From the NCBI RefSeq assembly GCF_000972785.3, contig NZ_CP011253.3, positions 3,534,001-3,598,000 of the forward strand: a stretch of 64,000 bases of DNA, given 5' to 3'. This stretch comes from Pandoraea oxalativorans (GTDB taxonomy: Bacteria > Pseudomonadota > Gammaproteobacteria > Burkholderiales > Burkholderiaceae). The notes below the pieces were generated by a model. That model ran no database searches. It was given only the letters and a program-made list of their open reading frames with translations, and was not told the DNA's origin. Shown one piece after another: positions 1 through 64,000 of the stretch. Numbering within the stretch: position 1 is the first letter of the stretch; every line of letters begins with the position of its first letter. Both the position numbers and the translations under genes were made by a program.

Positions 1-118
1 AGCGCGATTTGCAGCGTCGCCGTCGCGAGCCGTGCGCCGAGACAGTGGTGGATGCCCGCACTGAACGAGATCAACCGGCCGTGGTTCTCGCGCCGGATAT
101 CGAACCGGTCGGGGTTAG
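1..118 (-). pseudogene. cytochrome P450, C-terminal fragment lacking its 5' part
   Basis: Read on the minus strand, the first 118 bases encode [15 protein letters not shown] followed by [14 protein letters not shown]. This is the cytochrome P450 PDRFD region and the heme-thiolate loop (F-x-x-G-x-H-x-C-x-G). The frame runs off the left edge of the window. Upstream, the P450 similarity stops abruptly at about position 118: the preceding codons read ITLIPS instead of a helix-K/meander sequence, and an in-frame TGA follows within about 50 bases. The rest of the P450 therefore does not lie next to this piece. What I see is a P450 end fused to unrelated DNA, best explained as a broken gene. The part outside the window could not be checked. 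Confidence 0.75.
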
Positions 119-160
119 ATGGGATAAGGGTTATCGAAGAAAAATGCAGGGGACGAAAAA

Positions 161-1324
161 TCAGCGAGATTCATAAGTCTTTGAAAGGGGGGCGTCCGCC
201 ATCGCGTCGGTGAACGGCTGCAAGACCCCGTTGGCTTGCAGCCCCGGCGGCGTGGTGCCGCCGTCGTAAAGCACCGGCACGACGTCGTTGGCGAGCGCGC
301 GGGCAATCGGCAGCAGATCGCTCGACCCGGCCTGGGAAACCAGCGCGAACATTTGCCCGTCGCGGCGCCAGGTCACCGTATCCATGGGGGGAATGGTCTG
401 TGCGGAGGGGCCGTGCGCCAGACGCGTGTCCTTCACGACGTAGATTGCCACGGGCGGCCCTTCGCGGGGCAGATAAGCCATCTGAACGACGGCACGGCCG
501 TCGAACTGCAAGCGCTGCAAGCGCTTGAACTCCATCCCGGCGCGGCGCAGATCGGGCACGACCAGTGGAATGTCGTCGCGGTGGCGGATGGCGCGCACCG
601 TGGCGATGGCCTCGGCCGCTTCGTCGTCGAGCGGATCGAGGGTCGCTCTGGCAAAGAGCGATTGATACGAAACAAAAGCGCGCACCCACGGCTCGTACGA
701 ACCGTGCCACGCGTTGGCGGCCTCAGGCGGCGACACCGCCACGCTGTCGACGTCCAGATTGCCCGCGACGGACATGGCGCGCGAGATGGGCATCTGGGGC
801 ATGGGCGTCGGCGCAGAGCCTTCGGTCAGAAAGCGCGCACCGGCACTGGCAACCAGCACGGCGAACGCGGTCGCGCCCGCTGCAAACCCACCGATCTGCC
901 ACCAGATGACGCGTGGGCGCTGACTGTCGAACGACGTCGACTCATCGAACTCGCGATCGAGCAAACTGCGGCGCGGAACCGTGCCCGGACTGCGAACATG
1001 CACTCGTCGCCCTGCCCGCCCGTCACGCCCATTGCGCCCAGTCCTCATAAAGCGCGCATCGTTGGCGCTGGCGACATGCGACGGCACATCCAGCGTCGTG
1101 CGTCCGCGCACCAGCGTGCGCACCGTCGACACCAGTTCCGGCGGGACTGGCGCAGTGAAACAGGCCTCGTATGCGTCCTGGAACGGCAGATCGGACGCGT
1201 ACAACGCCTCCACGCGCGCGGCGATGTCCGGCGAAGTCGCGATCGCAGCTTCGACCTTGGACGCAGCCTCCTCGGTCAGGCTGCCGTCCACATAGGAGAG
1301 AAGAATCTGATCGGAGATCACCAT
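161..1324 (-). CDS. membrane-anchored anti-sigma factor (partner of the adjacent ECF sigma)
   Basis: The product is 387 residues from the ATG at 1324, which has GAGGG nine bases upstream and lies 13 bases after the sigma stop. A TTG 11 codons earlier, inside the sigma gene, is less likely. The N-terminus ([20 protein letters not shown], then VPPEL) matches the cytoplasmic sigma-binding helices of anti-sigma factors, but there is no zinc HxxxCxxC motif. One hydrophobic segment ([21 protein letters not shown]) lies about 140 to 160 residues in and would put the C-terminal half in the periplasm. Gene order and coupling indicate that it sequesters the sigma encoded just upstream. It resembles the second anti-sigma of this window (24700-25560) in length, VPP motif and C-terminal pattern, so the two are probably paralogues. 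The signal it senses is unknown. Confidence 0.75.
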
Positions 1325-1337
1325 CGGGTCGTCACCC

Positions 1338-1901
1338 TCAAGTCGGCGTTTCGCCAATGGCGGCAGTGCCGCGACGACGCGGCGTCACGTCGAACTGCAC
1401 GCCCAGCCGCTGACGTGCAGCCGACAAGCGACCCATGACAGTGGCAACCGGTACGTCCAGAATCTGCGCCGCTTCGCGATAGCTGAAGCCTTCGACGGCG
1501 ACCAGCAGCAGCGCCACGCGTTGCGGCGCGGGCAGACGCTCGACGGCATCGACGATCTGGCGGTGCCCGACATGCTCGTCCGGCAATCCCGACACGGAAT
1601 CGGCAATGTTCTCGAGCAATGCGTCGTCCCACGCGACACCGCCGCGATTGCGCACGTTACGCGCCCGCAGTTCGTTGAGCCACAGGGAATGGACGATGGA
1701 ATAGAGCCAGTTCAGCGGTGCACTATCGGGGCGCAACTGGGCGTCGGCACGCTCCAGTGCGCGCACACAGGCGCGCTGCACGAGGTCTTCGGCGTCGTGA
1801 CGGTCGCCGGTGAGCCGCAACGCGAACGTCCACAGCTTCGGCAGCATGGGGAGCAGCAGCCGCGCAAACCCCGAATCGTGCTCGAACTGCATCATGTTCA
1901 C
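1338..1901 (-). CDS. ECF-type RNA polymerase sigma factor
   Basis: The product is 187 residues. Region 2 is recognisable as LRLTGDRHDAEDLVQRACVR with the helix NWLYSIVHSLWLNELRAR. Region 4 carries a helix-turn-helix, LLLVAVEGFSYREAAQILDV followed by VATVMGRLSAARQRL. It lacks the sigma-70 regions 1 and 3, as expected of group IV sigmas. It would direct RNA polymerase to a small stress regulon and is probably held inactive by the anti-sigma gene 13 bases downstream. Starts at 1901, 1895 and 1892 are all in frame. No GGAATAA motif like that of the second ECF gene is visible upstream. An 8-base direct repeat lies about 85 bases upstream. Confidence 0.87.
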   Translation of the reverse strand: MNMMQFEHDSGFARLLLPMLPKLWTFALRLTGDRHDAEDLVQRACVRALERADAQLRPDSAPLNWLYSIVHSLWLNELRARNVRNRGGVAWDDALLENIADSVSGLPDEHVGHRQIVDAVERLPAPQRVALLLVAVEGFSYREAAQILDVPVATVMGRLSAARQRLGVQFDVTPRRRGTAAIGETPT

Positions 1902-1983
1902 TCACCACTACGGCGACGGGCCGAAAGATTCGCATTATTCACACGTCGATATCGCGAAAGCATAAAAATCTCTGCAAATCCGT

Positions 1984-2003
1984 CTCAATACGGGCCTCAA
2001 TAC
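1984..2003. repeat. 8-bp direct repeat upstream of the ECF sigma gene
   Basis: CTCAATAC occurs at 1984-1991 and again at 1996-2003, a 12-base period (about one helix turn), 83 to 102 bases upstream of the sigma start. This spacing would suit binding of an activator or repressor to one face of the DNA, but no regulator can be named. Confidence 0.35.
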
Positions 2004-2054
2004 ATCTCATCGACATCTGGATGACCAAATCATGCGGTCCGCGGGCGTGTCATG

Positions 2055-2091
2055 AAAAAACGACGGGATGCCGAAACTGCGCATCCCGTCG
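2055..2091 (-). terminator. intrinsic terminator for the interrupted GH2/GH64 gene
   Basis: On the minus strand an 11-bp perfect stem (CGACGGGATGC with GCATCCCGTCG, arms at 2061-2071 and 2081-2091) with a 9-base loop is followed by six T residues (2055-2060). It lies 26 bases after the original stop codon at 2118, so it is the native terminator of the large secreted enzyme gene. Confidence 0.85.
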
Positions 2092-2117
2092 TCATTTCGC
2101 GACACAACCTCAAGTCG

Positions 2118-2295
2118 TCAGAAGCCGATTCCCAGAACGACGTGCTCAGGCGTCGGTGAAACCAGGGTGGAACTCTGGTCCGCGACGTCGTCGTACGAGA
2201 AGCCGTAAGCCTTGCGGTCGATGCTGTGGTCGTGCCAGAACTTCGCGTAAGCGTTGTATGGGCCCTTGGCGTACCAGGCCGACTGGAGTTGACCC
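2118..2295 (-). pseudogene. C-terminal remnant of the GH64 beta-1,3-glucanase, cut off by the IS element
   Basis: The minus strand reads AWYAKGPYNAYAKFWHDHSI, then DRKAYGFSYDDVADQSS and a VVLGIGF terminus with stop at 2118. This is the typical end of GH64 beta-1,3-glucanases (FWHxHxIxGKAYGFxYDDVxxQSS). The 5' part of the same domain lies on the far side of the IS2-like element, ending at 3607. Joining the two flanks exactly at the IS ends keeps the reading frame (ERP-Q-GQLQS), so the pieces were one gene. The fragment is not expected to be translated as useful protein. The loss removes about 60 residues from the end of the catalytic domain. Confidence 0.85.
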
Positions 2296-2314
2296 TGTAA
2301 AACCGGACACACCA

Positions 2315-3202
2315 TCACACTAAGGTTGCTGAATCCATCGAGCGCCGGAACTCGCGAGGCGAGCGGTATTTCAGCGCGCTATGGGGGTGCTTCTCGTTGT
2401 AATGCTCAAATGCAATGGCCAGATTGTGAGCAGCGGTTGCAGCATCCGGCTTCGGCATGAAGGCGACGTAGTCGCGCTTCATCGTTTTCACGAAGCTCTC
2501 GGCCATGCCGTTACTTTGCGGACTGCACACGGGCGTGGTCAATGGCTTTAGTCCGATGTTCATCGCAAACCGGCGCGTATCGTCAGCCGTATAGCCCGAA
2601 CCATTGTCGCTCAGCCACTCGATTTCGGACGGCGTATGCACCTCGTTGCCGAACCGATTTTCCACTGCGGCCAGCATCACGTCGCGCACAATGTCGCCGC
2701 TGTGGCCTGCTGTCGTCGCCGCCCAGCTCATCGCTTCTCGGTCGCAGCAATCCAGCGCAAACGTCACACGCAGCGGCTCGCCGTTGTCGCAGCGGAACTC
2801 GAAGCCGTCCGAGCACCATCGCTGATTGCTGCGCGCGACGGCCACTTTGCCATCATGTCGACGGTGGGCTCGCGGCGCAATCGGTCGGCGCTGCGTCAGC
2901 AGCCCATGCGTTCGCATGATGCGATAAATGCGCTTGGCATTGAACGGCGCCAGTCCAACTGCAACGCGCTCGTTGCGCAACGTGCCCCAAACCCGCCGGT
3001 AGCCATAGCTGGGCAAATCGCCGACGACACGGCGGATTTCCTCGACTACAGTTTCGTCGTCGGTCGGCCTTGATTGCCGGCCATCGCGCCACGTCGCCGG
3101 ACGCGACAGTCGTGCCGATACGTTCGAGCGCGACACGCCGAGAACTTCACAGACCAGTTTCACTGGCCGTCCTCCGGCAGCAAGGGCGAGTGCGCTATCC
3201 AT
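2315..3202 (-). CDS. IS2-like transposase, catalytic subunit OrfB
   Basis: The product is 295 residues with an integrase (rve) core. It contains [43 protein letters not shown] and [15 protein letters not shown], which hold the D-D-E catalytic residues, and ends with the [14 protein letters not shown] motif of IS2. The [11 protein letters not shown] segment is typical of the HTH_21 region. It is expressed mainly as an OrfAB fusion through a -1 frameshift at the seven-A run just before its ATG; OrfB alone may also be made. No disruption is visible, so the copy looks transposition-competent. Confidence 0.93.
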
Positions 3203-3525
3203 TTTTTTGCTCGGCTGTATTCAACTGCTTCCCGGAGAATCTCGTTCTCCATTGTTTTTTTGCCGAGCATCCGTTGCAGCTCGCGAATCTGCTTGAGCGC
3301 ATCAGCCAACTCCGATGCCGGAACCACTTCTTCGCCAGCCTTGACCGCTGACAGGCTACCGTCCTGGTACAGCTTGCGCCAGTGGAATAGCTGGTTCGGG
3401 TTCACGCCGTAATGGCGCGCGACCATTGAAACCGATTTTCCCGGTTCGAAACTCTCGCGAACCATCGACAGTTTCTGCTCCGCCGTCCAGCGACGCCGGC
3501 GCTCTGGGCCCGTCAACACTTCCAT
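3160..3525 (-). CDS. IS2-like transposase, DNA-binding subunit OrfA
   Basis: The product is 121 residues from the ATG at 3525, chosen because IS2 OrfA starts at the same point (MxVLxGPExRRR) and AGGA lies just upstream. A GTG ten codons earlier is possible. The N-terminal helix-turn-helix is [20 protein letters not shown] followed by LFHWRK. A leucine-zipper-like helix follows, containing [20 protein letters not shown]. This protein binds the IS ends, and as part of OrfAB it supplies DNA recognition. It overlaps orfB by 43 bases. Confidence 0.92.
3202..3208 (-). other. A7 slippery site for programmed -1 frameshift (OrfAB)
   Basis: On the minus strand GC-AAAAAAA-TGG lies inside the orfA/orfB overlap. 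OrfA reads GCA AAA AAA TGG and orfB starts one base earlier with ATG GAT AGC. A heptameric A run at this place is the usual IS3-family device for making the transframe OrfAB transposase. Confidence 0.7.
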
Positions 3526-3572
3526 CACTTCCTGCTTGGTGTTAGTCAAAAACACAGTCTTATGCCTACCCG

Positions 3573-6500
3573 TTATTGTAAGTGGGTCGCTGTGTCCGGT
3601 GTTTCATGGGGCCGCTCCACCGACGACGGTGCTGCCCACTGCGTGTCGTCTTCCATGATGTGGCGGTTGAGCGCCGCCGCCACCTGCGCCTCGATGGCCA
3701 GTTCCGTCGCATTTCCGGAGGCCAGCGGTCCCTTCGCTTCGAGCATGTCCTGCGTGTTCGGGTGATTCACGTAGTACTTGCCGCCGACGAAGGCTCCGTT
3801 GCCCTGATCCACTTCCGTGAACACGAGCTGGTCACCCACCGTCTGTCCGACAAACTTGCGTGCGTTACCCCACATCAGCAGCGTCAGCGAGTGCGTGCGG
3901 TAGTACTCCCACATGCTGTCGATGTACGCGTCGAAGTACTTGCCGTTCGGTTGTCCCTCGTCGAACCCACCCTTGCTCGGCGCCATGATGCGGTACTGAG
4001 ACGGGTTGGCTGGCAGGAACGCCGACGGCACTTCCTTCTGATACGCCGCGAAGATCGACGCACGCGACTCGGTGATGCCCGATCGCACGTGCGTCGTGCG
4101 GTTGCTACCGTACACGTCTTCAGTGAGCGGGAAGCCGAACTGATCGACCTGCGTGTTGTTCAGCCACAGGCCGTTGTCGCCGTAGGTGAACTCATACCAG
4201 TCGAAGTAGACGTTGATGTTCGGGTCGGTCGGGTTGCGCACGTCCGGACCGGCGAAGCCGACCTGACCGTTCACGTCCCGATTGACCTTGATGTACAGCG
4301 GCGACCCCAGCCCCACGTAGGCGCGGGCGCCGAAGAGCTTCGGGAACTTCAACTGCTTTGCCTGCGCCAGCGTGAAGAAGTAGTTGGCGTAGTTCTGCCC
4401 GTTCTTCGTCAGGTGGCCGGGGCCGTCGTTGTCCGCGTCCGACATCAGCACCGTGGTGCCGTCCGGCTTCACGTAGACGAACTGGCCGTCCTTTGCCGGG
4501 TCGTGCGCAATCACCGCCACGAAAATCTGATCGTCCGTATAAGCGCCGTTCGTGTTGTTACGCAGTTCGACGCCGAGCTGGTTCGGATAGATCGGATAGT
4601 TCGGGATGGTGCCGTCGTCCGGCGGGTTGCCGGTGACCGGCGGCGGCGTCACCGTCAGCGTGGCCGCCGACGACGTGACCGTGTTACCGGCCGAATTGCT
4701 CACGTCGACCGTAAACGTCGCGCCGTTGTCGGCGGCCGTCGTCGGTTGCGTGTCGTACGTCGAAGCGTTCGCCCCCGGAATCGGGGTGCCGCCGCGACGC
4801 CACTGGTACGTCATCCCGTCCGGGTTGGCGAGTGCGACCGCGAAGTGCGCCGGTTGTCCCTGCTGCACCGTGACACTGGTCGGCTGACCACTGATGACGG
4901 GCAACGGCGGCGGCGGCGGGGTGCTGCCGTCCGTGGGGCCGTACACTTCGAACTCGAACAGCGAGTAACCGTACTGCGACGAGCGTTTGATGCCCGCCAT
5001 GCGCACGTAGCGCGCCGACGTCGTGGCAAACGTGACGGTTTCGACGCCGCCCTGGCCGTTGGGCTGCGAAGCCACACGCGTCCAGTTCCGGTTGTCGTTC
5101 GACACCTGAATCTCGTAAGCCGCACCGTAAGCACGCTCCCAGTTCAGCACCACCTTCGACACCGGCACCGAGGTACCCAGATCGACGGCGAGCCACGCGT
5201 TGTCGTTGAAGTCCGACGACCAGCGCGTGGCCGGGTTGCCGTCCACTGCGAAGCGGGCGGGCGTGCCGTCGCTTTCGGCGCCGCTCGCAAAGGCGGGCTT
5301 GCCCTTCGCGAGGTTGCCGTTGCTGCTATTACCGGAGTTGTCGGTGGCCGGGTTCGTCACAGGGACAGTACCGCCTGCGGGTCCATACACCTCGAACTCG
5401 TACAGCGAGTAACCGTACGGCGACGAACGCTGAATGCCGGTCATGCGCACGAAGCGCGTGGTGACCGGTGCGAACGACACCTGCTCCGTGCCGCCCTGAC
5501 CGGCGGACTGGCCGCCGACCTTGCGCCACGTGTTGCCGTCGTCCGAAACCTGAATCTCGTACGCAGCCCCGTACGCACGTTCCCAACGCAACTGCACCTC
5601 CGAGATCTGGGTGGGGGCCCCCAGATCGACGGCAAACCACGCGTTGTCGTTGAAGTCCGAGGACCAGCGCGAATCGACGTTGCCGTCGAGTGCGTTGGAC
5701 GCCGGGGTGCCCTGCGGATTCTCCACGCCACTGGCCAGCGCGAGCTTGCCAAGGGCGAGGTTTACGGGCGTGGCGCCGTTGTTGCCGTCACCACCGCTGC
5801 CACCATTCCCGCCTTGCGGCGGGTTGCCCGTGTTGCCGTTACCGTTGTTGCCGCCGGTCGGGGCCGGGGTCACCGTCAGCAAGGCAGGCGTGCTGGTGAT
5901 GTTCGAATTGCCGTCATCCGCGACCACGCCGTACTGCGCGCCATTGTCGTCCATCGTCGTGGCGGGCGTGTCGTACGAGGGGCTAGCCGTCACCGCCACC
6001 TGCTGGCCGTTACGGAACCATGTGTACGACAGGTTCGACGCGCCGATCACCGACACTGTGAAGTGCGCCGACTGGCCCACCTGCACGGATTGCGGCTGCG
6101 GTTGCTGATCGAAACTCAGCTTCGGGCCGTAGACCTCGAACTCGAACAGCGAGAAGCCGTACTGCGTCTGACGCTTGACACCCTGCATGCGGACATAGCG
6201 TGCGGCGACCGTCTGGAACGACAGGTTCTCCGTACCGCCACGGCCCGTGTTCTGGGTGTAGACCGTCTTCCAGTCACCATCGTTGCCGGTATCCGAGACC
6301 TGAATCAGGTACTGCTTGCCATACGCAGTTTCCCACTTCAGGCGCACCAGATTGACGGCCTGCGACTTGCCCAGGTCGATCGTGATGCTCGCGCGGTCGG
6401 CATCCGGGTTGTCGACGAACAACGACGACCAGCGCGTGGCGATGTCGCCATCGTTCACGTGGATTGCCGCGCCGAAGCCCGGGTTTTCGACCGGCGTGGA

Positions 6501-9500
6501 CGTCACCGTCTTGCCCAGCGCGAGGTTCGTGTCGTTGGACGGCACGCCATCCACGACATTGAGCGCTGCGCCGTCGCTCAGCTTGCTTGCCCCGCCTGCG
6601 CTCACGAGCACGGTGAACTGCGCACCGTTGTCTTCGAGCTTGACGGCGGGCGTGGTGTAGCTCGCAGCGCCCGCACCGGCGATCTGCGCACCGTCGCGAT
6701 ACCACTGATACGACAGCGTGCCGTTGCCGGTCGCGCTGACCGTAAACGTGGCCGTCTTGCCGATGGCGGCCGACTGGCTCACCGGCGGCGTGACGATCAC
6801 CGGCGGCGGCACCTGCGGGTTGTTGCCGTTGCCCGGATCCTGCTGGGGCGGCGTCACCGTGAGCTTGAACTTCTGGCTCGTGACGCTGTTCGCGGCGTTA
6901 CTGACCACCACGTAATACTGCGTGCCGCTGTCTTCGAGCTTGACGGCCGGCGTGTCGTAGACCGGGGTCGACGACGTGTAGAGCAACGTATCCGACGTCT
7001 CTTCCGCCTTCGCCACGCGATACCACTTGAACGTGAGCGGCGCCGAGCCGTTGATGCCGAGGCTGAAGTGCGCCGACTTGCCCTGCGTGACGCTTACGTC
7101 GCCCGGCTGCACCGTTACCGTGGGCGGCGTAACTTGCGCCGTACCGGCCACACACAGCACCCAGCCCGGGGCGTTATCGACCAGACCCTGACGGTCTTCG
7201 CCCGCCGACGTGATCAGGTAGGCCTGACGCGAGTCGGTCGCGAGCAGCGTCGACGTCCACGTCGTCCACTTCTCCGGGAAGGCGCACACTGCGCTGTTGT
7301 TGGCGGCGATGGAAAGGGCTTCCTCGCGCGTCGGCAGACGCTTGCCCTGCGCTGCGCAGTAGTCGGCTGCCGCCAGTTGGGTGAACTGGTGGTTCGGGTC
7401 CGTGGTCGCATACTGCTTGCGGTTCCAGACCAGCGTGCTCGACTTGTCCTGCGCTTCGCCCGGGTTCAGCACCGTGTAACGCTCGTTCGTGAAGAGCACG
7501 CCGTCGTTACAGTTGGGGACGTTGTAGACCTCGATCTCGTACAGCGAGTAACCGTACGCGGTCGCACGCGTCTGGCCGACCACGCGGACATAGCGCGCGG
7601 TGACCGTCGGGAACGTGAAGTCGTCCACGCCACCGGCGAAACCGGCGGGCGACTCGTAGGCCTTCGTGTACTGAACGTTGTCGTTCGACACTTCGATGCG
7701 ATACGAACTGGCGTAAGCGTTCTCCCAACGCAGGATCATGCGGTTGACCGGCATCGGCGCACCGAGGTCCACCGTGATCGATGCGTTGTTGCCGTCCTTC
7801 TGATCCGAACTCCAGCGCGTGCTGACGTTGCCGTCGGTCACATTGCCGGCGGGCATGCCCTGCGGGTCCTGATAGCTGCTGGCGAAGGCGTACCTGCCCT
7901 GCGCCAGGTTCACCCCCGGGGCCGCCTGACTCAGCGTGGCCGGATCGCTCGTCACCGACTTGCCCGAGGCGTTCGAGACCGTCACCGTGTACCTGCCCAG
8001 ATCCTTCGGCGTGACGGCGTCGATCGTGAACGCCGGGGCATCGCTTCCGACCGTGCCCGACGGACCATTCCACTGGTAGTGCAGCGGCTTGGAGCCGTCG
8101 GCCACAACCGTAAAGGTGGCACTCTCGTTGAGCATCGCCACCGTGTTGGCTGGCGGCGTCGTGATGGTCGGCACCGTCGCCGCGTTGACCTTGAGGGTCA
8201 CCGGCGTCGACGTCACCTGAGCGAGCGGGTTCTTGACGGTGACCTTGAACAGCGCGCCATCGTCGTCGGCCGTCGTCACGGGCGTGGTGTACGTCGCGGA
8301 CTTCGCGCCGTCGATGGCGACGTCGTTACGGAACCATTGATACTCAATCACCGGCGAGCCCTTGACCGCCACACTGAACGTGGCCGTCTGACCGACGAAC
8401 ACGGTTTGTGCGACCGGCGGGGTATCGATGCTCACGGCGAGCGCCGGAATCACCGACAGTACGGCGTCGTTGGACGTGATCGTGCCTACGCCGTTGCGAA
8501 CCCGCACGCCGAAGACATGGCCGTTGTCGTCGCCCGTGGCCGCCGCCGTATCGAGGCTGCTACCCGTCGCGCCCGGGATGTCCTGGTGATCGCGCTGCCA
8601 TTGGAACTGCATCGGCGCGGCGCCCGAGACCGTCACGTCGAAGTGAGCGGGCTGCCCCACGCTGACCTGCTGGCTGGCCGGTTGCACCACGATTTGCGGC
8701 GCGGAGGTCGCGGCCTGCACCGGCACGACCACCGCCGGCTGCACATCGTACGACGCCGAACCGCTGCCCAGACCCGGCGACGTCGCGCTGACCGTCACAT
8801 GCCCCGTCTGGAAGGTGCTGCGAATTGCAATACGGGTCAGACCGCCTTCGGCGGCGAGTTCATGGTCGCCCGGCGAGTGATAGCCCTGCGGCTTGTCCAT
8901 CGTGACGATGTGATTCCAGCCGCCGCGATAGTTGGCCACGGCCGTGTTGTCGACCGCGAACGTGATGAGGTTCGTGGCGTCCGGCACGACGACACCATTG
9001 GCATCGACGACCTGTGCCGTCACGAACACGGCGTCGGAACCGTTGGCCGTGACCTGGAACGACTGACCGCTCGGGCGAATGACTTCCGGCACCACCGACA
9101 GCACGATGTGGTCGGGGGTACCGGCCGTCACCCGCTCGTCGATCACCGGCTTGCCGTTCGCCATGACTTGCGCGCCGAAACCGTCCACGCACAGCGCCTG
9201 AACCCGGCCCGGGGCCCACTGCACGTCGTCCCAATGCGCCTGACCCACGAGGCCCGTGGTCGTGCCGAGCGAGTTGTCGGTCGACGTCGAGAGGGTGTTC
9301 GGCTTTACGTCGCCGCCCTGCACCACGCCGTTGACCACGAGGCGCACGGCCGGGCAGTTGCTGAACACGTTCACGCGCACCGGTCCCTTGCGGTTCCAGG
9401 TGTTGGCGAGGTGCACCACCGGCTTGATCGCGAACGGTGTCCACGCGGACTGATACGCGTAGTACAGCAAACGCGGAAAACGGTTGCCGTCGGCCATCGA

Positions 9501-11384
9501 ATCGCCCAGCGAGCGAACGTACGGGCCCGTCGGGTTGAGCTTCGGGTCGTAAGTCGTGCCGCTCCAGTAGAAGCTGTCTTCCCCCGGCGTATCGGCCAGG
9601 TACCAATGCGCGATGCCGAACGTGTTGGCCAGCACGCCATTGCGCCAATCGTTCATGAACGACGCGACCTGATCCATTTCGTAGTCGTAGTTCGCACGGA
9701 ACTCGCCACGGCCCCAATACTCGGCCGACCATGCCGGCTTGTTCGGGAACTGGTTCTTCACGCCCACTTCGCAACCCTGACGCGAACAGCTCAGAATGTC
9801 GCCGTTGACGTCCTTCGGCGTACGGTCGGCCTGCGCGCGCGTATTGACCGGGTCCCACTGACGGCCAATCGCGGCGAGCAGCGGCGCGAACGCCGTGTCC
9901 ATGATGCCGTTGTTCGCCTCCCACGCCAGCACGGACGGGTTGTTACGGTCGCGCACGATCATGTCGCGATGCAGCTCAAGCTTGAGCGCGTACTTGTCGA
10001 TCTTGTTCTGCGGACAGTCCGTCGTCGGTGCGGAGAGCTGATAGCAATCGTTAAAGCCGTTCTCCCCATCGCCGCTCGGTTGCACGACGAAAATCCCCAG
10101 CGCGTCGGCCGCGTTGAGGAATTCGGTGCTCGACGACGAGTGCCCCGGGCGATACAGATTGCCGCCCGCATCGGCGAGCAGGCGCAGATCGCGCCACTGC
10201 TGCTCCTCCGGCACGGCCGTGCCGAGACCCGGATAGTCGTAGCGGCCCGATGCGCCCCAGAGGTGTGTGGCGTAACCGTTGATGCTCGGGAAGTTGGCGT
10301 CCCAGGTGATCGTGCGGATACCCAACGGGCTTTCGGTCGCGTCGACCACCACACCGCCCACGCTGACCATGTGGAACACACGGTACATGTAAGGACGACC
10401 GCGCGGCACGTTGTTCGGGTACCAGAGCGTCGGGTGATCGACCGTCAGGTTCTGCCGCACGAGCGTCGGGTGGTAGCCCGGACCGGCATTCGGCGGCAGG
10501 ACCACGTCGTCCTTCGCCTGTTGCACGATCCGGCCCGTCGCGTCGACGATCTGCGTGGCGACCTGTGCGGTCTGCGCCGTGCCCGACTCGTTGAGCACGT
10601 TCGTCTCGATCTGGATGTTCGCCGAGGCGGCCGTGCCCGAACCGTCGACAGCCGGGCTGTCGATGCTCACGGTGGAGACGTGCGTCCCCCACGTCTGCAT
10701 GACGGGATAGTCATTCAGCGGGATGTGAACCGGATCAGTGATGTACAGGTACACGGGACGGAAAATGCCCGTGTCGCCCTGACCGAAGCGGAACGCGCCC
10801 GAGAAGTCCGGATCTTCGAACCAGTCGCCGTTGGCGGCAACGCGCACGGCGATCACGTTATCGGTCACGCCGTCGGCTTTCACCATATTGGTGATGTCGA
10901 TGGCGAACGGCAGGAAGCCCACCACGTGTGTGGCGTTCGGGCTACGCACGCTACTCCCCTTGACCGGTGTGCCGTTCACGTAGACCTGCGCCCCCATGTG
11001 CGCGCCTTCGAATTCCACGACGATCTTGCGACCGACGTAGGACTTGTCGAGCTTGAAGTGTTTGCGATACCAGCCGCGGCCATGCGGCACATCGCCGCCG
11101 CTCTGCGTGTTCGAGAACATGTTGTCCTCGTTCATCGAGTGCGGAATGCCGACGCTCTTCCAGCCGGAGTCGTCGAAACCGGCTTGCGAGACGCCGTCCG
11201 GTTCCGTGTCGCCGAGGAATTTCCAGGGCGTGGCCCCGAGGTTGATCTTTACGCGTCCCGACGCCGGGATGGGTAACGGCGTCGCTCCCGCGTTCGTCTG
11301 AGGCGTGGCTGTGCCCGCCATCAGGAACATCCACGCGAGCAACAGTCCCGTGCATGTCCACGCTAATGAGTGTCGTTTTCTCAT
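3573..11384 (-). CDS. giant secreted GH2-like / Ig-like / discoidin / GH64 beta-1,3-glucanase, 3' truncated by IS
   Basis: About 2,603 residues from the ATG at 11384; an upstream start at 11420 is possible and neither has a clear ribosome site. Order: signal peptide ([16 protein letters not shown]); GH2 sugar-binding, Ig and TIM-barrel regions (about 43-690) with probable nucleophile in [11 protein letters not shown] (about 553); a DUF4982-like part; three Ig-like domains; discoidin 1 (about 1160-1293); a Cys-containing DUF1566-like segment; two Ig; discoidin 2 (about 1620); one Ig; discoidins 3 and 4 (about 1874 and 2022, near-duplicates); one Ig; GH64 from about 2261. GH64 retains [10 protein letters not shown] and NNTQVDQFG, with Glu and Asp 16 residues apart, the spacing of the known catalytic pair. 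The GH2 acid/base motif, normally W-x-x-G-N-E, reads WEANNG and lacks that Glu. The IS replaces the last ~60 residues with 11 foreign ones. Likely a cell-surface or secreted glycan binder and hydrolase, activity now doubtful. Confidence 0.85.
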
Positions 11385-11938
11385 TTCGTCATTGTGGTTC
11401 CGATTGAACCTGTGCAACATTCGCGCCGCGTATCCGGAAGGACTTCGGGATGACTTTGCGAAATGCCGACGGTTAGATTGAACTCCGAACGAGTTTCCGT
11501 GGTCTGACCCACTTCGGGCGCAATACTAAGTTGGCTTTGTTCCGCGTAATTTTCACGAGTGTCTTTAGCCGTTTTCATTTGAACGACCTCGTGCAACGCG
11601 CAAGCACCGTGCCCCAAAAGCGGGAAAATCCGGCGACCGCAGCGCTGACAAGGCGCGTCTGCCTGCGGCGCGACAATCCTCAAATTCGCGCTGTAGGACA
11701 AACCACCCGCGCCCCGGTAAATGCGCGTGGACATTCGGATTCCTGTCTTCTTCGCGTGCGTCGGCACTGAATTTTTTGCAATTCGCTGCTGAGCGATTCG
11801 CACCTTCCCGCCCCTTTGCAATTCGTCGATGATGCGTGCGACCGCAGGCTTTGCGGCTCGGACTTGCACGCCTGTCGCCTTCCCTGGAGGTGCATCGGCC
11901 GACAGTTCGATGACTCATTCACTACGAGCCAACGCGTC
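11385..11938. other. intergenic region between the giant enzyme and the secretion operon
   Basis: This divergent 554-base region must hold promoters for both the giant enzyme (leftward) and the secretion operon (rightward). An 11-base direct repeat, TTTGCAATTCG, is present at 11775-11785 and 11815-11825, 40 bases apart, which could be a regulator site. The open frames crossing it (for example 11381-11869 on the minus strand) resemble no family and have no good start. I see no RNA gene. Confidence 0.5.
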
Positions 11939-12397
11939 ATGAAACTTCGCCTGCCCGCCCGTCGCCGCTCCTCCGTCGCCCGCTTTCGTCGCGCGCAGCG
12001 GGGCTTCACGTTGCTCGAACTGCTCGTGGTCGTGGTGATCATCGGTCTGCTCGCCGCTTACGTCGGGCCGAAGTACTTCGCGCAATTGCGCAAATCCGAA
12101 GTCACGGTCGCGAAGGCGCAGATCGACGCGTTCACCAAGTCGCTCGACGCGTATCGCCTTGACGTCGGCCGCTACCCCACCACCGCCGAAGGCCTCAATG
12201 CGCTGATGGTTGCGCCGACCTCCGCTGGGCAGGCGTGGAACGGTCCGTATCTTCAGAAGGCCATTCCGCTCGACCCGTGGGGGCACGCGTACCAGTACCA
12301 CTCGCCCGGCGCGAAGGGCGAGTACGAAGTGATCTCGTACGGCCGCGACGGGCAGCCAGGCGGCACGGGCGACGACGCCGACATCGCGTCGCAGTAA
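11939..12397 (+). CDS. gspG: major pseudopilin GspG
   Basis: The product is 152 residues. It has a short basic leader and a class III signal sequence: cleavage after RRAQRG, then FTLLELLVVVVIIGLLAAYV with Glu at mature position 5. The GspG core follows, with AKAQIDAFTKSLDAYRLDVG, YPTTAEGLNALM, LDPWGHAYQYHSPG and SYGRDGQPGGTGDDADI, the calcium-loop region near the C-terminus. It would polymerise into the periplasmic pseudopilus that pushes substrates through the secretin. It is the first gene of an 11 to 12-gene operon with overlapping starts. The prepilin peptidase that must process it is not encoded in this window. Confidence 0.93.
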   Translation: MKLRLPARRRSSVARFRRAQRGFTLLELLVVVVIIGLLAAYVGPKYFAQLRKSEVTVAKAQIDAFTKSLDAYRLDVGRYPTTAEGLNALMVAPTSAGQAWNGPYLQKAIPLDPWGHAYQYHSPGAKGEYEVISYGRDGQPGGTGDDADIASQ

Positions 12398-12423
12398 CCC
12401 GACATCGCAACACCGACGCACGC

Positions 12424-13644
12424 ATGCACTTCGACGTTCGCACGATCGGCCCGCAGGGCACGATCGAGACGCTCCGCATCGAGGCCGACAGCCCCGAGGA
12501 CGCGCGTCGCCGTGCGCAGCACGACGGCCGCTTCGTGAGCGAAGTTCGCACCGTACGCGTGGCATCCCTGCTGCCGCAACGCTTCGGCCTGGGCGGCGGC
12601 AAAGCCCTCGGTGGCGCGAAGCAACTCTCACTGGTGCTCTTCAGTCAGGAATTGCTCGCGCTCATCAACGCCGGACTCGGCGTCGTAGAGTCGTTGCAGG
12701 CCCTGCACGAGAAGGAGGGCAACCCGGGCATTCGCGAATGTCTGCACCGTCTTCTCGAAAGCCTCTCATCGGGCAAACGCTTTTCTGCCGCGCTCGCCGA
12801 ACAGCCGCGCCTCTTCCCGCCGCTTTACGTCGGCATCGTGCAGGCCGCCGAAGGGACGAGCGACCTGCCCCGCTCTCTCTCGCGTTACGTCGACTATCAG
12901 CAACGCGTGGACAGCGTGCGCAACAAGGTTGTGAGCGCCGCCATCTATCCGTGCATTCTCATGTCGGTCGGCGCGGCGGTGAGTTTCTTCCTGATGATGT
13001 ACGTGGTGCCGCGCTTCGCCGAGGTGTATCAGGGCGCGGGCCGTCAACTGCCCTTCGCCTCGCAACTGATGCTCGACTTCGGGCAACGCGTGAGTGCCCA
13101 CACCACGTTCTTCCTTGCGGCGCAAGGCGCGATCGTGTTCGCCCTCGTCGCGCTGTGGCGACGCTTGCAGCGCCGGGGCGGTGTCGTGCTGTTGCTCTCG
13201 CGCATTCCGGTGTTGCGCGAGCGTGTTCGCATCTACGAACTCGCGCGCGTCTATCTGACGCTCGGCATGCTGCTCGAAGGGGGCATCACGATCCCGCGGG
13301 CGCTCGCGACCGTCCAGCCGATGGCCTCGGTCAATCTGCGTGCGGCGCTCGGCGTTGCGTCGGCGAGTGTCGAGGCAGGCACGCCGCTGTCGAGCGCTTT
13401 TGAAACCGCCGGGCTGACGACGCCCATCTCCCTGCGCATGCTGCGTGTCGGCGAGCGCACCGGCGAAATGGGACCGATGCTCACACAGTCGGCGGCGTTC
13501 TACGACGGTGAAATCGACCGCTGGATCGATCGCTTCACACGCGCGTTCGAGCCTGTGCTCATGGCCGCCATCGGCCTTGTCGTCGGGGCCATCGTGATTT
13601 TGCTGTACATGCCGATCTTCGATCTGGCGGGAGACCTCTCATGA
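12424..13644 (+). CDS. gspF: inner-membrane platform protein GspF
   Basis: The product is 406 residues from the ATG at 12424. It has the two GspF/PilC repeats: VLFSQELLALINAGLGVVES and IYELARVYLTLGMLLEGGIT, each followed by the conserved GERTGEM- or AAEGTSDLP-type loops. Three membrane segments are visible (around AAVSFFLMMYVVPRF, FFLAAQGAIVFALVAL and LMAAIGLVVGAIVILLYMPIF). It forms the inner-membrane base on which the ATPase acts to extract pseudopilin subunits. Its stop overlaps the gspE start (ATGA), so the two are translationally coupled. Confidence 0.92.
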   Translation: MHFDVRTIGPQGTIETLRIEADSPEDARRRAQHDGRFVSEVRTVRVASLLPQRFGLGGGKALGGAKQLSLVLFSQELLALINAGLGVVESLQALHEKEGNPGIRECLHRLLESLSSGKRFSAALAEQPRLFPPLYVGIVQAAEGTSDLPRSLSRYVDYQQRVDSVRNKVVSAAIYPCILMSVGAAVSFFLMMYVVPRFAEVYQGAGRQLPFASQLMLDFGQRVSAHTTFFLAAQGAIVFALVALWRRLQRRGGVVLLLSRIPVLRERVRIYELARVYLTLGMLLEGGITIPRALATVQPMASVNLRAALGVASASVEAGTPLSSAFETAGLTTPISLRMLRVGERTGEMGPMLTQSAAFYDGEIDRWIDRFTRAFEPVLMAAIGLVVGAIVILLYMPIFDLAGDLS

Positions 13645-15350
13645 GCCAGCATGACCTCTGCCCCGCAGACACGCTCATCGATGCCGCGCTGCTCGCCCGC
13701 GCACGTGAGCGTCAGGGCAACGGGCAGGCCAATCGCGATCTCGTGAGTGCGCTGCACTCGCTCACGGGCGGCGACTTACGCGACGTCGTTCTCGCCCTTG
13801 GCGCGCAACTGGGCTTGCCGGTGATGGATCTGAACACAATGCTCGTCGCGCGGCCCGCATTCGACGTCGTTTCGCTCTCGCAATCGTTGCAGCGCCATTG
13901 CGCCCTGCTCCACGGTGTCGACGATGCCCTCGTGGGCGTGGTGAGCGATCCCTTCGATCTCGATCTGCGCATCTGGCTGGGCGCGCGCGCCAACACGTCG
14001 ACACCGCTGCCGTTCGCGCTGGCGTTGCACGACGACCTACGGGCCTACCTCGCAAAACAGGAAGAGACGGCGCGCGCCATCGATCACGTCGTGTCGGGCG
14101 ATGCCGGCGGCGCAGGCACCGACCGCACATCGACGCGGCTGTCGTTTGCCAGCGTGGCCGAAGGGGCGAGTCCCGCCGTCAAGCTCGTCAACTCGACGCT
14201 GTACGACGCCCTCAAGGCCGGTGCCTCGGACATCCACCTTGAGAGCACCGCGACGGGACTGGCGATCAAATATCGTGTCGACGGTGTGCTCGATCACGCT
14301 GCATCGGCACGCGGCACCGATCTGGCCGAACAGGCGATTTCGCGCCTGAAGGTGCTCGCGGAACTCGACATTGCCGAGCGACGCATTCCGCAGGATGGCA
14401 GTTTTCGCGTGGAAGCCGCCGGTCGCGACATCGATCTGCGCGTCTCGATCATGCCGAGCATTCATGGCGAAGATGCCGTGATCCGTATTCTCGACAAGCG
14501 CGCCATGATCGAAGCCTACGGCGCGCTCACGCTCGAAGCCCTCGGCTTCGACCCGGCCTCGCTCGTCAGCCTGCGTGCGCTGGCCCGCGAAGCGTACGGC
14601 ATGCTGCTCGTGACCGGCCCGACCGGTTCGGGCAAGACGACCACGCTCTACGCAGCGCTCACCGAAATCCATGACGGCCGCGAGAAGATCGTCACCATCG
14701 AAGACCCGGTGGAATACCAACTGCCGGGCATCTTGCAAATTCCGGTGAACGAGAAGAAGGGTCTGACGTTCGCCAAGGGGCTGCGCTCGATTTTGCGTCA
14801 CGACCCCGACAAGATCATGGTCGGGGAAATCCGCGACCGGGAGACAGCCGAGATCGCCGTGCAATCGGCGCTGACCGGCCACCTCGTGCTCACGACCGTC
14901 CACGCGAACAATGTGTTCGACGTCTTCGGGCGCTTCAACCACATGGGGATCGACCCTTACGCGTTCGTCTCGGCGCTCAATGGCATCTGGGCGCAACGGC
15001 TCATGCGCGTGAATTGCCCGCACTGCCGGGAAGCGGCTCCCCCGCCGGGCGACGCCGAACTCGCCAGCGTCGGTCTGACGCGCGCCGATGTCACCGACTT
15101 CCGCTTCATGCGCGGCAAGGGGTGTTCGCATTGCCGGGGGGTGGGCTACAAGGGACGCCGTTCGATTGCCGAGATTCTGATGCTCAACGACGAGCTTCGC
15201 GAACTGGTGGTAGACAAGCGTCCGATTCGCCAGATCAAGGCCACCGCGCACGCAAACGGCACGCGAAGCCTGCGCCATGCCGCGCTGATGCTTGTGCGCG
15301 CGGGCGACAGCACCCTTGAGGAAGTCCGACGGGTGACGACGAATGCGTGA
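13641..15350 (+). CDS. gspE: secretion ATPase GspE
   Basis: The product is 569 residues. The N-terminal ~160 residues form a divergent N1E/MshEN-like domain. The ATPase core has Walker A GPTGSGKTTTLYAAL (about residue 327), an Asp box in VTIEDPVEYQLPG, the Walker B region LRHDPDKIMVGEIRD, and a His box in TGHLVLTTVHANN. Two CxxC pairs (CPHC and CSHC, about 40 residues apart) form the zinc-binding element typical of GspE/PilB. It powers pseudopilus assembly from the cytoplasm. It overlaps gspF upstream and the PilM-like gene downstream by 8 bases. Confidence 0.94.
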   Translation: MSQHDLCPADTLIDAALLARARERQGNGQANRDLVSALHSLTGGDLRDVVLALGAQLGLPVMDLNTMLVARPAFDVVSLSQSLQRHCALLHGVDDALVGVVSDPFDLDLRIWLGARANTSTPLPFALALHDDLRAYLAKQEETARAIDHVVSGDAGGAGTDRTSTRLSFASVAEGASPAVKLVNSTLYDALKAGASDIHLESTATGLAIKYRVDGVLDHAASARGTDLAEQAISRLKVLAELDIAERRIPQDGSFRVEAAGRDIDLRVSIMPSIHGEDAVIRILDKRAMIEAYGALTLEALGFDPASLVSLRALAREAYGMLLVTGPTGSGKTTTLYAALTEIHDGREKIVTIEDPVEYQLPGILQIPVNEKKGLTFAKGLRSILRHDPDKIMVGEIRDRETAEIAVQSALTGHLVLTTVHANNVFDVFGRFNHMGIDPYAFVSALNGIWAQRLMRVNCPHCREAAPPPGDAELASVGLTRADVTDFRFMRGKGCSHCRGVGYKGRRSIAEILMLNDELRELVVDKRPIRQIKATAHANGTRSLRHAALMLVRAGDSTLEEVRRVTTNA

Positions 15351-16179
15351 GTGGCTTGAGTGGCGCGCGCCATCGCTGCATCTGGGCGTCTCGCGGAGCG
15401 CGGTGAGCCTCGTATTGCACGAACGGAAGACGCGGACGTGGCGTGTGCTGGGTACGACGTCGCTTTCGCAGCAAACGGGCGACGCCTTCGTGCCCACGCT
15501 GCACGACGCTGTGCAAGCATTGCTACTCACGCATGCACCGCATCGCGCCACGCTCGACATCGTGATCGACGACCGCCTCGCACGCCTGTGGATGACCACG
15601 CCCCCCAACGGCGCGACGCGACTTTCCGACATCGAGGGCGCGGCCACAATGCGCTTCGCCCATCTTTTCGGCGAAATGCCGGAGCACTGGCAGATCGCCG
15701 GGGACTGGCAGGTGACGCATCCGTTTTGCACCGCCGCCCTGCCGCGCGCGCTCGTCGACACGTTGACGGTGACCGCACGCGCTTGCCATATCCCCGTCGT
15801 GGGCATCGCCCCGCAATTCGTGCGCGCGTGGAACCGGTGGCAACGGCAGTGCCGCATCCCCGGCTGGTTCGCCGCGATGCATGACGGTCTGCTACGCCTC
15901 GGCATCACTCTGGGCACGCCCATGCGCCTGCATGCGATGTACGACGTGCCGATGCCGCCCGATCCCGACGTCTACTGGCTGGAGCAAACGCTTTCGCGCG
16001 CGGCGATGCTGACCGGGGCGGCGGCGCCGACAACGCTGCATCTGTGCGGCACCGTGCCGAACGAAGGTCGCGTCACGCTCGCGGCACTGAACCTTCATGC
16101 ACTGGCCGCCAGCGTCGACCTTGCCGTGTACGACTGGCAGCCTTCCGAACTTCTGGCGACCGGAGGTGCGCTGGTATGA
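15343..16179 (+). CDS. PilM/GspL-like cytoplasmic assembly protein (tentative)
   Basis: The product is 278 residues with no membrane segment. I do not see a clean family motif. Its position between the ATPase and a short PilN-like membrane protein matches the place of PilM or of the GspL cytoplasmic (actin-like) domain, here split as in type IV pilus and MSHA operons. Faint support comes from the N-terminus, whose strand pattern (HLGVSRSAVSLVLHE) suits a PilM-type fold. It would link the ATPase to the inner-membrane complex. Overlaps at both ends (8 bases with gspE, ATGA with the next gene) place it firmly in the operon. Confidence 0.55.
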   Translation: MREWLEWRAPSLHLGVSRSAVSLVLHERKTRTWRVLGTTSLSQQTGDAFVPTLHDAVQALLLTHAPHRATLDIVIDDRLARLWMTTPPNGATRLSDIEGAATMRFAHLFGEMPEHWQIAGDWQVTHPFCTAALPRALVDTLTVTARACHIPVVGIAPQFVRAWNRWQRQCRIPGWFAAMHDGLLRLGITLGTPMRLHAMYDVPMPPDPDVYWLEQTLSRAAMLTGAAAPTTLHLCGTVPNEGRVTLAALNLHALAASVDLAVYDWQPSELLATGGALV

Positions 16180-16721
16180 CACGCATCGCCATCGATTTCG
16201 CGCCGCGTAGTTGGCGACGCACGCTCGGGCCATTGTCGCCGGTCTGGTGCGCCGTGCTTGCGCTGACCGTCGTCATCGCCATCGCCGCTTCAGTGTTCGG
16301 CTACCGTGTGTACGCCCGGGATCAGGCACGGCAGGCGCTGGCGGATCGGATTGCGCAGCGTGAGGCGGCGCACGTACGCGCGAATCCGCCCGTCGCCCCC
16401 ATCGCCGTACCGGCGCTGCAAGCGAACGCGATCAACGCCATCGCCCGGACGCTGAATCTGCCGTGGCGCAGGCTGCGCGACACGCTCGACAACGCCGCCA
16501 TGCCGAACGTCGCGCTGCTGTCGCTCGCCCCCGATCTGAACCGTCACTCGGTGCGTATCACGGCGGAGACGACGAATCCGGACGACATGATCGTCTACCT
16601 GCGGGTGCTGCGCGAGCAGCCCTTCTTTGTCGATGTGCAGTTGACGCATCACGAGATCAACGATCAGGACATCAACCGCCCCATCCGCTTTCAACTGGAG
16701 GCCGCATGGGCCTCGCGTTGA
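16176..16721 (+). CDS. PilN-like inner-membrane assembly protein
   Basis: The product is 181 residues from the ATG at 16176, which overlaps the preceding stop (ATGA). A basic cytoplasmic start (IDFAPRSWRR) is followed by one membrane helix (VWCAVLALTVVIAIAASVFG) and a periplasmic domain. This domain includes the ferredoxin-like pattern LLSLAPDLNRHSVRITAETT followed by MIVYLRVLREQPFFVDVQLT, as in PilN and the GspL C-terminus. It would form the periplasm-spanning inner-membrane complex with the next two proteins. Confidence 0.7.
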   Translation: MTRIAIDFAPRSWRRTLGPLSPVWCAVLALTVVIAIAASVFGYRVYARDQARQALADRIAQREAAHVRANPPVAPIAVPALQANAINAIARTLNLPWRRLRDTLDNAAMPNVALLSLAPDLNRHSVRITAETTNPDDMIVYLRVLREQPFFVDVQLTHHEINDQDINRPIRFQLEAAWASR

Positions 16722-17296
16722 AAATCCGTCGACCCGGGATGCCGATTGCGCCGCTGCTGAGCGCACGGCTCGCCGTCGCTCGTCTGGGCGCAGCGCGCAC
16801 CGCGGTGCTGGCGCTGCTGCTGGTCGCACTCTTGGCGCTTGGCGCGTTTGGTGTGTCGTTCTTGCGCGACGATACGTCGTCGGCCAAGACGGTACTGGCC
16901 GCCGTCTCGGGTAAGCGTCGTGCGCCCGCCAACGCGGCGGACCCGGTCGACACGCACCTGCTGGCGTTCTTTGCGACGCTCGGCAACCGTAGGCAGAACG
17001 ATCTGCACATCAAGCTGCTGTTCGACCTGGCGAAGCAAAACGGCCTGACGCTCCGGCAAGGCGAGTACCAGTACGGCTATGACAACGCCGCGCGCGTCGC
17101 AACGTGTCAGGTCGTGCTGCCGCTCAAGGGCAACTACGATGCGATCTGGCACTTCGTGCTGGAAGTGCTCAGGACGCTGCCGTTCGCCGCCTTGCAGGAC
17201 ATCGATTTCAAGCGCGACGCCATCGGCGACGCGGCGGTGAGCGCGCAAGTCCGCTTCACGCTTTATCTCCGGGACATCCCGGCGCGCGCACCATGA
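16706..17296 (+). CDS. PilO/GspM-like inner-membrane assembly protein
   Basis: The product is 196 residues from the ATG at 16706, inside the end of the previous gene (16-base overlap). A basic N-terminus is followed by one membrane helix (AVLALLLVALLALGAFGVSF). The periplasmic part contains LLFDLAKQNGLTLRQGEYQY and VLPLKGNYDAIWHFVLEVLR, a pattern I associate with PilO/GspM ferredoxin-like domains. It would pair with the PilN-like protein. The four-base overlap (ATGA) to the next gene supports co-translation. Confidence 0.65.
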   Translation: MGLALKIRRPGMPIAPLLSARLAVARLGAARTAVLALLLVALLALGAFGVSFLRDDTSSAKTVLAAVSGKRRAPANAADPVDTHLLAFFATLGNRRQNDLHIKLLFDLAKQNGLTLRQGEYQYGYDNAARVATCQVVLPLKGNYDAIWHFVLEVLRTLPFAALQDIDFKRDAIGDAAVSAQVRFTLYLRDIPARAP

Positions 17297-17964
17297 CGCG
17301 GCGTCGCCCGCTGCTCTGGGGATCGCTCGCCGCGAGCATTGCGGCCGCGCTCGCGGATCCTTCTTCGTTACCCTTTTTCCCGCCGTCGGCGTCCACCCCG
17401 CCGGTGGCCGCCCCCGTCACGCATGCGCGCAGGTCTGTGTCATCGACGGCGAATCAGGCGACGGCGCCGGTCGCATCCGGCGCATCCGCTGCAGCGGTCG
17501 AGTCCCCGGCCCCCGGCGACGACACCCTCGCGGCGGAACGTCGCGAGTTGCTCCGGCAAGTCCGCGCGTTCGTGTCGGGCAGCGGGCCGAGCGTCGGTGC
17601 GTCGTCCATCGTCGCGCCGGTGCCACGCGAGATGCTGGCCGACGCAGGTGGCCCGCCTGCGCCGCAGCGGCTGTTCGTCAGTCAGAACTGGGGGCCGCCC
17701 CCGCCCGCACCGTCGTCCGCGCCGATTCCTACCGCGCCCCTGCCACCGACAGCGCCGCCATTGCCGTTCACGTATCTCGGCAAGGCGCTCGCCGCCGGTG
17801 CGTGGGAGGTCTATCTGGCGCGTGGCGAGAAGACCTTCATCGTGCATGAGAACTCGGTCGTCGACGACGTGTATCGCGTCGCGTCGATCAAGCCGCCGCG
17901 CCTGTCGCTCATCTACATCCCCATGAACCAGCAGCAAGAGTTGGATATCGGAGGCACGCAGTGA
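17293..17964 (+). CDS. PilP/GspC-like periplasmic linker protein
   Basis: The product is 223 residues. It has an N-terminal hydrophobic stretch, then a long Pro/Ala/Ser-rich linker (about residues 35-155). A compact C-terminal domain follows (FTYLGKALAAGAWEVYLARG, then EKTFIVHENSVVDDVYRV), which looks like the HR/PilP beta-sandwich that touches the secretin. The family call rests on this layout and on the position directly upstream of the secretin gene. Low sequence complexity in the linker makes it a poor search target. The stop overlaps the GTG start of the secretin gene. Confidence 0.55.
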   Translation: MTRRRPLLWGSLAASIAAALADPSSLPFFPPSASTPPVAAPVTHARRSVSSTANQATAPVASGASAAAVESPAPGDDTLAAERRELLRQVRAFVSGSGPSVGASSIVAPVPREMLADAGGPPAPQRLFVSQNWGPPPPAPSSAPIPTAPLPPTAPPLPFTYLGKALAAGAWEVYLARGEKTFIVHENSVVDDVYRVASIKPPRLSLIYIPMNQQQELDIGGTQ

Positions 17965-20108
17965 AGTTGCCTGTCCGTTCACCCCGCGCATACGGTGCAT
18001 CGCGCAAGCCGTTGCTGCATGGCGCGGCCGCACTCGCACTCGTCGTGCTGTCCGGGTGCGCCGCGCAGATGGCGCTGCGCGACGGTCGCGACCTCATGGC
18101 CCACGACCAGCCCGAGGCGGGTCTGAAAAAGTTGCAGGAAGCGAGCGATCGCGCACCCGGTAACGGCGAATACCGTCTGATCTATCTCAACGCACGCGAC
18201 AAGACGTTGCAGGACTTCATCGCCAGCGGCGAGAAGGAGATGGCGGCGGGCAAGTATCAGGCGGCGCGCCCGTGGTTCAGACGTGCGCTCGATCTCGACC
18301 CGAACAGCGAGAAAGCGAAGGCCGATCTGCGCATGCTCGATGCCCTGCTGCGTCACCAGAACATGATCAAACAGGCCGCCATCTCGATGGACGAGCGCCG
18401 TTACGACGCCGCGCGAAAGACGCTCGAACAGATTCTGCGCGAGCGCCCGGAGAACGATGCGGCACGCGCCATGCTCGCCGAAGTGGAGTCGCGCGCCGCA
18501 CAGCCGGTGTTAAGCGCCGAGCTGTCCGACGCGTATCGTCAGCCGATCTCCATCGAATTTCGCGACGCCCCGTTGCGGCAGGTCTTTCAGGTCATCGCAC
18601 AGCGCTCGGGCCTGAACTTCGTCTTCGACAAGGATCTGAAGACCGACACCAAGGTCTCGATTGCCCTGCGTAACAGCACGGTTGAGCAGGCGCTGTACTT
18701 CCTGCTCGTGACCAACCAATTGGAGCAGCAGGTGATGGACAACAACACGTTGCTCATCTACCCGAATCTGCCCGCCAAAGTGCGCGAGTACAAGGAAATG
18801 GTGGTGCGCACCTTCTTCCTGAACAATGCCGACGCAAAGCTGGTCGCCGCGTCCCTCAAGACGCTGACCAAGTCGACGGACATCGTCGTGGACGAAAAGC
18901 TCAATGCCGTGATCGTGCGCGACACGCCCGAGGCGATCCGCGTCGCCGAACAGGTCGTGGCGCTTCAGGATCGCGCCGAGCCGGAAGTCGTGCTCGACGT
19001 GGAAGTGCTGGAAATCGCGCGCACGCGGTTGCAGAACCTCGGCATTCAATGGCCGGACAAAGTGGTGCTCTCGCCGCTGGCGTCTGCGGGCAACGGGGCG
19101 GCACTCACGCTGGCCGATCTGCTCTCGCCCACGCGGAACTCCGTGAGCGTCGGCAACCCGTCGGCGACAGTCAACCTCAACGTCAACGATGGCGATACGA
19201 ACATCCTCGCCAATCCACGCATTCGCGTGCGCAACAAGGAAAAGGCCAAGATCCTGATCGGCGACAAGGTGCCCGTCATCTCGACGACGATCAGCGGCGG
19301 TGTCGGCACGTTTGCGTCCGAATCGGTGAGCTATATCGACGTGGGGCTGACGCTCAACGTCGAACCGACCATCTACATGAACGACCAGGTCGGCATTCGT
19401 ATCGCGATGGAAGTCAGCAGCCTCGGGCAGCAGACGATCACGAAGTCGGGCAGCACGGTGTTCCAGATCGGCACACGGCAGGCATCCGCCGTCCTCCAGT
19501 TGAAGGACGGCGAGAATCAGGTGCTCGCCGGTCTGCTCAACACGCAGGAGCAGACCTCGGGCAACAAGATTCCGGGCCTGGGCGACTTCCCCATCCTCGG
19601 TCGCCTGTTCGGCAATACGACCAACAACGACAAGAAGACGGAAATCGTGCTCTCGATCACGCCGCACATCGTGCGCAACGTGACGCGTCCGGCGGAGAGC
19701 GCCACCGAATTCCTGTCGGGCACGCAGGGCAACTTCCGGCGACGTCCGGCCGCAGCGCTCCCGGACGCCACGCCGCGCGCGCAAACCGCCCCAGTGCCGG
19801 GGGTTGTGATGACGACCTCCGGTGCGGGCGGTGCTGCCGTCTCGGCGAATGGCCTTTCGTTGTACGAGGCGTCGCACGGCGCGCCCGCCGGGACACCGCC
19901 TGCCCCTGCGCCTTCCGCTGCGCCTGCACCGGTTGCGCCGTTGCCGCCTGCGGCAACGCCACAGGCCGCAGGCGCAGCCCCGCCTCCGGGCAACCCGGTG
20001 CCGTTCCCCACACCGCCCGCCACAACGGCGCTCGGCCCCACCAGCGATCCGGTACCGCTCTCGTCGCAACAACCTGTGCCTGTGGGCGGCGCACCCGCTC
20101 CTCGTTGA
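17961..20108 (+). CDS. gspD: outer-membrane secretin GspD/MshL-type lipoprotein
   Basis: The product is 715 residues from a GTG that overlaps the previous stop. The signal peptide ends in a lipobox (VVLSGC-AAQ). Residues about 45-175 are helical, TPR-like repeats. Then comes an STN/N-domain (PISIEFRDAPLRQVFQVIAQ) and N1-type repeats (FFLNNADAKLVAASLKTLTK). The secretin channel holds LNVNDGDTNILANPRIRVRN, GDKVPVISTT, VSYIDVGLTLNVEPTI and GLGDFPILGRLFGNTT. The C-terminal ~95 residues are Pro/Ala-rich and probably disordered. It would form the outer-membrane pore. The lipid anchor may replace a separate pilotin. The TPR-like N-terminus replaces the usual N0 and further N-domains and recalls MSHA-type systems. 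Confidence 0.9.
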   Translation: MKLPVRSPRAYGASRKPLLHGAAALALVVLSGCAAQMALRDGRDLMAHDQPEAGLKKLQEASDRAPGNGEYRLIYLNARDKTLQDFIASGEKEMAAGKYQAARPWFRRALDLDPNSEKAKADLRMLDALLRHQNMIKQAAISMDERRYDAARKTLEQILRERPENDAARAMLAEVESRAAQPVLSAELSDAYRQPISIEFRDAPLRQVFQVIAQRSGLNFVFDKDLKTDTKVSIALRNSTVEQALYFLLVTNQLEQQVMDNNTLLIYPNLPAKVREYKEMVVRTFFLNNADAKLVAASLKTLTKSTDIVVDEKLNAVIVRDTPEAIRVAEQVVALQDRAEPEVVLDVEVLEIARTRLQNLGIQWPDKVVLSPLASAGNGAALTLADLLSPTRNSVSVGNPSATVNLNVNDGDTNILANPRIRVRNKEKAKILIGDKVPVISTTISGGVGTFASESVSYIDVGLTLNVEPTIYMNDQVGIRIAMEVSSLGQQTITKSGSTVFQIGTRQASAVLQLKDGENQVLAGLLNTQEQTSGNKIPGLGDFPILGRLFGNTTNNDKKTEIVLSITPHIVRNVTRPAESATEFLSGTQGNFRRRPAAALPDATPRAQTAPVPGVVMTTSGAGGAAVSANGLSLYEASHGAPAGTPPAPAPSAAPAPVAPLPPAATPQAAGAAPPPGNPVPFPTPPATTALGPTSDPVPLSSQQPVPVGGAPAPR

Positions 20109-20653
20109 TGCGCATGACGCGAACGCCTCCTCGCGCAAGTCTCGCCCGACGCCGTGCGTCTGCCGTGTCTGCCGTGTCTGCCGCTTTGCAGCGCGGCTTC
20201 ACGATGATCGAGCTGCTGGTCACGCTCGCCATCATGGCGATGCTGGCAACGCTCGCCGTGCCCGTATCGCAACTGGCCGTGCAGCGTCGTCAGGAGCAGG
20301 AACTCGCGCGCGATCTGCGCGAGATCCGTCACGCCATCGACGCTTACAAACGCGCGTGGGACACCGGCCATATGGAAAAAAAGGCGGCGGAAACGGGCTA
20401 TCCCCCCTCGCTCGAAGTGCTCGTGCAGGGCGTGCCGGATATGCGAGATCCGAAGCGCAAGCGTCAATACTTCCTGCGCCGCATTCCGCGCGATCCACTC
20501 AACAACGACGACTCGCTCACCAATGCGCAGACGTGGGGCAAACGCAGCTACGCCAGTCCGCCTGATGCGCCCGCCGAGGGCGACGACGTCTACGACGTCT
20601 ACACGCTGTCGCAGGGTGTGAGCCTGAACGGCGTGCCTTACCGTCTCTGGTGA
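20108..20653 (+). CDS. type II secretion pseudopilin (GspG/H-like)
   Basis: The product is 181 residues from the ATG at 20108, overlapping the secretin stop by one base; a second ATG two codons on is equally possible. The prepilin signal is LQRG-FTMIELLVTLAIMAMLA with Glu5. The mature part has a long helix (RRQEQELARDLREIRHAIDA) and the repeated-domain phrases YPPSLEVLVQGVP, RRIPRDPLN and TWGKRSYASPP found in Burkholderiales pseudopilins of this operon type. It is probably a minor subunit of the pseudopilus. Confidence 0.85.
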   Translation: MRMTRTPPRASLARRRASAVSAVSAALQRGFTMIELLVTLAIMAMLATLAVPVSQLAVQRRQEQELARDLREIRHAIDAYKRAWDTGHMEKKAAETGYPPSLEVLVQGVPDMRDPKRKRQYFLRRIPRDPLNNDDSLTNAQTWGKRSYASPPDAPAEGDDVYDVYTLSQGVSLNGVPYRLW

Positions 20654-20661
20654 TCCCCGCC

Positions 20662-21180
20662 ATGAACCTGCTTGCGAAAACGCACCTTCGGCACACGCGT
20701 CGCCCGCGCGGCTTCACGCTGATCGAATTGCTCGTCGTGCTGGGCATCATCGCGACATTGGCCACGCTCATGATCCCGAACTATGTGCCCGCGATTACGA
20801 AGGCGAAGAACACCGTCCTCACCGAGAATCTGCGCACGCTGCGCCGCGTCATCGATCAGTTTTACGACGACACGGGCCACTATCCCGTCAGTCTCGCCGA
20901 GCTGGTCGAGCGCAAGTATCTGCGGGCGGTGCCCATCGACCCCGTGACGGGCAGCGACACCACCTGGATCACGATGACACCCGCCGAGAATGCGGCGCAG
21001 GACCCGAGCGCACAGATCCTCGCGACGAGCCGTTCGGCACAGGACGCGTTGCGCTTCGGGGCGTCCACGCCCACGCCGCCCGCCGGAGCGATCCCGGTCG
21101 TCGAGGACAAAGGCATTTGCTGCGTGAAAAGCGGTGCGACCGGGACCGACCCGGCGGGCAAGGCGTATGCGGACTATTGA
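20662..21180 (+). CDS. type II secretion pseudopilin
   Basis: The product is 172 residues from the ATG at 20662. A GTG at 20650 overlapping the previous stop would add four residues. The prepilin signal is RRPRG-FTLIELLVVLGIIATLA with Glu5. The helix (ENLRTLRRVIDQFYDDTGHY) and the phrases YPVSLAELVERKYLRAVPID and VTGSDTTWI match short GspG-like pseudopilins. A Cys-Cys pair (GICCVKSG) lies near the C-terminus. The TPTPPAGAIP stretch is a low-complexity linker. It is probably another minor pseudopilin. Confidence 0.83.
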   Translation: MNLLAKTHLRHTRRPRGFTLIELLVVLGIIATLATLMIPNYVPAITKAKNTVLTENLRTLRRVIDQFYDDTGHYPVSLAELVERKYLRAVPIDPVTGSDTTWITMTPAENAAQDPSAQILATSRSAQDALRFGASTPTPPAGAIPVVEDKGICCVKSGATGTDPAGKAYADY

Positions 21181-21772
21181 TCGCCCTGCGCGCAAACGCC
21201 ACGGACGCCACAGCCTTCGCGGCCAGCACGGTTTCACGTACGTGGGCTTGCTGATTCTCGTCGCGGTGCTGGGACTCGTCGGTGCGATGACGATCCGGGT
21301 CGGCGCGCTATGGCAGCGTGCCGCCCGCGAAGCGCAACTGCTGGAGATCGGCGCGCAGTTCAGCGACGCGCTGCGCGCCTACGCCGACGCGACGCCCGCC
21401 GGGCAGTTGCCGCAACCGCCGAATCTGGCCGCACTGTTGCTCGACCCGCGCTTCCCGACACCGCACCGGTACTTGCGCAGGATCTTCGCGGATCCGATGA
21501 CCGGCAGCACGGACTGGGGCGTCACGTATGTGACGACCGGCAAGGGCGTGCTTGAGGTGTATAGCCGCTCGTCCGCCACGCCGCTCAGGACAGCGCACTT
21601 CGACGAACAGTTCGGCACGTTCTCCGGCACGACGCATTACTACGACTGGCGCTTCTCTGCGGCCACGGCGACGCCGGACGTCATGCCGTCGATACCCACG
21701 CCCGACCCGGCGTCTGGCCCCGGCGCGACGCCTCCACTCCCTCCACCCCTTCCATCCATTCCGCCCTTTTGA
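21167..21772 (+). CDS. pseudopilin lacking Glu5 (possible tip subunit)
   Basis: The product is 201 residues from the ATG at 21167, which overlaps the previous gene by 14 bases. The N-terminal signal reads RGQHG-FTYVGLLILVAVLGLVGA, with Gly where Glu5 normally stands. Loss of Glu5 is the hallmark of GspK-type tip pseudopilins, though this protein is shorter than GspK. The rest resembles the other pseudopilins: LPQPPNLAALLLDPRFPTPH and RRIFADPMTGSTDWGV. The C-terminus is a Pro-rich tail (about the last 35 residues). It is likely to cap the pseudopilus, but this is inference. Confidence 0.75.
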   Translation: MRTIDRPARKRHGRHSLRGQHGFTYVGLLILVAVLGLVGAMTIRVGALWQRAAREAQLLEIGAQFSDALRAYADATPAGQLPQPPNLAALLLDPRFPTPHRYLRRIFADPMTGSTDWGVTYVTTGKGVLEVYSRSSATPLRTAHFDEQFGTFSGTTHYYDWRFSAATATPDVMPSIPTPDPASGPGATPPLPPPLPSIPPF

Positions 21773-21778
21773 CGATTC

Positions 21779-22246
21779 ATGCGCCCGAGCCTCCGAGCGA
21801 CCGTAGTCGCCAGTCTGACTGCGGCAGCCCTCACCACGAACGCACCCGCATTCGCCGACTGCTTCGACGATGCGGCAACCTATCACCACGTGAGCGCCGA
21901 CGTGCTGCGCGCCATCGCATGGGAAGAGTCGAACAACCGCGCGGATGCCCGCCGCACCAACACCAATGGCTCGGTCGACTACGGTCTCATGCAGATCAAC
22001 TCGGTGCATCTGGACACACTGGCGCGCTTTGGCATCGGCACCGAGGACCTGATGGTGGCGTGCAAGAGCGTGTACATCGCGGCGTGGCATCTGCAACGTC
22101 AGATGGCGAAGTACGGCAACACATGGGCGGCCATCGGCGCTTACCACTCGGCCACCCCGGCTCTGCGCGACGCATACGCCTCGCGCATCGCGGCCAAACT
22201 CAATGCACTCAAGGACGCTCGCGAGGCAAAGCAAGGCCGACGTTGA
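21779..22246 (+). CDS. periplasmic lytic transglycosylase (IagB/PilT-like SLT)
   Basis: The product is 155 residues with a signal peptide (VVASLTAAALTTNAPAFA) and an SLT domain. The catalytic Glu lies in AIAWEESNNRADA, with NTNGSVDYGLMQINSVH and GNTWAAIGAYHSATP as further SLT motifs. It cuts peptidoglycan to make room for a cell-wall-spanning machine, as IagB/VirB1-type enzymes do. It lies six bases after the last pseudopilin gene, so it belongs to the same operon and probably opens the wall for the secretion complex. Confidence 0.9.
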   Translation: MRPSLRATVVASLTAAALTTNAPAFADCFDDAATYHHVSADVLRAIAWEESNNRADARRTNTNGSVDYGLMQINSVHLDTLARFGIGTEDLMVACKSVYIAAWHLQRQMAKYGNTWAAIGAYHSATPALRDAYASRIAAKLNALKDAREAKQGRR

Positions 22247-22295
22247 TCCCGTGTCGACGAGGCGCACCATCGCACCCCGTCGCACCGCATGCCCA

Positions 22296-22838
22296 TCAGC
22301 GACGATGCCCCCGCGCCATGCTGGAGAAAACACCGTCGCGCTTGATGAGGCCGTGCATCAGCGCCGCTGCGAGATGCCCGATCACAAGCGCGAACAGCGC
22401 AAACGCCAGCCACGTGTGCATCGCGCGCAACACGGCAAACAGGCGCGCATCCGCCGACACCAGCGGCGGCAGATGATAGGCACCGAACAACGTCACGGGA
22501 TAGCCGCCAGCGGACACCATGGCCCAACCGATCAATGGCATCGCGAGCATCAGCGCATACAGCAGCAGATGCGACGCTTTTGCAATCGTCTGCTGCATCG
22601 GCGGCACGCTGTCGGGCAACGGCGGGCTGCCGCGCCCGATACGAACGATGATGCGAATCAGGACCAGCGCGAGGATCACGATGCCAAGCGGCCGGTGCAG
22701 CGCGATCAGCGTGGTGTGCGCCTGCGTGAGCGTGCTGACCATGATGACGCCGATAAACAGCATCGCGAGCAGGGCAATCGCCATGCTCCAGTGCAACCAG
22801 CGCTGAACGGGACTGAAGTGAAGAGGGGGACGATTCAT
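22296..22838 (-). CDS. cytochrome b561 family membrane protein
   Basis: The product is 180 residues from the ATG at 22838. Four membrane helices carry the family's heme histidines (RWLHWSMAIALLAMLF, IALHRPLGIVILALVL, LLYALMLAMPLIGWAMVSAG, RAMHTWLAFALFALVIGHLA). It would move electrons from quinol at the inner membrane. Its start overlaps the catalase stop, so it is co-translated with the periplasmic SrpA-like heme protein. This suggests it feeds electrons to that protein as a quinol-driven peroxidase pair. A second b561 lies at 33911-34543. Confidence 0.88.
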   Translation of the reverse strand: MNRPPLHFSPVQRWLHWSMAIALLAMLFIGVIMVSTLTQAHTTLIALHRPLGIVILALVLIRIIVRIGRGSPPLPDSVPPMQQTIAKASHLLLYALMLAMPLIGWAMVSAGGYPVTLFGAYHLPPLVSADARLFAVLRAMHTWLAFALFALVIGHLAAALMHGLIKRDGVFSSMARGHRR

Positions 22839-23935
22839 CGCGAACGAGCCTCCTGAGTCGTGTTGGCTTGCGGTGCATCGGGAGCACCGTTCAACGCTTC
22901 TTCGCGCGTGCGGCGCTTGTACGACAGCGCGTACGCCGCCGAGCGTGCAGCGAGCAGCGGATCGCCCGACGGCTCGATACCGGCGGGCAGAATCGTCGGA
23001 TCGAAATTGACGTCGCGGCATGCGCCGTCGTCTTGCGACGCCGCGCGCGTCAGCACCAGCGTGCCCGCATCGATCTGCTTGCGCGAGGCTGGCCATTGAC
23101 GTGTGGCATCGTCGGTCGGGTCGCCCGGATCGGCCACGCTCACCACCAGATGCCAGCGCACCGGCCCCTGCTTCAGGCGCTCGTACAACTCGCCCGCGAG
23201 GTAGTTGGCGCCGCCCTTCTCCTTGTCGGTGACGGTTTCAAAGGGCAACTCCGGCTGCATCGACCAGCGCACCGCCGTGCGTTGTCCGTTGGCGTCGACG
23301 AAATAGAACGCGTTGATACCGTAGTACGCCGCGTTGGCATAGCTCGACGACGGCGGATGCCCCGTGACCCAGTCGCGGAACGGCTGCGTGTCGGGGTGCG
23401 CGGCAAAGAACGCCTGCAACTTCGCCGGATCGGGCTTGCCGGTCGCCGGATCCGGGCGCGACGCATCGAGCTGCGCGTAGAACTCGTCCGGTGTGCGCAC
23501 GGCAAACAGCGGCGTCGTGTTCATGCCGGTGCGCCATTGCTGGCCGTCGGCCAGCGTAAACATCAGCGCCATGCTGCGAATCGGCACGCTGTTGTCCGAG
23601 GCGGTCGGGTTCGGCCCGGGAATCGCGAAACGGCCGGTCACCGGGGTGCGTCCGGGGGCGAAGACGAGCGCCTTCGATCGCGACGACGCCCCTCCATTAC
23701 TCTCGAAATAGCCGTCCACGCACAAGCCCTTTGCATGATTGCGACGGAAGCCCTGGTGAATGCCGCCGTTCGACTCGAACGTGTCGATGACGGTATGGGC
23801 GCTCAGACGCTGCGGTGTAAGCCACCCGGCAGCGTAGGCAAAGCCGCCCGCGAGCAGGCCGACGACGGCGACGATGGCCGCCGCCCGACAAGGCACGCAG
23901 ATGGCGCGAGGATCGGACGAAGAAGGTTCGGTCAC
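22835..23935 (-). CDS. SrpA-like catalase-family peroxidase
   Basis: The product is 366 residues from a GTG at 23935 with AGGAG eight bases upstream. A membrane anchor (AAAIVAVVGLLAGGFAYAAG) is followed by a short catalase fold. It has the distal His region in GGIHQGFRRNHAKGLCVDGY, RSMALMFTLADGQQWRTGMN and AYYGINAFYFVDANGQRTAV. It is shorter than cytoplasmic catalases, as are other SrpA/YwaB-type proteins. The role is peroxide removal at the cell envelope. It is transcribed away from the ECF sigma gene from an ECF-like promoter and coupled to the b561 gene. Confidence 0.88.
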   Translation of the reverse strand: MTEPSSSDPRAICVPCRAAAIVAVVGLLAGGFAYAAGWLTPQRLSAHTVIDTFESNGGIHQGFRRNHAKGLCVDGYFESNGGASSRSKALVFAPGRTPVTGRFAIPGPNPTASDNSVPIRSMALMFTLADGQQWRTGMNTTPLFAVRTPDEFYAQLDASRPDPATGKPDPAKLQAFFAAHPDTQPFRDWVTGHPPSSSYANAAYYGINAFYFVDANGQRTAVRWSMQPELPFETVTDKEKGGANYLAGELYERLKQGPVRWHLVVSVADPGDPTDDATRQWPASRKQIDAGTLVLTRAASQDDGACRDVNFDPTILPAGIEPSGDPLLAARSAAYALSYKRRTREEALNGAPDAPQANTTQEARSR

Positions 23936-24014
23936 GAATGGGGCTCCTTGTGATGACGTCCCGGGGGCAGGTTGCCGGATGAGCAGATCGGTGGAAACAC
24001 GAGCGTCTTCACGG

Positions 24015-24042
24015 TAAAACACATCCGCGCCGCCCTTATTCC
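24015..24042 (-). promoter_or_regulatory. candidate ECF promoter for the catalase-b561 genes
   Basis: On the minus strand GGAATAA (24036-24042) is followed after 14 bases by TGTTTTA (24015-24021). This resembles ECF -35/-10 elements and nearly matches the motif pair that faces the sigma gene on the other strand. The catalase start lies 80 bases downstream. Confidence 0.6.
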
Positions 24043-24071
24043 GTCGTCGCCGGTTTTATTTTCGTTTTCAT

Positions 24072-24097
24072 GGAATAAGCAGGCAGATACGCGTGTT
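24072..24097 (+). promoter_or_regulatory. candidate ECF promoter (autoregulation of the sigma gene)
   Basis: GGAATAA (24072-24078) is followed after 15 bases by TGTT (24094-24097). The ECF sigma start codon lies 42 bases on. The shared GGAATAA...TGTT pattern on both sides of this intergenic region suggests that the sigma drives its own gene and the catalase. Confidence 0.6.
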
Positions 24098-24139
24098 GAC
24101 CCGTTATGGCACGGCTCACCGCATTCGATCTCTGACGGC

Positions 24140-24703
24140 ATGGATATTCGCGACCAGCTCTATCATCACGTCCCGCGTCTGCGGCGGTATGCCCGCGCGC
24201 TCACGGGCAATACCGAGCTGGCCGACGACCTGGTGCAGGACACCCTGGAGCGCGCCCTCTCCCGCCACACGATGTTCGAAGCGGGCACGGACGCCCGCGC
24301 ATGGCTCTTCACCATCATGCACAACCTGTTTCTCAATCAGCAGCGCCGCGCGCCCGCGCAGGCGGCCCATGTCTCGCTGGACGAAACCGACCTCATCGAG
24401 CGCGACGTCGGTCATGCGTGCGTCCGGACGACGACGCCCGACCCCGCCCGCCGTCTCGAAATCCGCGATCTCGACGAGGCGCTGCGCCATCTCCCCGACG
24501 AGCAGCGGGCCGTCGTCCTGCTCGTGGGTCTGGAAGACATGAGCTATGCGGATGTCGCCACCACGTTGCGCGTGCCGATCGGCACCGTGATGTCGCGGTT
24601 GTCGCGCGCTCGGCAACGGCTGCGCGATCTTATGGCTGGCGAAATGACGTCCGGGCCGTCCGCGAAAACTGGACCGTCAGCCAAACTCAAGGTGGTGCGA
24701 TGA
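24140..24703 (+). CDS. ECF-type RNA polymerase sigma factor
   Basis: The product is 187 residues from the ATG at 24140. Region 2 is ARALTGNTELADDLVQDTLE with AWLFTIMHNLFLNQQRR. Region 4 is RAVVLLVGLEDMSYADVATT followed by LRVPIGTVMSRLSRARQRLR. Its stop overlaps the anti-sigma start (ATGA). With the divergent catalase and b561 genes it forms an apparent oxidative or envelope-stress module. It is related to the ECF sigma at 1338-1901 but has its own promoter motif. Confidence 0.92.
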   Translation: MDIRDQLYHHVPRLRRYARALTGNTELADDLVQDTLERALSRHTMFEAGTDARAWLFTIMHNLFLNQQRRAPAQAAHVSLDETDLIERDVGHACVRTTTPDPARRLEIRDLDEALRHLPDEQRAVVLLVGLEDMSYADVATTLRVPIGTVMSRLSRARQRLRDLMAGEMTSGPSAKTGPSAKLKVVR

Positions 24704-25560
24704 ACGAACCCAACCGCCCTATCGACGACAACGAACTGCACGCGTACGTCGACGGAGAATTGCCCCCGCAGCGTCGTGCAGAACTGGACAACGCCCTCGC
24801 CACCGACCCGGCACTCGCGGCGGCCGTGAGCGAACTCGTCGCCCTGCGCCGCGCGCTGCACGAGCGCTACGACGATGTGCTGGACGAACCGGTACCGCCC
24901 CGGCTGCAACGTCCGGCAGACGTGCAGGCGCAGATGTCGCGCAGCAAAACCGCCGCCAACTGGCCCCGGTTCGCCGGGCTGGCCGCCGCGCTGGTCGTCG
25001 GCATCGGCATCGGCGTTCAGGGCAACCGCCTCTGGTCGGCGCGGCAGACCCATGCGTCCGCCATCGCCATGCGCGAGGCTGCGCCGTCGCGTACCGCCGC
25101 CACCGACGGCGCAGCACGGTTCGCCCGACGCGCCGCCATCGCGCACGTCGTCTACATGCCCGAGATTCAGCGGCCTTCGGGCATGGATGGGGCGTCCGAA
25201 GCCCGTTTCTCCAGGTGGATCGCAAGCCGTCTGGAAACCGCCGCGCAAGCGCCGGACCTGTCCTCGCGGGGCTTCCACCTGAGCGGCGGGCGTGTGCTGC
25301 CCGACAGCGATGAACACGTCGTGCAGTACATGTATCGCAACGACGCGGGCGAGCGCGTGACCGTCTGCATCTCACCGGTCGGTGTCGAAGGACAGCCCGC
25401 CGCGTTCCGATTCTATGAGGACGGCCCGGTCAGGGTTTTCTACTGGGTCGACAAGACGTTCGGCTATGCGATCTCGGGCGGCATCGACCGCGCGACGCTG
25501 ACGGGCCTGTCGCAGGACGTCTACGCCGCGCTGGAGGCAGGTGGGACGGGTAAACGTTAG
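24700..25560 (+). CDS. membrane-anchored anti-sigma factor
   Basis: The product is 286 residues. The N-terminal DNELHAYVDGELPPQRRAEL and EPVPPRLQRP are the usual anti-sigma (RsiW/ChrR-like) helices, though no zinc motif is present. One membrane helix (FAGLAAALVVGIGIGVQGN, about residues 88-106) is followed by a periplasmic domain with HVVQYMYRNDAGERVTVCIS and FYWVDKTFGYAISGG. It would hold the sigma at the membrane until an extracytoplasmic signal arrives. Same arrangement as the pair at the left end of the window. Confidence 0.88.
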   Translation: MNEPNRPIDDNELHAYVDGELPPQRRAELDNALATDPALAAAVSELVALRRALHERYDDVLDEPVPPRLQRPADVQAQMSRSKTAANWPRFAGLAAALVVGIGIGVQGNRLWSARQTHASAIAMREAAPSRTAATDGAARFARRAAIAHVVYMPEIQRPSGMDGASEARFSRWIASRLETAAQAPDLSSRGFHLSGGRVLPDSDEHVVQYMYRNDAGERVTVCISPVGVEGQPAAFRFYEDGPVRVFYWVDKTFGYAISGGIDRATLTGLSQDVYAALEAGGTGKR

Positions 25561-25604
25561 TTCCTCCCAGCAATAGAGAAGGTGGCAAACGCTCCTAATC
25601 GTGC

Positions 25605-25667
25605 GTTTTTGTCGGGCACTACCATGACTTCACCGTGAACAGTGTTTGCGGGCAGTCAGACAAAAAC
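25605..25667 (+). promoter_or_regulatory. inverted repeat in the acetamidase leader
   Basis: GTTTTTGTC (25605-25613) and GACAAAAAC (25659-25667) could pair as a 9-bp stem closing a 45-base loop that contains further short complementary segments (CACT/AGTG). The right arm ends five bases before the AGGAG ribosome site of the acetamidase gene. It may be a structured leader or an operator; I recognise no known riboswitch. Confidence 0.35.
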
Positions 25668-25682
25668 TCTAGGAGACATGGC

Positions 25683-26711
25683 ATGCTTCACGACCTCCCC
25701 GCACGGCCCGACACGGTGCACTGGGGCTACTTCAACGCGACGCACCCCCCCGCCCTGACCATCAAGAGCGGCGATTTCATTCGCGCCGAAGCGGTCACCC
25801 ATCATGCGGGCGACGCGCCCGACCTGATGATGGACGACGCCGTACGCGCCATCTACGACAAGATTCCCCACGAAGACCGCAACCCGGGCGTGCACATCAT
25901 GACCGGCCCGATCTACGTGGAAGGCGCGAAGCCGGGCGACATGCTCGAAGTGCGCTATCTGCAGATGATTCCGCGCTTTCGCTTCGGCGCGAACGTCGCC
26001 GCACACTGGGGGCAGCTCTACGACGACTTCCAGAAGGAGCGTGTGACCATCTACGAACTCGACAACAGTTCGAACACCGCGCACGCCCTGTTCGCGTTCG
26101 ACTATCCGGGCAAGCTGACCACGCCGGGCAAGGTTGTGGACCATCGCGAATGCTGCAAGCAGCCTGCGCTCGCCGGTGTGCGGGTGCCCGTACGTCCCCA
26201 CCTCGGCACGGCGGGTGTCGCGCCCGACGCGCAAGGCCGCGTGAGTACGGTCGAGCCGGGGCTGCATGGCGGCAACATCGACAACTGGCGTATCGGTGCC
26301 GGGGCGACCATGTACTACAAGGTGCAGGTCGACGGTGGCCTCTTCTCCATCGGCGACCCGCACATCTCGCAGGGCGACGGCGAAATCAGCGGCACGGCCA
26401 TCGAGGCGTCGCTCAACGTGCTGTTCCAGGTGGTGCTGCGCAAGGACTTCGAATTCCCGTCGCCGCTGCTGGAGACGCCCGACTGCTGGATCGTTCACGG
26501 CTTCCATCAGGATCTGGACGAAGCGGGCAAGAACGCCGCACGCGACATGATCAAGCTGCTCACCGAGCAACAGGGCCTCTCGCGCGACGACGCCTACTCG
26601 CTCATGAGCGTGGCGGCCGATTTCGGCGTAACGCAGGTCGTCGACGGCACGCAAGGGGTGCACTGCACCATGCCGCGCGGCATGTTCCCGCCCAAGTCGT
26701 CCAAGGCCTGA
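25683..26711 (+). CDS. acetamidase/formamidase family protein
   Basis: The product is 342 residues from the ATG at 25683 (AGGAG upstream). It matches the FmdA/AmdA family: TVHWGYFNATHPPALTIKSG, NPGVHIMTGPIYVEGAKPGD, GNIDNWRIGAG, FSIGDPHISQGDGEISGTAI, and VAADFGVTQVVDGTQGVHCT. These enzymes hydrolyse formamide, acetamide or related short amides to ammonia and the acid in the cytoplasm. Family members vary in substrate. It is followed by two XapX genes and by an AraC-acetamidase fusion whose C-terminal half is a paralogue of this protein. Confidence 0.9.
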   Translation: MLHDLPARPDTVHWGYFNATHPPALTIKSGDFIRAEAVTHHAGDAPDLMMDDAVRAIYDKIPHEDRNPGVHIMTGPIYVEGAKPGDMLEVRYLQMIPRFRFGANVAAHWGQLYDDFQKERVTIYELDNSSNTAHALFAFDYPGKLTTPGKVVDHRECCKQPALAGVRVPVRPHLGTAGVAPDAQGRVSTVEPGLHGGNIDNWRIGAGATMYYKVQVDGGLFSIGDPHISQGDGEISGTAIEASLNVLFQVVLRKDFEFPSPLLETPDCWIVHGFHQDLDEAGKNAARDMIKLLTEQQGLSRDDAYSLMSVAADFGVTQVVDGTQGVHCTMPRGMFPPKSSKA

Positions 26712-26805
26712 GCGCTCCGGCTGCCTGCCCGGTGCGCCCGGTAGTCAAGGGGGCGCCGTGCCGTGCCCGGCATTTCATGTTGTCTCTTCATCGGGAGACG
26801 CTTCC

Positions 26806-27027
26806 ATGCAATACGTCTATGTCGGGCGCAACGAGCTTGTCGCCCTGATCGTCGGTCTGGTCACGGGCACACTGTACTCGTGGCTCAACCTGCCGATTCC
26901 CGCCCCGAATGTGCTCGGCGGCATCTTCGCCATCATCTTCACGTACCTCGGCTATCTGATCGTGAATCTGTGGCGTCGCTCAGTCACGTTCGGACGTCCG
27001 CCCGCCGAAGTCTCGGCACGGCGCTGA
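26806..27027 (+). CDS. XapX (DUF1427) small membrane protein
   Basis: The product is 73 residues from the ATG at 26806, with GGAG upstream. Two membrane helices surround the family signature (ALIVGLVTGTLYSWLNLPIP, then APNVLGGIFAIIFTYLGYLI). The PxPAPNxLGGI motif defines XapX, a family of unknown function named for occurrence with xanthosine genes. Small size and tandem copies suggest an oligomeric membrane pore or a subunit of one. Placement between two acetamidase genes hints at amide or ammonia traffic, but this is speculation. Confidence 0.85.
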   Translation: MQYVYVGRNELVALIVGLVTGTLYSWLNLPIPAPNVLGGIFAIIFTYLGYLIVNLWRRSVTFGRPPAEVSARR

Positions 27028-27072
27028 ACACCCGTCCTGCTAACTCGTCCGGCCGCTCCTGAGGAGGTTGTC

Positions 27073-27264
27073 ATGGTAGAAATCACGCTTGGCGCGACGG
27101 AGTTGCAGGCGGCCGCCGTCGGACTCGTGACCGGAGTGCTTTACACCGGCGTACGCGCGCCGATTCCGGCCCCTAACGTCCTCGGCGGCATCTTCGCCAT
27201 TGTCGGCACGTTCATCGGCTTCGCCTTCGTGGCGGCGATGCGCGGGCAGTTGCACTTTGGCTGA
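27073..27264 (+). CDS. XapX (DUF1427) small membrane protein, second copy
   Basis: The product is 63 residues with a GAGGAGG ribosome site. It is a paralogue of the preceding gene: VGLVTGVLYTGVRAPIPAPN, then LGGIFAIVGTFIGFAFVAAM. It keeps the PIPAPNVLGGIFAI signature but has a shorter C-terminus. Two adjacent, non-identical XapX genes suggest a hetero-oligomeric membrane complex. Function unknown. Confidence 0.85.
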   Translation: MVEITLGATELQAAAVGLVTGVLYTGVRAPIPAPNVLGGIFAIVGTFIGFAFVAAMRGQLHFG

Positions 27265-27287
27265 CGCCCTTGCACTATTGACGTTCG

Positions 27288-27323
27288 CCCCGTCGCCGCG
27301 CGTCGACATGCGCTGCGACGGGG
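27288..27323 (+). other. 9-bp perfect hairpin between xapX and the fusion gene
   Basis: CCCCGTCGC (27288-27296) and GCGACGGGG (27315-27323) pair around an 18-base loop. No T tract follows, so it is a weak terminator or an mRNA processing or regulatory element about 30 bases before the start of the fusion gene. Confidence 0.45.
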
Positions 27324-27356
27324 TGTCGTCGTTGTCATTTCTGATGGAGGCAGGAC

Positions 27357-29735
27357 GTGGATCGTGCGCATTTCTCAACGGAATCCTATGCCCAGGACCA
27401 GCGCGGGCCGGCATGGCAGGCGCGCCTGCTCGACGCCCGTCTGCACTTTCGTCCACCACCGGCCGGAGAACCGCTGCACGGCACGTTGCTTACGCATCGC
27501 ACGCCCGCCGGTATCGAACTCTCGGTGATCTCGTCCACGCCGCAAACCGTATCGGCACGCGCAGGCGGTGAGCGCGGCTTTCTGCTCGTCATGCTGCTCG
27601 ACGGGCAGATGACATTGGCCAGCGCGGGCGCACTCGATGGCGAGACGCTGGCCGCTGGCGACATCGCGTGCATTCCGGGCGCGCAGAGCGCCGACCTCAT
27701 CGCCCGCACGCCGTTCCGACTGATCTCGGTACACGTGCGTCAAACGCTGATCGCACCGCGACTGGGCAGCGCGCCGCCGGTGCAGACGTGCAAGTTGCCC
27801 GACAGCGTGTCGCGTCTGTTCGGCGCGCTGCTCGGCGGACTCGCCATGCAACTCGACGCGATGCAAGATGCCGACCCGCACGCGCTCGAACCCATCGAGA
27901 ATGTGATTCTCGAATGTCTTGCCTCGGCGCTCGCGGCGGCCAAGCCGCAGGCAGCACCCCATCTCTCGAGCTCGCGCGGCATCGTGTTCACGCGCATCTG
28001 TCACCGCATTCAGGCACGTCTGGCCGAGCCGGATCTGTCGCTGTGCGCCATCGCAAAAGACGAACATGTATCGGATCGCTATCTGCGCAAGCTATTCGAA
28101 GACGCGGGTCAGAGCTTCTCGTCCTACCTGCGCAACAGTCGTTTGCAGCGTTGTCACGCGGACTTGCAGAATCCGGCGTACGACCAGTTGTCGGTGTCGG
28201 ACATCTGCTACCGCTGGGGCTTCAACGATCCGTCTTACTTCAGTCAGGCATTTCGCGAGCGGTTCGGCCTATCGCCCAAGGCCAGCCGCGATCAGGCACT
28301 GCGTTCCCGTGCGCTGCCGGAACGGGCGCGCATCTCGCGCGGACACCCCGACGTGCCTGCCGGGCTGGCGCATCGAACGAACATCGGTCCGACCGCGGCG
28401 ATGGCCCTCACGGAACACGACGCGACGCCCGGCAGCGCCGCTCGTCCCCCGCTGCCGCATGACGCCGGACAGCACCACTATCTGCGCGCGACGCGCGACT
28501 CGGTGCATTGGGGGTATCTCAGTCACGATCTTGCGCCAGTGCTCACCGTCGCCTCGGGCGACACCGTGACCGTCGAAACGCTGACGCAGCATGCGACCGA
28601 CGACTGGGAACGCATGATTCGGGGCGATCCGGGCGCGGAGAGTGTGTTTCACTGGACGGCGACGCAGAAGAACGTGGACCGGCGCGGCGCGGGACCGATG
28701 GACGCCTCCGTCTACGGACGCGGCGCGGGCGAAGGCTTCGGCGTGCATATCTGTACCGGCCCCATCGCCATTGAAGACGCCATGCCGGGCGACGTACTCG
28801 AAGTCCGCATTCTCGATCTGCTTCCCCGACCGAGCGCGAATCCCGAGTTCGCGGGCAAGGCGTTCGGCAGCCACGCATCGACGTGGTGGGGCTTTCACTA
28901 TCAGGACATGCTCACGTTGCCGCGCGAGCGAGAAGTCGTGACGGTGTTCGAGATCGATTGCCATGACCACCGTGACGATGCGGAAGAAGGCACCGATGTA
29001 GCCCGCGCCATCTACAGCTTTCGCTGGACGCCGCAACAAGACCCCTTCGGCGTGGTTCATCCGACTATCGACTATCCCGGCGTGCCGGTCGATCACACCC
29101 GTATCACCAAGAATTTCCGGACGCTGAAGAACGTCGAGATTCCGCTGCGCCCGCACTTCGGCGTGATGGCCGTCGCGCCTGCGCAGGACGGTCTGATCGA
29201 TTCGATTCCGCCGTCGAGCTACGCGGGCAACCTCGATAACTGGCGCGTGACGCGCGGTGCGAGCGTCTTTCTGAAAGTCGCGGTGCCGGGCGCACTGCTC
29301 TCCATTGGCGACCCGCACGCCTCGCAGGGCGACGCCGAACTCGGTGGCACCGCCATCGAATGCTCGCTCACGGGCAACATTCAACTGGTGCTGCACAAGA
29401 AGGCGGCCATCGAGGCACACGCACCGTACGCCGATCTGACCTATCCGCTGGTCGAGACGCCGACGCAATGGATCATCCACGGCTTCAGTTCGCCCAACCA
29501 TCTGGCCGAGCTGGGGCAGAAAGCGCAGAGCCAGATCTATATGAAATCGACGCTCGACAGCGCCTTGCGCGACGCCTTCCTCAAGGCGCGTCGCTTTCTC
29601 ATGCAGGTCAAGCGCCTGACCGAAGACGAAGCCACCACGATTCTTTCGGTGTCCGTCGATTTCGGGGTGACGCAGGTCGTCAACGGCAACTGGGGCGTGC
29701 ACGCGATTATTCGCAAGGGGATGTTCAACGACTGA
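27357..29735 (+). CDS. AraC-family regulator fused to an acetamidase/formamidase
   Basis: The product is 792 residues from a GTG at 27357 (GGAGG upstream), one uninterrupted frame. Residues about 1-190 are an AraC_binding_2-like sensor (FLLVMLLDGQMTLASAGALD). Residues about 205-315 are a complete AraC DNA-binding domain: first helix-turn-helix LSLCAIAKDEHVSDRYLRKL, second SVSDICYRWGFNDPSYFSQA with FRERFGLSPKASR. A ~60-residue linker is followed, from about 375, by a full acetamidase/formamidase: DSVHWGYLSHDLAPVLTVAS, GFGVHICTGPIAIEDAMPGD, LSIGDPHASQGDAELGGTAI, VSVDFGVTQVVNGNWGVHAI. Internal ATG at 28402 lacks a ribosome site. A DNA-binding regulator joined to a catabolic enzyme could sense amide by hydrolysing it. 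Either half could also act alone. Confidence 0.88.
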   Translation: MDRAHFSTESYAQDQRGPAWQARLLDARLHFRPPPAGEPLHGTLLTHRTPAGIELSVISSTPQTVSARAGGERGFLLVMLLDGQMTLASAGALDGETLAAGDIACIPGAQSADLIARTPFRLISVHVRQTLIAPRLGSAPPVQTCKLPDSVSRLFGALLGGLAMQLDAMQDADPHALEPIENVILECLASALAAAKPQAAPHLSSSRGIVFTRICHRIQARLAEPDLSLCAIAKDEHVSDRYLRKLFEDAGQSFSSYLRNSRLQRCHADLQNPAYDQLSVSDICYRWGFNDPSYFSQAFRERFGLSPKASRDQALRSRALPERARISRGHPDVPAGLAHRTNIGPTAAMALTEHDATPGSAARPPLPHDAGQHHYLRATRDSVHWGYLSHDLAPVLTVASGDTVTVETLTQHATDDWERMIRGDPGAESVFHWTATQKNVDRRGAGPMDASVYGRGAGEGFGVHICTGPIAIEDAMPGDVLEVRILDLLPRPSANPEFAGKAFGSHASTWWGFHYQDMLTLPREREVVTVFEIDCHDHRDDAEEGTDVARAIYSFRWTPQQDPFGVVHPTIDYPGVPVDHTRITKNFRTLKNVEIPLRPHFGVMAVAPAQDGLIDSIPPSSYAGNLDNWRVTRGASVFLKVAVPGALLSIGDPHASQGDAELGGTAIECSLTGNIQLVLHKKAAIEAHAPYADLTYPLVETPTQWIIHGFSSPNHLAELGQKAQSQIYMKSTLDSALRDAFLKARRFLMQVKRLTEDEATTILSVSVDFGVTQVVNGNWGVHAIIRKGMFND

Positions 29736-29792
29736 AGAAAATCGCAAAATCGGCAAATCGCCTGTGGCTACATTGGCGTCCAAGGAGCGCAA

Positions 29793-30626
29793 ATGAAACC
29801 CCAGACCCGACTGAGATACGCCGAACGCATGGAGCCTGTGCTCCGCTGGCTGGCCGACCATCCGGAAAACGACCCGGACCTGCACCATCTGGCCGAGCTG
29901 GCGTGTCTGTCGCCGTACCACTTTCATCGTGTCTACCGCGCGTTGCTCGGTGAGACGGTGAACAATTCGGTGCAGCGCATTCGCATGCACCGTGCGGCGA
30001 TCGCCCTGTCGGGCTCTGAGGACTCGATGCGCGTTGTGGCGTCGCGTGCCGGCTATGCGTCGGACGCTGCGTTCAACCGGGCCTTCGGTGCGTTCTTCGG
30101 CATCCCGCCGGGACGCTACCGCGACGCCCGCTCCGGACCCATCGATCCTCAGGAGCCCGCCATGTACCCGATCTCAGTCGAATCGTTTCCCGCCACCACC
30201 CTCGCCGTACTCCGTCACCAGGGCGACTATCAGGGCATCGGCCCCGTGTTCACGCGCGCCTTCATGCTCGCCGCTGCACAGGGCCTCGCTCACCCGGACG
30301 CTACCGGCTTCGGCGTCTACTTCGACGACCCGGAGCAGATCCCCGTCGCCCAATTGCGCTCGCTCGCGGGCATGTCGGTGCCCGCCGATGCGACGATCGG
30401 CGGCGATCTGGAGCGCTTCGAGATTCCCGCAGGCAGGTGCGCCATGCTGACGTACACCGGGCCGTACAACGAGATGAGCAAGCCTTATCAGTGGCTGTTC
30501 GCGCAGTGGCTGCCCGCCAGCGGGCTGGAGCCAGCCGACTTCCCGATGTTCGAGCAGTATCTCAACGATCCCCGCTCGACGCCTGCGGCGCAGCTTCAGA
30601 CCCGCATCTGTCTGCCGGTGAAGTAA
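29793..30626 (+). CDS. AraC-family regulator with GyrI-like effector domain
   Basis: The product is 277 residues. An N-terminal AraC DNA-binding domain (LHHLAELACLSPYHFHRVYR, then RMHRAAIALSGSEDSMRVVA and GYASDAAFNRAFGAFFGIPP) is followed by a GyrI-like/SbmC ligand domain (YPISVESFPATTLAVLRHQG, FEIPAGRCAMLTYTGPYNEM, AQLQTRICLPV). This is the Rob/BmrR-type layout, which binds hydrophobic small molecules. It starts 57 bases after the fusion gene. Its 3' end overlaps the convergent selU gene by 65 bases. Confidence 0.9.
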   Translation: MKPQTRLRYAERMEPVLRWLADHPENDPDLHHLAELACLSPYHFHRVYRALLGETVNNSVQRIRMHRAAIALSGSEDSMRVVASRAGYASDAAFNRAFGAFFGIPPGRYRDARSGPIDPQEPAMYPISVESFPATTLAVLRHQGDYQGIGPVFTRAFMLAAAQGLAHPDATGFGVYFDDPEQIPVAQLRSLAGMSVPADATIGGDLERFEIPAGRCAMLTYTGPYNEMSKPYQWLFAQWLPASGLEPADFPMFEQYLNDPRSTPAAQLQTRICLPVK

Positions 30627-31665
30627 GCGCAAGCAAGGCCTGCGCTTGCACGCGCAGGTCTTGTGCCGTCGGATGGAATTCGAACGGTATCGCCTTCGCC
30701 AGCCCTTGCAGCAGCTTGCGTGAGCTACGCGTGTAGGCCGGGTCGTAATGGCGCGTGATCAGCGCTTCGGACAACTCGCGCTGCTGCCCGTTGTCGAGCA
30801 ACGTCAGCCATTGATCGACCACCGCCTTGCCATGCAACTCGACGAGGCGCAGCAACTGCGCGCGGAAATGCGCCGGCCGCATCAGCAGGTGGCCGTACTC
30901 CTGCGTCAGTAGTTCGACACGCTCATCCACGCTCACATTCACTTCCACGCATCGCGTCGTGCCGCGTATCGACGTCATCAGCGAATCGGGCAAGGTGATG
31001 AGTCCGATCCTGCGGCTTTCCGCTTCGACGAACACCGGACGCGTCGCGTCGAAGCCGCGCAGTACCCCGACAAGCGACGTGTCGAACGACTTCTGCGATG
31101 GCTGCGGGGCGTCCGGCATTGCGCCGAGGAGCGATCCGCGATGCACGGCGAGGCCTTCCAGATCGAGGGTCTGTGCGCCAGCGTCCGCGAGCGCATGCAG
31201 CAGACGCGTCTTGCCGCTGCCCGTGTGACCGGCAAGGACGATGTAGTCGAGCGTGGGCGGCAACGCCGCCAACGACGCCACGACATCGGTGCGGTAGGTC
31301 TTGTAGCCGCCCTCGAGCTGACGCGCGCGCCAGCCGATCATGTTCATCATCAGGGTCATGGCCCCCGAGCGCATGCCGCCACGCCAGCAATACACGAGCG
31401 GCCGCCAGTTGCGCGGCCGGTCGGCAAATAGCGTGTCGAGATGCTTCGCGATGTTGCGCGCGACCATGGCCGCGCCTTCGCGCGAGGCGTCGAACGGCGA
31501 GACCTGCTTGTACATCGTGCCGACGATGACGCGCTCCTCGTTGCTGAGCACCGGCGCGTTAATCGCGCCCGGGATATGGTCGTCGGCGAATTCGAGCGGT
31601 GTACGGACATCGATGATTTCATCGAACTCGGCGACACTCGCGAGCGGCACACGCAGATGGTTCAT
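30562..31665 (-). CDS. selU: tRNA 2-selenouridine synthase
   Basis: The product is 367 residues from the ATG at 31665, which overlaps the upstream lipoprotein stop (ATGA). An N-terminal rhodanese domain (DVRTPLEFADDHIPGAINAP) carries the active-site Cys in VYCWRGGMRSGAM. A P-loop domain follows (YIVLAGHTGSGKTRLLHALA). SelU/MnmH converts 2-thiouridine to geranyl-2-thiouridine and 2-selenouridine at the wobble position of Lys, Glu and Gln tRNAs. No selD is visible in this window. The C-terminus overlaps the convergent AraC gene. Confidence 0.93.
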   Translation of the reverse strand: MNHLRVPLASVAEFDEIIDVRTPLEFADDHIPGAINAPVLSNEERVIVGTMYKQVSPFDASREGAAMVARNIAKHLDTLFADRPRNWRPLVYCWRGGMRSGAMTLMMNMIGWRARQLEGGYKTYRTDVVASLAALPPTLDYIVLAGHTGSGKTRLLHALADAGAQTLDLEGLAVHRGSLLGAMPDAPQPSQKSFDTSLVGVLRGFDATRPVFVEAESRRIGLITLPDSLMTSIRGTTRCVEVNVSVDERVELLTQEYGHLLMRPAHFRAQLLRLVELHGKAVVDQWLTLLDNGQQRELSEALITRHYDPAYTRSSRKLLQGLAKAIPFEFHPTAQDLRVQAQALLALTSPADRCGSEAAPQASSGDR

Positions 31666-32351
31666 CGGGCCCCCGCTGTCAGTGCTGCCGGTTGCCCGCA
31701 ATGCTTGCCGTAAGGCGTGCGCGTCGTCGCCTGCGCTTGCGCGTCGACGTCGAGGCTCGCGCGCACTTTGGCCGCCCGGTCGATGATGCGGGTGGCCGCC
31801 TCCGCATCGCCCGGACTGCCCGCACCGCCCGCACCGCCCGCACCGCCTAACGCCAGCGCATAATCGTCGAGCAATTCGGCGTAGGCGAACGGCACTTTGC
31901 GCGCCGCCTCCAACCGGTCGAGCATGCCGAGCGCCCGGCCGAAGTATTTTGCGGAAGCCGCGAACTGACGTTGCGCGAGCGCGAGACGGGCCAGTTCGAC
32001 CAGCGCCGGATAGCGGTATCGCGCCGTGAGGATATCGAGGTCGTACGCCTGGCTAAGCTCGCGCTCCGCTTCGGCGTAGTAGCAGGTCACGCCCAGCGCG
32101 CGCCCGTAGTCGAAGTGCATGGCCGCGCGTTGCGACGCCGGCCAACCGGACTGGTCCGCCACGAGCACCGCCTGCCCGAAGGCCCGGCGCGCGCCGTCCC
32201 AGTCGCCACGCACCTCGGCCGCGCCGCCTTGCGCAGCGTAATCAGGGCCGGACGCCTTCGGTGCAGGTGTGCTGCACCCCAGCGCGCCCATCAAGCCCAT
32301 CACGCCGCCCAGTGCGCACACCATCGCCAACCACGTCGAAGATCGAATCAT
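31662..32351 (-). CDS. TPR-type lipoprotein of unknown function
   Basis: The product is 229 residues. The signal peptide ends in a lipobox (LMGALGC-STPAP). The mature part is helical with TPR-like repeats (DGARRAFGQAVLVADQSGWP, YAEAERELSQAYDLDILTAR, FAASAKYFGRALGMLDRLEA). A Gly/Ala tract (GGAGGAGGAG) encoded by repeated GGCGGTGCG-like units lies near residue 172 and may vary in length. It is coupled to selU by ATGA overlap. I do not recognise a named family. Confidence 0.72.
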   Translation of the reverse strand: MIRSSTWLAMVCALGGVMGLMGALGCSTPAPKASGPDYAAQGGAAEVRGDWDGARRAFGQAVLVADQSGWPASQRAAMHFDYGRALGVTCYYAEAERELSQAYDLDILTARYRYPALVELARLALAQRQFAASAKYFGRALGMLDRLEAARKVPFAYAELLDDYALALGGAGGAGGAGSPGDAEAATRIIDRAAKVRASLDVDAQAQATTRTPYGKHCGQPAALTAGAR

Positions 32352-32375
32352 CAGGGAAAGGAAACTGCCGGAAAA

Positions 32376-33902
32376 TCATCTGTCGCGGGACACCTCCGCC
32401 CCGCGCTCGCCCGACAGGATACCTCGTCGCACCTGAACGCCCCAACGCTGACGCCCGGTGAGGAAGTGCCCCCACCCCATCGCCGCGCCCGTGTGACGCA
32501 TCAACTGGAACGAAAACGGCTCCAGCACGGCGGCGACGAACGCCAGCCCGAGGCTCGTGCCGGTGCGGTGTCCGGTCCAGCGGCGATAGGCATGCACCGA
32601 CCACAGATGAAAGCCTAGATCGATGACGATCTTGCCCAGAATGATCCCGGAGACCGGCAGCACGACGCCGTAATGGCCTTCGCAGACGAACGTCACCAGC
32701 AGCGCAAAGGCCGTCAGCCCGTAGATCGGCTGGAGCGTATCGAACGCCTTGACCGGCAACATCCAGCGACCGAGGTTACCGTAGCGGCCGTTGCCGACCA
32801 TATCGCGATACCAGTACTGCGTCTGGAGAAAGCCCGCGAACCACCGACGGCGTTGACGCAGGAAGCTCGTCAGCGTGCCCGGCGCATCGGTGATCGCCTG
32901 CGCGCCGCCCACGACGCGCACTTCCCAGTCGAGCGAATGCGCGACCGAATAGCGGCGCAGACGGTGAATCAGTTCGTAGTCCTCGACCAGACACGCGGGA
33001 TCGAAGCCGCCCACGGCCAGCACCGCGTCGCGACGCAAGCACGCAAACGCGCCGGAGATCAGCAACAGCCCGTCCGCACGCGTCCAAGCGAAGCGGGAGA
33101 TAAAGTTGCGGATGTACTCGTACGTCTGGAAGAACTGCAAGACGCGTGCGCTCATGGTGTCGCCACACACTGGCGTCAGCACGCCGGTGGCAGCCACCAG
33201 ACGCGGGCGACGGGCGAAGGCATCGTGCATGGCGGCGCACGCACCGGCATCGAGCAATGTGTCGGCGTCGACCGTCATCACAATGTCGGTCTCCATGCCG
33301 ACGAGAGCCGCATTGAGCGTCTTCGCCTTGCCGCCGTGCGGCACGCGCAGCCATCGCAGGTTCGGATAGCGGGTGCTGGGTGCGCTCAGACGGCCGACAC
33401 CCGGGTCCACCAGACCGTACTCGCTGGTGAGCAAGGCGACGGTGCCGTCGTGCGAACCGTCGTCGGCGATGACGATGGCGTCGGGCACGCGGCGCCCGGC
33501 CATCAGCGCGCGCAGCGTCACCGGCAGCGCCGCCGCTTCGTTGTGCGCTGCGACCACCACGCCGAGCGTGAGACGCTTCGACACGGCGTCGGCAGCGCCG
33601 CCCAACGTCTCGTCCGGATCGGGACGCATCAGACGCCACGCCTGCCAGAAGACGAACGTCAGCAAAAAGGTATCGTAGACGACATACGCCACGCCCGTGC
33701 CCCACGCGAAAACACCCTTGAGGAAAAACGCCTGTGCAAAAAGCAGGCACCACAGCACGGCCACGCCGGTGTGCACGAGCCAACTGGCGAGCGGCGTCGG
33801 AGGCAAAGTGAAGCGTGGCGAATGCTGCTCTCGCAATGCATCGAGCTGCGCGACGCCCGTCTGGATGTCGGGGCTTGTGTTCGGGTTCACGTCGGTGTTC
33901 AT
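32376..33902 (-). CDS. membrane-bound family 2 glycosyltransferase (PgaC/IcaA-like)
   Basis: The product is 508 residues from the ATG at 33902; a GTG at 33914 overlapping the b561 stop is also possible. Membrane helices flank a cytoplasmic GT2 domain with the processive-enzyme motifs: VVVAAHNEAAALPVTLRALM, IVIADDGSHDGTVALL, IVMTVDADTLLDAGACAAMH, ACLVEDYELIHRLRR and FLRQRRRWFAGFLQTQYWYR (the Q-x-x-R-W motif). Such enzymes polymerise and export polysaccharide such as poly-N-acetylglucosamine or hyaluronan-type chains. No pgaA/B/D partners are next to it, so the product is unknown. Confidence 0.88.
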   Translation of the reverse strand: MNTDVNPNTSPDIQTGVAQLDALREQHSPRFTLPPTPLASWLVHTGVAVLWCLLFAQAFFLKGVFAWGTGVAYVVYDTFLLTFVFWQAWRLMRPDPDETLGGAADAVSKRLTLGVVVAAHNEAAALPVTLRALMAGRRVPDAIVIADDGSHDGTVALLTSEYGLVDPGVGRLSAPSTRYPNLRWLRVPHGGKAKTLNAALVGMETDIVMTVDADTLLDAGACAAMHDAFARRPRLVAATGVLTPVCGDTMSARVLQFFQTYEYIRNFISRFAWTRADGLLLISGAFACLRRDAVLAVGGFDPACLVEDYELIHRLRRYSVAHSLDWEVRVVGGAQAITDAPGTLTSFLRQRRRWFAGFLQTQYWYRDMVGNGRYGNLGRWMLPVKAFDTLQPIYGLTAFALLVTFVCEGHYGVVLPVSGIILGKIVIDLGFHLWSVHAYRRWTGHRTGTSLGLAFVAAVLEPFSFQLMRHTGAAMGWGHFLTGRQRWGVQVRRGILSGERGAEVSRDR

Positions 33903-33910
33903 TGCGTCGC

Positions 33911-34543
33911 TCACGGCAGCATCCGGCCGATGACCGGGTGGCGGTCGATCCACTGATGCTTGAGCGCACCGCCAATGTGCAACGCCAGCAGCGCGTAGAG
34001 CAGATAAGCGCAATAGGTGTGGACGTTGCCCAGCACCTCGTGCCAGTAGTCCTTGCTCGCGTCGCTCATGGCCATCAGAAAGCCCATGCGCGGGAACGGC
34101 ACGACACCGAACAGCACCAGCGGATGTGTCGACGCCGCCACCCACGCCGAGTCGTGCGCCCAGCCCGAGAGCGGCATCGCGAAAATCAGCACGTACAGCA
34201 GCCAGTGCACGAGATGCGCCGCAGCGCGTTCCCACGACGCGAAGACATGCGAGAGTTCGGGCGGACGGTGCGTCACGCGCCACAGAATGCGCAGGATCGC
34301 GAGACCCAGCACCGTGATGCCGACAGACTTGTGCAGATCGATCCAGAAACGTACGTCGATCTTCTCCAATGTGGCGTCCGGCAGCAAGGCAATCGTCTGA
34401 CCGATCGCGACGTTACCGAGCATCAGCAACGCCACCGCCCAATGCAGCAGCATGGCGACGCGTGTGTACTTGGGGTCTTCATACAGGGCGATGCGAGGCT
34501 TTTGCGCCGGCGCGGATGACATGGAGGGGGGCAAGGAATTCAC
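33911..34543 (-). CDS. cytochrome b561 family membrane protein, second copy
   Basis: The product is 210 residues from a GTG at 34543 with AGGA eight bases upstream. An ATG at 34522 lacks a ribosome site. Four membrane helices carry heme histidines (AMLLHWAVALLMLGNVAIGQ, IDLHKSVGITVLGLAILRIL, AHLVHWLLYVLIFAMPLSGW, NVHTYCAYLLYALLALHIGG). The length and the ALYEDPKYTRV start match the CybB-type quinol-oxidising group. It is upstream of and nearly overlaps the glycosyltransferase gene, with no obvious functional link. Confidence 0.88.
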   Translation of the reverse strand: MNSLPPSMSSAPAQKPRIALYEDPKYTRVAMLLHWAVALLMLGNVAIGQTIALLPDATLEKIDVRFWIDLHKSVGITVLGLAILRILWRVTHRPPELSHVFASWERAAAHLVHWLLYVLIFAMPLSGWAHDSAWVAASTHPLVLFGVVPFPRMGFLMAMSDASKDYWHEVLGNVHTYCAYLLYALLALHIGGALKHQWIDRHPVIGRMLP

Positions 34544-34810
34544 GTTTGACGTCCTGAAAATGCACTGAAAGATGATTGCATAACGCCAGTTGAAGCGCAC
34601 TTATTCCCGCATTGCCGCAAAAATGTTGTTACCGGACATTACCCCGGCTTTTGACGGCGTGCACGGCGCCCATCCACGAAAACCGTCTGCCGGTCGACAT
34701 TTGCGTTTCACTCGCCATTGTCTGTCTTGCGAGGCCGTCATAAAACCGCGATGATCGGGCATTCCGTGTGCAGCGAGCGATCGACTGTGCCGCCCTCAGG
34801 AGACAATCCC

Positions 34811-35635
34811 ATGCCACGCAGCACCGCCGAAAAACGCGCCGCGTTTCGCGAACTTCACCTTGCCGGCTGCTTTGTGATCCCGAACCCATGGGACGCGGGC
34901 AGCGCGCGCTATCTCGAACACGCCGGATTCCAGGCCATTGCGTCGACCAGCTCGGGCTTTGCGTGGTCCACCGCGCGCCCCGACAACGGTGTGACGCGCG
35001 AGCTCGTGCTGGCGCATCTGCGCATGCTGGTCGAGGCCACCGACCTGCCGGTGAATGCCGACTTCGAAAGCGGCTTCGGCGAGACGCCGGACGACGTCGC
35101 GCAGAGCGTCAAGCTGGCGGTGGCGACTGGCGTAGCCGGTTTGTCCATCGAAGACACCACGGGCGACGCCAATGAACCGCTCTTCCCGCTCGACGAAGCG
35201 GTCGCACGCATGAAGGCCGCACGTCGCGCCATCGACGAAACCGGCGGCGATACCTTGCTCGTCGGTCGTGCAGAGAACTTCTTTGCAGGTGTGCCCGATC
35301 TTGACGACGCCATCCGACGGCTACAAGCCTATGCCGAAGCGGGGGCGGACTGCCTGTATGCGCCGGGCATCCAGTCCGAAGCCCAAATCCGTGCCGTGGT
35401 GGCCGCAGTCGCGCCCAAACCCGTCAACATGCTGATCGGTGCGACGTCGCCTTTCACGTTGCAGGCGCTGGCGAGTCTCGGCGTACGACGCGTGAGCGTG
35501 GGGGGTGCGCTCGCCCGCTCGGCGTGGGGCGGCTTCATGCACGCGGCGCAGGCGCTGGCCGAAGGCCGCTTCGATGGCTTCGACGGCGCGGCCAGCGGCG
35601 CAACGCTCAACGGCCTGTTTCGTCAGGGCGAGTGA
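34811..35635 (+). CDS. isocitrate lyase/PEP mutase superfamily protein
   Basis: The product is 274 residues from the ATG at 34811 (AGGAG upstream). It has the superfamily's (beta/alpha)8 pattern: LAGCFVIPNPWDAGSARYLE, ASTSSGFAWSTARPDNGVTR, LPVNADFESGFGETPDDV, GLSIEDTTGDANEPLFPLDE, LVGRAENFFAG and AGADCLYAPGI. The catalytic KKCGH-type loop of isocitrate lyase and methylisocitrate lyase is absent. It belongs to the broad oxaloacetate/phosphonopyruvate group of uncertain substrate. It is 181 bases upstream of the class II aldolase gene. Confidence 0.82.
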   Translation: MPRSTAEKRAAFRELHLAGCFVIPNPWDAGSARYLEHAGFQAIASTSSGFAWSTARPDNGVTRELVLAHLRMLVEATDLPVNADFESGFGETPDDVAQSVKLAVATGVAGLSIEDTTGDANEPLFPLDEAVARMKAARRAIDETGGDTLLVGRAENFFAGVPDLDDAIRRLQAYAEAGADCLYAPGIQSEAQIRAVVAAVAPKPVNMLIGATSPFTLQALASLGVRRVSVGGALARSAWGGFMHAAQALAEGRFDGFDGAASGATLNGLFRQGE

Positions 35636-35815
35636 GCAAGAGGAGGCCTGAATCACACGATGGCGCGGCGAGTCGATATCCAGTGACTTTTCGTCGATGG
35701 ACGTTGCCGTGCACGTCCGGAGACAATGCCCCGTCAGCCGATGCCCCCGCGACGCGACGCCATTCGGGGCGCGCCGACGACAGCGGGCACGGCGTCCCCC
35801 TTCGACGGAGCGCCC

Positions 35816-36625
35816 ATGAATTCCCCGCACAATAGCTTTGCCGCCTTCGCCATCCCCACACCGCTCGGCGCGCCACTGCCAAAGCCCCGCGTATTCGAAA
35901 GCGTCGAAGAAGAGCGCGTCGACCGGAAGCTGCGGCTGGCGGTCGCGTTCCGCATCTTCGCGCGCTTCGGGCTGGCCGAAGGTATCGCCGGGCACATCAC
36001 CGTGCGCGACCCCGAGTTCCACGACCGCTTCTGGGTCAATCGCTACGCACAGCACTTTTCGTCGATCCACCCGGACGACCTGATTCTCGTCGACGAGGCC
36101 GGTGGCCTGCATCACGGCGAAGGCCCGGTCAACGCCGCCGCCATGGCGATCCACGCCGGGATCCACGCCACGCTGCCCCATGTGACGGCCGCCGCGCACA
36201 CGCACACCACGCACGGGCGCGCCTTCTCTGCGCGCACGCGCGAACTCTCCCCCATCAATCAGGAAGCGTGTCTGTTCTACGACGATCACGTGCTGTTTCG
36301 CGGCGACGTGCTGGTGCTCGGTGCCGACGAAGGACGCCGCATCGCGCAGTCGATGGGCCACAAGCGCGCGGCGGTACTGCTCAATCATGGCTTGCTGACG
36401 GTCGGCTCGTCGGTCGACGCCGCCGCCTATCGCTTTCTCGCGATGGAGCGTTGCGCGCAAGTGCAGTTACTCGCCGAAGCGGCCGGCCCGCTGGAAGTCC
36501 TCTCCGACGCCGAAGCCCGCGAGGTCTTCCGTCTGCTCGGTTCGGACTACGTCGCATGGCTCGGGTATCAGGGCCTCTACGAGCAGGTGCTGCGCGAGCA
36601 CCCGGACCTGATGTCGGCACGTTGA
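35816..36625 (+). CDS. class II aldolase/adducin family protein
   Basis: The product is 269 residues from the ATG at 35816 (GGAG upstream). The family metal-site histidines are visible in GIAGHITVRDPEFHDRFW, AAHTHTTHGRAFSARTRELS and LNHGLLTVGSSVDAAAYRFL. Family members include L-fuculose-phosphate aldolases and related enzymes acting on many small substrates. This subgroup (SIHPDDLILVDEAGG) is common in Burkholderiales and its substrate is unknown. The gene ends ten bases from the convergent LysR gene. Confidence 0.88.
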   Translation: MNSPHNSFAAFAIPTPLGAPLPKPRVFESVEEERVDRKLRLAVAFRIFARFGLAEGIAGHITVRDPEFHDRFWVNRYAQHFSSIHPDDLILVDEAGGLHHGEGPVNAAAMAIHAGIHATLPHVTAAAHTHTTHGRAFSARTRELSPINQEACLFYDDHVLFRGDVLVLGADEGRRIAQSMGHKRAAVLLNHGLLTVGSSVDAAAYRFLAMERCAQVQLLAEAAGPLEVLSDAEAREVFRLLGSDYVAWLGYQGLYEQVLREHPDLMSAR

Positions 36626-36635
36626 AGACGACTGT

Positions 36636-37562
36636 CTACCGGCGTTCGGCGAGATATCGGTCGACGGCGTTGCGTAGCCACGCATCGAACTGGCGCAACG
36701 GTGCCCAGTCGCGACGCTGCGCAGGATAGGAGAAGTAGATGGTCTGTGGGTTGGCGAGTGTGTGCGCGTGCGCTTGCACCAACGCGCCGCTCACCATTTC
36801 GCGCTCGATTAACACGCGCGGCAGCAGGGCGACGCCCAGCCCGGCCACCGCTGCGTTGATCGCCATCACGAACATGTCGTAGCGCTGCGCACTGCGCTGT
36901 GGCTTGATGTCGGCAGCGTTCGCACCGTCTTGCAGACCTTGCGAGGCGAACCAGTCGTCCCACGCGCGCGGCAGGTCGCGCGGGCAAATCCATGAGTGCT
37001 CGGCAATCTGCTCGAGCGACAACGACGCCCTCCCGTCAAGCAGACGTGGTGCAGCCACCAGCACGAGCGAATCGTCGGTGACGAGCGCCGTACCGGGCAT
37101 GCCGGGCCATAGGCGCGTGCTGAAGTAGATCGCGGCGTCGAACGCAGAGTCGTCGAAGAAGACGGGCTGATCGCGCCCGAGAATATGCAGACGCACGTCG
37201 CGTGTGTTCGCGTAGAAGTCGTCCAGTCGTGGAATGAGCCACTGCGCGGCAAACGTCACACCGACGGCGATTTCCAATTCGGTCTCTCGCCCCTGCTGCA
37301 CGACGTCCAGCGTATCGCGGCGAATCTGATCGAGATGCACACGAATGCGTTTGGCGTATTCGGCCCCGGCAGCGGTGAGCACGAGCCGTTGCTTCACCCG
37401 CTCGAACAACGGCACGCCCAGATGCTTCTCCAACTCCCCGACCCGCTTGCAGACGGCGCCGTGCGTGAGCGCAAGCTCTTGGGCCGCGGTGGCGAAGTTC
37501 TGGTGACGGGCGCTGGCCTCGAAGGCCTGCAACGCCGAGAGGCTGGGAACGCCCAGACGCAT
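36636..37562 (-). CDS. LysR-family regulator (GcvA-like)
   Basis: The product is 308 residues. The N-terminal helix-turn-helix (SLSALQAFEASARHQNFATA, then LALTHGAVCKRVGELEKHLG) and the effector domain (ITTx-like fold with AINAAVAGLGVALLPRVLIE) are typical. Q-N-F-A-T-A is the GcvA-type signature. The gene is downstream of and on the same strand as the NarK-like gene, with a terminator between. Targets cannot be read from the sequence; the convergent class II aldolase is a neighbour rather than an obvious target. Confidence 0.9.
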   Translation of the reverse strand: MRLGVPSLSALQAFEASARHQNFATAAQELALTHGAVCKRVGELEKHLGVPLFERVKQRLVLTAAGAEYAKRIRVHLDQIRRDTLDVVQQGRETELEIAVGVTFAAQWLIPRLDDFYANTRDVRLHILGRDQPVFFDDSAFDAAIYFSTRLWPGMPGTALVTDDSLVLVAAPRLLDGRASLSLEQIAEHSWICPRDLPRAWDDWFASQGLQDGANAADIKPQRSAQRYDMFVMAINAAVAGLGVALLPRVLIEREMVSGALVQAHAHTLANPQTIYFSYPAQRRDWAPLRQFDAWLRNAVDRYLAERR

Positions 37563-37619
37563 GACGACTCCTGCGGGAAAACGATGTTGCCCGACAGTCT
37601 ATGCGAAGCCGCGCGCGCA

Positions 37620-37655
37620 AACAAAACAGCCCGTCGAGCCGAGGCATCGACGGGC
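37620..37655 (-). terminator. intrinsic terminator after the NarK-like gene
   Basis: On the minus strand a 9-bp stem (GCCCGTCGA / TCGACGGGC, arms 37629-37637 and 37647-37655) is followed by TGTTTTGTTT. It lies 28 bases after the transporter stop and before the LysR gene. Confidence 0.78.
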
Positions 37656-37682
37656 CGCAAGCGATTCATCAGCAAATCGCAC

Positions 37683-39071
37683 TTACTCCACGTGCGCCAC
37701 ACCGCCCGCGAGGACCGCACCGCCGGGCACCTCCTTGGGCAGCGCCCACGACATCCAGTGCGTGCGCAGCACGACAACCAGCAAGAACGCGAGCGCGGCC
37801 AGCGCACCGAAGGTGGCGAACCCCATCTGATAGCTACCCGTCGATTCCTTGGCGATACCCATGATGACCGGCAGATAGAAGCCGCCGATACCGCCCGCCG
37901 CACCGATGATGCCCGACATCAGGCCCGTCTTGCCTTGCCAGCGTTGCGGCACGAGCTGGAACGTGGCACCGTTGCCGAGACCGAAGCACAGGTAGACCAG
38001 CACCAGCAACGCAATGCCCGCCCCTTGCGGCGGCATCCATGCGGCAAACACGAAGTCGATGACGGAGATCGCTGCGAGCAATAGCACGAGCGCGCGCACG
38101 CCGGAAATGCGGTCGGCCACCAGACCGCCGATGGGACGCACCAGCGCACCGAGGAACGCGAGCAGCGACATGAACAGACCCGCTTCCAGACGCGGCATGC
38201 CGTAGAGCGAAATCAGCAGCGTCGTGACATAGGACGACATGCCCACGAAGCCACCGAAGGTGATGCTGTAGACGAGCATGATGACCCACGTGTCGCGCTC
38301 GCCCAGCACACCGCGATAGTGACGCGGCAGCACGGCGATGGCGAGCAGCGCGCCCAACACCGGCAGCAACAGCACCCCGGCCTTGCCTTCGCCGAAGGCG
38401 CCCGCGTGCACGCACAGCACCAGCGCTATGAGACCGAACACGGTGATGAAGAAGCTTGAGAACGCGCGCGGCGCACTGCCCGACTTCACGCCCTGATCCT
38501 TCGCCCAGAACACCAGCGCCAACGCCGCGAGCGCCAGCAACGGGAGCGCCGCACCGGCCGCGTGTGCCCAGCCGTAATGCTCGGCCAGCCCGGGGAACAT
38601 GAAACCGTCGAGTACTGCGCCGACGTTGCCCGCCGCCGCAAGACCGAGCACAAGCCCCTGCACCTTCGGCGGATAGTTGCTGCCTGCCATGGGCAGCGCC
38701 ACGGCGAAGCTTGCACCGCCGACACCGAGGAACACGCCGAGCACGAGCAACAGCGTGTACGACGGGGTGCCCGGCATCAACAGCAGCACGACCGACGGAA
38801 TGGCCGAGAGCGTCAGCCCCATCAATGCGATTTTGCGACCGTCACAGGCTTGATAGAGATTGCCCAGCGTGACGCGCAGAATGGCTGCGCCCAGCACCGG
38901 CACCGCGACGAGGAAACCGGTCTGCGCGGGCGTCATCGCAATGTCCTTGCCGATGAACGGGGCCAGCGGGCCGAGCATCACCCAGACGGTGAAACCGGTG
39001 TCGAAGTAGAGAAAACACGCAACCAGCGCGCGCCAGTTGCCACTTTTCAACGATTGCGTGAGCGTGCTCAT
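37683..39071 (-). CDS. NarK-type nitrate/nitrite transporter (MFS)
   Basis: The product is 462 residues from the ATG at 39071 (GAGG upstream), with about 12 membrane helices. NarK signatures are visible: FLYFDTGFTVWVMLGPLAPF, GFLVAVPVLGAAILRVTLGN, GVGGASFAVALPMAGSNYPP and YITFGGFVGMS-like (VYSITFGGFVGMSSYVTT). The conserved NarK Arg/Gly motifs are present in these. It would exchange nitrate and nitrite or import nitrate by proton symport. No nitrate reductase genes are next to it. The leader carries a strong hairpin plus T run just before the start. Confidence 0.85.
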   Translation of the reverse strand: MSTLTQSLKSGNWRALVACFLYFDTGFTVWVMLGPLAPFIGKDIAMTPAQTGFLVAVPVLGAAILRVTLGNLYQACDGRKIALMGLTLSAIPSVVLLLMPGTPSYTLLLVLGVFLGVGGASFAVALPMAGSNYPPKVQGLVLGLAAAGNVGAVLDGFMFPGLAEHYGWAHAAGAALPLLALAALALVFWAKDQGVKSGSAPRAFSSFFITVFGLIALVLCVHAGAFGEGKAGVLLLPVLGALLAIAVLPRHYRGVLGERDTWVIMLVYSITFGGFVGMSSYVTTLLISLYGMPRLEAGLFMSLLAFLGALVRPIGGLVADRISGVRALVLLLAAISVIDFVFAAWMPPQGAGIALLVLVYLCFGLGNGATFQLVPQRWQGKTGLMSGIIGAAGGIGGFYLPVIMGIAKESTGSYQMGFATFGALAALAFLLVVVLRTHWMSWALPKEVPGGAVLAGGVAHVE

Positions 39072-39095
39072 GGATAGCCTCGTGTTCGTGTGCCG

Positions 39096-39198
39096 AAAAA
39101 AAGGCGTCCCGAAGCCGTGCATCCATGAACGGACGCGTGGCTTCGGGACGCCGTTGCCCCGAAAACCCCGCGTTTGCGGGGCCCTGCATGCGGTGCAG
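39096..39198 (-). promoter_or_regulatory. tandem hairpins with terminator in the narK-like leader
   Basis: On the minus strand, three hairpins precede the transporter start: CTGCA/TGCAG (39184-39198), CCCCGC/GCGGGG followed by TTTT (39166-39181), and a perfect 14-bp stem GGCGTCCCGAAGCC/GGCTTCGGGACGCC (39103-39152) followed by seven T residues (39096-39102). The loop of the last can form an inner stem with a six-base loop. The T run ends 24 bases before the ATG, and the upstream gene is divergent. The likely reading is transcription attenuation. Confidence 0.6.
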
Positions 39199-39603
39199 AA
39201 AATTCGCTTGTCTTCCACTCAGCCGTCATTGGCCTTATGCAATCGTTAGCAAGTGGCGTGCCAAGTGGGTGTCGCGTACGAAGGAGATCGGCGCGAAGGT
39301 CCTTGCGACGGGGCTTTCAGGGATATCGAAGGTGTTACTGAACGTGTTCGCGCAAGCGATGGGATGGAAAAACCCGAACGCAGCGGATGACATCGCAACG
39401 GGCACAATGCCGCATCGCGATGCGGCGGCGCACCATTAGCGTGCGTCGTCCTGCTGATCGGACTAGGTGTTCGGACAAACGGGTGACCGTTTCCGAATGG
39501 CCGGTCCATTACAGTTCAGGCACTATCCGACCGTTAAGCCACTGAGCCTGACTGTTTGCGCTGCGGCGGTCGGCAAGAACAACAACATTCCGGGAAATCT
39601 CGC
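39199..39603. other. intergenic region between the NarK-like and CPBP genes
   Basis: Besides divergent promoters, this region contains an open plus-strand frame ending with TAG at 39437-39439. Its middle part reads KWRAKWVSRTKEIGAKVLAT then GLSGISKVLLNVFAQAMGW, a cationic amphipathic sequence with normal GC3. The only ATG in that frame (39188) has no ribosome site and sits inside the leader hairpins of the neighbouring gene. I do not call it a gene but flag it. No RNA gene is apparent. Confidence 0.35.
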
Positions 39604-41433
39604 GTGTCTCGCTTCTTTCTTTGTCTGACGCTGGCGGTACTCGGCCTCCTGCCGCTCTCCCCCGCCTTCTCTGCGTCTTCGGCCACCGGTGCCTCCCCGG
39701 CAAGCAACCCGCTGCTCAATCAGCAAGGGATGATGCAACGTGTCGACGACGCCTCTTACGCCAAGTACCGGGAGATCGTCGCCACATTCGACGCCGCCAT
39801 CCGTGCGCAGCAGGGCGACGTAGCACTTGCGCTCGCACGCTGCCAGTTCATGCGCAATTACGCGTGGGCCGAAGATCTGCAATGGGCCGAGAAGGCGCAG
39901 TCGAACCTGAAGGTCTGTCTGCAGAATCTGAAGGAAAAATTCACCGACGACCCGGAAGTGTCGGTATCGCTGATGGAGAACGTCTACGGCAAAGACGCTG
40001 TGGCGCAAGGCGAAGCACTACTGCCCAAAGCCAGGAAGTGGCCAGCGGAGTATCGCGCGCGTCTGCACGCTGCGCTCTCCAATGCGTATCAAGGCACTCA
40101 GGACAAACGCAACGCCGGTGTTCAGGCCGTAGAAGCGGCAGAACTGTCGCCCGACACCCCTGTGTTGCTCACCGCCGTGCGGCATCTCGCCACCACCGGC
40201 GAGAAGACGGAAGCACGACGACTGCTGATGGATGCCCCCACACCGAAGTTCGTCTGGCAAGCCACCAGCCGCATCAACACTGCGCTCGACGTGCTGCCAG
40301 GCCCCACGGCACGCGATCTGCTGTTGAGGATGCAAACGGCCGGGTTGAAGATCGATCCGTACACCAGCGCTCGCGCCTTCCTTCAGGCCGGTGACGCGGC
40401 CAGCGCACAGCGCACGCTCGCCGAGACGAAGCCCGATGCACCGGAGTCGGCGCAGAACCGTGCATTACGACTCTCGGTCGCGCTCGCTGCGCGCGACGGC
40501 AAGGCCGCCGCCGCTGCGATCCAGTCGTCGCTCGAATACGACAAGGGCAACCGCTGGCCACTGGCACAGTCGTACGCCGTGCTGATGAGCATCGACCCGG
40601 CCGCCGGAATGCGCTTCGCCTTCGCCGGGTTGATGCTCACGCTGCTGAGCGTCGGCCTTTGCATCGTGCTGTTCCCCGGCCTGCTGATGTTCCCGGTGCA
40701 TTACGTGGGCACGGTGCGCGCGCGCAAGGGGCGGCCGACGCCGCCGCTCTTCGAACGCATCGGCTTACGGCACGCGTGGTATGGACTCGCAGTGCTGTGT
40801 CTCACCACATGGGCCCTCCACGCGTTCGTCGTCAGCCAGTCGACGCAGACACATTCGGGCACGGCCCCCGTCATGGACACCCTGCTGCCCAAGCTGGCGC
40901 TGACACACTTCGCGACGCTCGGCATCGTCGTCCTGCTGCTGTCGCGCACGATGTGGCGGCTGGGGCGACGTCAGTGGACGAGCTCCGGCGAGTGGAAAGC
41001 GCGCTGGTTCATCTGGCCTGCCGCGCTGCTCGCGGTGTCGACGCTCGCCGCCTGGTACCTCGCGCATCACACGACGATGCACAACACCGAATTGCAGGCA
41101 TGGAACGAGTCCGTCGTGAAAGGCGCGATGCAATTGGGCGGCACGGGTCTGGCGCTCCTGCTGGTCGCCGTCGTCGTGCCGCTCGTCGAGGAATTCGTTT
41201 TCAGGGGATGCCTGCTCGGTGGCCTGACCCGGCATATGAGCTTCATCGCCGCCAACCTCTGGCAAGCGGTGATCTTCGCCTGCGTCCACTTCGATGCCAA
41301 ACACTTTCCGTTCCTCGTGATGTTCGGCCTCACCACCGGCTGGCTCGCCAAAAAGACCAACGGCCTGGCCGTGCCGATCGCCATGCACATGCTCAATAAC
41401 GCGATCTTTGTGCTGGTGGTGATGTCACGCTGA
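39604..41433 (+). CDS. CPBP-family intramembrane metalloprotease with TPR-like N-terminal region
   Basis: The product is 609 residues from a GTG at 39604 that precedes the signal peptide (FFLCLTLAVLGLLPLSPAFS); an ATG 16 codons upstream is possible. Residues about 35-340 are helical, TPR-like and probably periplasmic. Membrane helices begin around RFAFAGLMLTLLSVGLCIVL. The C-terminal CPBP (Abi) domain has the glutamate pair VPLVEEFVFRGCLLGGLTRH and the histidines in FACVHFDAKH and MHMLNN. CPBP enzymes cleave membrane-embedded peptides or act in bacteriocin immunity. Fusion to a long TPR-like region suggests recruitment of a partner. Confidence 0.83.
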   Translation: MSRFFLCLTLAVLGLLPLSPAFSASSATGASPASNPLLNQQGMMQRVDDASYAKYREIVATFDAAIRAQQGDVALALARCQFMRNYAWAEDLQWAEKAQSNLKVCLQNLKEKFTDDPEVSVSLMENVYGKDAVAQGEALLPKARKWPAEYRARLHAALSNAYQGTQDKRNAGVQAVEAAELSPDTPVLLTAVRHLATTGEKTEARRLLMDAPTPKFVWQATSRINTALDVLPGPTARDLLLRMQTAGLKIDPYTSARAFLQAGDAASAQRTLAETKPDAPESAQNRALRLSVALAARDGKAAAAAIQSSLEYDKGNRWPLAQSYAVLMSIDPAAGMRFAFAGLMLTLLSVGLCIVLFPGLLMFPVHYVGTVRARKGRPTPPLFERIGLRHAWYGLAVLCLTTWALHAFVVSQSTQTHSGTAPVMDTLLPKLALTHFATLGIVVLLLSRTMWRLGRRQWTSSGEWKARWFIWPAALLAVSTLAAWYLAHHTTMHNTELQAWNESVVKGAMQLGGTGLALLLVAVVVPLVEEFVFRGCLLGGLTRHMSFIAANLWQAVIFACVHFDAKHFPFLVMFGLTTGWLAKKTNGLAVPIAMHMLNNAIFVLVVMSR

Positions 41434-41536
41434 GCAGGCGGGGCCGAAGCGCGGCCCCATACCGCGCCAGTGCGGCGTGGGCGATAATCGTCGCACTCGC
41501 TTGCATTCCCGCCCGGCTGCGGTACGGACATCGCCC

Positions 41537-42208
41537 ATGAACACGAAGCTTTTCCCGCATCTCGTTCGCTTTCACCCGCGACTGCTCGTCGCCATCGCCG
41601 TCGGCGTGCTCGCCGGGCTGTTCGTGCAAGTGTTGGTGAGCGGCGAGTTCAGCACCGTCACCCGAATCCTGATCGGCTGGAATGCGGGCGCGTGGTCTTA
41701 TCTGGCGATGATCTGGTTCATGATGGTCACCGCCCCGAAGCGCAGCATCGAACGCTTTGCCGAACAGGAAGATCAGAGCGCCGCCCTCGTGCTCTCGGTG
41801 GTCAGCCTGTCGGCCATCGCGAGTGTGGCCGCCATCGTCCATGTGCTGGCGAGCGCCAAGGCAGGCGGCTCGCATCACGCGTCGGAGCATGTGCTGTTCG
41901 CAGCAGCCACGCTTATCGGCGGCTGGTTTCTCGTGCCGACGATCTACACACTCCACTACGCGCGTCTCTACTTCACCGATACCGAAACCCCGTACGCCCT
42001 CGCGTGGCCCGACAAGGACTGCGATCCGGATTACTGGGACTTCCTGTATTTCTCGTTCACCATCGCGGTGGCATCGCAGACCGCCGACATCGCCCTGAAA
42101 TCGCGCCGCATGCGACGCGCTACCCTCGCGCAAGCCATCCTCTCGTTTTTCTTCAATCTGGCGGTCCTCGGCCTGTCGATCAATATCGGCGCCGGGCTGC
42201 TCAGTTGA
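41537..42208 (+). CDS. DUF1345 membrane protein
   Basis: The product is 223 residues from the ATG at 41537, with about five membrane helices. The DUF1345 signature is present: TRILIGWNAGAWSYLAMIWF, FLVPTIYTLHYARLYFTDT, DPDYWDFLYFSFTIAVASQT and RRMRRATLAQAILSFFFNLA. The YWDFLYFSFTI stretch resembles the pore-loop region of two-helix ion channels, so a channel role is possible. Function not established. Confidence 0.82.
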   Translation: MNTKLFPHLVRFHPRLLVAIAVGVLAGLFVQVLVSGEFSTVTRILIGWNAGAWSYLAMIWFMMVTAPKRSIERFAEQEDQSAALVLSVVSLSAIASVAAIVHVLASAKAGGSHHASEHVLFAAATLIGGWFLVPTIYTLHYARLYFTDTETPYALAWPDKDCDPDYWDFLYFSFTIAVASQTADIALKSRRMRRATLAQAILSFFFNLAVLGLSINIGAGLLS

Positions 42209-42216
42209 ACGTCTGC

Positions 42217-42243
42217 ACGCGCCTGCGTTCGCGGCAGGCGCGT
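42217..42243 (+). terminator. hairpin after the DUF1345 gene (possible terminator)
   Basis: A 10-bp perfect stem (ACGCGCCTGC / GCAGGCGCGT, arms 42217-42226 and 42234-42243) lies nine bases after the DUF1345 stop. No T tract follows, so it is a weak or factor-assisted terminator. Confidence 0.45.
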
Positions 42244-42405
42244 CGCCCTGTGGCATGACGCCGCACCGCCTGCGGACATAAACGCCTTTAAAAACATACA
42301 AATAGATCGCACCATTGACGGATCGCATCCCGTGGCAATGCGCCACATGTGACGACTTGTCACGCATGCTGCGTCGCAGCAACGCCTAATATGCATGCAA
42401 ACAAG

Positions 42406-42430
42406 TGGTGATATCTCGTTAATTTCACCA
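42406..42430. promoter_or_regulatory. candidate operator upstream of the bd oxidase genes
   Basis: TGGTGA (42406-42411) and TCACCA (42425-42430) form an inverted repeat with a 13-base AT-rich spacer, 37 to 61 bases before the cioA start. The position overlaps the expected promoter, so a repressor could act here. It does not match the FNR/ANR consensus. Confidence 0.35.
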
Positions 42431-42466
42431 TACAAGACAGGTTTAATTGCATACATAGAGCGCAAC

Positions 42467-43855
42467 ATGACTGCCGTTCCGGATGCCCTCGACCTCGCAC
42501 GCCTGCAATTCGCGTTCACGGTCTCGTTTCACATCGTTTTCCCCGCCGTCTCCATCGGTCTGGCGAGTTTCATCGCGGTCCTTGAAGGCCTTTGGCTCAA
42601 GACCCGTCAACAGCACTATCTGGATCTGTGCCGCTTCTGGTCGAAGGCGTTTGCCGTGTGCTTCGGCATGGGCGTCGTCTCCGGCGTGGTGATGGCCTAT
42701 CAGTTCGGCACGAACTGGTCGGGCTTCTCCAGTTTCGCCGGTGCCGTCACCGGGCCGTTGTTGACCTACGAGGTCATGACCGCGTTCTTCCTCGAAGCGG
42801 GCTTCCTCGGCATCATGCTGTTCGGCTGGAACCGCGTGAGCCCCCGCGCACACTTCGCGGCCACGCTGTGCGTCGCCATCGGCACGCTGATCTCGACGTT
42901 CTGGATTCTCGCGTCGAACAGCTGGATGCAAACGCCGCAGGGCTACGAAATCGTCGATGGTCGCGTGGTGGTGTTGTCGTGGTGGGACGTGATCTTCAAC
43001 CCCTCCTTTCCCTACCGTCTCGCGCACATGAGCATTGCCGCGTTCGTGGTCGCCGCGCTTGTCGTGGCTGGTACCGGCGCATGGCACCTGCTGCGCGGAC
43101 GCCGCGATCCTGCCGTCAAGACGATGTTCTCGATGGCCATGTGGCTTCTGCTGATCTTCGCGCCGCTGCAAGCATTCGTGGGCGATCTTCACGGCCTGAA
43201 CACGCGCGAACACCAACCCGCGAAACTCGCCGCCATGGAAGGTCTGTGGGAGACGAAGACGGGGGGCACGCCGCTCAACCTTTTCGGCTGGCCCGACATG
43301 GAGGCCGAGACCACACGCTATGCGCTCGAAGTCCCGCATCTGGGCAGCCTGATCCTCACGCATAGCTGGGACGGCGAAGTGCGCGGCCTGAAGGAGTTTC
43401 CGAAAGACGAGCGTCCCAACGTGCCGCTGGTGTTCTGGAGCTTCCGCATCATGGTCGGTCTCGGTCTGGCGATGATCGGTGCAGCGCTCGCAGCGCTGTG
43501 GCTGCGTCGTCGCGGCACGTTGTTCGCGTCGCGCAACTTCGCCCGTGCGATGTTGCTGCTTTCACCGACCGGTTTCGTCGCTCTGCTCGCCGGGTGGGTG
43601 ACGACCGAAGCCGGACGCCAGCCGTGGGTGGTCTACGGTGTGATGCGCACAGCGCACGCCATGTCGCCTGTGAGCGCGCAGCAGGTGCAGGTCTCGCTGC
43701 TGGTGCTGGTGCTCGCCTACTTCCTCGTGTTCGGCACCGGCGTCTACTACCTGCTCAAGATTCTGCGCGGCGGGCCGGTACTGCCGGGGCAATCGAACGA
43801 CGACGCATCGCATCCCGCCGCCCCTCAACCCAAGCGAGAACTCTCATGGATCTGA
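42467..43855 (+). CDS. cioA: bd-type quinol oxidase subunit I (CioA-like)
   Basis: The product is 462 residues from the ATG at 42467, with nine or so helices. It has LDLARLQFAFTVSFHIVFPA with the high-spin heme His, the GRQPW motif in TTEAGRQPWVVYGVMRTAHA, and a short Q-loop without the E. coli CydA insertion, as in CioA. It is the catalytic quinol-oxidising subunit with three hemes. CIO-type oxidases are often cyanide-tolerant. Its stop overlaps the cioB start by ten bases. Confidence 0.93.
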   Translation: MTAVPDALDLARLQFAFTVSFHIVFPAVSIGLASFIAVLEGLWLKTRQQHYLDLCRFWSKAFAVCFGMGVVSGVVMAYQFGTNWSGFSSFAGAVTGPLLTYEVMTAFFLEAGFLGIMLFGWNRVSPRAHFAATLCVAIGTLISTFWILASNSWMQTPQGYEIVDGRVVVLSWWDVIFNPSFPYRLAHMSIAAFVVAALVVAGTGAWHLLRGRRDPAVKTMFSMAMWLLLIFAPLQAFVGDLHGLNTREHQPAKLAAMEGLWETKTGGTPLNLFGWPDMEAETTRYALEVPHLGSLILTHSWDGEVRGLKEFPKDERPNVPLVFWSFRIMVGLGLAMIGAALAALWLRRRGTLFASRNFARAMLLLSPTGFVALLAGWVTTEAGRQPWVVYGVMRTAHAMSPVSAQQVQVSLLVLVLAYFLVFGTGVYYLLKILRGGPVLPGQSNDDASHPAAPQPKRELSWI

Positions 43856-44844
43856 CCTTAGCCTGGGCCGCCATCATTGCGCTCGGCCTGTTTCTTTACG
43901 TCGTGCTCGACGGCTTCGACCTCGGCATCGGCATTCTCTTTCCGTTCTTCCCCGACGCCCGTGAGCGCGACACGATGATGAACTCCGTCGCCCCGGTGTG
44001 GGACGGCAACGAAACGTGGCTCGTCCTCGGCGGCGCGGGGCTGCTCGCCGCGTTCCCGATGGTCTATTCGGTGCTGCTCTCGGCACTCTATCTGCCGCTC
44101 GTGCTCATGCTCGTGTGCCTGATCTTCCGTGGCGTCGCGTTCGAGATTCGCGGCAAGTCGCGCCGCACGCGTCAATGGTGGGATCTGGCGTTCATCGGCG
44201 GTTCGGCAGGTGCAACGTTCTTTCAGGGCGTAGCCCTCGGCGCTTACCTGTCGGGGATTTCTGTCGAGAATGGCCAGTTTGCAGGCGACGCCTTCGCCTG
44301 GGTGACGGCCTTCAATCTCTTCACCGGTCTCGGCCTGCTCGTGACGTACGCCCTGCTCGGCGCGTGCTGGCTGATCGGCAAGACCGAGGGCGATCTGCAA
44401 CGTCGTGTGCGCGTGGTCGCGTGGCCGCTGACGCTCGCGCTCGTCGCCACGATGGCGGTCGTCTCGCTCTGGACACCGCTGCGCGTCCCACTCGTGGCCG
44501 AGCGCTGGTTCGACGGCGAATGGTTCTGGCGCTGTCTGCCGGTGCCGTTCGTGGTGGCGGGGGCGACGTTCGCGATGCGCCGCGTATTGCAGCGCGCGCA
44601 CGACGCCACGCCGTTCTGGCTCGCCATCGGTCTGGTGTTTCTCGGCTACAGCGGCCTGCTCGTCAGCGCCTACCCGTACGCGATTCTGCCGGGCATCACG
44701 CTGTGGGACGCCGCAGCCCCCGACTCCAGCCTGTCGTTCACGCTGTGGGGCGCGGCCTTCATCATTCCTGTGATCCTCGCCTACACGATGCTGGCGTACT
44801 GGGTCTTTCGCGGCAAGGTGGCTCACGATGCGCACTATCACTGA
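43846..44844 (+). CDS. cioB: bd-type quinol oxidase subunit II (CioB-like)
   Basis: The product is 332 residues from the ATG at 43846. It has the CydB signature VLDGFDLGIGILFPFFPDAR, then NSVAPVWDGNETWLVLGGAG, VCLIFRGVAFEIRGKSRR and the C-terminal AFIIPVILAYTMLAYWVFRG. It forms the heterodimer with CioA in the inner membrane. The next small gene overlaps its 3' end, giving a three-gene oxidase operon. Confidence 0.94.
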   Translation: MDLTLAWAAIIALGLFLYVVLDGFDLGIGILFPFFPDARERDTMMNSVAPVWDGNETWLVLGGAGLLAAFPMVYSVLLSALYLPLVLMLVCLIFRGVAFEIRGKSRRTRQWWDLAFIGGSAGATFFQGVALGAYLSGISVENGQFAGDAFAWVTAFNLFTGLGLLVTYALLGACWLIGKTEGDLQRRVRVVAWPLTLALVATMAVVSLWTPLRVPLVAERWFDGEWFWRCLPVPFVVAGATFAMRRVLQRAHDATPFWLAIGLVFLGYSGLLVSAYPYAILPGITLWDAAAPDSSLSFTLWGAAFIIPVILAYTMLAYWVFRGKVAHDAHYH

Positions 44845-45037
44845 TCTCGTCCGGCCCGGCGTGCGCCGTCGACGCGAGGCCACGGCGGCAACGCAGACGA
44901 CGCTGCCGAACGTGCGCACGTCGTGGCAACAACGCCTCACCGGCTGGGGATGGTTTATTGCGTTATGGTGTGTGGGTGTGGCAGGCACCGCACTCCTCGC
45001 ACTCCCGTTCAAACTCATCATCGCCACGGCCAAATAG
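44828..45037 (+). CDS. DUF2474 small membrane subunit of the bd oxidase
   Basis: The product is 69 residues. One membrane helix (GWGWFIALWCVGVAGTALLA) lies in the C-terminal half after a basic N-terminus, the DUF2474 pattern. Small single-helix proteins of this kind (CydX/CydZ-like) stabilise bd oxidases. It overlaps cioB by 17 bases, so it is expected to be made with the enzyme. The N-terminal extension (about 30 residues) is longer than in most members. Confidence 0.8.
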   Translation: MRTITDLVRPGVRRRREATAATQTTLPNVRTSWQQRLTGWGWFIALWCVGVAGTALLALPFKLIIATAK

Positions 45038-45047
45038 GAGCCCGCTT

Positions 45048-45653
45048 ATGAATCGGCTTTCATCTCAGCAAGCAACGCGCACGAAAAGCGTCAAACGCAT
45101 GACTGGCACTACGTCGCTCCTCTGCGGCCTTCTTGCATGTGCAGGATTTGCCGGAGGGGTCGAGACCGCACATGCAGACGGCATGAGCGTTTCGTCCAGC
45201 GCATTTAAAGACGGCGGTTTGCTACCTGCGCAATACGCGGGCGCCAACGAGTGCGGCGGCAAGAACACCAGCCCGCCGCTCGAATGGAAGAATCTGCCGC
45301 AGGCCACGCACAGCGTCGTGATCAAGATGACGGACCCGGACGGCGCCAAGGGCGGCGGCGTGGTCCACTGGATCGCTTACAACGTTCCGGCATCGGTGAC
45401 GTCGCTGGCAGCCGGTGCAGGCAACAAGTCGGGGGACAACATCACCGTCGGCAAGAACATTTCCGGCGCCGAAGCGTATCGCGGTGCGTGCCCGCCAGTG
45501 GGCGATACGCCGCATCACTACATCATCACGGTGACGGCGACCGACATTGCGCCGGGCAGCTTGCCGCCGCGCCTCGACGCAGCCGGACTGACGGTAGCGC
45601 TTGCCGGTCACACGCTGAACGGGTCGACCATCGTCGCGCAATACGGCCGCTGA
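45048..45653 (+). CDS. YbhB/YbcL-family (PEBP-like) periplasmic protein
   Basis: The product is 201 residues from the ATG at 45048, with TAGGAG upstream. A signal peptide (LLCGLLACAGFAGGVETAHA) precedes a PEBP/Raf-kinase-inhibitor-like domain: KNTSPPLEWKNLPQATHSV, KMTDPDGAKGGGVVHWIAYN, YRGACPPVGDTPHHYIITVT. These proteins bind anionic or phospholipid-like ligands; the bacterial role is poorly defined. It is 10 bases downstream of the DUF2474 gene and may be cotranscribed with the oxidase. Confidence 0.88.
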   Translation: MNRLSSQQATRTKSVKRMTGTTSLLCGLLACAGFAGGVETAHADGMSVSSSAFKDGGLLPAQYAGANECGGKNTSPPLEWKNLPQATHSVVIKMTDPDGAKGGGVVHWIAYNVPASVTSLAAGAGNKSGDNITVGKNISGAEAYRGACPPVGDTPHHYIITVTATDIAPGSLPPRLDAAGLTVALAGHTLNGSTIVAQYGR

Positions 45654-45690
45654 TCGGCCACAGATTCGGCGCTCGCTTCGCCAAGACGAC

Positions 45691-45724
45691 AAAAAAAACG
45701 CCAGCGGGACATTCCGCTGGCGTT
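45691..45724 (-). terminator. intrinsic terminator of folE
   Basis: An 11-bp perfect stem (AACGCCAGCGG / CCGCTGGCGTT, arms 45697-45707 and 45714-45724) is followed on the minus strand by eight T residues (counting those shared with the stem; 45691-45698). It also lies 37 bases after the plus-strand PEBP gene and could help end that transcript. Confidence 0.85.
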
Positions 45725-45773
45725 CCTCGTACACTGTGCGAACGACGTTCGCCCGGCGCGGCCTTACACGCGA

Positions 45774-46346
45774 TTACTTCTCACGAGCGAGCGCGAGGAA
45801 TTCCGTGCGCAGCGCCAGATTCGGCTGCAATTCGCCGAGCATCGACGAGGTCACCGTCTCTTCGCCTGCCGTGCGAATGCCACGGCTCTCCATGCACATG
45901 TGACGGCACGACACCACGACGCCGACGGCCTTCGGTTGAAGATGCGTCATCAGGGCTTCGGCGACCTGCGTCGTCAGGCGCTCCTGTACTTGCAGGCGAC
46001 GCGCAAAGCAATCGACCAGACGCGTGAGCTTCGACAGGCCGACGATCTTGCCGTTAGGCAGATAGCCGATGGTCGCCTTGCCGAAGAACGGTGCGAGATG
46101 GTGCTCGCAGTGGCTGTACACCGGAATGCCGCGTACCACGATCAGTTCGTTGTATTGCTCGGCCCCGTCTTCGAAGACCTTGAGCACTTCGGCCGGATCC
46201 TGGCCGTAACCTGCCGTCCAATGACGCCACGCCTTTTGCACCCGCGCCGGTGTTTCATGCAAACCGGAACGTTCCGGATCTTCGCCGATGTGTTTCAGGA
46301 ATCGCTTCCAGTCGTATTCGTCGAACGTGTCGTGAGACATGTTCAA
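45774..46346 (-). CDS. folE: GTP cyclohydrolase I
   Basis: The product is 190 residues. The family motifs are complete: SGLHETPARVQKAWRHWTAG, VYSHCEHHLAPFFGKATIGY with zinc ligands Cys and His, GLSKLTRLVDCFARRLQVQE, VVSCRHMCMESRGI with the third zinc Cys. It converts GTP to 7,8-dihydroneopterin triphosphate for folate or pterin synthesis. An ATG two codons in is an alternative start. Monocistronic here, with its own terminator. Confidence 0.96.
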   Translation of the reverse strand: MNMSHDTFDEYDWKRFLKHIGEDPERSGLHETPARVQKAWRHWTAGYGQDPAEVLKVFEDGAEQYNELIVVRGIPVYSHCEHHLAPFFGKATIGYLPNGKIVGLSKLTRLVDCFARRLQVQERLTTQVAEALMTHLQPKAVGVVVSCRHMCMESRGIRTAGEETVTSSMLGELQPNLALRTEFLALAREK

Positions 46347-46480
46347 TCAAGCTCCCATGCATTGGGTCCGGAGCGCTGCGCCGCTATGTCTTGCGCATCC
46401 CCCCGCCACCGGACATGTGCGCCCAATAACAGAGAGTCACATCGCACGCATGCCGTTGCCCGGTTGTGGGTCCGGTCCTG

Positions 46481-46578
46481 AGTGCCCGGACACGGCCCGC
46501 CCCGATTGCCGCAGGGCTCGCTTTTGCGATAAGGTCCGACGGACCACCGCAACGCACCAGGCGGGCCGTGTCGGCACT
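46481..46578. repeat. long imperfect inverted repeat upstream of the truncated adaptor gene
   Basis: AGTGCC plus ACACGGCCCGCC on the left (46481-46501) is mirrored by GGCGGGCCGTGT plus GGCACT on the right (46560-46578), around a 58-base centre that holds its own small palindrome (GGTCC-GAC-GGACC, 46533-46545). The whole 98 bases could fold as one cruciform. It lies between the divergent folE and adaptor genes. Confidence 0.55.
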
Positions 46579-46600
46579 CCCACGCATGCGCGACAGAGCG

Positions 46601-46780
46601 ATGACCCTTGCCACGCCCACAGCGCTTACCGCCATCGCTGTGCTCGCGCTGCTGGCCGGTTGTGGCAACCGTGGCCCCGAGCCGTGGCAAGCCTATGTCG
46701 AAGGTGAGTTCGTCTACGTCGCCTCCTCGCTGAGGCATTTCATCAGGGCATTGACCGGCGCGCGCTTGAGCGCCGATTGA
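46601..46780 (+). pseudogene. N-terminal fragment of an HlyD-family periplasmic adaptor lipoprotein
   Basis: From the ATG at 46601 the frame reads a lipoprotein signal (LTAIAVLALLAGC-GN) and then PEPWQAYVEGEFVYVASS. The W-x-x-Y-V-E-G-E-F-V-Y-V-A-S segment is the start of the mature part of HlyD/EmrA-type membrane fusion proteins of ABC exporters. Homology ends at about 46727, where the frame runs into antisense of the LysR 3' end and stops at 46780. The remaining ~270 residues and the ABC genes are missing. It is a 5' gene remnant cut off by rearrangement. Confidence 0.75.
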
Positions 46781-47658
46781 CGCGCCAGAACCCCAAGCTC
46801 TCGCGTGAGCGGCGCGCCCGACAGCGGCAGCACCTGAACGCCCATGCCGCCGGACTTGCCCGACCTGCCCAACTTACTCAACTTGCCCGGCTTCGGCGCC
46901 GTGCGCGCCACATCGGCATCGACCGGCAAACCGATGAGTGTCGCGGGCACGATGGCCCAGCCCAGCCCCGCGCGCACCATGCGCAGGATGACTTCCGGTT
47001 CGTCCAGCTCCACGCCTTCGCGGACCCAGAGCCGATGCCGTCGCAGATACCGCTCGACGAGATCGCCGCCGTATGAGCGCCGGTTGTAGCGCACGAACGG
47101 CAGCGTCGTGCTCCAGTCGGCGACGGTCCCGCGCGTGCCTTTCGGCGCAATGGCCACATACGGCTCGTGCATCAGCGTGAGCCACTTCATGTCGACGGGC
47201 ACACCGATGCGCGGACGAATCATCACGGCCAGATCCAGTTCCCGGGCATCGAGTTGAGCCAGCAGTTGCACCGACATGCCCGGCACGATGTTCAGATGGG
47301 GCATGGCCCCGAGCGCCATCCACCGTTGCACCGCGCCCGGCAGCAGCCCCAACTGCACGGTCAGAATCGCACCGACGGTGATCGGGGCGAGCGCCGCCTG
47401 ACCGCCAAACGCGCTCGCCTCGCCGCGCATGGACTGGTAGCCCGCAATCACGCCCTGCGCCTGCGAGAGCAGACGGCGGCCATCGTCGGAGAGCGACACG
47501 GCGCGCCCGGTGCGCTCGAAGAGCTGCACGCCAAGGTCGTCCTCCAAACGCTGGATCTGCGCACTGACTGCCGACTGTGTCAGTCCGAGGCGCGCACCTG
47601 CGGCGGAGAACGACGCGGTTTCGGCTGCCGTGACGAAGGTTTTGAGATAGCGGATCAT
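46714..47658 (-). CDS. LysR-family regulator
   Basis: The product is 314 residues. The helix-turn-helix (TAAETASFSAAGARLGLTQS, then AVSAQIQRLEDDLGVQLFER) and the effector domain are intact. A Gly/Lys/Ser insert (GKLSKLGRSGKSGG) encoded by a 9-base tandem repeat lies near residue 268. It is divergent from the VOC and FAH genes (172-base gap), so it probably regulates them. Its 3' end lies on the breakpoint with the HlyD fragment but the protein looks complete. Confidence 0.9.
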   Translation of the reverse strand: MIRYLKTFVTAAETASFSAAGARLGLTQSAVSAQIQRLEDDLGVQLFERTGRAVSLSDDGRRLLSQAQGVIAGYQSMRGEASAFGGQAALAPITVGAILTVQLGLLPGAVQRWMALGAMPHLNIVPGMSVQLLAQLDARELDLAVMIRPRIGVPVDMKWLTLMHEPYVAIAPKGTRGTVADWSTTLPFVRYNRRSYGGDLVERYLRRHRLWVREGVELDEPEVILRMVRAGLGWAIVPATLIGLPVDADVARTAPKPGKLSKLGRSGKSGGMGVQVLPLSGAPLTRELGVLARQSALKRAPVNALMKCLSEEAT

Positions 47659-47788
47659 TAATCGGAAATTTTGTGGCTGAGCGGTCGAATTATTCGTTTC
47701 TTATTATTTTTATCGATGGATAGAATTTACCGGAAATCGGCGCGTGCAGGTGACGCGCCATGACGCGGGACGTCGCACCGAAAAACCG

Positions 47789-47798
47789 CCCCCCCCCC
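47789..47798 (+). repeat. C10 homopolymer in the LysR/VOC intergenic region
   Basis: Ten C residues run without interruption 33 bases before the VOC gene start. In a GC-rich genome long homopolymers are prone to slippage, and a change here would alter spacing in the promoter or leader. Confidence 0.7.
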
Positions 47799-47830
47799 GA
47801 ATTTAACCCCACATTGCACCGGAGACTCTG

Positions 47831-48250
47831 ATGGCCACACCGCTGTTCCATCTCGCCTTTCCCGTCCACGATCTCGACGCCGCCCGCCAGTTCTACGGCA
47901 ACGTGATGGGCTGTGCCGAAGGCCGCAGCTCGGACCACTGGATCGACTTCGATTTCTTCGGCCATCAACTGGTCGCACACCTCTCGCCCGACGAGGCTGG
48001 CAAGCGCATCACGAACCCGGTCGACGGCGACGAAGTCCCCGTCCCGCATTTCGGCGTTATCCTTGACATGCCCGCGTGGCATGCACTGGCCGAGCGCCTG
48101 CGCGCCGCCAGCACCCGCTTCGTGATCGAGCCGCATATCCGCTTCGCGGGGCAGGTCGGCGAACAGGCGACATTGTTCTTCTACGACCCGTCGGGCAACG
48201 CATTGGAGTTCAAGGCGTTCGCGGATATGTCGCAGGTCTTCGCCAAGTGA
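47831..48250 (+). CDS. VOC (glyoxalase/dioxygenase superfamily) protein
   Basis: The product is 139 residues with GGAG upstream. It has the VOC pattern [20 protein letters not shown] (first metal-ligand His) and [17 protein letters not shown] (second-half Glu). The [19 protein letters not shown] segment is typical of a Burkholderiales subgroup of unknown substrate. It is followed 119 bases later by a FAH-family hydrolase gene, so the pair may form a short degradative unit under the divergent LysR. Confidence 0.88.
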
Positions 48251-48369
48251 TTTGAAAACGGCGCGAAGTGGTTGAATTTCCCACGTCGTCCGGCCCTTGA
48301 TAGCCGGACGGTGTTTGTTGTTCTGTGTTTGTCGTTGGTATTCGTCTCATATCAGTCGAGAGTCTTCTC

Positions 48370-49074
48370 ATGAGCCAATTCGTTATTTCGGCCCCGCCTC
48401 AGGCGTCGGTCGCTGTTGCTGGCAGCGATGCCCGTTTTCCCGTGCGCCGCGTGTTCTGCGTTGGCCGTAACTACGCCGCGCATGCCCGCGAAATGGGCAG
48501 TAATCCGGATCGCGAGCCGCCGTTCTTCTTCATGAAGCCGGCCGACGCCGTGGTCGCCGCCGAGGGTACCCTGCCTTACCCGCCGCTCACCAGTGAGTTG
48601 CACCACGAGATCGAACTGGTGGTCGCCATCGGTGCGGACGGGGAGAACGTGGATGCAGGCGACGCGCTGTCGTTGGTGTGGGGTTATGGCGTGGGTGTGG
48701 ATCTGACGCGTCGCGATCTGCAACAGCAGGCGAAGGACACGCGCCGTCCGTGGGACTGGGGCAAAGCGTTCGACGCCTCGGCACCGTGCGGCCCGCTGCA
48801 CGCCGTGGACGACGTCGGCCATCCGAGCGAAGGCCGTGTGTGGCTCGACGTGAACGGGGAAAACCGTCAGACCGGCGATCTCAACGAACTGATCTGGTCG
48901 GTGCCCGACCTGATCGCCGAGATTTCGCGCAGCGTGAAGCTTGTCGCCGGCGATCTGATCTTCACGGGCACGCCCGCTGGCGTCGGCCCGCTGGAACCGG
49001 GCGACAAGGTGAGCGCCGGTGTGGCCGGTGTCGGTGAAATCGCGTTCACCGTCGGCCAGAAGCCGACCACCTGA
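48370..49074 (+). CDS. fumarylacetoacetate hydrolase family protein
   Basis: The product is 234 residues from the ATG at 48370. It has the FAH fold and metal site: FCVGRNYAAHAREMG, LHHEIELVVAIGADGENVDA, GYGVGVDLTRRDLQQQAKDT, RPWDWGKAFDASAPCGPL, and GDLIFTGTPAGVGPLEPGDK. Members cleave C-C bonds in beta-diketone-like acids or hydrate and decarboxylate such substrates. The YcgM-like subgroup (fumarylpyruvate hydrolase/oxaloacetate tautomerase) is the best match by motif. Coupling to a VOC protein suggests aromatic acid breakdown; specificity unknown. Confidence 0.9.
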   Translation: MSQFVISAPPQASVAVAGSDARFPVRRVFCVGRNYAAHAREMGSNPDREPPFFFMKPADAVVAAEGTLPYPPLTSELHHEIELVVAIGADGENVDAGDALSLVWGYGVGVDLTRRDLQQQAKDTRRPWDWGKAFDASAPCGPLHAVDDVGHPSEGRVWLDVNGENRQTGDLNELIWSVPDLIAEISRSVKLVAGDLIFTGTPAGVGPLEPGDKVSAGVAGVGEIAFTVGQKPTT

Positions 49075-49737
49075 GGGCACAACGAGCCTTACCTCCGACG
49101 GCAAGGATATCCACAGCAACTGTTGATAACCCTTTGCATAAGTGCCATGCCGGCGGCGCAATCGCCCGCCGGCATTGGCTGTCAAGTGCATTGCCTAAAT
49201 TGCCGTCAGACGCGTCATGTATTTTTCATCCTCGCCCGTACGTTCGTCCTCGTTCATTCCTGAAACGTTTTTCGCTGCATAGCGGTAAATCCCCCGTTTC
49301 ATTCGCCAAACTCCCCTGTGGATTCAACGGGTTGCATGCGTTGGCACGGTTCTCGCATTTAGGAAGAGGCAAGCCGTCCGCCCTCGGGGAAGTCTCTTCG
49401 CCTGGCCGACCGCCTCGGGAATCAAGCCATGCACGCCACATGGCCCCGGCACGCCCGATGCCTATCCCCTCGCCGGGAGCGCCCCGGGTGCGGACGGATT
49501 GCACCAGTGACCGTCGTACGAAAAGACGGACCGTGCGTCGGGAGCATTCGGGGAGACGATCATGCAAATGCGCCGCACCGGGCCTTGCGCCCTAAGTCCC
49601 TGCGTCAGGTCGCTCGCGCCTGCGAGTCCGGCCAAATCGGCCCGACGTCATCCCCGCGAACGATGTGCGAGTTGGCGGCACCGTCGGCATGACGCCGCGG
49701 GGGACCGCCGTCATGTCGCGCCCGGACGGGCGATGCG
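49075..49737. other. 663-base non-coding gap between the FAH gene and glpK
   Basis: A 10-bp hairpin (ATGCCGGCGG / CCGCCGGCAT, 49147-49156 and 49166-49175) lies 72 bases after the FAH stop, without a T tract. The open frames here (for example 49134-49595) show no family resemblance or good start. No tRNA-like fold is apparent. I see nothing else I can support. Confidence 0.5.
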
Positions 49738-51240
49738 TTAAGACGCTTCCGCCCAGACCTTCGCCGCCCGCACGGCGCGCTGCCATCCGGCCACCGCGCG
49801 TGTGACATCGTCCTCGGACAACTTGCGCGAAAAGCGTCGCTGCAATTGCCATTGACGTTGCAGCGTGTCGATGTCGGGCCAATATCCCACTGCGAGTCCC
49901 GCAAGGTACGCCGCGCCCGCTGCCGTCGTCTCGATCACCTTGGGACGCACCACGTCCGCGCCGAGCAAATCGGCCTGCCATTGCATCAGCAGATCGTTGG
50001 CCGCGGCGCCGCCGTCCACGCGCAATTCCGAAACATGCAGACCCGCATCGGCTTCCATCGCGCGCAACACGTCGAGCGTCTGGAACGCGATGCTGTCCAG
50101 CGCGGCACGCGCCACGTGTGCGGCAGTCGTGCCCCGCGTCGCGCCGAACAGCGTGCCGCGTGCGCGCGGCTGCCAGTGCGGTGCGCCGAGTCCGGCGAAC
50201 GCGGGCACAAGCACGACGCCGTCAGCATCGGGCACGCTGGTGGCGAGCGCTTCGACATCGCGCGAATGACGGATGATGCCCAGCCCGTCGCGCAGCCATT
50301 GCACCACCGCGCCGCCGATGAAAATGCTGCCCTCCAGCGCGTAGTCCACCCGGTTGCCGATCTTCCAGGCGACCGTCGTCAGCAGGTTATGGCTCGACGC
50401 CTGCGGCTTGTCACCGGTGTTCATCACCATGAAGCAGCCGGTGCCGTAGGTGTTCTTCACCATGCCCGGCGACAGACACATCTGCCCGAACAGCGCCGCC
50501 TGCTGATCGCCCGCGATGCCCGCAATCGGCACGGGTGCGGAGAACAACGGTGTGGCCGTGTGCCCATAGACTTCGCTCGACGAACGGACTTCGGGCAGCA
50601 TGCTGCGCGGCACGTCGAGCAGCGCCAGCAGTTCGTCGTCCCATTCGAGCGCGTGGATGTTGAAGAGCATCGTACGCGACGCATTCGACACGTCGGTCAC
50701 GTGCAGCTTGCCACCGGTCAGATGCCACACGAGCCAGCTATCGACGGTGCCGAACGCAAGATGCCCCGCGTCGGCCGCTTCGCGCGCGCCGTCGACGTTA
50801 TCGAGAATCCAGCGGATTTTGCTGCCGGAGAAGTAGGAATCGATGCGAAGACCGGTGCGTTGCGCGACGAGCGCCTCCTTGCCTTGCGCACGCAATGCGT
50901 CGCAGAAGACGGCCGTGCGGCGATCCTGCCAGACGATGGCGTTGTACACCGGCTCGCCCGTGCGACGATCCCACACGATGGTCGTCTCGCGCTGGTTCGT
51001 GATGCCGATGGCCGCGACGTCGCCGCCACCGACGCCCGCGTGTGTGAGCGCTTCGGCGGCGACGCCAGCCTGCGTCGCCCAGATTTCACGCGGATCGTGC
51101 TCGACCCAGCCCGGATGCGGGTAGATCTGACGGAACTCCTTCTGCGCGGTCGCGACAACGTGACCGTCGCGATCGAACAGCAGCGCTCGCGAGCTCGTCG
51201 TGCCCTGATCGAACGCGAGGATGTAGGCGCCTCCTGCCAT
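49738..51240 (-). CDS. glpK: glycerol kinase
   Basis: The product is 500 residues with AAGGAG upstream. FGGY-family motifs are complete: [69 protein letters not shown] and [20 protein letters not shown]. It phosphorylates glycerol to sn-glycerol 3-phosphate in the cytoplasm. It is the last gene of the glpR-glpD-glpK set, 93 bases after glpD. No glpF facilitator is next to it. Confidence 0.97.
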
Positions 51241-51287
51241 TGCATTCGTCTCCTTGATGCGGCTTTTTTTAGTCTTGCTGTGCGATA

Positions 51288-51319
51288 TAGCGGTATTGCG
51301 ATGTAGCGGTATTGCGATG
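51288..51319. repeat. two tandem 16-bp repeats in the glpD-glpK gap
   Basis: TAGCGGTATTGCGATG occurs twice head-to-tail (51288-51303 and 51304-51319) between glpD and glpK, with a partial third copy before it. It may be a slippage product; no role is evident. Confidence 0.8.
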
Positions 51320-51333
51320 ACGTCCCGATGCGC

Positions 51334-52908
51334 TCAGGCGGCCATTTCCAGATGCCGGGCAAACCACTGCTCGACGCTGGCTTCCCCGTCCTTGCCGACA
51401 TGCAACCCGAGCTTCGTACGACGCCACAGGACGTCCTGCGCGGTGCGCGCCCACTCGTACTGCACCAGATAGCGCAATTCGGCTTCATAGAGATCGCCGC
51501 AGATGCGGGTGCCGAGGCCGTCGAGCGAGTTCGCGTCGCCGACCAGCACATGCGTGCGCGTGCCGTAGGTGTGCGCGTAGCGTTGAGCCAGCGACGGCGG
51601 CAACCAGGGCATCTGCGCGCGCAGCGAGGTCTCGAAAACGCCTGCGTCGGGCTCGGCCATATCGCCGCCCGGCAGCGGTGCGCCCGCCGTCCAGTCGCCA
51701 TGCGTGAAGCCCAGCGCACCATGCAGATGCGACATCGCCTCTTGCGCAAGACGCCGGTACGTCGTGATCTTGCCGCCGAATACGGAGAGCAGCGGCGCGC
51801 GCGTGCCGGGCGCGTCGAGTTCGAGCTTGTAATCGCGCGTGACCGCCGACGGATTCGACACCTCCTCCTCCATCAGCGGACGCACGCCCGCATACGTCCA
51901 CACAACGTCGGTGGGCACGATCGGCCGGGTGAAGTATTCGCTGGCGGACTTGCAGAGGTAAGCGATCTCGTCTTCGTTGATCTCGACCTTCGCCGGGTCG
52001 CCGAGGTACTCCAGATCGGTCGTGCCGATCAGCGTGAAATCGCGCTCGTACGGAATGGCGAAGATGATGCGCTTATCGGGGTTTTGGAAGATGTAGGCGT
52101 GGTCGTGATCGAACAGCTTGCGCGTCACGATATGGCTGCCCTTGACGTTGCGGATGCGGTGCGTTGCCGGCTGACGCAGCACGTCGCCCAGCAGATGACC
52201 GACCCACGGCCCCGCAGCATTGACGATGGCGCGCGCCCGCACGGTCTGACGCTCGCCGGAGGTCGACTCCAGTTGCGCTGTCCACGAGTGCTCGCCACGC
52301 TCTGCACTGGCCAGACGTGTGCGCGTGAGGATCGTCGCGCCGCGCTCTGCGGCATCCTGCGCGTTGAGCACGACCAGTCGTGCGTCCTGCACCCAGCCGT
52401 CCGAGTAGACGAAACCGCGCGTCAGGTCCTGACGCAACGGCGCGCCCGCCGGATGCTGGCGCAGATCGATGCTGCGCGAGCCGGGCAGAATTTCGCGACG
52501 CGCCAGATGATCGTAAAGAAACAGCCCCGCGCGGATCATCCAGGCCGGACGCAGGTTCGGCATGTGCGGCATGACAAAGCGCAGCGGCCACATGATGTGA
52601 GGGGCCGCGCGCAACAACACTTCGCGCTCTTGCAACGCTTTGCGCACCAGTCCGAATTCGTAGTACTCGAGATAGCGCAGACCGCCGTGGATCAGCTTGG
52701 TGCTCGCCGACGAGGTGTGCGACGCCAGATCGTCCTGCTCGACGAGCATCACGCGCAGCCCGCGACCGGCGGCGTCTCGCGCGATGCCGGTGCCATTGAT
52801 GCCACCGCCCACGACCAGCAAATCGTAGGGGGCAGAAGTCGGAGCGGGGGCCGAGGGGGCCGAGGGGGCCGAGCCCTTGTCCATTGGCGTTTGAGCGGGT
52901 GTCTGCAC
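51334..52908 (-). CDS. glpD: aerobic glycerol-3-phosphate dehydrogenase
   Basis: The product is 524 residues. After a Pro/Ala/Ser-rich start (about residues 1-27) comes the FAD dinucleotide fold (DLLVVGGGINGTGIARDAAG) and GlpD motifs: SSASTKLIHGGLRYLEYYEF, AAGPWVGHLLGD, FTLIGTTDLEYLGDP, YAGVRPLMEEE and VFGGKITTYRRLAQEAM. It oxidises glycerol 3-phosphate to DHAP and passes electrons to quinone at the inner membrane. Downstream of glpR and controlled through the GlpR-type operator at 52987-53004. The extra N-terminal low-complexity stretch comes from a 9-base tandem repeat. Confidence 0.96.
   Translation of the reverse strand: MQTPAQTPMDKGSAPSAPSAPAPTSAPYDLLVVGGGINGTGIARDAAGRGLRVMLVEQDDLASHTSSASTKLIHGGLRYLEYYEFGLVRKALQEREVLLRAAPHIMWPLRFVMPHMPNLRPAWMIRAGLFLYDHLARREILPGSRSIDLRQHPAGAPLRQDLTRGFVYSDGWVQDARLVVLNAQDAAERGATILTRTRLASAERGEHSWTAQLESTSGERQTVRARAIVNAAGPWVGHLLGDVLRQPATHRIRNVKGSHIVTRKLFDHDHAYIFQNPDKRIIFAIPYERDFTLIGTTDLEYLGDPAKVEINEDEIAYLCKSASEYFTRPIVPTDVVWTYAGVRPLMEEEVSNPSAVTRDYKLELDAPGTRAPLLSVFGGKITTYRRLAQEAMSHLHGALGFTHGDWTAGAPLPGGDMAEPDAGVFETSLRAQMPWLPPSLAQRYAHTYGTRTHVLVGDANSLDGLGTRICGDLYEAELRYLVQYEWARTAQDVLWRRTKLGLHVGKDGEASVEQWFARHLEMAA
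52846..52872 (-). repeat. three 9-bp tandem repeats at the 5' end of glpD
   Basis: GGGGGCCGA is repeated three times and encodes repeated Ser-Ala-Pro in the GlpD N-terminus. The unit is a multiple of three, so copy-number change would lengthen or shorten a linker without breaking the frame. Confidence 0.8.
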
Positions 52909-52966
52909 GTCATCACTCCCAGCGATGGGGGGTCAAATCAGGGAAAGTTCGAAAATGTTCGCATTG

Positions 52967-52989
52967 ATGCAATGCAATGCAATGCAATG
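52967..52989. repeat. AATGC pentanucleotide repeat adjoining the GlpR operator
   Basis: About 4.6 head-to-tail copies of the five-base unit AATGC run from 52967 to 52989 and merge into the left arm of the GlpR operator. They sit between the operator and another TTCGAAA...TTCG element nearer glpD, so a change in copy number would alter spacing in the glpD promoter. Confidence 0.8.
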
Positions 52990-53004
52990 TTCGTTTTCGA
53001 ACAT
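52987..53004. promoter_or_regulatory. GlpR operator upstream of glpD
   Basis: ATGTTCG-TTTT-CGAACAT is a perfect 18-base palindrome. Its arms are identical to the well-known E. coli GlpR operator half-sites (ATGTTCG/CGAACAT with a 4-base centre). It lies 79 bases before glpD and 87 bases after the glpR stop. GlpR would release it when glycerol 3-phosphate binds. Additional TTCGAA-like sequences occur on both sides (52947-52961 and 53011-53048). Confidence 0.85.
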
Positions 53005-53090
53005 CAACATTCGAATTCTAACAGATCACGCGTCATGAGTTTCGAATTCGCACATTTCGATGGGCCAGACGTGCGAATTCGCGTCAGCGA

Positions 53091-53933
53091 TCAATCCGCG
53101 ACGTGAACCCGCGTGCCCGCCTCGGCAATCACGGCGTCCATGCTTGGAGGCACAGGACGGTCCGTGAACAGCGCATCGATCTGCGACAGATGCCCCAACC
53201 GCACCAGCGCCGGACGTCCGAACTTACTGTGATCGGCCGCCAGAAACACGGTGCGCGACTGCGCGATGATGGCTTCGGCCACACGCACTTCGCGGTAATC
53301 GAAGTCACGCAGCGTGCCGTCGGCATCGATGGCGGAGATACCGACGATGCCGAAGTCGACCTTGAACTGGCGGATGAAATCGAGCGTGGCCTCGCCGGTC
53401 ACCCCCTGATCCCGGGCACGCACCACCCCGCCGGTGACGATGACTTCGGCGTCGGCATAGCCGCTCATCATGGCCGCCACGTGCAGGTTGTTCGTAATGA
53501 CGCGCAACCCCCGGTGACGCGACAACGCCCGCGCCACGGCTTCTGTCGTGGTGCCCAGATTGATGAAGAGGGAGGCGTGATCGGGGATTTGCTCGGCGAG
53601 GCGCACCGCGATGCGGCGCTTTTCGTCGGCGAGTTGCGTCTGTCGTGCGTCGTATGCTTCGTTCTCCGCGCCGCCGGGCAAGCCGACACCGCCGTGATAG
53701 CGACGCACCCATTTGCGCTCGGCAAGGAAATTGATGTCGCGCCGGATGGTTTGCGGGGTGACGTCGAAGCGGGCGGCGAGTTCGTCGACCGTGAGAAAGC
53801 CGTCGCGGCGCACGGCGTCGAAAAGCGCCTGCTGACGCGGGTTCAGCGACGCCTGACCGGCATCGCCGGTTGCGCCAGCCGCGATCGGACCTTCGGAGAC
53901 ATCGACGGATTCGGCGGATTCGGTATGAGACAT
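53091..53933 (-). CDS. glpR: DeoR-family repressor GlpR
   Basis: The product is 280 residues from the ATG at 53933; a GTG two codons earlier is possible. The DeoR helix-turn-helix is FLTVDELAARFDVTPQTIRR followed by DINFLAERKWVRRYHGGVGL. The sugar-phosphate-binding part has LFINLGTTTEAVARAL and VTGGVVRARDQGVTGEATLD, then FLAADHSKFGRPALVRLG. It represses the glp genes in the absence of glycerol 3-phosphate. It is first in the glpR-glpD-glpK order, with the operator between it and glpD. Confidence 0.94.
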   Translation of the reverse strand: MSHTESAESVDVSEGPIAAGATGDAGQASLNPRQQALFDAVRRDGFLTVDELAARFDVTPQTIRRDINFLAERKWVRRYHGGVGLPGGAENEAYDARQTQLADEKRRIAVRLAEQIPDHASLFINLGTTTEAVARALSRHRGLRVITNNLHVAAMMSGYADAEVIVTGGVVRARDQGVTGEATLDFIRQFKVDFGIVGISAIDADGTLRDFDYREVRVAEAIIAQSRTVFLAADHSKFGRPALVRLGHLSQIDALFTDRPVPPSMDAVIAEAGTRVHVAD

Positions 53934-53950
53934 CGGCACGCACGCAGAGA

Positions 53951-53980
53951 AAAACCATCGCGCAGCCCGGCTGGCTGCGC
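53951..53980 (-). terminator. terminator between the lipoprotein gene and glpR
   Basis: An 8-bp perfect stem (GCGCAGCC / GGCTGCGC, 53960-53967 and 53973-53980) is followed on the minus strand by GATGG and five T residues. It lies 67 bases downstream of the lipoprotein stop. A second 7-bp hairpin (TGACCGG / CCGGTCA, 54021-54041) sits directly after that stop. Confidence 0.6.
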
Positions 53981-54046
53981 GTTCGCCGTCATGATACCCC
54001 GTCGTTGTATGACACCACCGTGACCGGCGTGTGTCCGGTCATGCCC

Positions 54047-54550
54047 TCAAAGGCACTGACGCACGGCGTCGGCGAGCGATTGCGGGCCGGTCGAGCCGAG
54101 ATAGAGCGAGCCTTCGCTGCCCGGCTTGCGCGGTGCAAGGTCGAGGATGGCGAGAATGCCGTCGTCGTTCGACGAGAGTTCGAGGGTCTGGCCCGTGCCC
54201 GCCTTCACGCGTTGCAGACGCGCGTAAGGCAGTTGCTTCTTCCACAACCGGGCCGTGCAGGCGCTCACGCGCGCAAAAGCCTTCTTCGACGATCCCTGCC
54301 AGACGGCGCCGTTGCCCCGCGCGTCGTCGATGGTGTCGCGGTACGCGGGCAAGGTCTCGACTTTGACGTTCTCCGGGGCCACATCGGCGACGCTGCCCAC
54401 GGGCGGATCGTCAGGCGCGGCGACGGGAGGCGTTTGTGCGCACCCGGCGAGCAACACAGCGAATGTCAGGCCCGCCGCGGCGAGCGCGGTTGCCACACGG
54501 CGCTTCGCCCCGCGCGCCCTGTCGGAATTGGTGTTGATGCCCCGGTCCAT
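54047..54550 (-). CDS. small lipoprotein of unknown function
   Basis: The product is 167 residues from the ATG at 54550 with GGAG eight bases upstream. A basic start and hydrophobic core end in a lipobox (LTFAVLLAGC-AQTPP). The mature part is about 130 residues with ACTARLWKKQLPYARLQRVK and SLYLGSTGPQSLADAVRQC, including two Cys residues besides the lipidated one. I do not recognise a family. It is upstream of glpR on the same strand but separated by terminator-like hairpins. Confidence 0.7.
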   Translation of the reverse strand: MDRGINTNSDRARGAKRRVATALAAAGLTFAVLLAGCAQTPPVAAPDDPPVGSVADVAPENVKVETLPAYRDTIDDARGNGAVWQGSSKKAFARVSACTARLWKKQLPYARLQRVKAGTGQTLELSSNDDGILAILDLAPRKPGSEGSLYLGSTGPQSLADAVRQCL

Positions 54551-55050
54551 TGCCCCGCTCCACACATGCTGGTATCTGATCCGGCGCGCGATTGTGCGGT
54601 GGCCTGCGGACATCTTGATGCATCCGTGCGAAGCCATCGCGCGCGCCGTCTTGGTTTTGTTGGTCGACCCGTCGTCCCGAATACCGTCGGATCGCGATCT
54701 CCAGGTCGACTGGCCCGGCACGTACCCGCACAGGTCCCGGACATCGATTGCACGGGCCTTGCAGCCTTTCGGGCGACGTACCGCCAGTTGGCGCTCATCT
54801 TACTCGCGTTATTCATAGCATGGCAATTCGCGCAATGCGCGCTGGCCCGAATCGCGTATATTGCTGGTTTCTGTCACACTCGCCGCACCGCCTCGCGCCC
54901 CATCCGGCAGCGAGTCAGCGTGTGCTCTGCCCCCGGTCTGCGGATATCTCACCGCCGCGCCGGAACGCCATAAGCGATAACAACAAGCGCACAGCGAGCA
55001 CGCGTGACGCCAGCCAACCCGTTCCACTTTTTGCGACTGTCCCGATTTCC
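54551..55050. other. 500-base divergent region between the lipoprotein and glycerate kinase genes
   Basis: Both flanking genes are transcribed outward from here. Open frames extend from both into the gap, but upstream of the chosen starts they lose coding character and have no ribosome site. An AT-richer stretch around 54793-54830 is the best place for promoters. I see no RNA gene or repeat. Confidence 0.45.
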
Positions 55051-56202
55051 ATGTCCAGCAATGCGCAAGCCCCGATCATCGTCATCGCCCCCGATTCGTT
55101 CAAAGGTTCGCTAAGCGCGCCTGAAGTGGCGCAAGCCATCGCCGCAGGCATCGCACGCGTGCTGCCGCAGGCCGATCTGCGCTTGCGCCCGATGGCCGAC
55201 GGTGGCGAGGGTACGCTCGACGCCCTGCTCTCGGCAGGCGGGCGGCGCGTGCCGTTGTCCGTGCGTGGCGCGGGCAAGGCGTCGGTGACGGCCGAGTACG
55301 GGGTCATGCCCGACGGTACGGGCGTGCTGGAAAGCGCCAACGTCGTGAGCATCACCGACCCGGTCGGCATGCAGACGCCGGTGGCCGAACGCTCGACGGT
55401 CGGCCTTGGCGAGTTGCTGCGTGCCCTGCTCGACACCGGTGCGCGCCGTGTGCTGATCGGTCTGGGCGGCAGCAGCACGAACGATGGCGGTGCGGGCCTG
55501 CTTGTCGGCCTCGGCGCGCGTTTGCTCGACGAAGCCGGTGAAGAAGTGCAACCGGTCCCGGCAGCGCTGCATCGCGTGGCGTCGATCGATCTGAACGGGC
55601 TCGATGCGCGTCTGAAGGATTGCGAACTGGTGGCCATGTCGGACGTCAACAATCCGCTCAACGGTCAACAAGGTGCGACGGCGATTTTCGGCCCGCAGAA
55701 GGGCGTGAGCGAAGCACAGGTCGAACCGCTCGACCGCGCCATCGCGCACTTCGCCGGGCACGCACACCGCGCATTCAACGCCAGCGAAGCCGCCAGCCGC
55801 GCGGGCGCCGGCGCAGCGGGCGGTCTTGGCTTCGCACTGCATCTGCTGGGCGCGCAGTTCCGCTCGGGCGCAGAAGTGGTGGCCGAGCGCGTGGGGCTGC
55901 CGCAAGCGGTGGAAGGCGCAGACTGGCTGATCACCGGCGAAGGCCGCAGCGACGCTCAGACGCTGTCGGGCAAGACACCGATGATCGCGGCACAGGTCGC
56001 CATCAAGGCGGGCGCGACGGCGTCGCTGCTCTCAGGGGCCATCGACCGCACGGCGCTGGAGAGTCTGTCGCGCGTCTTCTCCGGCTGCTTCTCGCTGACG
56101 TTCGGTCCGACCTCGCTGGAGAAGGCCATTGCCGACGCCGCGGGTCTGCTGACCGACAGCGCCGAACAGATGGCGCGGCTGCGCTATACGCATAAGGTTT
56201 GA
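55051..56202 (+). CDS. glycerate kinase
   Basis: The product is 383 residues from the ATG at 55051. It is a GarK/GlxK-family kinase: IVIAPDSFKGSLSAPEVAQA, RPMADGGEGTLDALLSAGGR, IGLGGSSTNDGGAGLLVGLG, VMSDVNNPL-like (AMSDVNNPLNGQQGATAIFG) and ADWLITGEGRSDAQTLSGKT. It phosphorylates D-glycerate to 2-phosphoglycerate (or 3-), the last step of glyoxylate or sugar-acid use. It stands alone; neighbours on both sides are on the other strand. Confidence 0.94.
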   Translation: MSSNAQAPIIVIAPDSFKGSLSAPEVAQAIAAGIARVLPQADLRLRPMADGGEGTLDALLSAGGRRVPLSVRGAGKASVTAEYGVMPDGTGVLESANVVSITDPVGMQTPVAERSTVGLGELLRALLDTGARRVLIGLGGSSTNDGGAGLLVGLGARLLDEAGEEVQPVPAALHRVASIDLNGLDARLKDCELVAMSDVNNPLNGQQGATAIFGPQKGVSEAQVEPLDRAIAHFAGHAHRAFNASEAASRAGAGAAGGLGFALHLLGAQFRSGAEVVAERVGLPQAVEGADWLITGEGRSDAQTLSGKTPMIAAQVAIKAGATASLLSGAIDRTALESLSRVFSGCFSLTFGPTSLEKAIADAAGLLTDSAEQMARLRYTHKV

Positions 56203-56208
56203 GCGCGC

Positions 56209-56325
56209 ATCGTCGCGCACGGCTTGCGCCACCTGATACGACGACACCCGCACGAAGCCCACACCGAGCATCGCCGCCGAGATCGCCGCTTCGGCGGTAT
56301 TCACCGCGAGTCCGGCAAAAGAGGC
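56209..56325 (-). pseudogene. LysR-family regulator remnant (effector-domain fragment)
   Basis: The minus strand reads ASFAGLAVNTAEAAISAAML followed by GVGFVRVSSYQVAQAVRDDA. The pattern VNTAEAAIxAAxxGxGxxRVxSYQVAxAVR is highly characteristic of the C-terminal part of many LysR regulators. Only about 39 residues remain. There is no DNA-binding domain, and the frame runs into the antisense of glycerate kinase. It is the wreck of a regulator gene wedged between glycerate kinase and prpD. Confidence 0.75.
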
Positions 56326-56368
56326 GGATCGAACGTTGGACGCATAGTGTGAGCGTGCCACGCCACGC

Positions 56369-57826
56369 TCACACCATCAGGTCCACAAATTCGTGGACGG
56401 GCATGGTTTCGAGCCGTTGCCGATCCAGCGCCACCTCGAGAATGCGCGCCTGGGCCCGCGTGGCGAAGCGGCGCGCCAGATTCGTTCTGAACTTGTCCAC
56501 CAGCAACGGGATGCCTTCGTCGCGACGTCGTCGATGCCCGATCGGGTACTCCACAAGCACTTCGTCGATCACCGTGCCGTCGTTGAGCGTGACGCTCAGG
56601 CCGTTGGCAATCGAGCGCTTGTCGGGATCGTGATAGTCGCGGGTGAATTGGGGATCCTCCTCGCACACGATGCGCGCGCGCAAAGCGTCGATGCGCGGGT
56701 CGGCCGCCACGTCGTCTTCGTAGTCGGCGGCCGTCAGCCGTCCGAACAGCAGCGGCACGACCACCATGTACTGGATGCAGTGATCGCGGTCCGCCGGATT
56801 GGCGAGCGGCCCCTGCTTGTCGATGATGCGAATCGCCGCTGCATGCGTGCGAATCTTCACCGACTCGATGTCCTGCGCGCTGCGCCCCATTGCCAGCAAC
56901 TGACGATGCAGCGTCATCGCCGCCTCCGCAGCCGTTTGCGCGTGAAACTCGGCCGGAAACGAAATCTTGAATAGCACGTTCTCCATCACATACGACCCGT
57001 AAGGCCGCTGGAACGCGAACGGCTTGCCTTTGAAAAGCACGTCGTAAAAGCCCCACGTCTTTGCCGTGAGCACCGACGGATAGCCCATCTCGCCGGTGCG
57101 CGCCATGAGCGCGAGACGCACCGCACGGCTCGTGGCATCGCCTGCCGCCCACGACTTGCGACTGCCGGTATTCGGCGCATGACGATACGTGCGCAGGCTC
57201 TGCCCATCGACGAACGCCAGCGAGAGCGCAGCGATCAGTTCGTCGCGCGACAGGCCCAGCATCTCGCCGACGACCGCCGTCGACGCCACTTTGACCAGCA
57301 CCACGTGATCGAGCCCGACCTGATTGAACGAGTTCTCCAGGGCGAGACATCCCTGAATTTCGTGCGCCTTGATCATCGCCGCGAGCACATGACGCATCGT
57401 CAGCGGCGGCTGCCCCTGCGCCACGGCCGTGCGCGAGAGCCAGTCGGCGGTCATCAGAATGCCGCCGAGGTTATCCGACGGATGCCCCCACTCGGCCGCC
57501 AGCCACGTGTCGTTAAAGTCGAGCCAGCGAATCATCGCCCCAAGATTGAAGGCGGCCTGTACCGGATCGAGTTGATAGGGGGTGCCGGGTACCTTCGCGC
57601 CGTTGGGCACGACCGTGCCCGGCACGATGGGACCGAGCAGTTTGGTACACGCTGGATAGGAGAGCGCTTCGAAGCCGCACCCAAGCGTGTCGATGAGACA
57701 GTTGCGTGCGGTGTCGAAGGCGAGATCGCTGCGGATCTCGTAGGTCAGGACGTAGTCGGCAATGTCCGTCAGGACCTTGTCGGGCGAGGGACGCACATTC
57801 GCAACGGTCGAAGCACCTGCGGACAT
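56369..57826 (-). CDS. prpD: 2-methylcitrate dehydratase
   Basis: The product is 485 residues from the ATG at 57826, with a strong AGGAGG. It belongs to the MmgE/PrpD family: [46 protein letters not shown]-type [20 protein letters not shown] and [20 protein letters not shown]. It dehydrates 2-methylcitrate to 2-methylaconitate. It is the last gene of the propionate operon. With AcnD and PrpF present its step is partly redundant; both occur together in many betaproteobacteria. Confidence 0.94.
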
Positions 57827-57875
57827 TGACGACCTCCTGTGAGGTGAGACGGTTCGGTACCGGCCCCGCGTCCGG

Positions 57876-59072
57876 TCAGAAGGCATCTCCCGGAATGCGC
57901 ACCCAGCCTTCCATCAGCACGCGCGCGCTACGGCTCATGATGGCCTTCGTGACCGTCCATTCGCCGCCTTCCCGATTGGCTTCCGCCCCGACGCGCAATG
58001 TGCCGGACGGATGACCGAAGCGTACAGCGTTACGCTCGCCGCCGCCCGCCGCCAGATTCACGAGCGTGCCCGGAATCGACGCCGCCGCGCCGATACACAC
58101 GGCCGCCGTGCCCATCATCGCATGATGCAGCTTGCCCATCGACATCGCGCGCACGAGCAGATCGACATCTACGGCATTCACCGCCTTGCCGCTCGACGCC
58201 GTGTAGCCCGCCGGTTTCGCCACGAACGCGACCTTCGGCGTGTGCTGACGCGTCGCCGCCTCCGACACCTCCTTGATCAGCCCCATGCGGATCGCGCCAT
58301 GTGCGCGAATCGTCTCGAACATGGCAAGCGCTTTCGGATCGCTGTTGATGGCGTCCTGCAACTCGGTGCCCTTGTAACCGATCTCCTCGGCATTCAGGAA
58401 GATGGTCGGGATGCCCGCATTGATCATCGTCGCCTTGAACGTGCCCACGCCGGGGACCTCGAGATCGTCGACGAGATTGCCTGTCGGGAACATGGCGCCA
58501 CCGCCCCCGTCACCCTCTTCTTCGGCGGCCGGATCGAGAAATTCGAGCTGCACTTCGGCCGCCGGGAACGTCACACCGTCGAGTTCGAAGTCGCCCGTTT
58601 CCTGCACCGCACCGTCCGTCATCGGCACATGCGCGACGATTGTCTTGCCGATGTTGGCCTGCCAGATGCGAACGACGGCCACGCCATCGCGCGGCACGCG
58701 CGCCGGGTCCACCAGTCCGCCGCTGATCGCGAACGGGCCGACAGCCGCCGACAGATTGCCGCAGTTGCCGCTCCAGTCGACGAACTTCTGGTCGATGGAG
58801 ACTTGCCCGAACAGGTAGTCCACATCGTGCCCCGGTCGCTCGCTCTTCGCGATGATGACCGTCTTGCTGGTGCTCGACGTTGCACCGCCCATACCGTCGA
58901 TCTGCTTGCCGTACGGGTCCGGGCTGCCGATCACGCGCATGAGCAACGCGTCGCGGGCCGCACCGGGCGTCTGCGCGGCGACGGGCAGGTCCTGCAAACG
59001 GAAGAAAACGCCCTTGCTCGTGCCGCCACGCATGTACGTGGCGGGAATGCGAATTTGTGGCTGATGCGCCAT
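57876..59072 (-). CDS. prpF: 2-methylaconitate cis-trans isomerase PrpF
   Basis: The product is 398 residues from the ATG at 59072, with GGAG upstream and only 11 bases from the acnD stop. PrpF signatures are present: [59 protein letters not shown] (the Cys-containing loop) and [13 protein letters not shown]. It isomerises trans- to cis-2-methylaconitate for the AcnD route of the 2-methylcitrate cycle. Confidence 0.96.
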
Positions 59073-59083
59073 CCCATCTCTCC

Positions 59084-61684
59084 TCAGGCGGCGGCCTGCG
59101 ACGATTCCAGAAAGTCCTGCGCGAAGCGCTGGAGCACCCCGCCCGCCTCGTAGATCGAGACTTCTTCGGCGGTATCGAGACGGCACGTCACCGGCACCTC
59201 GACGCGCTCACCGTTCTTGCGGTGGATGACCAGCGTCAAGTCGGCGCGCGGCGTGCGCTCGCCGATCACGTCGAACGTCTCGCTGCCGTCGATACCGAGC
59301 GTCTTGCGGTTCGTGCCCGGCTTGAACTCCAGCGGCAACACGCCCATACCGACGAGGTTGGTCCGGTGAATGCGCTCGAAGCCTTCGGCGACGATGGCTT
59401 CGGTGCCCGCCAGACGCACGCCCTTCGCCGCCCAGTCGCGCGACGACCCCTGACCGTAGTCGGCCCCGGCAATCACGATGAGCGGCTGCTTGCGCGCCAT
59501 GTACGTCTCGATGGCCTCCCACATGCGCGTCACGCGGCCTTCCGGCTCGATGCGTGCGAGCGACCCTGCTTTGACCTGTCCGTCGACCACGACCATCTCG
59601 TTCCTGAGCGTCGGGTTGGCGAACGTGGCGCGCTGCGCCGTGAGGTGATCGCCGCGGTGCGTGGCGTACGAGTTGAAGTCCTCTTCCGGCAGGCCCATCT
59701 TCGCGAGGTACTCGCCTGCTGCGCTGTCGGCCATGATCGCGTTCGACGGCGAGAGGTGATCCGTCGTGATGTTGTCGCCCAGCACGGCCAGCGCGCGCAT
59801 GCCGCGCAGGGTACGCTCACCGGCGAGCGCGCCTTCCCAATACGGGGGACGCCGAATGTACGTGCTCATCTCGCGCCAGTCGTAAAGCGGCTCGGCGCGC
59901 TCCCCGTGGTCCACCGAAGCGGCAAACATCGGCTCGTACACACGGCGGAACTGCTCCGGCTTGACGCTGCTCGCGATAATGGCGTCGATCTCTTCGTCGC
60001 TCGGCCAGAGGTCGGCGAGTCTGATGGGCTTGCCGTCGGCCGTCACGCCGAGCACGTCCTTCTCGATATCGAAGCGGATGGTCCCGGCAATGGCGTATGC
60101 CACCACCAGCGGCGGCGAGGCGAGAAATGCCTGCTTCGCATACGGGTGGATGCGGCCGTCGAAGTTGCGGTTGCCCGAGAGGACAGCCGTCGCGTACAGG
60201 TCACGCTCGACGACTTCCTTCTGGATCACCGGATCGAGCGCCCCCGACATGCCGTTGCACGACGTGCACGCGTAAGCGACCACGCCGAAGCCGAGCGCCT
60301 CCAGTTCCGGCAGTAGACCCGCCGCTTCCAGATACAGCGTGACGGCCTTGGAGCCGGGCGCCAGCGAACTCTTGACCCACGGCTTGCGCACGAGACCTGC
60401 CCGGTTGGCGTTACGCGCGAACAAGCCCGCCGCGATCATGTTGCGCGGGTTGTTGGTGTTCGTGCAGCTCGTGATAGCGGCGATGATGACCGCGCCGTCC
60501 GGCATCAGACCCGGCGCGTTCTCCACCGTGCCGCTGATGCCGCGTGCGGCGAGTTCGCTCGTCGGCACACGCTTGTGCGGGTTCGAGGGACCGGCGATGT
60601 TGCGTACCACGCTCGACAGATCGAACGTCAGTACGCGCTCGTACTCGGCCTTCGTCAGCGTGTCGGCCCACAGACCGGTTTGCTTCGCGTAGGTCTCGAC
60701 GAGCGCGACGAGCGCGTCGTCGCGGCCGGTGAGCTTCAGGTATTTGATGGTTTGCGTGTCGATGTAGAACATCGCCGCCGTCGCACCGAACTCCGGCGCC
60801 ATGTTCGAGATCGTCGCGCGGTCGCCCAGCGTGAGGTTTGCAGCGCCCTCGCCGTAGAACTCCAGATATGCGGACACAACCTTTTCCTTACGCAGGAACT
60901 CGGTCAGCGCGAGCACGATGTCGGTGGCGGTAATGCCCGGCTGCGGCTTGCCCGTCAGTTTCACACCGACGATGTCCGGCAAGCGCATCCACGACGCGCG
61001 TCCGAGCATCACGCTCTCCGCTTCCAGCCCGCCCACGCCAATGGCGATCACGCCCAGCGCATCGACCATCGGCGTGTGTGAATCGGTGCCGACGAGCGTA
61101 TCGGGATAGGCCACACCCTCCGCCACCTGAATCACCGGGCTCATGCGCTCCAGATTGATCTGGTGCAGGATGCCGTTGCCCGGCGGAATCACGTCGACGT
61201 TGCGAAACGCCTTCTTCGTCCAGTTGATGAAATCGAAGCGGTCTTCGTTACGGCGATCTTCGATGGCGCGGTTCTTCGCGAACGCATCGGGGTCGAAGCC
61301 GCCGCACTCGACAGCCAGCGAGTGATCGACCACCAGTTGGGTCGGCACCACCGGGTTGACCAGCGCCGGGTCGCCGCCTTGCGCAGCAATGGCGTCGCGT
61401 AGACCGGCGAGGTCGACGAGCGCCGTCTGACCGAGAATGTCGTGGCACACCACACGGGCGGGGAACCACGGGAAATCGAGGTCGCGACGTCGTTCGATCA
61501 GTTGCTTGAGCGAGTCGGTCAGCGCCGCCGGATCGCAGCGCCGCACGAGGTTCTCGGCCAGCACGCGCGAGGTGTACGGCAGCGTGTCGTACGCGCCCGG
61601 GGCAATGGCCTCGACGGCAGCACGGGCGTCGAAGTAATCGAGCGACGTCCCGGGCAGGGATTTACGGTATTCGGTGTTCATCAT
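59084..61684 (-). CDS. acnD: Fe/S-dependent 2-methylcitrate dehydratase (AcnD)
   Basis: The product is 866 residues from one of two adjacent ATG codons (61684 or 61681). It is an aconitase-family enzyme: DFPWFPARVVCHDILGQTAL, VGTDSHTPMVDALGVIAIGV, ITSCTNTNNPRNMIAAGLFA and CTSCNGMSGALDPVIQKEVV supply the three cluster Cys residues. The swivel domain has GADYGQGSSRDWAAKGVRLA and NLVGMGVLPLEFKPGTNRKT. Length and pairing with prpF identify AcnD rather than AcnA. It makes methylaconitate from 2-methylcitrate. Confidence 0.96.
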   Translation of the reverse strand: MMNTEYRKSLPGTSLDYFDARAAVEAIAPGAYDTLPYTSRVLAENLVRRCDPAALTDSLKQLIERRRDLDFPWFPARVVCHDILGQTALVDLAGLRDAIAAQGGDPALVNPVVPTQLVVDHSLAVECGGFDPDAFAKNRAIEDRRNEDRFDFINWTKKAFRNVDVIPPGNGILHQINLERMSPVIQVAEGVAYPDTLVGTDSHTPMVDALGVIAIGVGGLEAESVMLGRASWMRLPDIVGVKLTGKPQPGITATDIVLALTEFLRKEKVVSAYLEFYGEGAANLTLGDRATISNMAPEFGATAAMFYIDTQTIKYLKLTGRDDALVALVETYAKQTGLWADTLTKAEYERVLTFDLSSVVRNIAGPSNPHKRVPTSELAARGISGTVENAPGLMPDGAVIIAAITSCTNTNNPRNMIAAGLFARNANRAGLVRKPWVKSSLAPGSKAVTLYLEAAGLLPELEALGFGVVAYACTSCNGMSGALDPVIQKEVVERDLYATAVLSGNRNFDGRIHPYAKQAFLASPPLVVAYAIAGTIRFDIEKDVLGVTADGKPIRLADLWPSDEEIDAIIASSVKPEQFRRVYEPMFAASVDHGERAEPLYDWREMSTYIRRPPYWEGALAGERTLRGMRALAVLGDNITTDHLSPSNAIMADSAAGEYLAKMGLPEEDFNSYATHRGDHLTAQRATFANPTLRNEMVVVDGQVKAGSLARIEPEGRVTRMWEAIETYMARKQPLIVIAGADYGQGSSRDWAAKGVRLAGTEAIVAEGFERIHRTNLVGMGVLPLEFKPGTNRKTLGIDGSETFDVIGERTPRADLTLVIHRKNGERVEVPVTCRLDTAEEVSIYEAGGVLQRFAQDFLESSQAAA

Positions 61685-61712
61685 GTGGGGAAGGTGTCGG
61701 CGCTGGACAGTC

Positions 61713-62864
61713 TTAACGCTTGTCGATCGGCACGAACTGCTGATCTTCCGGACCGGTGTAGTTAGCGCTCGGACGAATGATCTTGTTGTCGACGCGCTGC
61801 TCGATGATGTGCGCACTCCAGCCCGACGTACGCGCGATCACGAACAACGGCGTAAACATCGCAGTCGGCACGCCCATCATGTGATAGCTCACCGCACTGA
61901 ACCAGTCGAGGTTCGGGAACATCTTCTTCACGTCCCACATCACCGATTCCAGGCGCTCCGCAATGTCGTACATCGCCGTGTTCTGCTCCGCCTTCGAGAG
62001 CTCGTGCGCGACTTCCTTGATGACCTTGTTGCGCGGATCGCTCACCGTGTAGACCGGATGGCCGAAGCCGATGATCACTTCCTTGTTCTCAACGCGTTGA
62101 CGGATGTCGGCCTCGGCTTCGTCCGGCGAGTTGTAGCGCTTCTGCACTTCGAACGCGACTTCGTTCGCGCCACCGTGCTTCGGCCCGCGCAGCGCACCGA
62201 TCGCGCCGGTAATCGCCGAGTGCATGTCCGACCCCGTGCCCGCGATCACGCGCGCAGTGAAGGTCGACGCGTTGAACTCGTGCTCGGCGTACAGAATCAG
62301 CGACGTATGCATCGCGCGCACCCACTGGTCCGACGGCTTCTCGCCGTGCAGCAGATGCAGGAAGTGACCGCCGATGCTGTCGTCGTCCGTTTCCACGTCG
62401 ATACGCACGCCGTTCTGGCTGTAGTGATACCAGTACAGCAGCATCGAGCCGAGGCTCGCCATCAGACGGTCGGCGATGTCGCGTGCGCCGGGAATGTTGT
62501 GATCGTCCTTCTCCGGCAGCACGGTGCCGAGGACCGACACGCCGGTGCGCATCACGTCCATCGGGTGAGCCGCGGCGGGCACGGCTTCGAGGGCGTCCTT
62601 TACGGCGGCGGGCAGACCACGCAGCGCCTTGAGCTTGGCCTTGTAGCCACGCAGTTCCGCCACGGTCGGCAGCTTGCCGTAGACCAGCAGATACGCGATT
62701 TCTTCGAATTCCGAGGTCTGAGCCAGATCCAGAATGTCGTAGCCGCGATAGTGCAGATCGTTGCCCGAACGGCCCACGGTACACAGTGCCGTGTTACCTG
62801 CGGTCACACCCGACAGGGCAACGGATTTCTTCGGCTTGAAGCCGGTGGCAGTCGTCTCGCTCAT
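61713..62864 (-). CDS. prpC: 2-methylcitrate synthase
   Basis: The product is 383 residues with GGAGGA upstream. Citrate-synthase motifs are in place: [55 protein letters not shown] with catalytic His, [20 protein letters not shown] and [20 protein letters not shown]. The short length and the operon context identify PrpC, which condenses propionyl-CoA with oxaloacetate. It is 27 bases after prpB. Confidence 0.96.
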
Positions 62865-62891
62865 GCTCTTTCCTCCAGGATCAGGGGTTCG

Positions 62892-63782
62892 TTATTTCTG
62901 TTGGGCGAACAGGGCGTCGAGCTTCTGTTCGTAAGCGTGGTAGCCGATGCTCTCATAGAGCTCGGCGCGCGTTTGCATCGTGTCGAGCACGGCCTTTTGC
63001 GTGCCGTCGCGACGAATCGTGTGATAAACGTTTTCCGCCGCCTTGTTCATGGCGCGGAACGCCGAGAGCGGATACAGCACCAGACCGACCTGCGCACTCT
63101 TGAGTTCGTCCACGGTGAACAGCGGCGTCGAGCCGAACTCGGTGATGTTCGCGAGCACGGGCACCTTCACGGCGTCGGCGAACTGGCGGTACATCGGCAG
63201 TTCCGTCATGGCTTCCGGGAAGATCATGTCGGCGCCCGCTTCGACGCATGCGCACGCGCGGTCGATGGCCGCCTGAAGACCTTCGACGGCCAGCGCATCG
63301 GTGCGCGCCATGATGACGAAGTTCTCATCGGTGCGCGCGTCCACGGCCGCCTTGATACGGTCGACCATCTCCTGCTGCGTCACGATGGCCTTGCCGGGAC
63401 GATGGCCACAGCGCTTCGCACCCACCTGATCTTCGATATGCATCGCCCCCGCGCCGAACTTGATCAGCGACTGCACCGTGCGCGCAATGTTGAAGGCCGA
63501 CGGACCGAAGCCCGTGTCGACGTCCACCAGCAGCGGCAGGTCGCACACGTCGGTGATGCGACGCACGTCGGTGAGCACGTCGTCGAGCGTCGAGATGCCC
63601 AGATCGGGCAACCCGAGCGAACCGGCAGCGACACCGCCGCCCGACAGATAGATCGCCTTGAATCCCGCCGCCTTGGCCAGCAGCGCGTGGTTGGCATTGA
63701 TGGCACCGACAACCTGCAACGGTTGCTCGGTCTTGACGGCCTCGCGGAAGGCGGCGCTGGCCGAACGAATGGTTTGCGTCAC
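62892..63782 (-). CDS. prpB: 2-methylisocitrate lyase
   Basis: The product is 296 residues from a GTG at 63782 with GAGGG upstream. Isocitrate-lyase superfamily motifs are complete: [60 protein letters not shown] (catalytic KRCGH loop) and [20 protein letters not shown]. It cleaves 2-methylisocitrate to pyruvate and succinate. It is the first gene of prpB-prpC-acnD-prpF-prpD. The operon is read from the sigma-54 promoter at 63867-63882. Confidence 0.96.
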
Positions 63783-63866
63783 TTGAATCCCTCGGTCGTG
63801 TCTTGCGCGTCGGATGAGCGAAATGTCACCGGATCGCACGTGGGTTGAGTAGCAGGCTTCCTGAAT

Positions 63867-63882
63867 AGCAATGGCCGTGCCA
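63867..63882 (-). promoter_or_regulatory. sigma-54 promoter of the prp operon
   Basis: The minus strand reads TGGCACGGCCATTGCT, which matches the -24/-12 consensus (TGGCAC-N5-TTGCA/T) with correct spacing. The start would lie about 12 bases on, leaving a ~75-base leader before prpB. prp operons are typically activated by PrpR with sigma-54, in response to 2-methylcitrate. No prpR gene lies in the window; it may lie just past the right edge. Confidence 0.85.
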
Positions 63883-63961
63883 GCAGATCGTGCGCCCGCG
63901 CATCTCTTGTCCCTTTGCAGCGCTAACGCATTCATTTATCGACGGAAATTCTTCGCCTGCA

Positions 63962-63975
63962 TGACGTTTACGTCA
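63962..63975. promoter_or_regulatory. palindrome upstream of the prp promoter (possible PrpR site)
   Basis: TGACGT-TT-ACGTCA is a 14-base inverted repeat about 80 bases upstream of the -24 element, the usual distance for an enhancer site of a sigma-54 activator. A similar half (ATGTCACTTGA) follows at about 63981. Confidence 0.45.
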
Positions 63976-64000
63976 AGGTAAATGTCACTTGAAGGCAGAG

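Follow-up and report, generated by a model that had tools for sequence, protein, structure and literature searches.

A conserved single-frame fusion of an AraC-type regulator and an acetamidase/formamidase in Pandoraea oxalativorans and its relatives, a possible trigger-enzyme-like activator

Is the long reading frame that joins an AraC-type transcription factor to an acetamidase/formamidase in Pandoraea oxalativorans a genuine gene, and what might an enzyme do when attached to a regulator? We addressed this in the window, the whole 64,000-nucleotide stretch of contig NZ_CP011253.3 in which the frame lies. The fused gene (27357..29735, + strand) was delimited by translation, homologue search, Pfam and a comparison of 80 loci. 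It has 792 codons without an internal stop, begins with GTG and carries GGAGG 6 nt 5' of that codon. Residues 1–205 (27357..27971, +) form a FeaR/XylS-like N-terminal sensor/dimerisation region, recognised by the FeaR model and by a Foldseek match to CuxR (5nla); the likeness of the regulator half to XylS is presumed. The NCBIfam FeaR equivalog NF007243 spans residues 18–314 at 124.5 bits, below its 199-bit cut-off. The domain PF14525 is carried by 104 of the 120 best homologues listed (precomputed annotation, counted by hand) and was not reported for the window's fused protein in a Pfam scan. The AraC double helix-turn-helix follows at residues 206–315 (27972..28301, +), supported by dN/dS and by HTH_18 (PF12833, residues 232–312), whose 68.5 bits against a cut-off of 33.6 place the protein among AraC/XylS-domain regulators.

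The C-terminal half, residues 373–792 (28473..29732, +), is an FmdA/AmdA amidase domain by Pfam (PF03069, 87.8 bits against a cut-off of 27), by structure and by its polar core. The nearest solved structure for residues 366–790 is 3b9t (Foldseek TM-score by target 0.83), which bears out the original prediction of a full enzyme domain; the score against the formamidase FmdA equivalog NF045496 was 50.8 bits, with a cut-off of 500. Foldseek matches of the regulator half (CuxR, ToxT and Rns-type AraC proteins) had lower TM-scores than that to 3b9t. Between the halves lies a linker, residues 316–372 (28302..28472, +), variable in length and sequence; predicted at about 60 residues, it measures about 55, mostly predicted to be disordered. 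An AlphaFold2 model built from 64 sequences (mean pLDDT 74.9, pTM 0.53) has two folded regions, several low-confidence amidase loops and a disordered stretch at residues 320–368 (pLDDT below 50), and at this pTM it suggests no firm packing of the domains. Within the linker, alignment of the fused loci revealed an RGxP motif (RGHP, residues 328–331; 28338..28349, +), present in 82 of 83 fused loci, the single miss being the truncated contig L112, and absent from the C-termini of the unfused regulators compared, except the decayed fusion L124. A reading as an AT-hook was set aside, as just 16 of the 82 motifs are RGRP.

Homologues uphold the fusion itself. Both halves occur in all 120 homologues listed, the top-ranking of 2943 found, at lengths of 743–880 aa; the automatic label ‘acetamidase/formamidase/AraC-like DNA-binding protein’ is already in use in databases. 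A single-frame fusion is present at all 80 named loci compared, which were the 80 best among 543 relatives and are thereby weighted towards full-length matches; one of them, L112, is missing its start. Named fused loci come from betaproteobacterial Pandoraea, Cupriavidus, Paraburkholderia, Caballeronia and Comamonadaceae, from Alphaproteobacteria (Parvibaculum and Rhodospirillales MAGs) and from Gammaproteobacteria (Aliiglaciecola isolates and one Rhodanobacter MAG). Locus counts throughout are counts of related sequences, not of independent events. By hand tally, 59 of 398 host-family genomes hold a single-frame fusion, including 16 of the 32 genomes of the window's genus. A class-wide search of 369 genomes returned the window's own genome and one other match, an unfused amidase, so that the fusion occurred in none of the 368 other genomes of that sample. 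The fusion is sparse outside the host family; it is not a one-off and forms one conserved family.

Unfused relatives of the regulator are few: three matches in one search, together with unfused matches among host-family genomes. One of the three, P0241, was rejected as unfused, as the linker and amidase start are present at its end before the sequence diverges; it was excluded as an apparent broken fusion from the second of two trees of the AraC half. The first version (99 rows) required three changes between fused and unfused labels, and the second (92 rows, without P0241, L112, L116, L106, L122, L135 and L137) required two; L124 was in neither. An amidase tree was built with 8 of the 45 short rows, without the two canonical formamidases or any row of at most 300 residues; in it the fused rows needed two label changes and were separate from 38 adjacent long rows. 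A single fused clade was not rejected on the second AraC tree (p-AU 0.457), a result that is compatible with one origin and does not prove it.

The fused enzyme had been described as a copy of the neighbouring acetamidase, a description that does not survive comparison, since its place is in a long 3b9t-like subfamily and its identity to the short enzyme is about 45%. With that identity and the separate position of the fused rows in the amidase tree, a recent duplication of the neighbour was rejected. Its fold and conserved core are the same as in the rest of the FmdA/AmdA 3b9t subfamily. Residues E407, H464, D479, H600, N625, D627, D652, H654, Q657, D659, E661 and E668 are unchanged in all 84 fused rows and H412 in 83, and alignment indicates that this polar core is common to unfused long, short and canonical amidases. 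As judged by alignment, it is apparently intact. The relatives differ at the N-terminus, where 80 of the 119 listed have a Tat-like pattern (amidase-only search; 18 without, and 21 fused, cut or unmatched) and the fusion has its regulator. They differ also at two fusion-specific residues found by residue alignment. Position 411 (28587..28589, +), adjoining the conserved H412, is Gln in 80 of the 84 fused rows, but His in all 49 long unfused rows (one locus counted twice) and all 45 short ones; position 639 (29271..29273, +) is Leu in all 84 fused rows, but Tyr in 48 of the 49 long unfused rows (one locus again counted twice) and in 45 of 45 short ones. Together, Q411 and L639 could signal altered or weak catalysis. 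Both aligned canonical formamidases have Lys at 411, so His at this position is not required across the family.

Selection was compared across the protein by the Nei–Gojobori method. In eight Pandoraea comparisons dN/dS was 0.07–0.22 for the sensor, 0.01–0.09 for the helix-turn-helix and 0.04–0.08 for the amidase; the linker gave 0.13–0.62 in the six pairs that allowed the calculation. Two more distant loci, L046 and L047, gave higher values of 0.50–0.58, 0.21–0.24 and 0.14–0.16 for sensor, helix-turn-helix and amidase, with synonymous sites near saturation. These ratios indicate that purifying selection is acting on the regulator and amidase halves alike.

The fused gene stands last in a co-directional row, acetamidase, XapX, XapX, fusion. 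The separate short acetamidase/formamidase (342 aa; 25683..26711, +; PF03069, 107.7 bits) had been correctly predicted. It is followed by a 73-aa XapX protein (26806..27027, +; TIGR03510, 67.5 bits against a cut-off of 27.8) and a second of 63 aa (27073..27264, +; 54.8 bits against 27.8), the latter without a Pfam match. A second amidase lies near the fusion in 74 of 80 loci, short in 41 (more than 60% identical to the window's short acetamidase), long in 33 and both in none; distant or partial amidase-like matches in nine loci were left out of this count. Neither type was found in the other six, L066, L074, L078, L106 and the short contigs L048 and L112. An amino-acid-type ABC binding protein gene adjoins a permease/ATPase in 36 of 80 loci, all outside the XapX type, a stricter recount after single-linkage clusters had merged other ABC transporters (48 loci); a RidA-like gene is found in 21 of 80. 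The ABC and RidA-like names rest on one representative each. In Aliiglaciecola (L110, L111) the genes around the cassette include RutA-like, RutB-like, Rieske oxygenase-like and DOPA-dioxygenase-like ones. Directly downstream of the fusion in the window is an AraC-type regulator with a GyrI-like binding domain (29793–30626), whose cluster recurs in six of 80 loci, those inspected being Pandoraea; upstream of the acetamidase are an ECF-like sigma factor gene and then a possible anti-sigma gene (23972–25560). Two more high-scoring FmdA_AmdA genes (L001, L002) lie elsewhere in the window's genome, far from the window.

Unfused members of the regulator's family also lie near the short amidase. At four loci an unfused AraC gene and a short amidase gene (66–69% identical) share a strand, separated by about 0.2 kb in L118 and L119 and about 1.1 kb in L120 and L132. 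Close short-amidase relatives (E≤1e-100) are present in 42 of 398 host-family genomes and, by hand comparison, all 42 also hold the fusion's AraC family, on a different contig in one of them (G256). Of the 32 genomes of the window's genus, 16 carry the pair and the other 16 lack both. This co-occurrence and the unfused pairs link the regulator to the amidase cassette. One genome (L132/G375) contains both an unfused AraC with short amidase and a fusion with long amidase. L124 contains short amidase and fusion together in decayed form, and L125–L128 have partial amidase matches alone.

We searched the 200 nt upstream of each fused gene for the sigma54 motif TGGCAC-N5-TTGC with GG and GC fixed. 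Among 62 non-XapX fused genes, 47 had a sigma54-like site with at most one mismatch and 59 with at most two, compared with 22 and 94 of 1660 stretches of 200 nt drawn at random from the same loci, and 11 and 73 of 1640 stretches of shuffled upstream DNA. At most one mismatch was seen in the 300 nt before none of the neighbouring amidases (0/40 short, 0/36 long) and before one of 43 binding-protein genes. In the 21 XapX-type loci no site with up to two mismatches preceded the fusion, and none was found before the fusion in the window; a sigma70-like promoter was likewise not found in the window region, where a weak terminator-like hairpin (27315–27332) lies between the second XapX gene and the fused gene. 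For the unfused relatives the best sites had one mismatch (L132) and two (L120), with none closer than 3 and 5 in L118 and L119. Mapped sigma54 sites share this -24/-12 form, and sigma54 requires an enhancer-binding activator (PMC3844500). The sites before most non-XapX fused genes suggest nitrogen control, and NtrC as the activator would be a guess. NtrC-like sites with at most three mismatches upstream of the sigma54-like promoters were weakly enriched (34/61 against 767/4453 tiles), and this enrichment was not used as support.

In the XapX-type loci, comparison pointed to a different element, the conserved 16-bp GGGTAAACGTTAGTTC (GGGTWWACGYTAGTTC; 25548..25563, +), a candidate operator 5' of the acetamidase. 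Besides the window, GGGTWWACGYTAGTTC is exact in 14 of 21 XapX-type loci (9 of 9 Pandoraea, 4 Paraburkholderia and Variovorax soli L083) and has 2–3 mismatches in three Cupriavidus loci (L047, L049, L105); it was not found with up to three mismatches in L048, L050, L051 and L116, of which L048 and L051 are cut-off contigs. It begins a block (25548..25634, +) that is near-invariant in an alignment of the window with eight Pandoraea loci, and the DNA farther upstream differs among Pandoraea loci. The exact element occurs once in the 6.5-Mb genome, at the window locus. A genome-wide GGGTWWACGYTAGTTC regulon was not found, with that one exact match and five matches in total at two mismatches against six for a reversed-pattern control. 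We infer that the fused regulator may bind the candidate element. Upstream of the short amidase in L053–L067, about 100 nt are strongly conserved in the 8 loci aligned and include a palindrome-like ACAAGCTTTTGT core. The sigma54-like promoters, the unfused relatives, the two XapX genes and the 25548–25563 element had no place in the original prediction.

How else might the locus be read? An error of assembly or frame is very improbable, and so is separate translation of two genes with an internal start. An in-frame ATG does exist at 28401, but no Shine-Dalgarno-like sequence precedes it by eye, its Met recurs in the three nearest Pandoraea loci only (L037, L038, L052), and we saw no conserved internal start with such a sequence. 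Split orthologues or an intervening stop, named originally as signs of error, are missing from the best 80 named loci, all of them one frame, and the single-frame fusions in 59 host-family genomes tell equally against an artefact. A more serious contender, though one we think rather doubtful, is that fusion merely co-produces the regulator and a second enzyme, the halves working independently with no feedback beyond ordinary substrate use. A linker little conserved besides RGxP and disordered in the model of the window's protein would suit it, as would the conservation of both regulator and amidase and the lack of firm domain packing. Yet the fusion survives great divergence with few unfused relatives found, and a regulator made at enzyme levels would be unusual.

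It is also conceivable, if unlikely, that the amidase half has become mainly a ligand-binding sensor or an oligomerisation module, leaving bulk hydrolysis to the neighbouring amidase. Fusion-specific Q411 and L639 and the presence of another amidase gene at 74 of the 80 loci favour such a change of function; it sits poorly with a polar core identical in 83–84 of 84 fused rows, with the low amidase dN/dS in Pandoraea and with Lys at position 411 in the two aligned canonical formamidases. Because the core is intact, the role first proposed for the fused enzyme, regulatory rather than bulk catalytic, is not established; it may have both.

The reading we prefer, with moderate confidence, is that the fusion is an activator resembling a trigger enzyme; it would switch on an amide-nitrogen cassette, and its amidase half likely uses up the inducer. 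The AraC half, a predicted activator, would sense an amide (or its product) and turn on the small cassette; the amidase half would hydrolyse the inducing amide, the signal would fall and the response would be limited, much as in the self-limiting sensor first envisaged. Coupling of the halves is here deduced from their fusion alone. Several observations count against this reading: the substitutions Q411 and L639, the higher dN/dS against L046 and L047, the lack of both the sigma54-like promoter and the ABC pair at XapX-type loci, and, in the window, no sigma70-like promoter but a weak hairpin before the fused gene. At most sampled non-XapX loci a sigma54-like promoter at the fused gene, absent at the neighbouring amidases, suggests a circuit of two steps: nitrogen shortage would act through sigma54 to produce the regulator-enzyme, and the amide would then activate the cassette. 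In the window's lineage, with the fusion last in its co-directional set, the likely target would be the 25548–25563 element, and activation there would raise the fusion and the inducer-consuming enzyme together. A bolder version, which we regard as improbable, makes the family an AraC trigger-enzyme class undescribed in the literature searched, spanning three proteobacterial classes, mostly made under sigma54-nitrogen control, activating the cassette and setting, by breakdown of the inducer, the moment at which it shuts itself off; its amidase half would pair physically with the neighbouring amidase (short or long, never both), and the complex would gate DNA binding.

Helix-turn-helix proteins with enzyme-derived domains include Ada, which carries a methyltransferase, and MocR, which has the fold of an aminotransferase; neither contains an amidase. 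FeaR, whose model covers residues 18–314 below its cut-off, resembles the regulator half, to which the fusion adds a 420-residue enzyme domain. The E. coli trigger enzymes PutA, BirA, NadR and PepA unite a metabolic enzyme and transcription control in one polypeptide, PutA repressing when proline is absent (PMC8249747), and PMC6978683 adds further enzyme-regulator examples. By domain content the fusion would be a predicted enzyme and a predicted regulator in one polypeptide; it differs from those E. coli proteins in combining an AraC-type regulator with an FmdA-type amidase, both activities being predicted. No account of an AraC-amidase fusion was found in the literature searched, whose coverage mostly excluded subscription papers, and the accessible portions of PMC13209695 and PMC10781810 do not mention AraC.

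AraC regulators usually sense small molecules through a dedicated domain. A conserved AraC lineage bearing an apparently intact enzyme for its likely inducer would be a compact, testable signal-consuming regulator. Outside the XapX type, the sigma54-like promoter before most fused genes and not before the neighbouring amidases makes a clear prediction of nitrogen control, and nature supplies variants for comparison: the fusion within a XapX operon, the fusion behind a sigma54-like promoter, and the unfused form. The fusion would likely couple control of amide nitrogen use with enzymatic removal of the signal.
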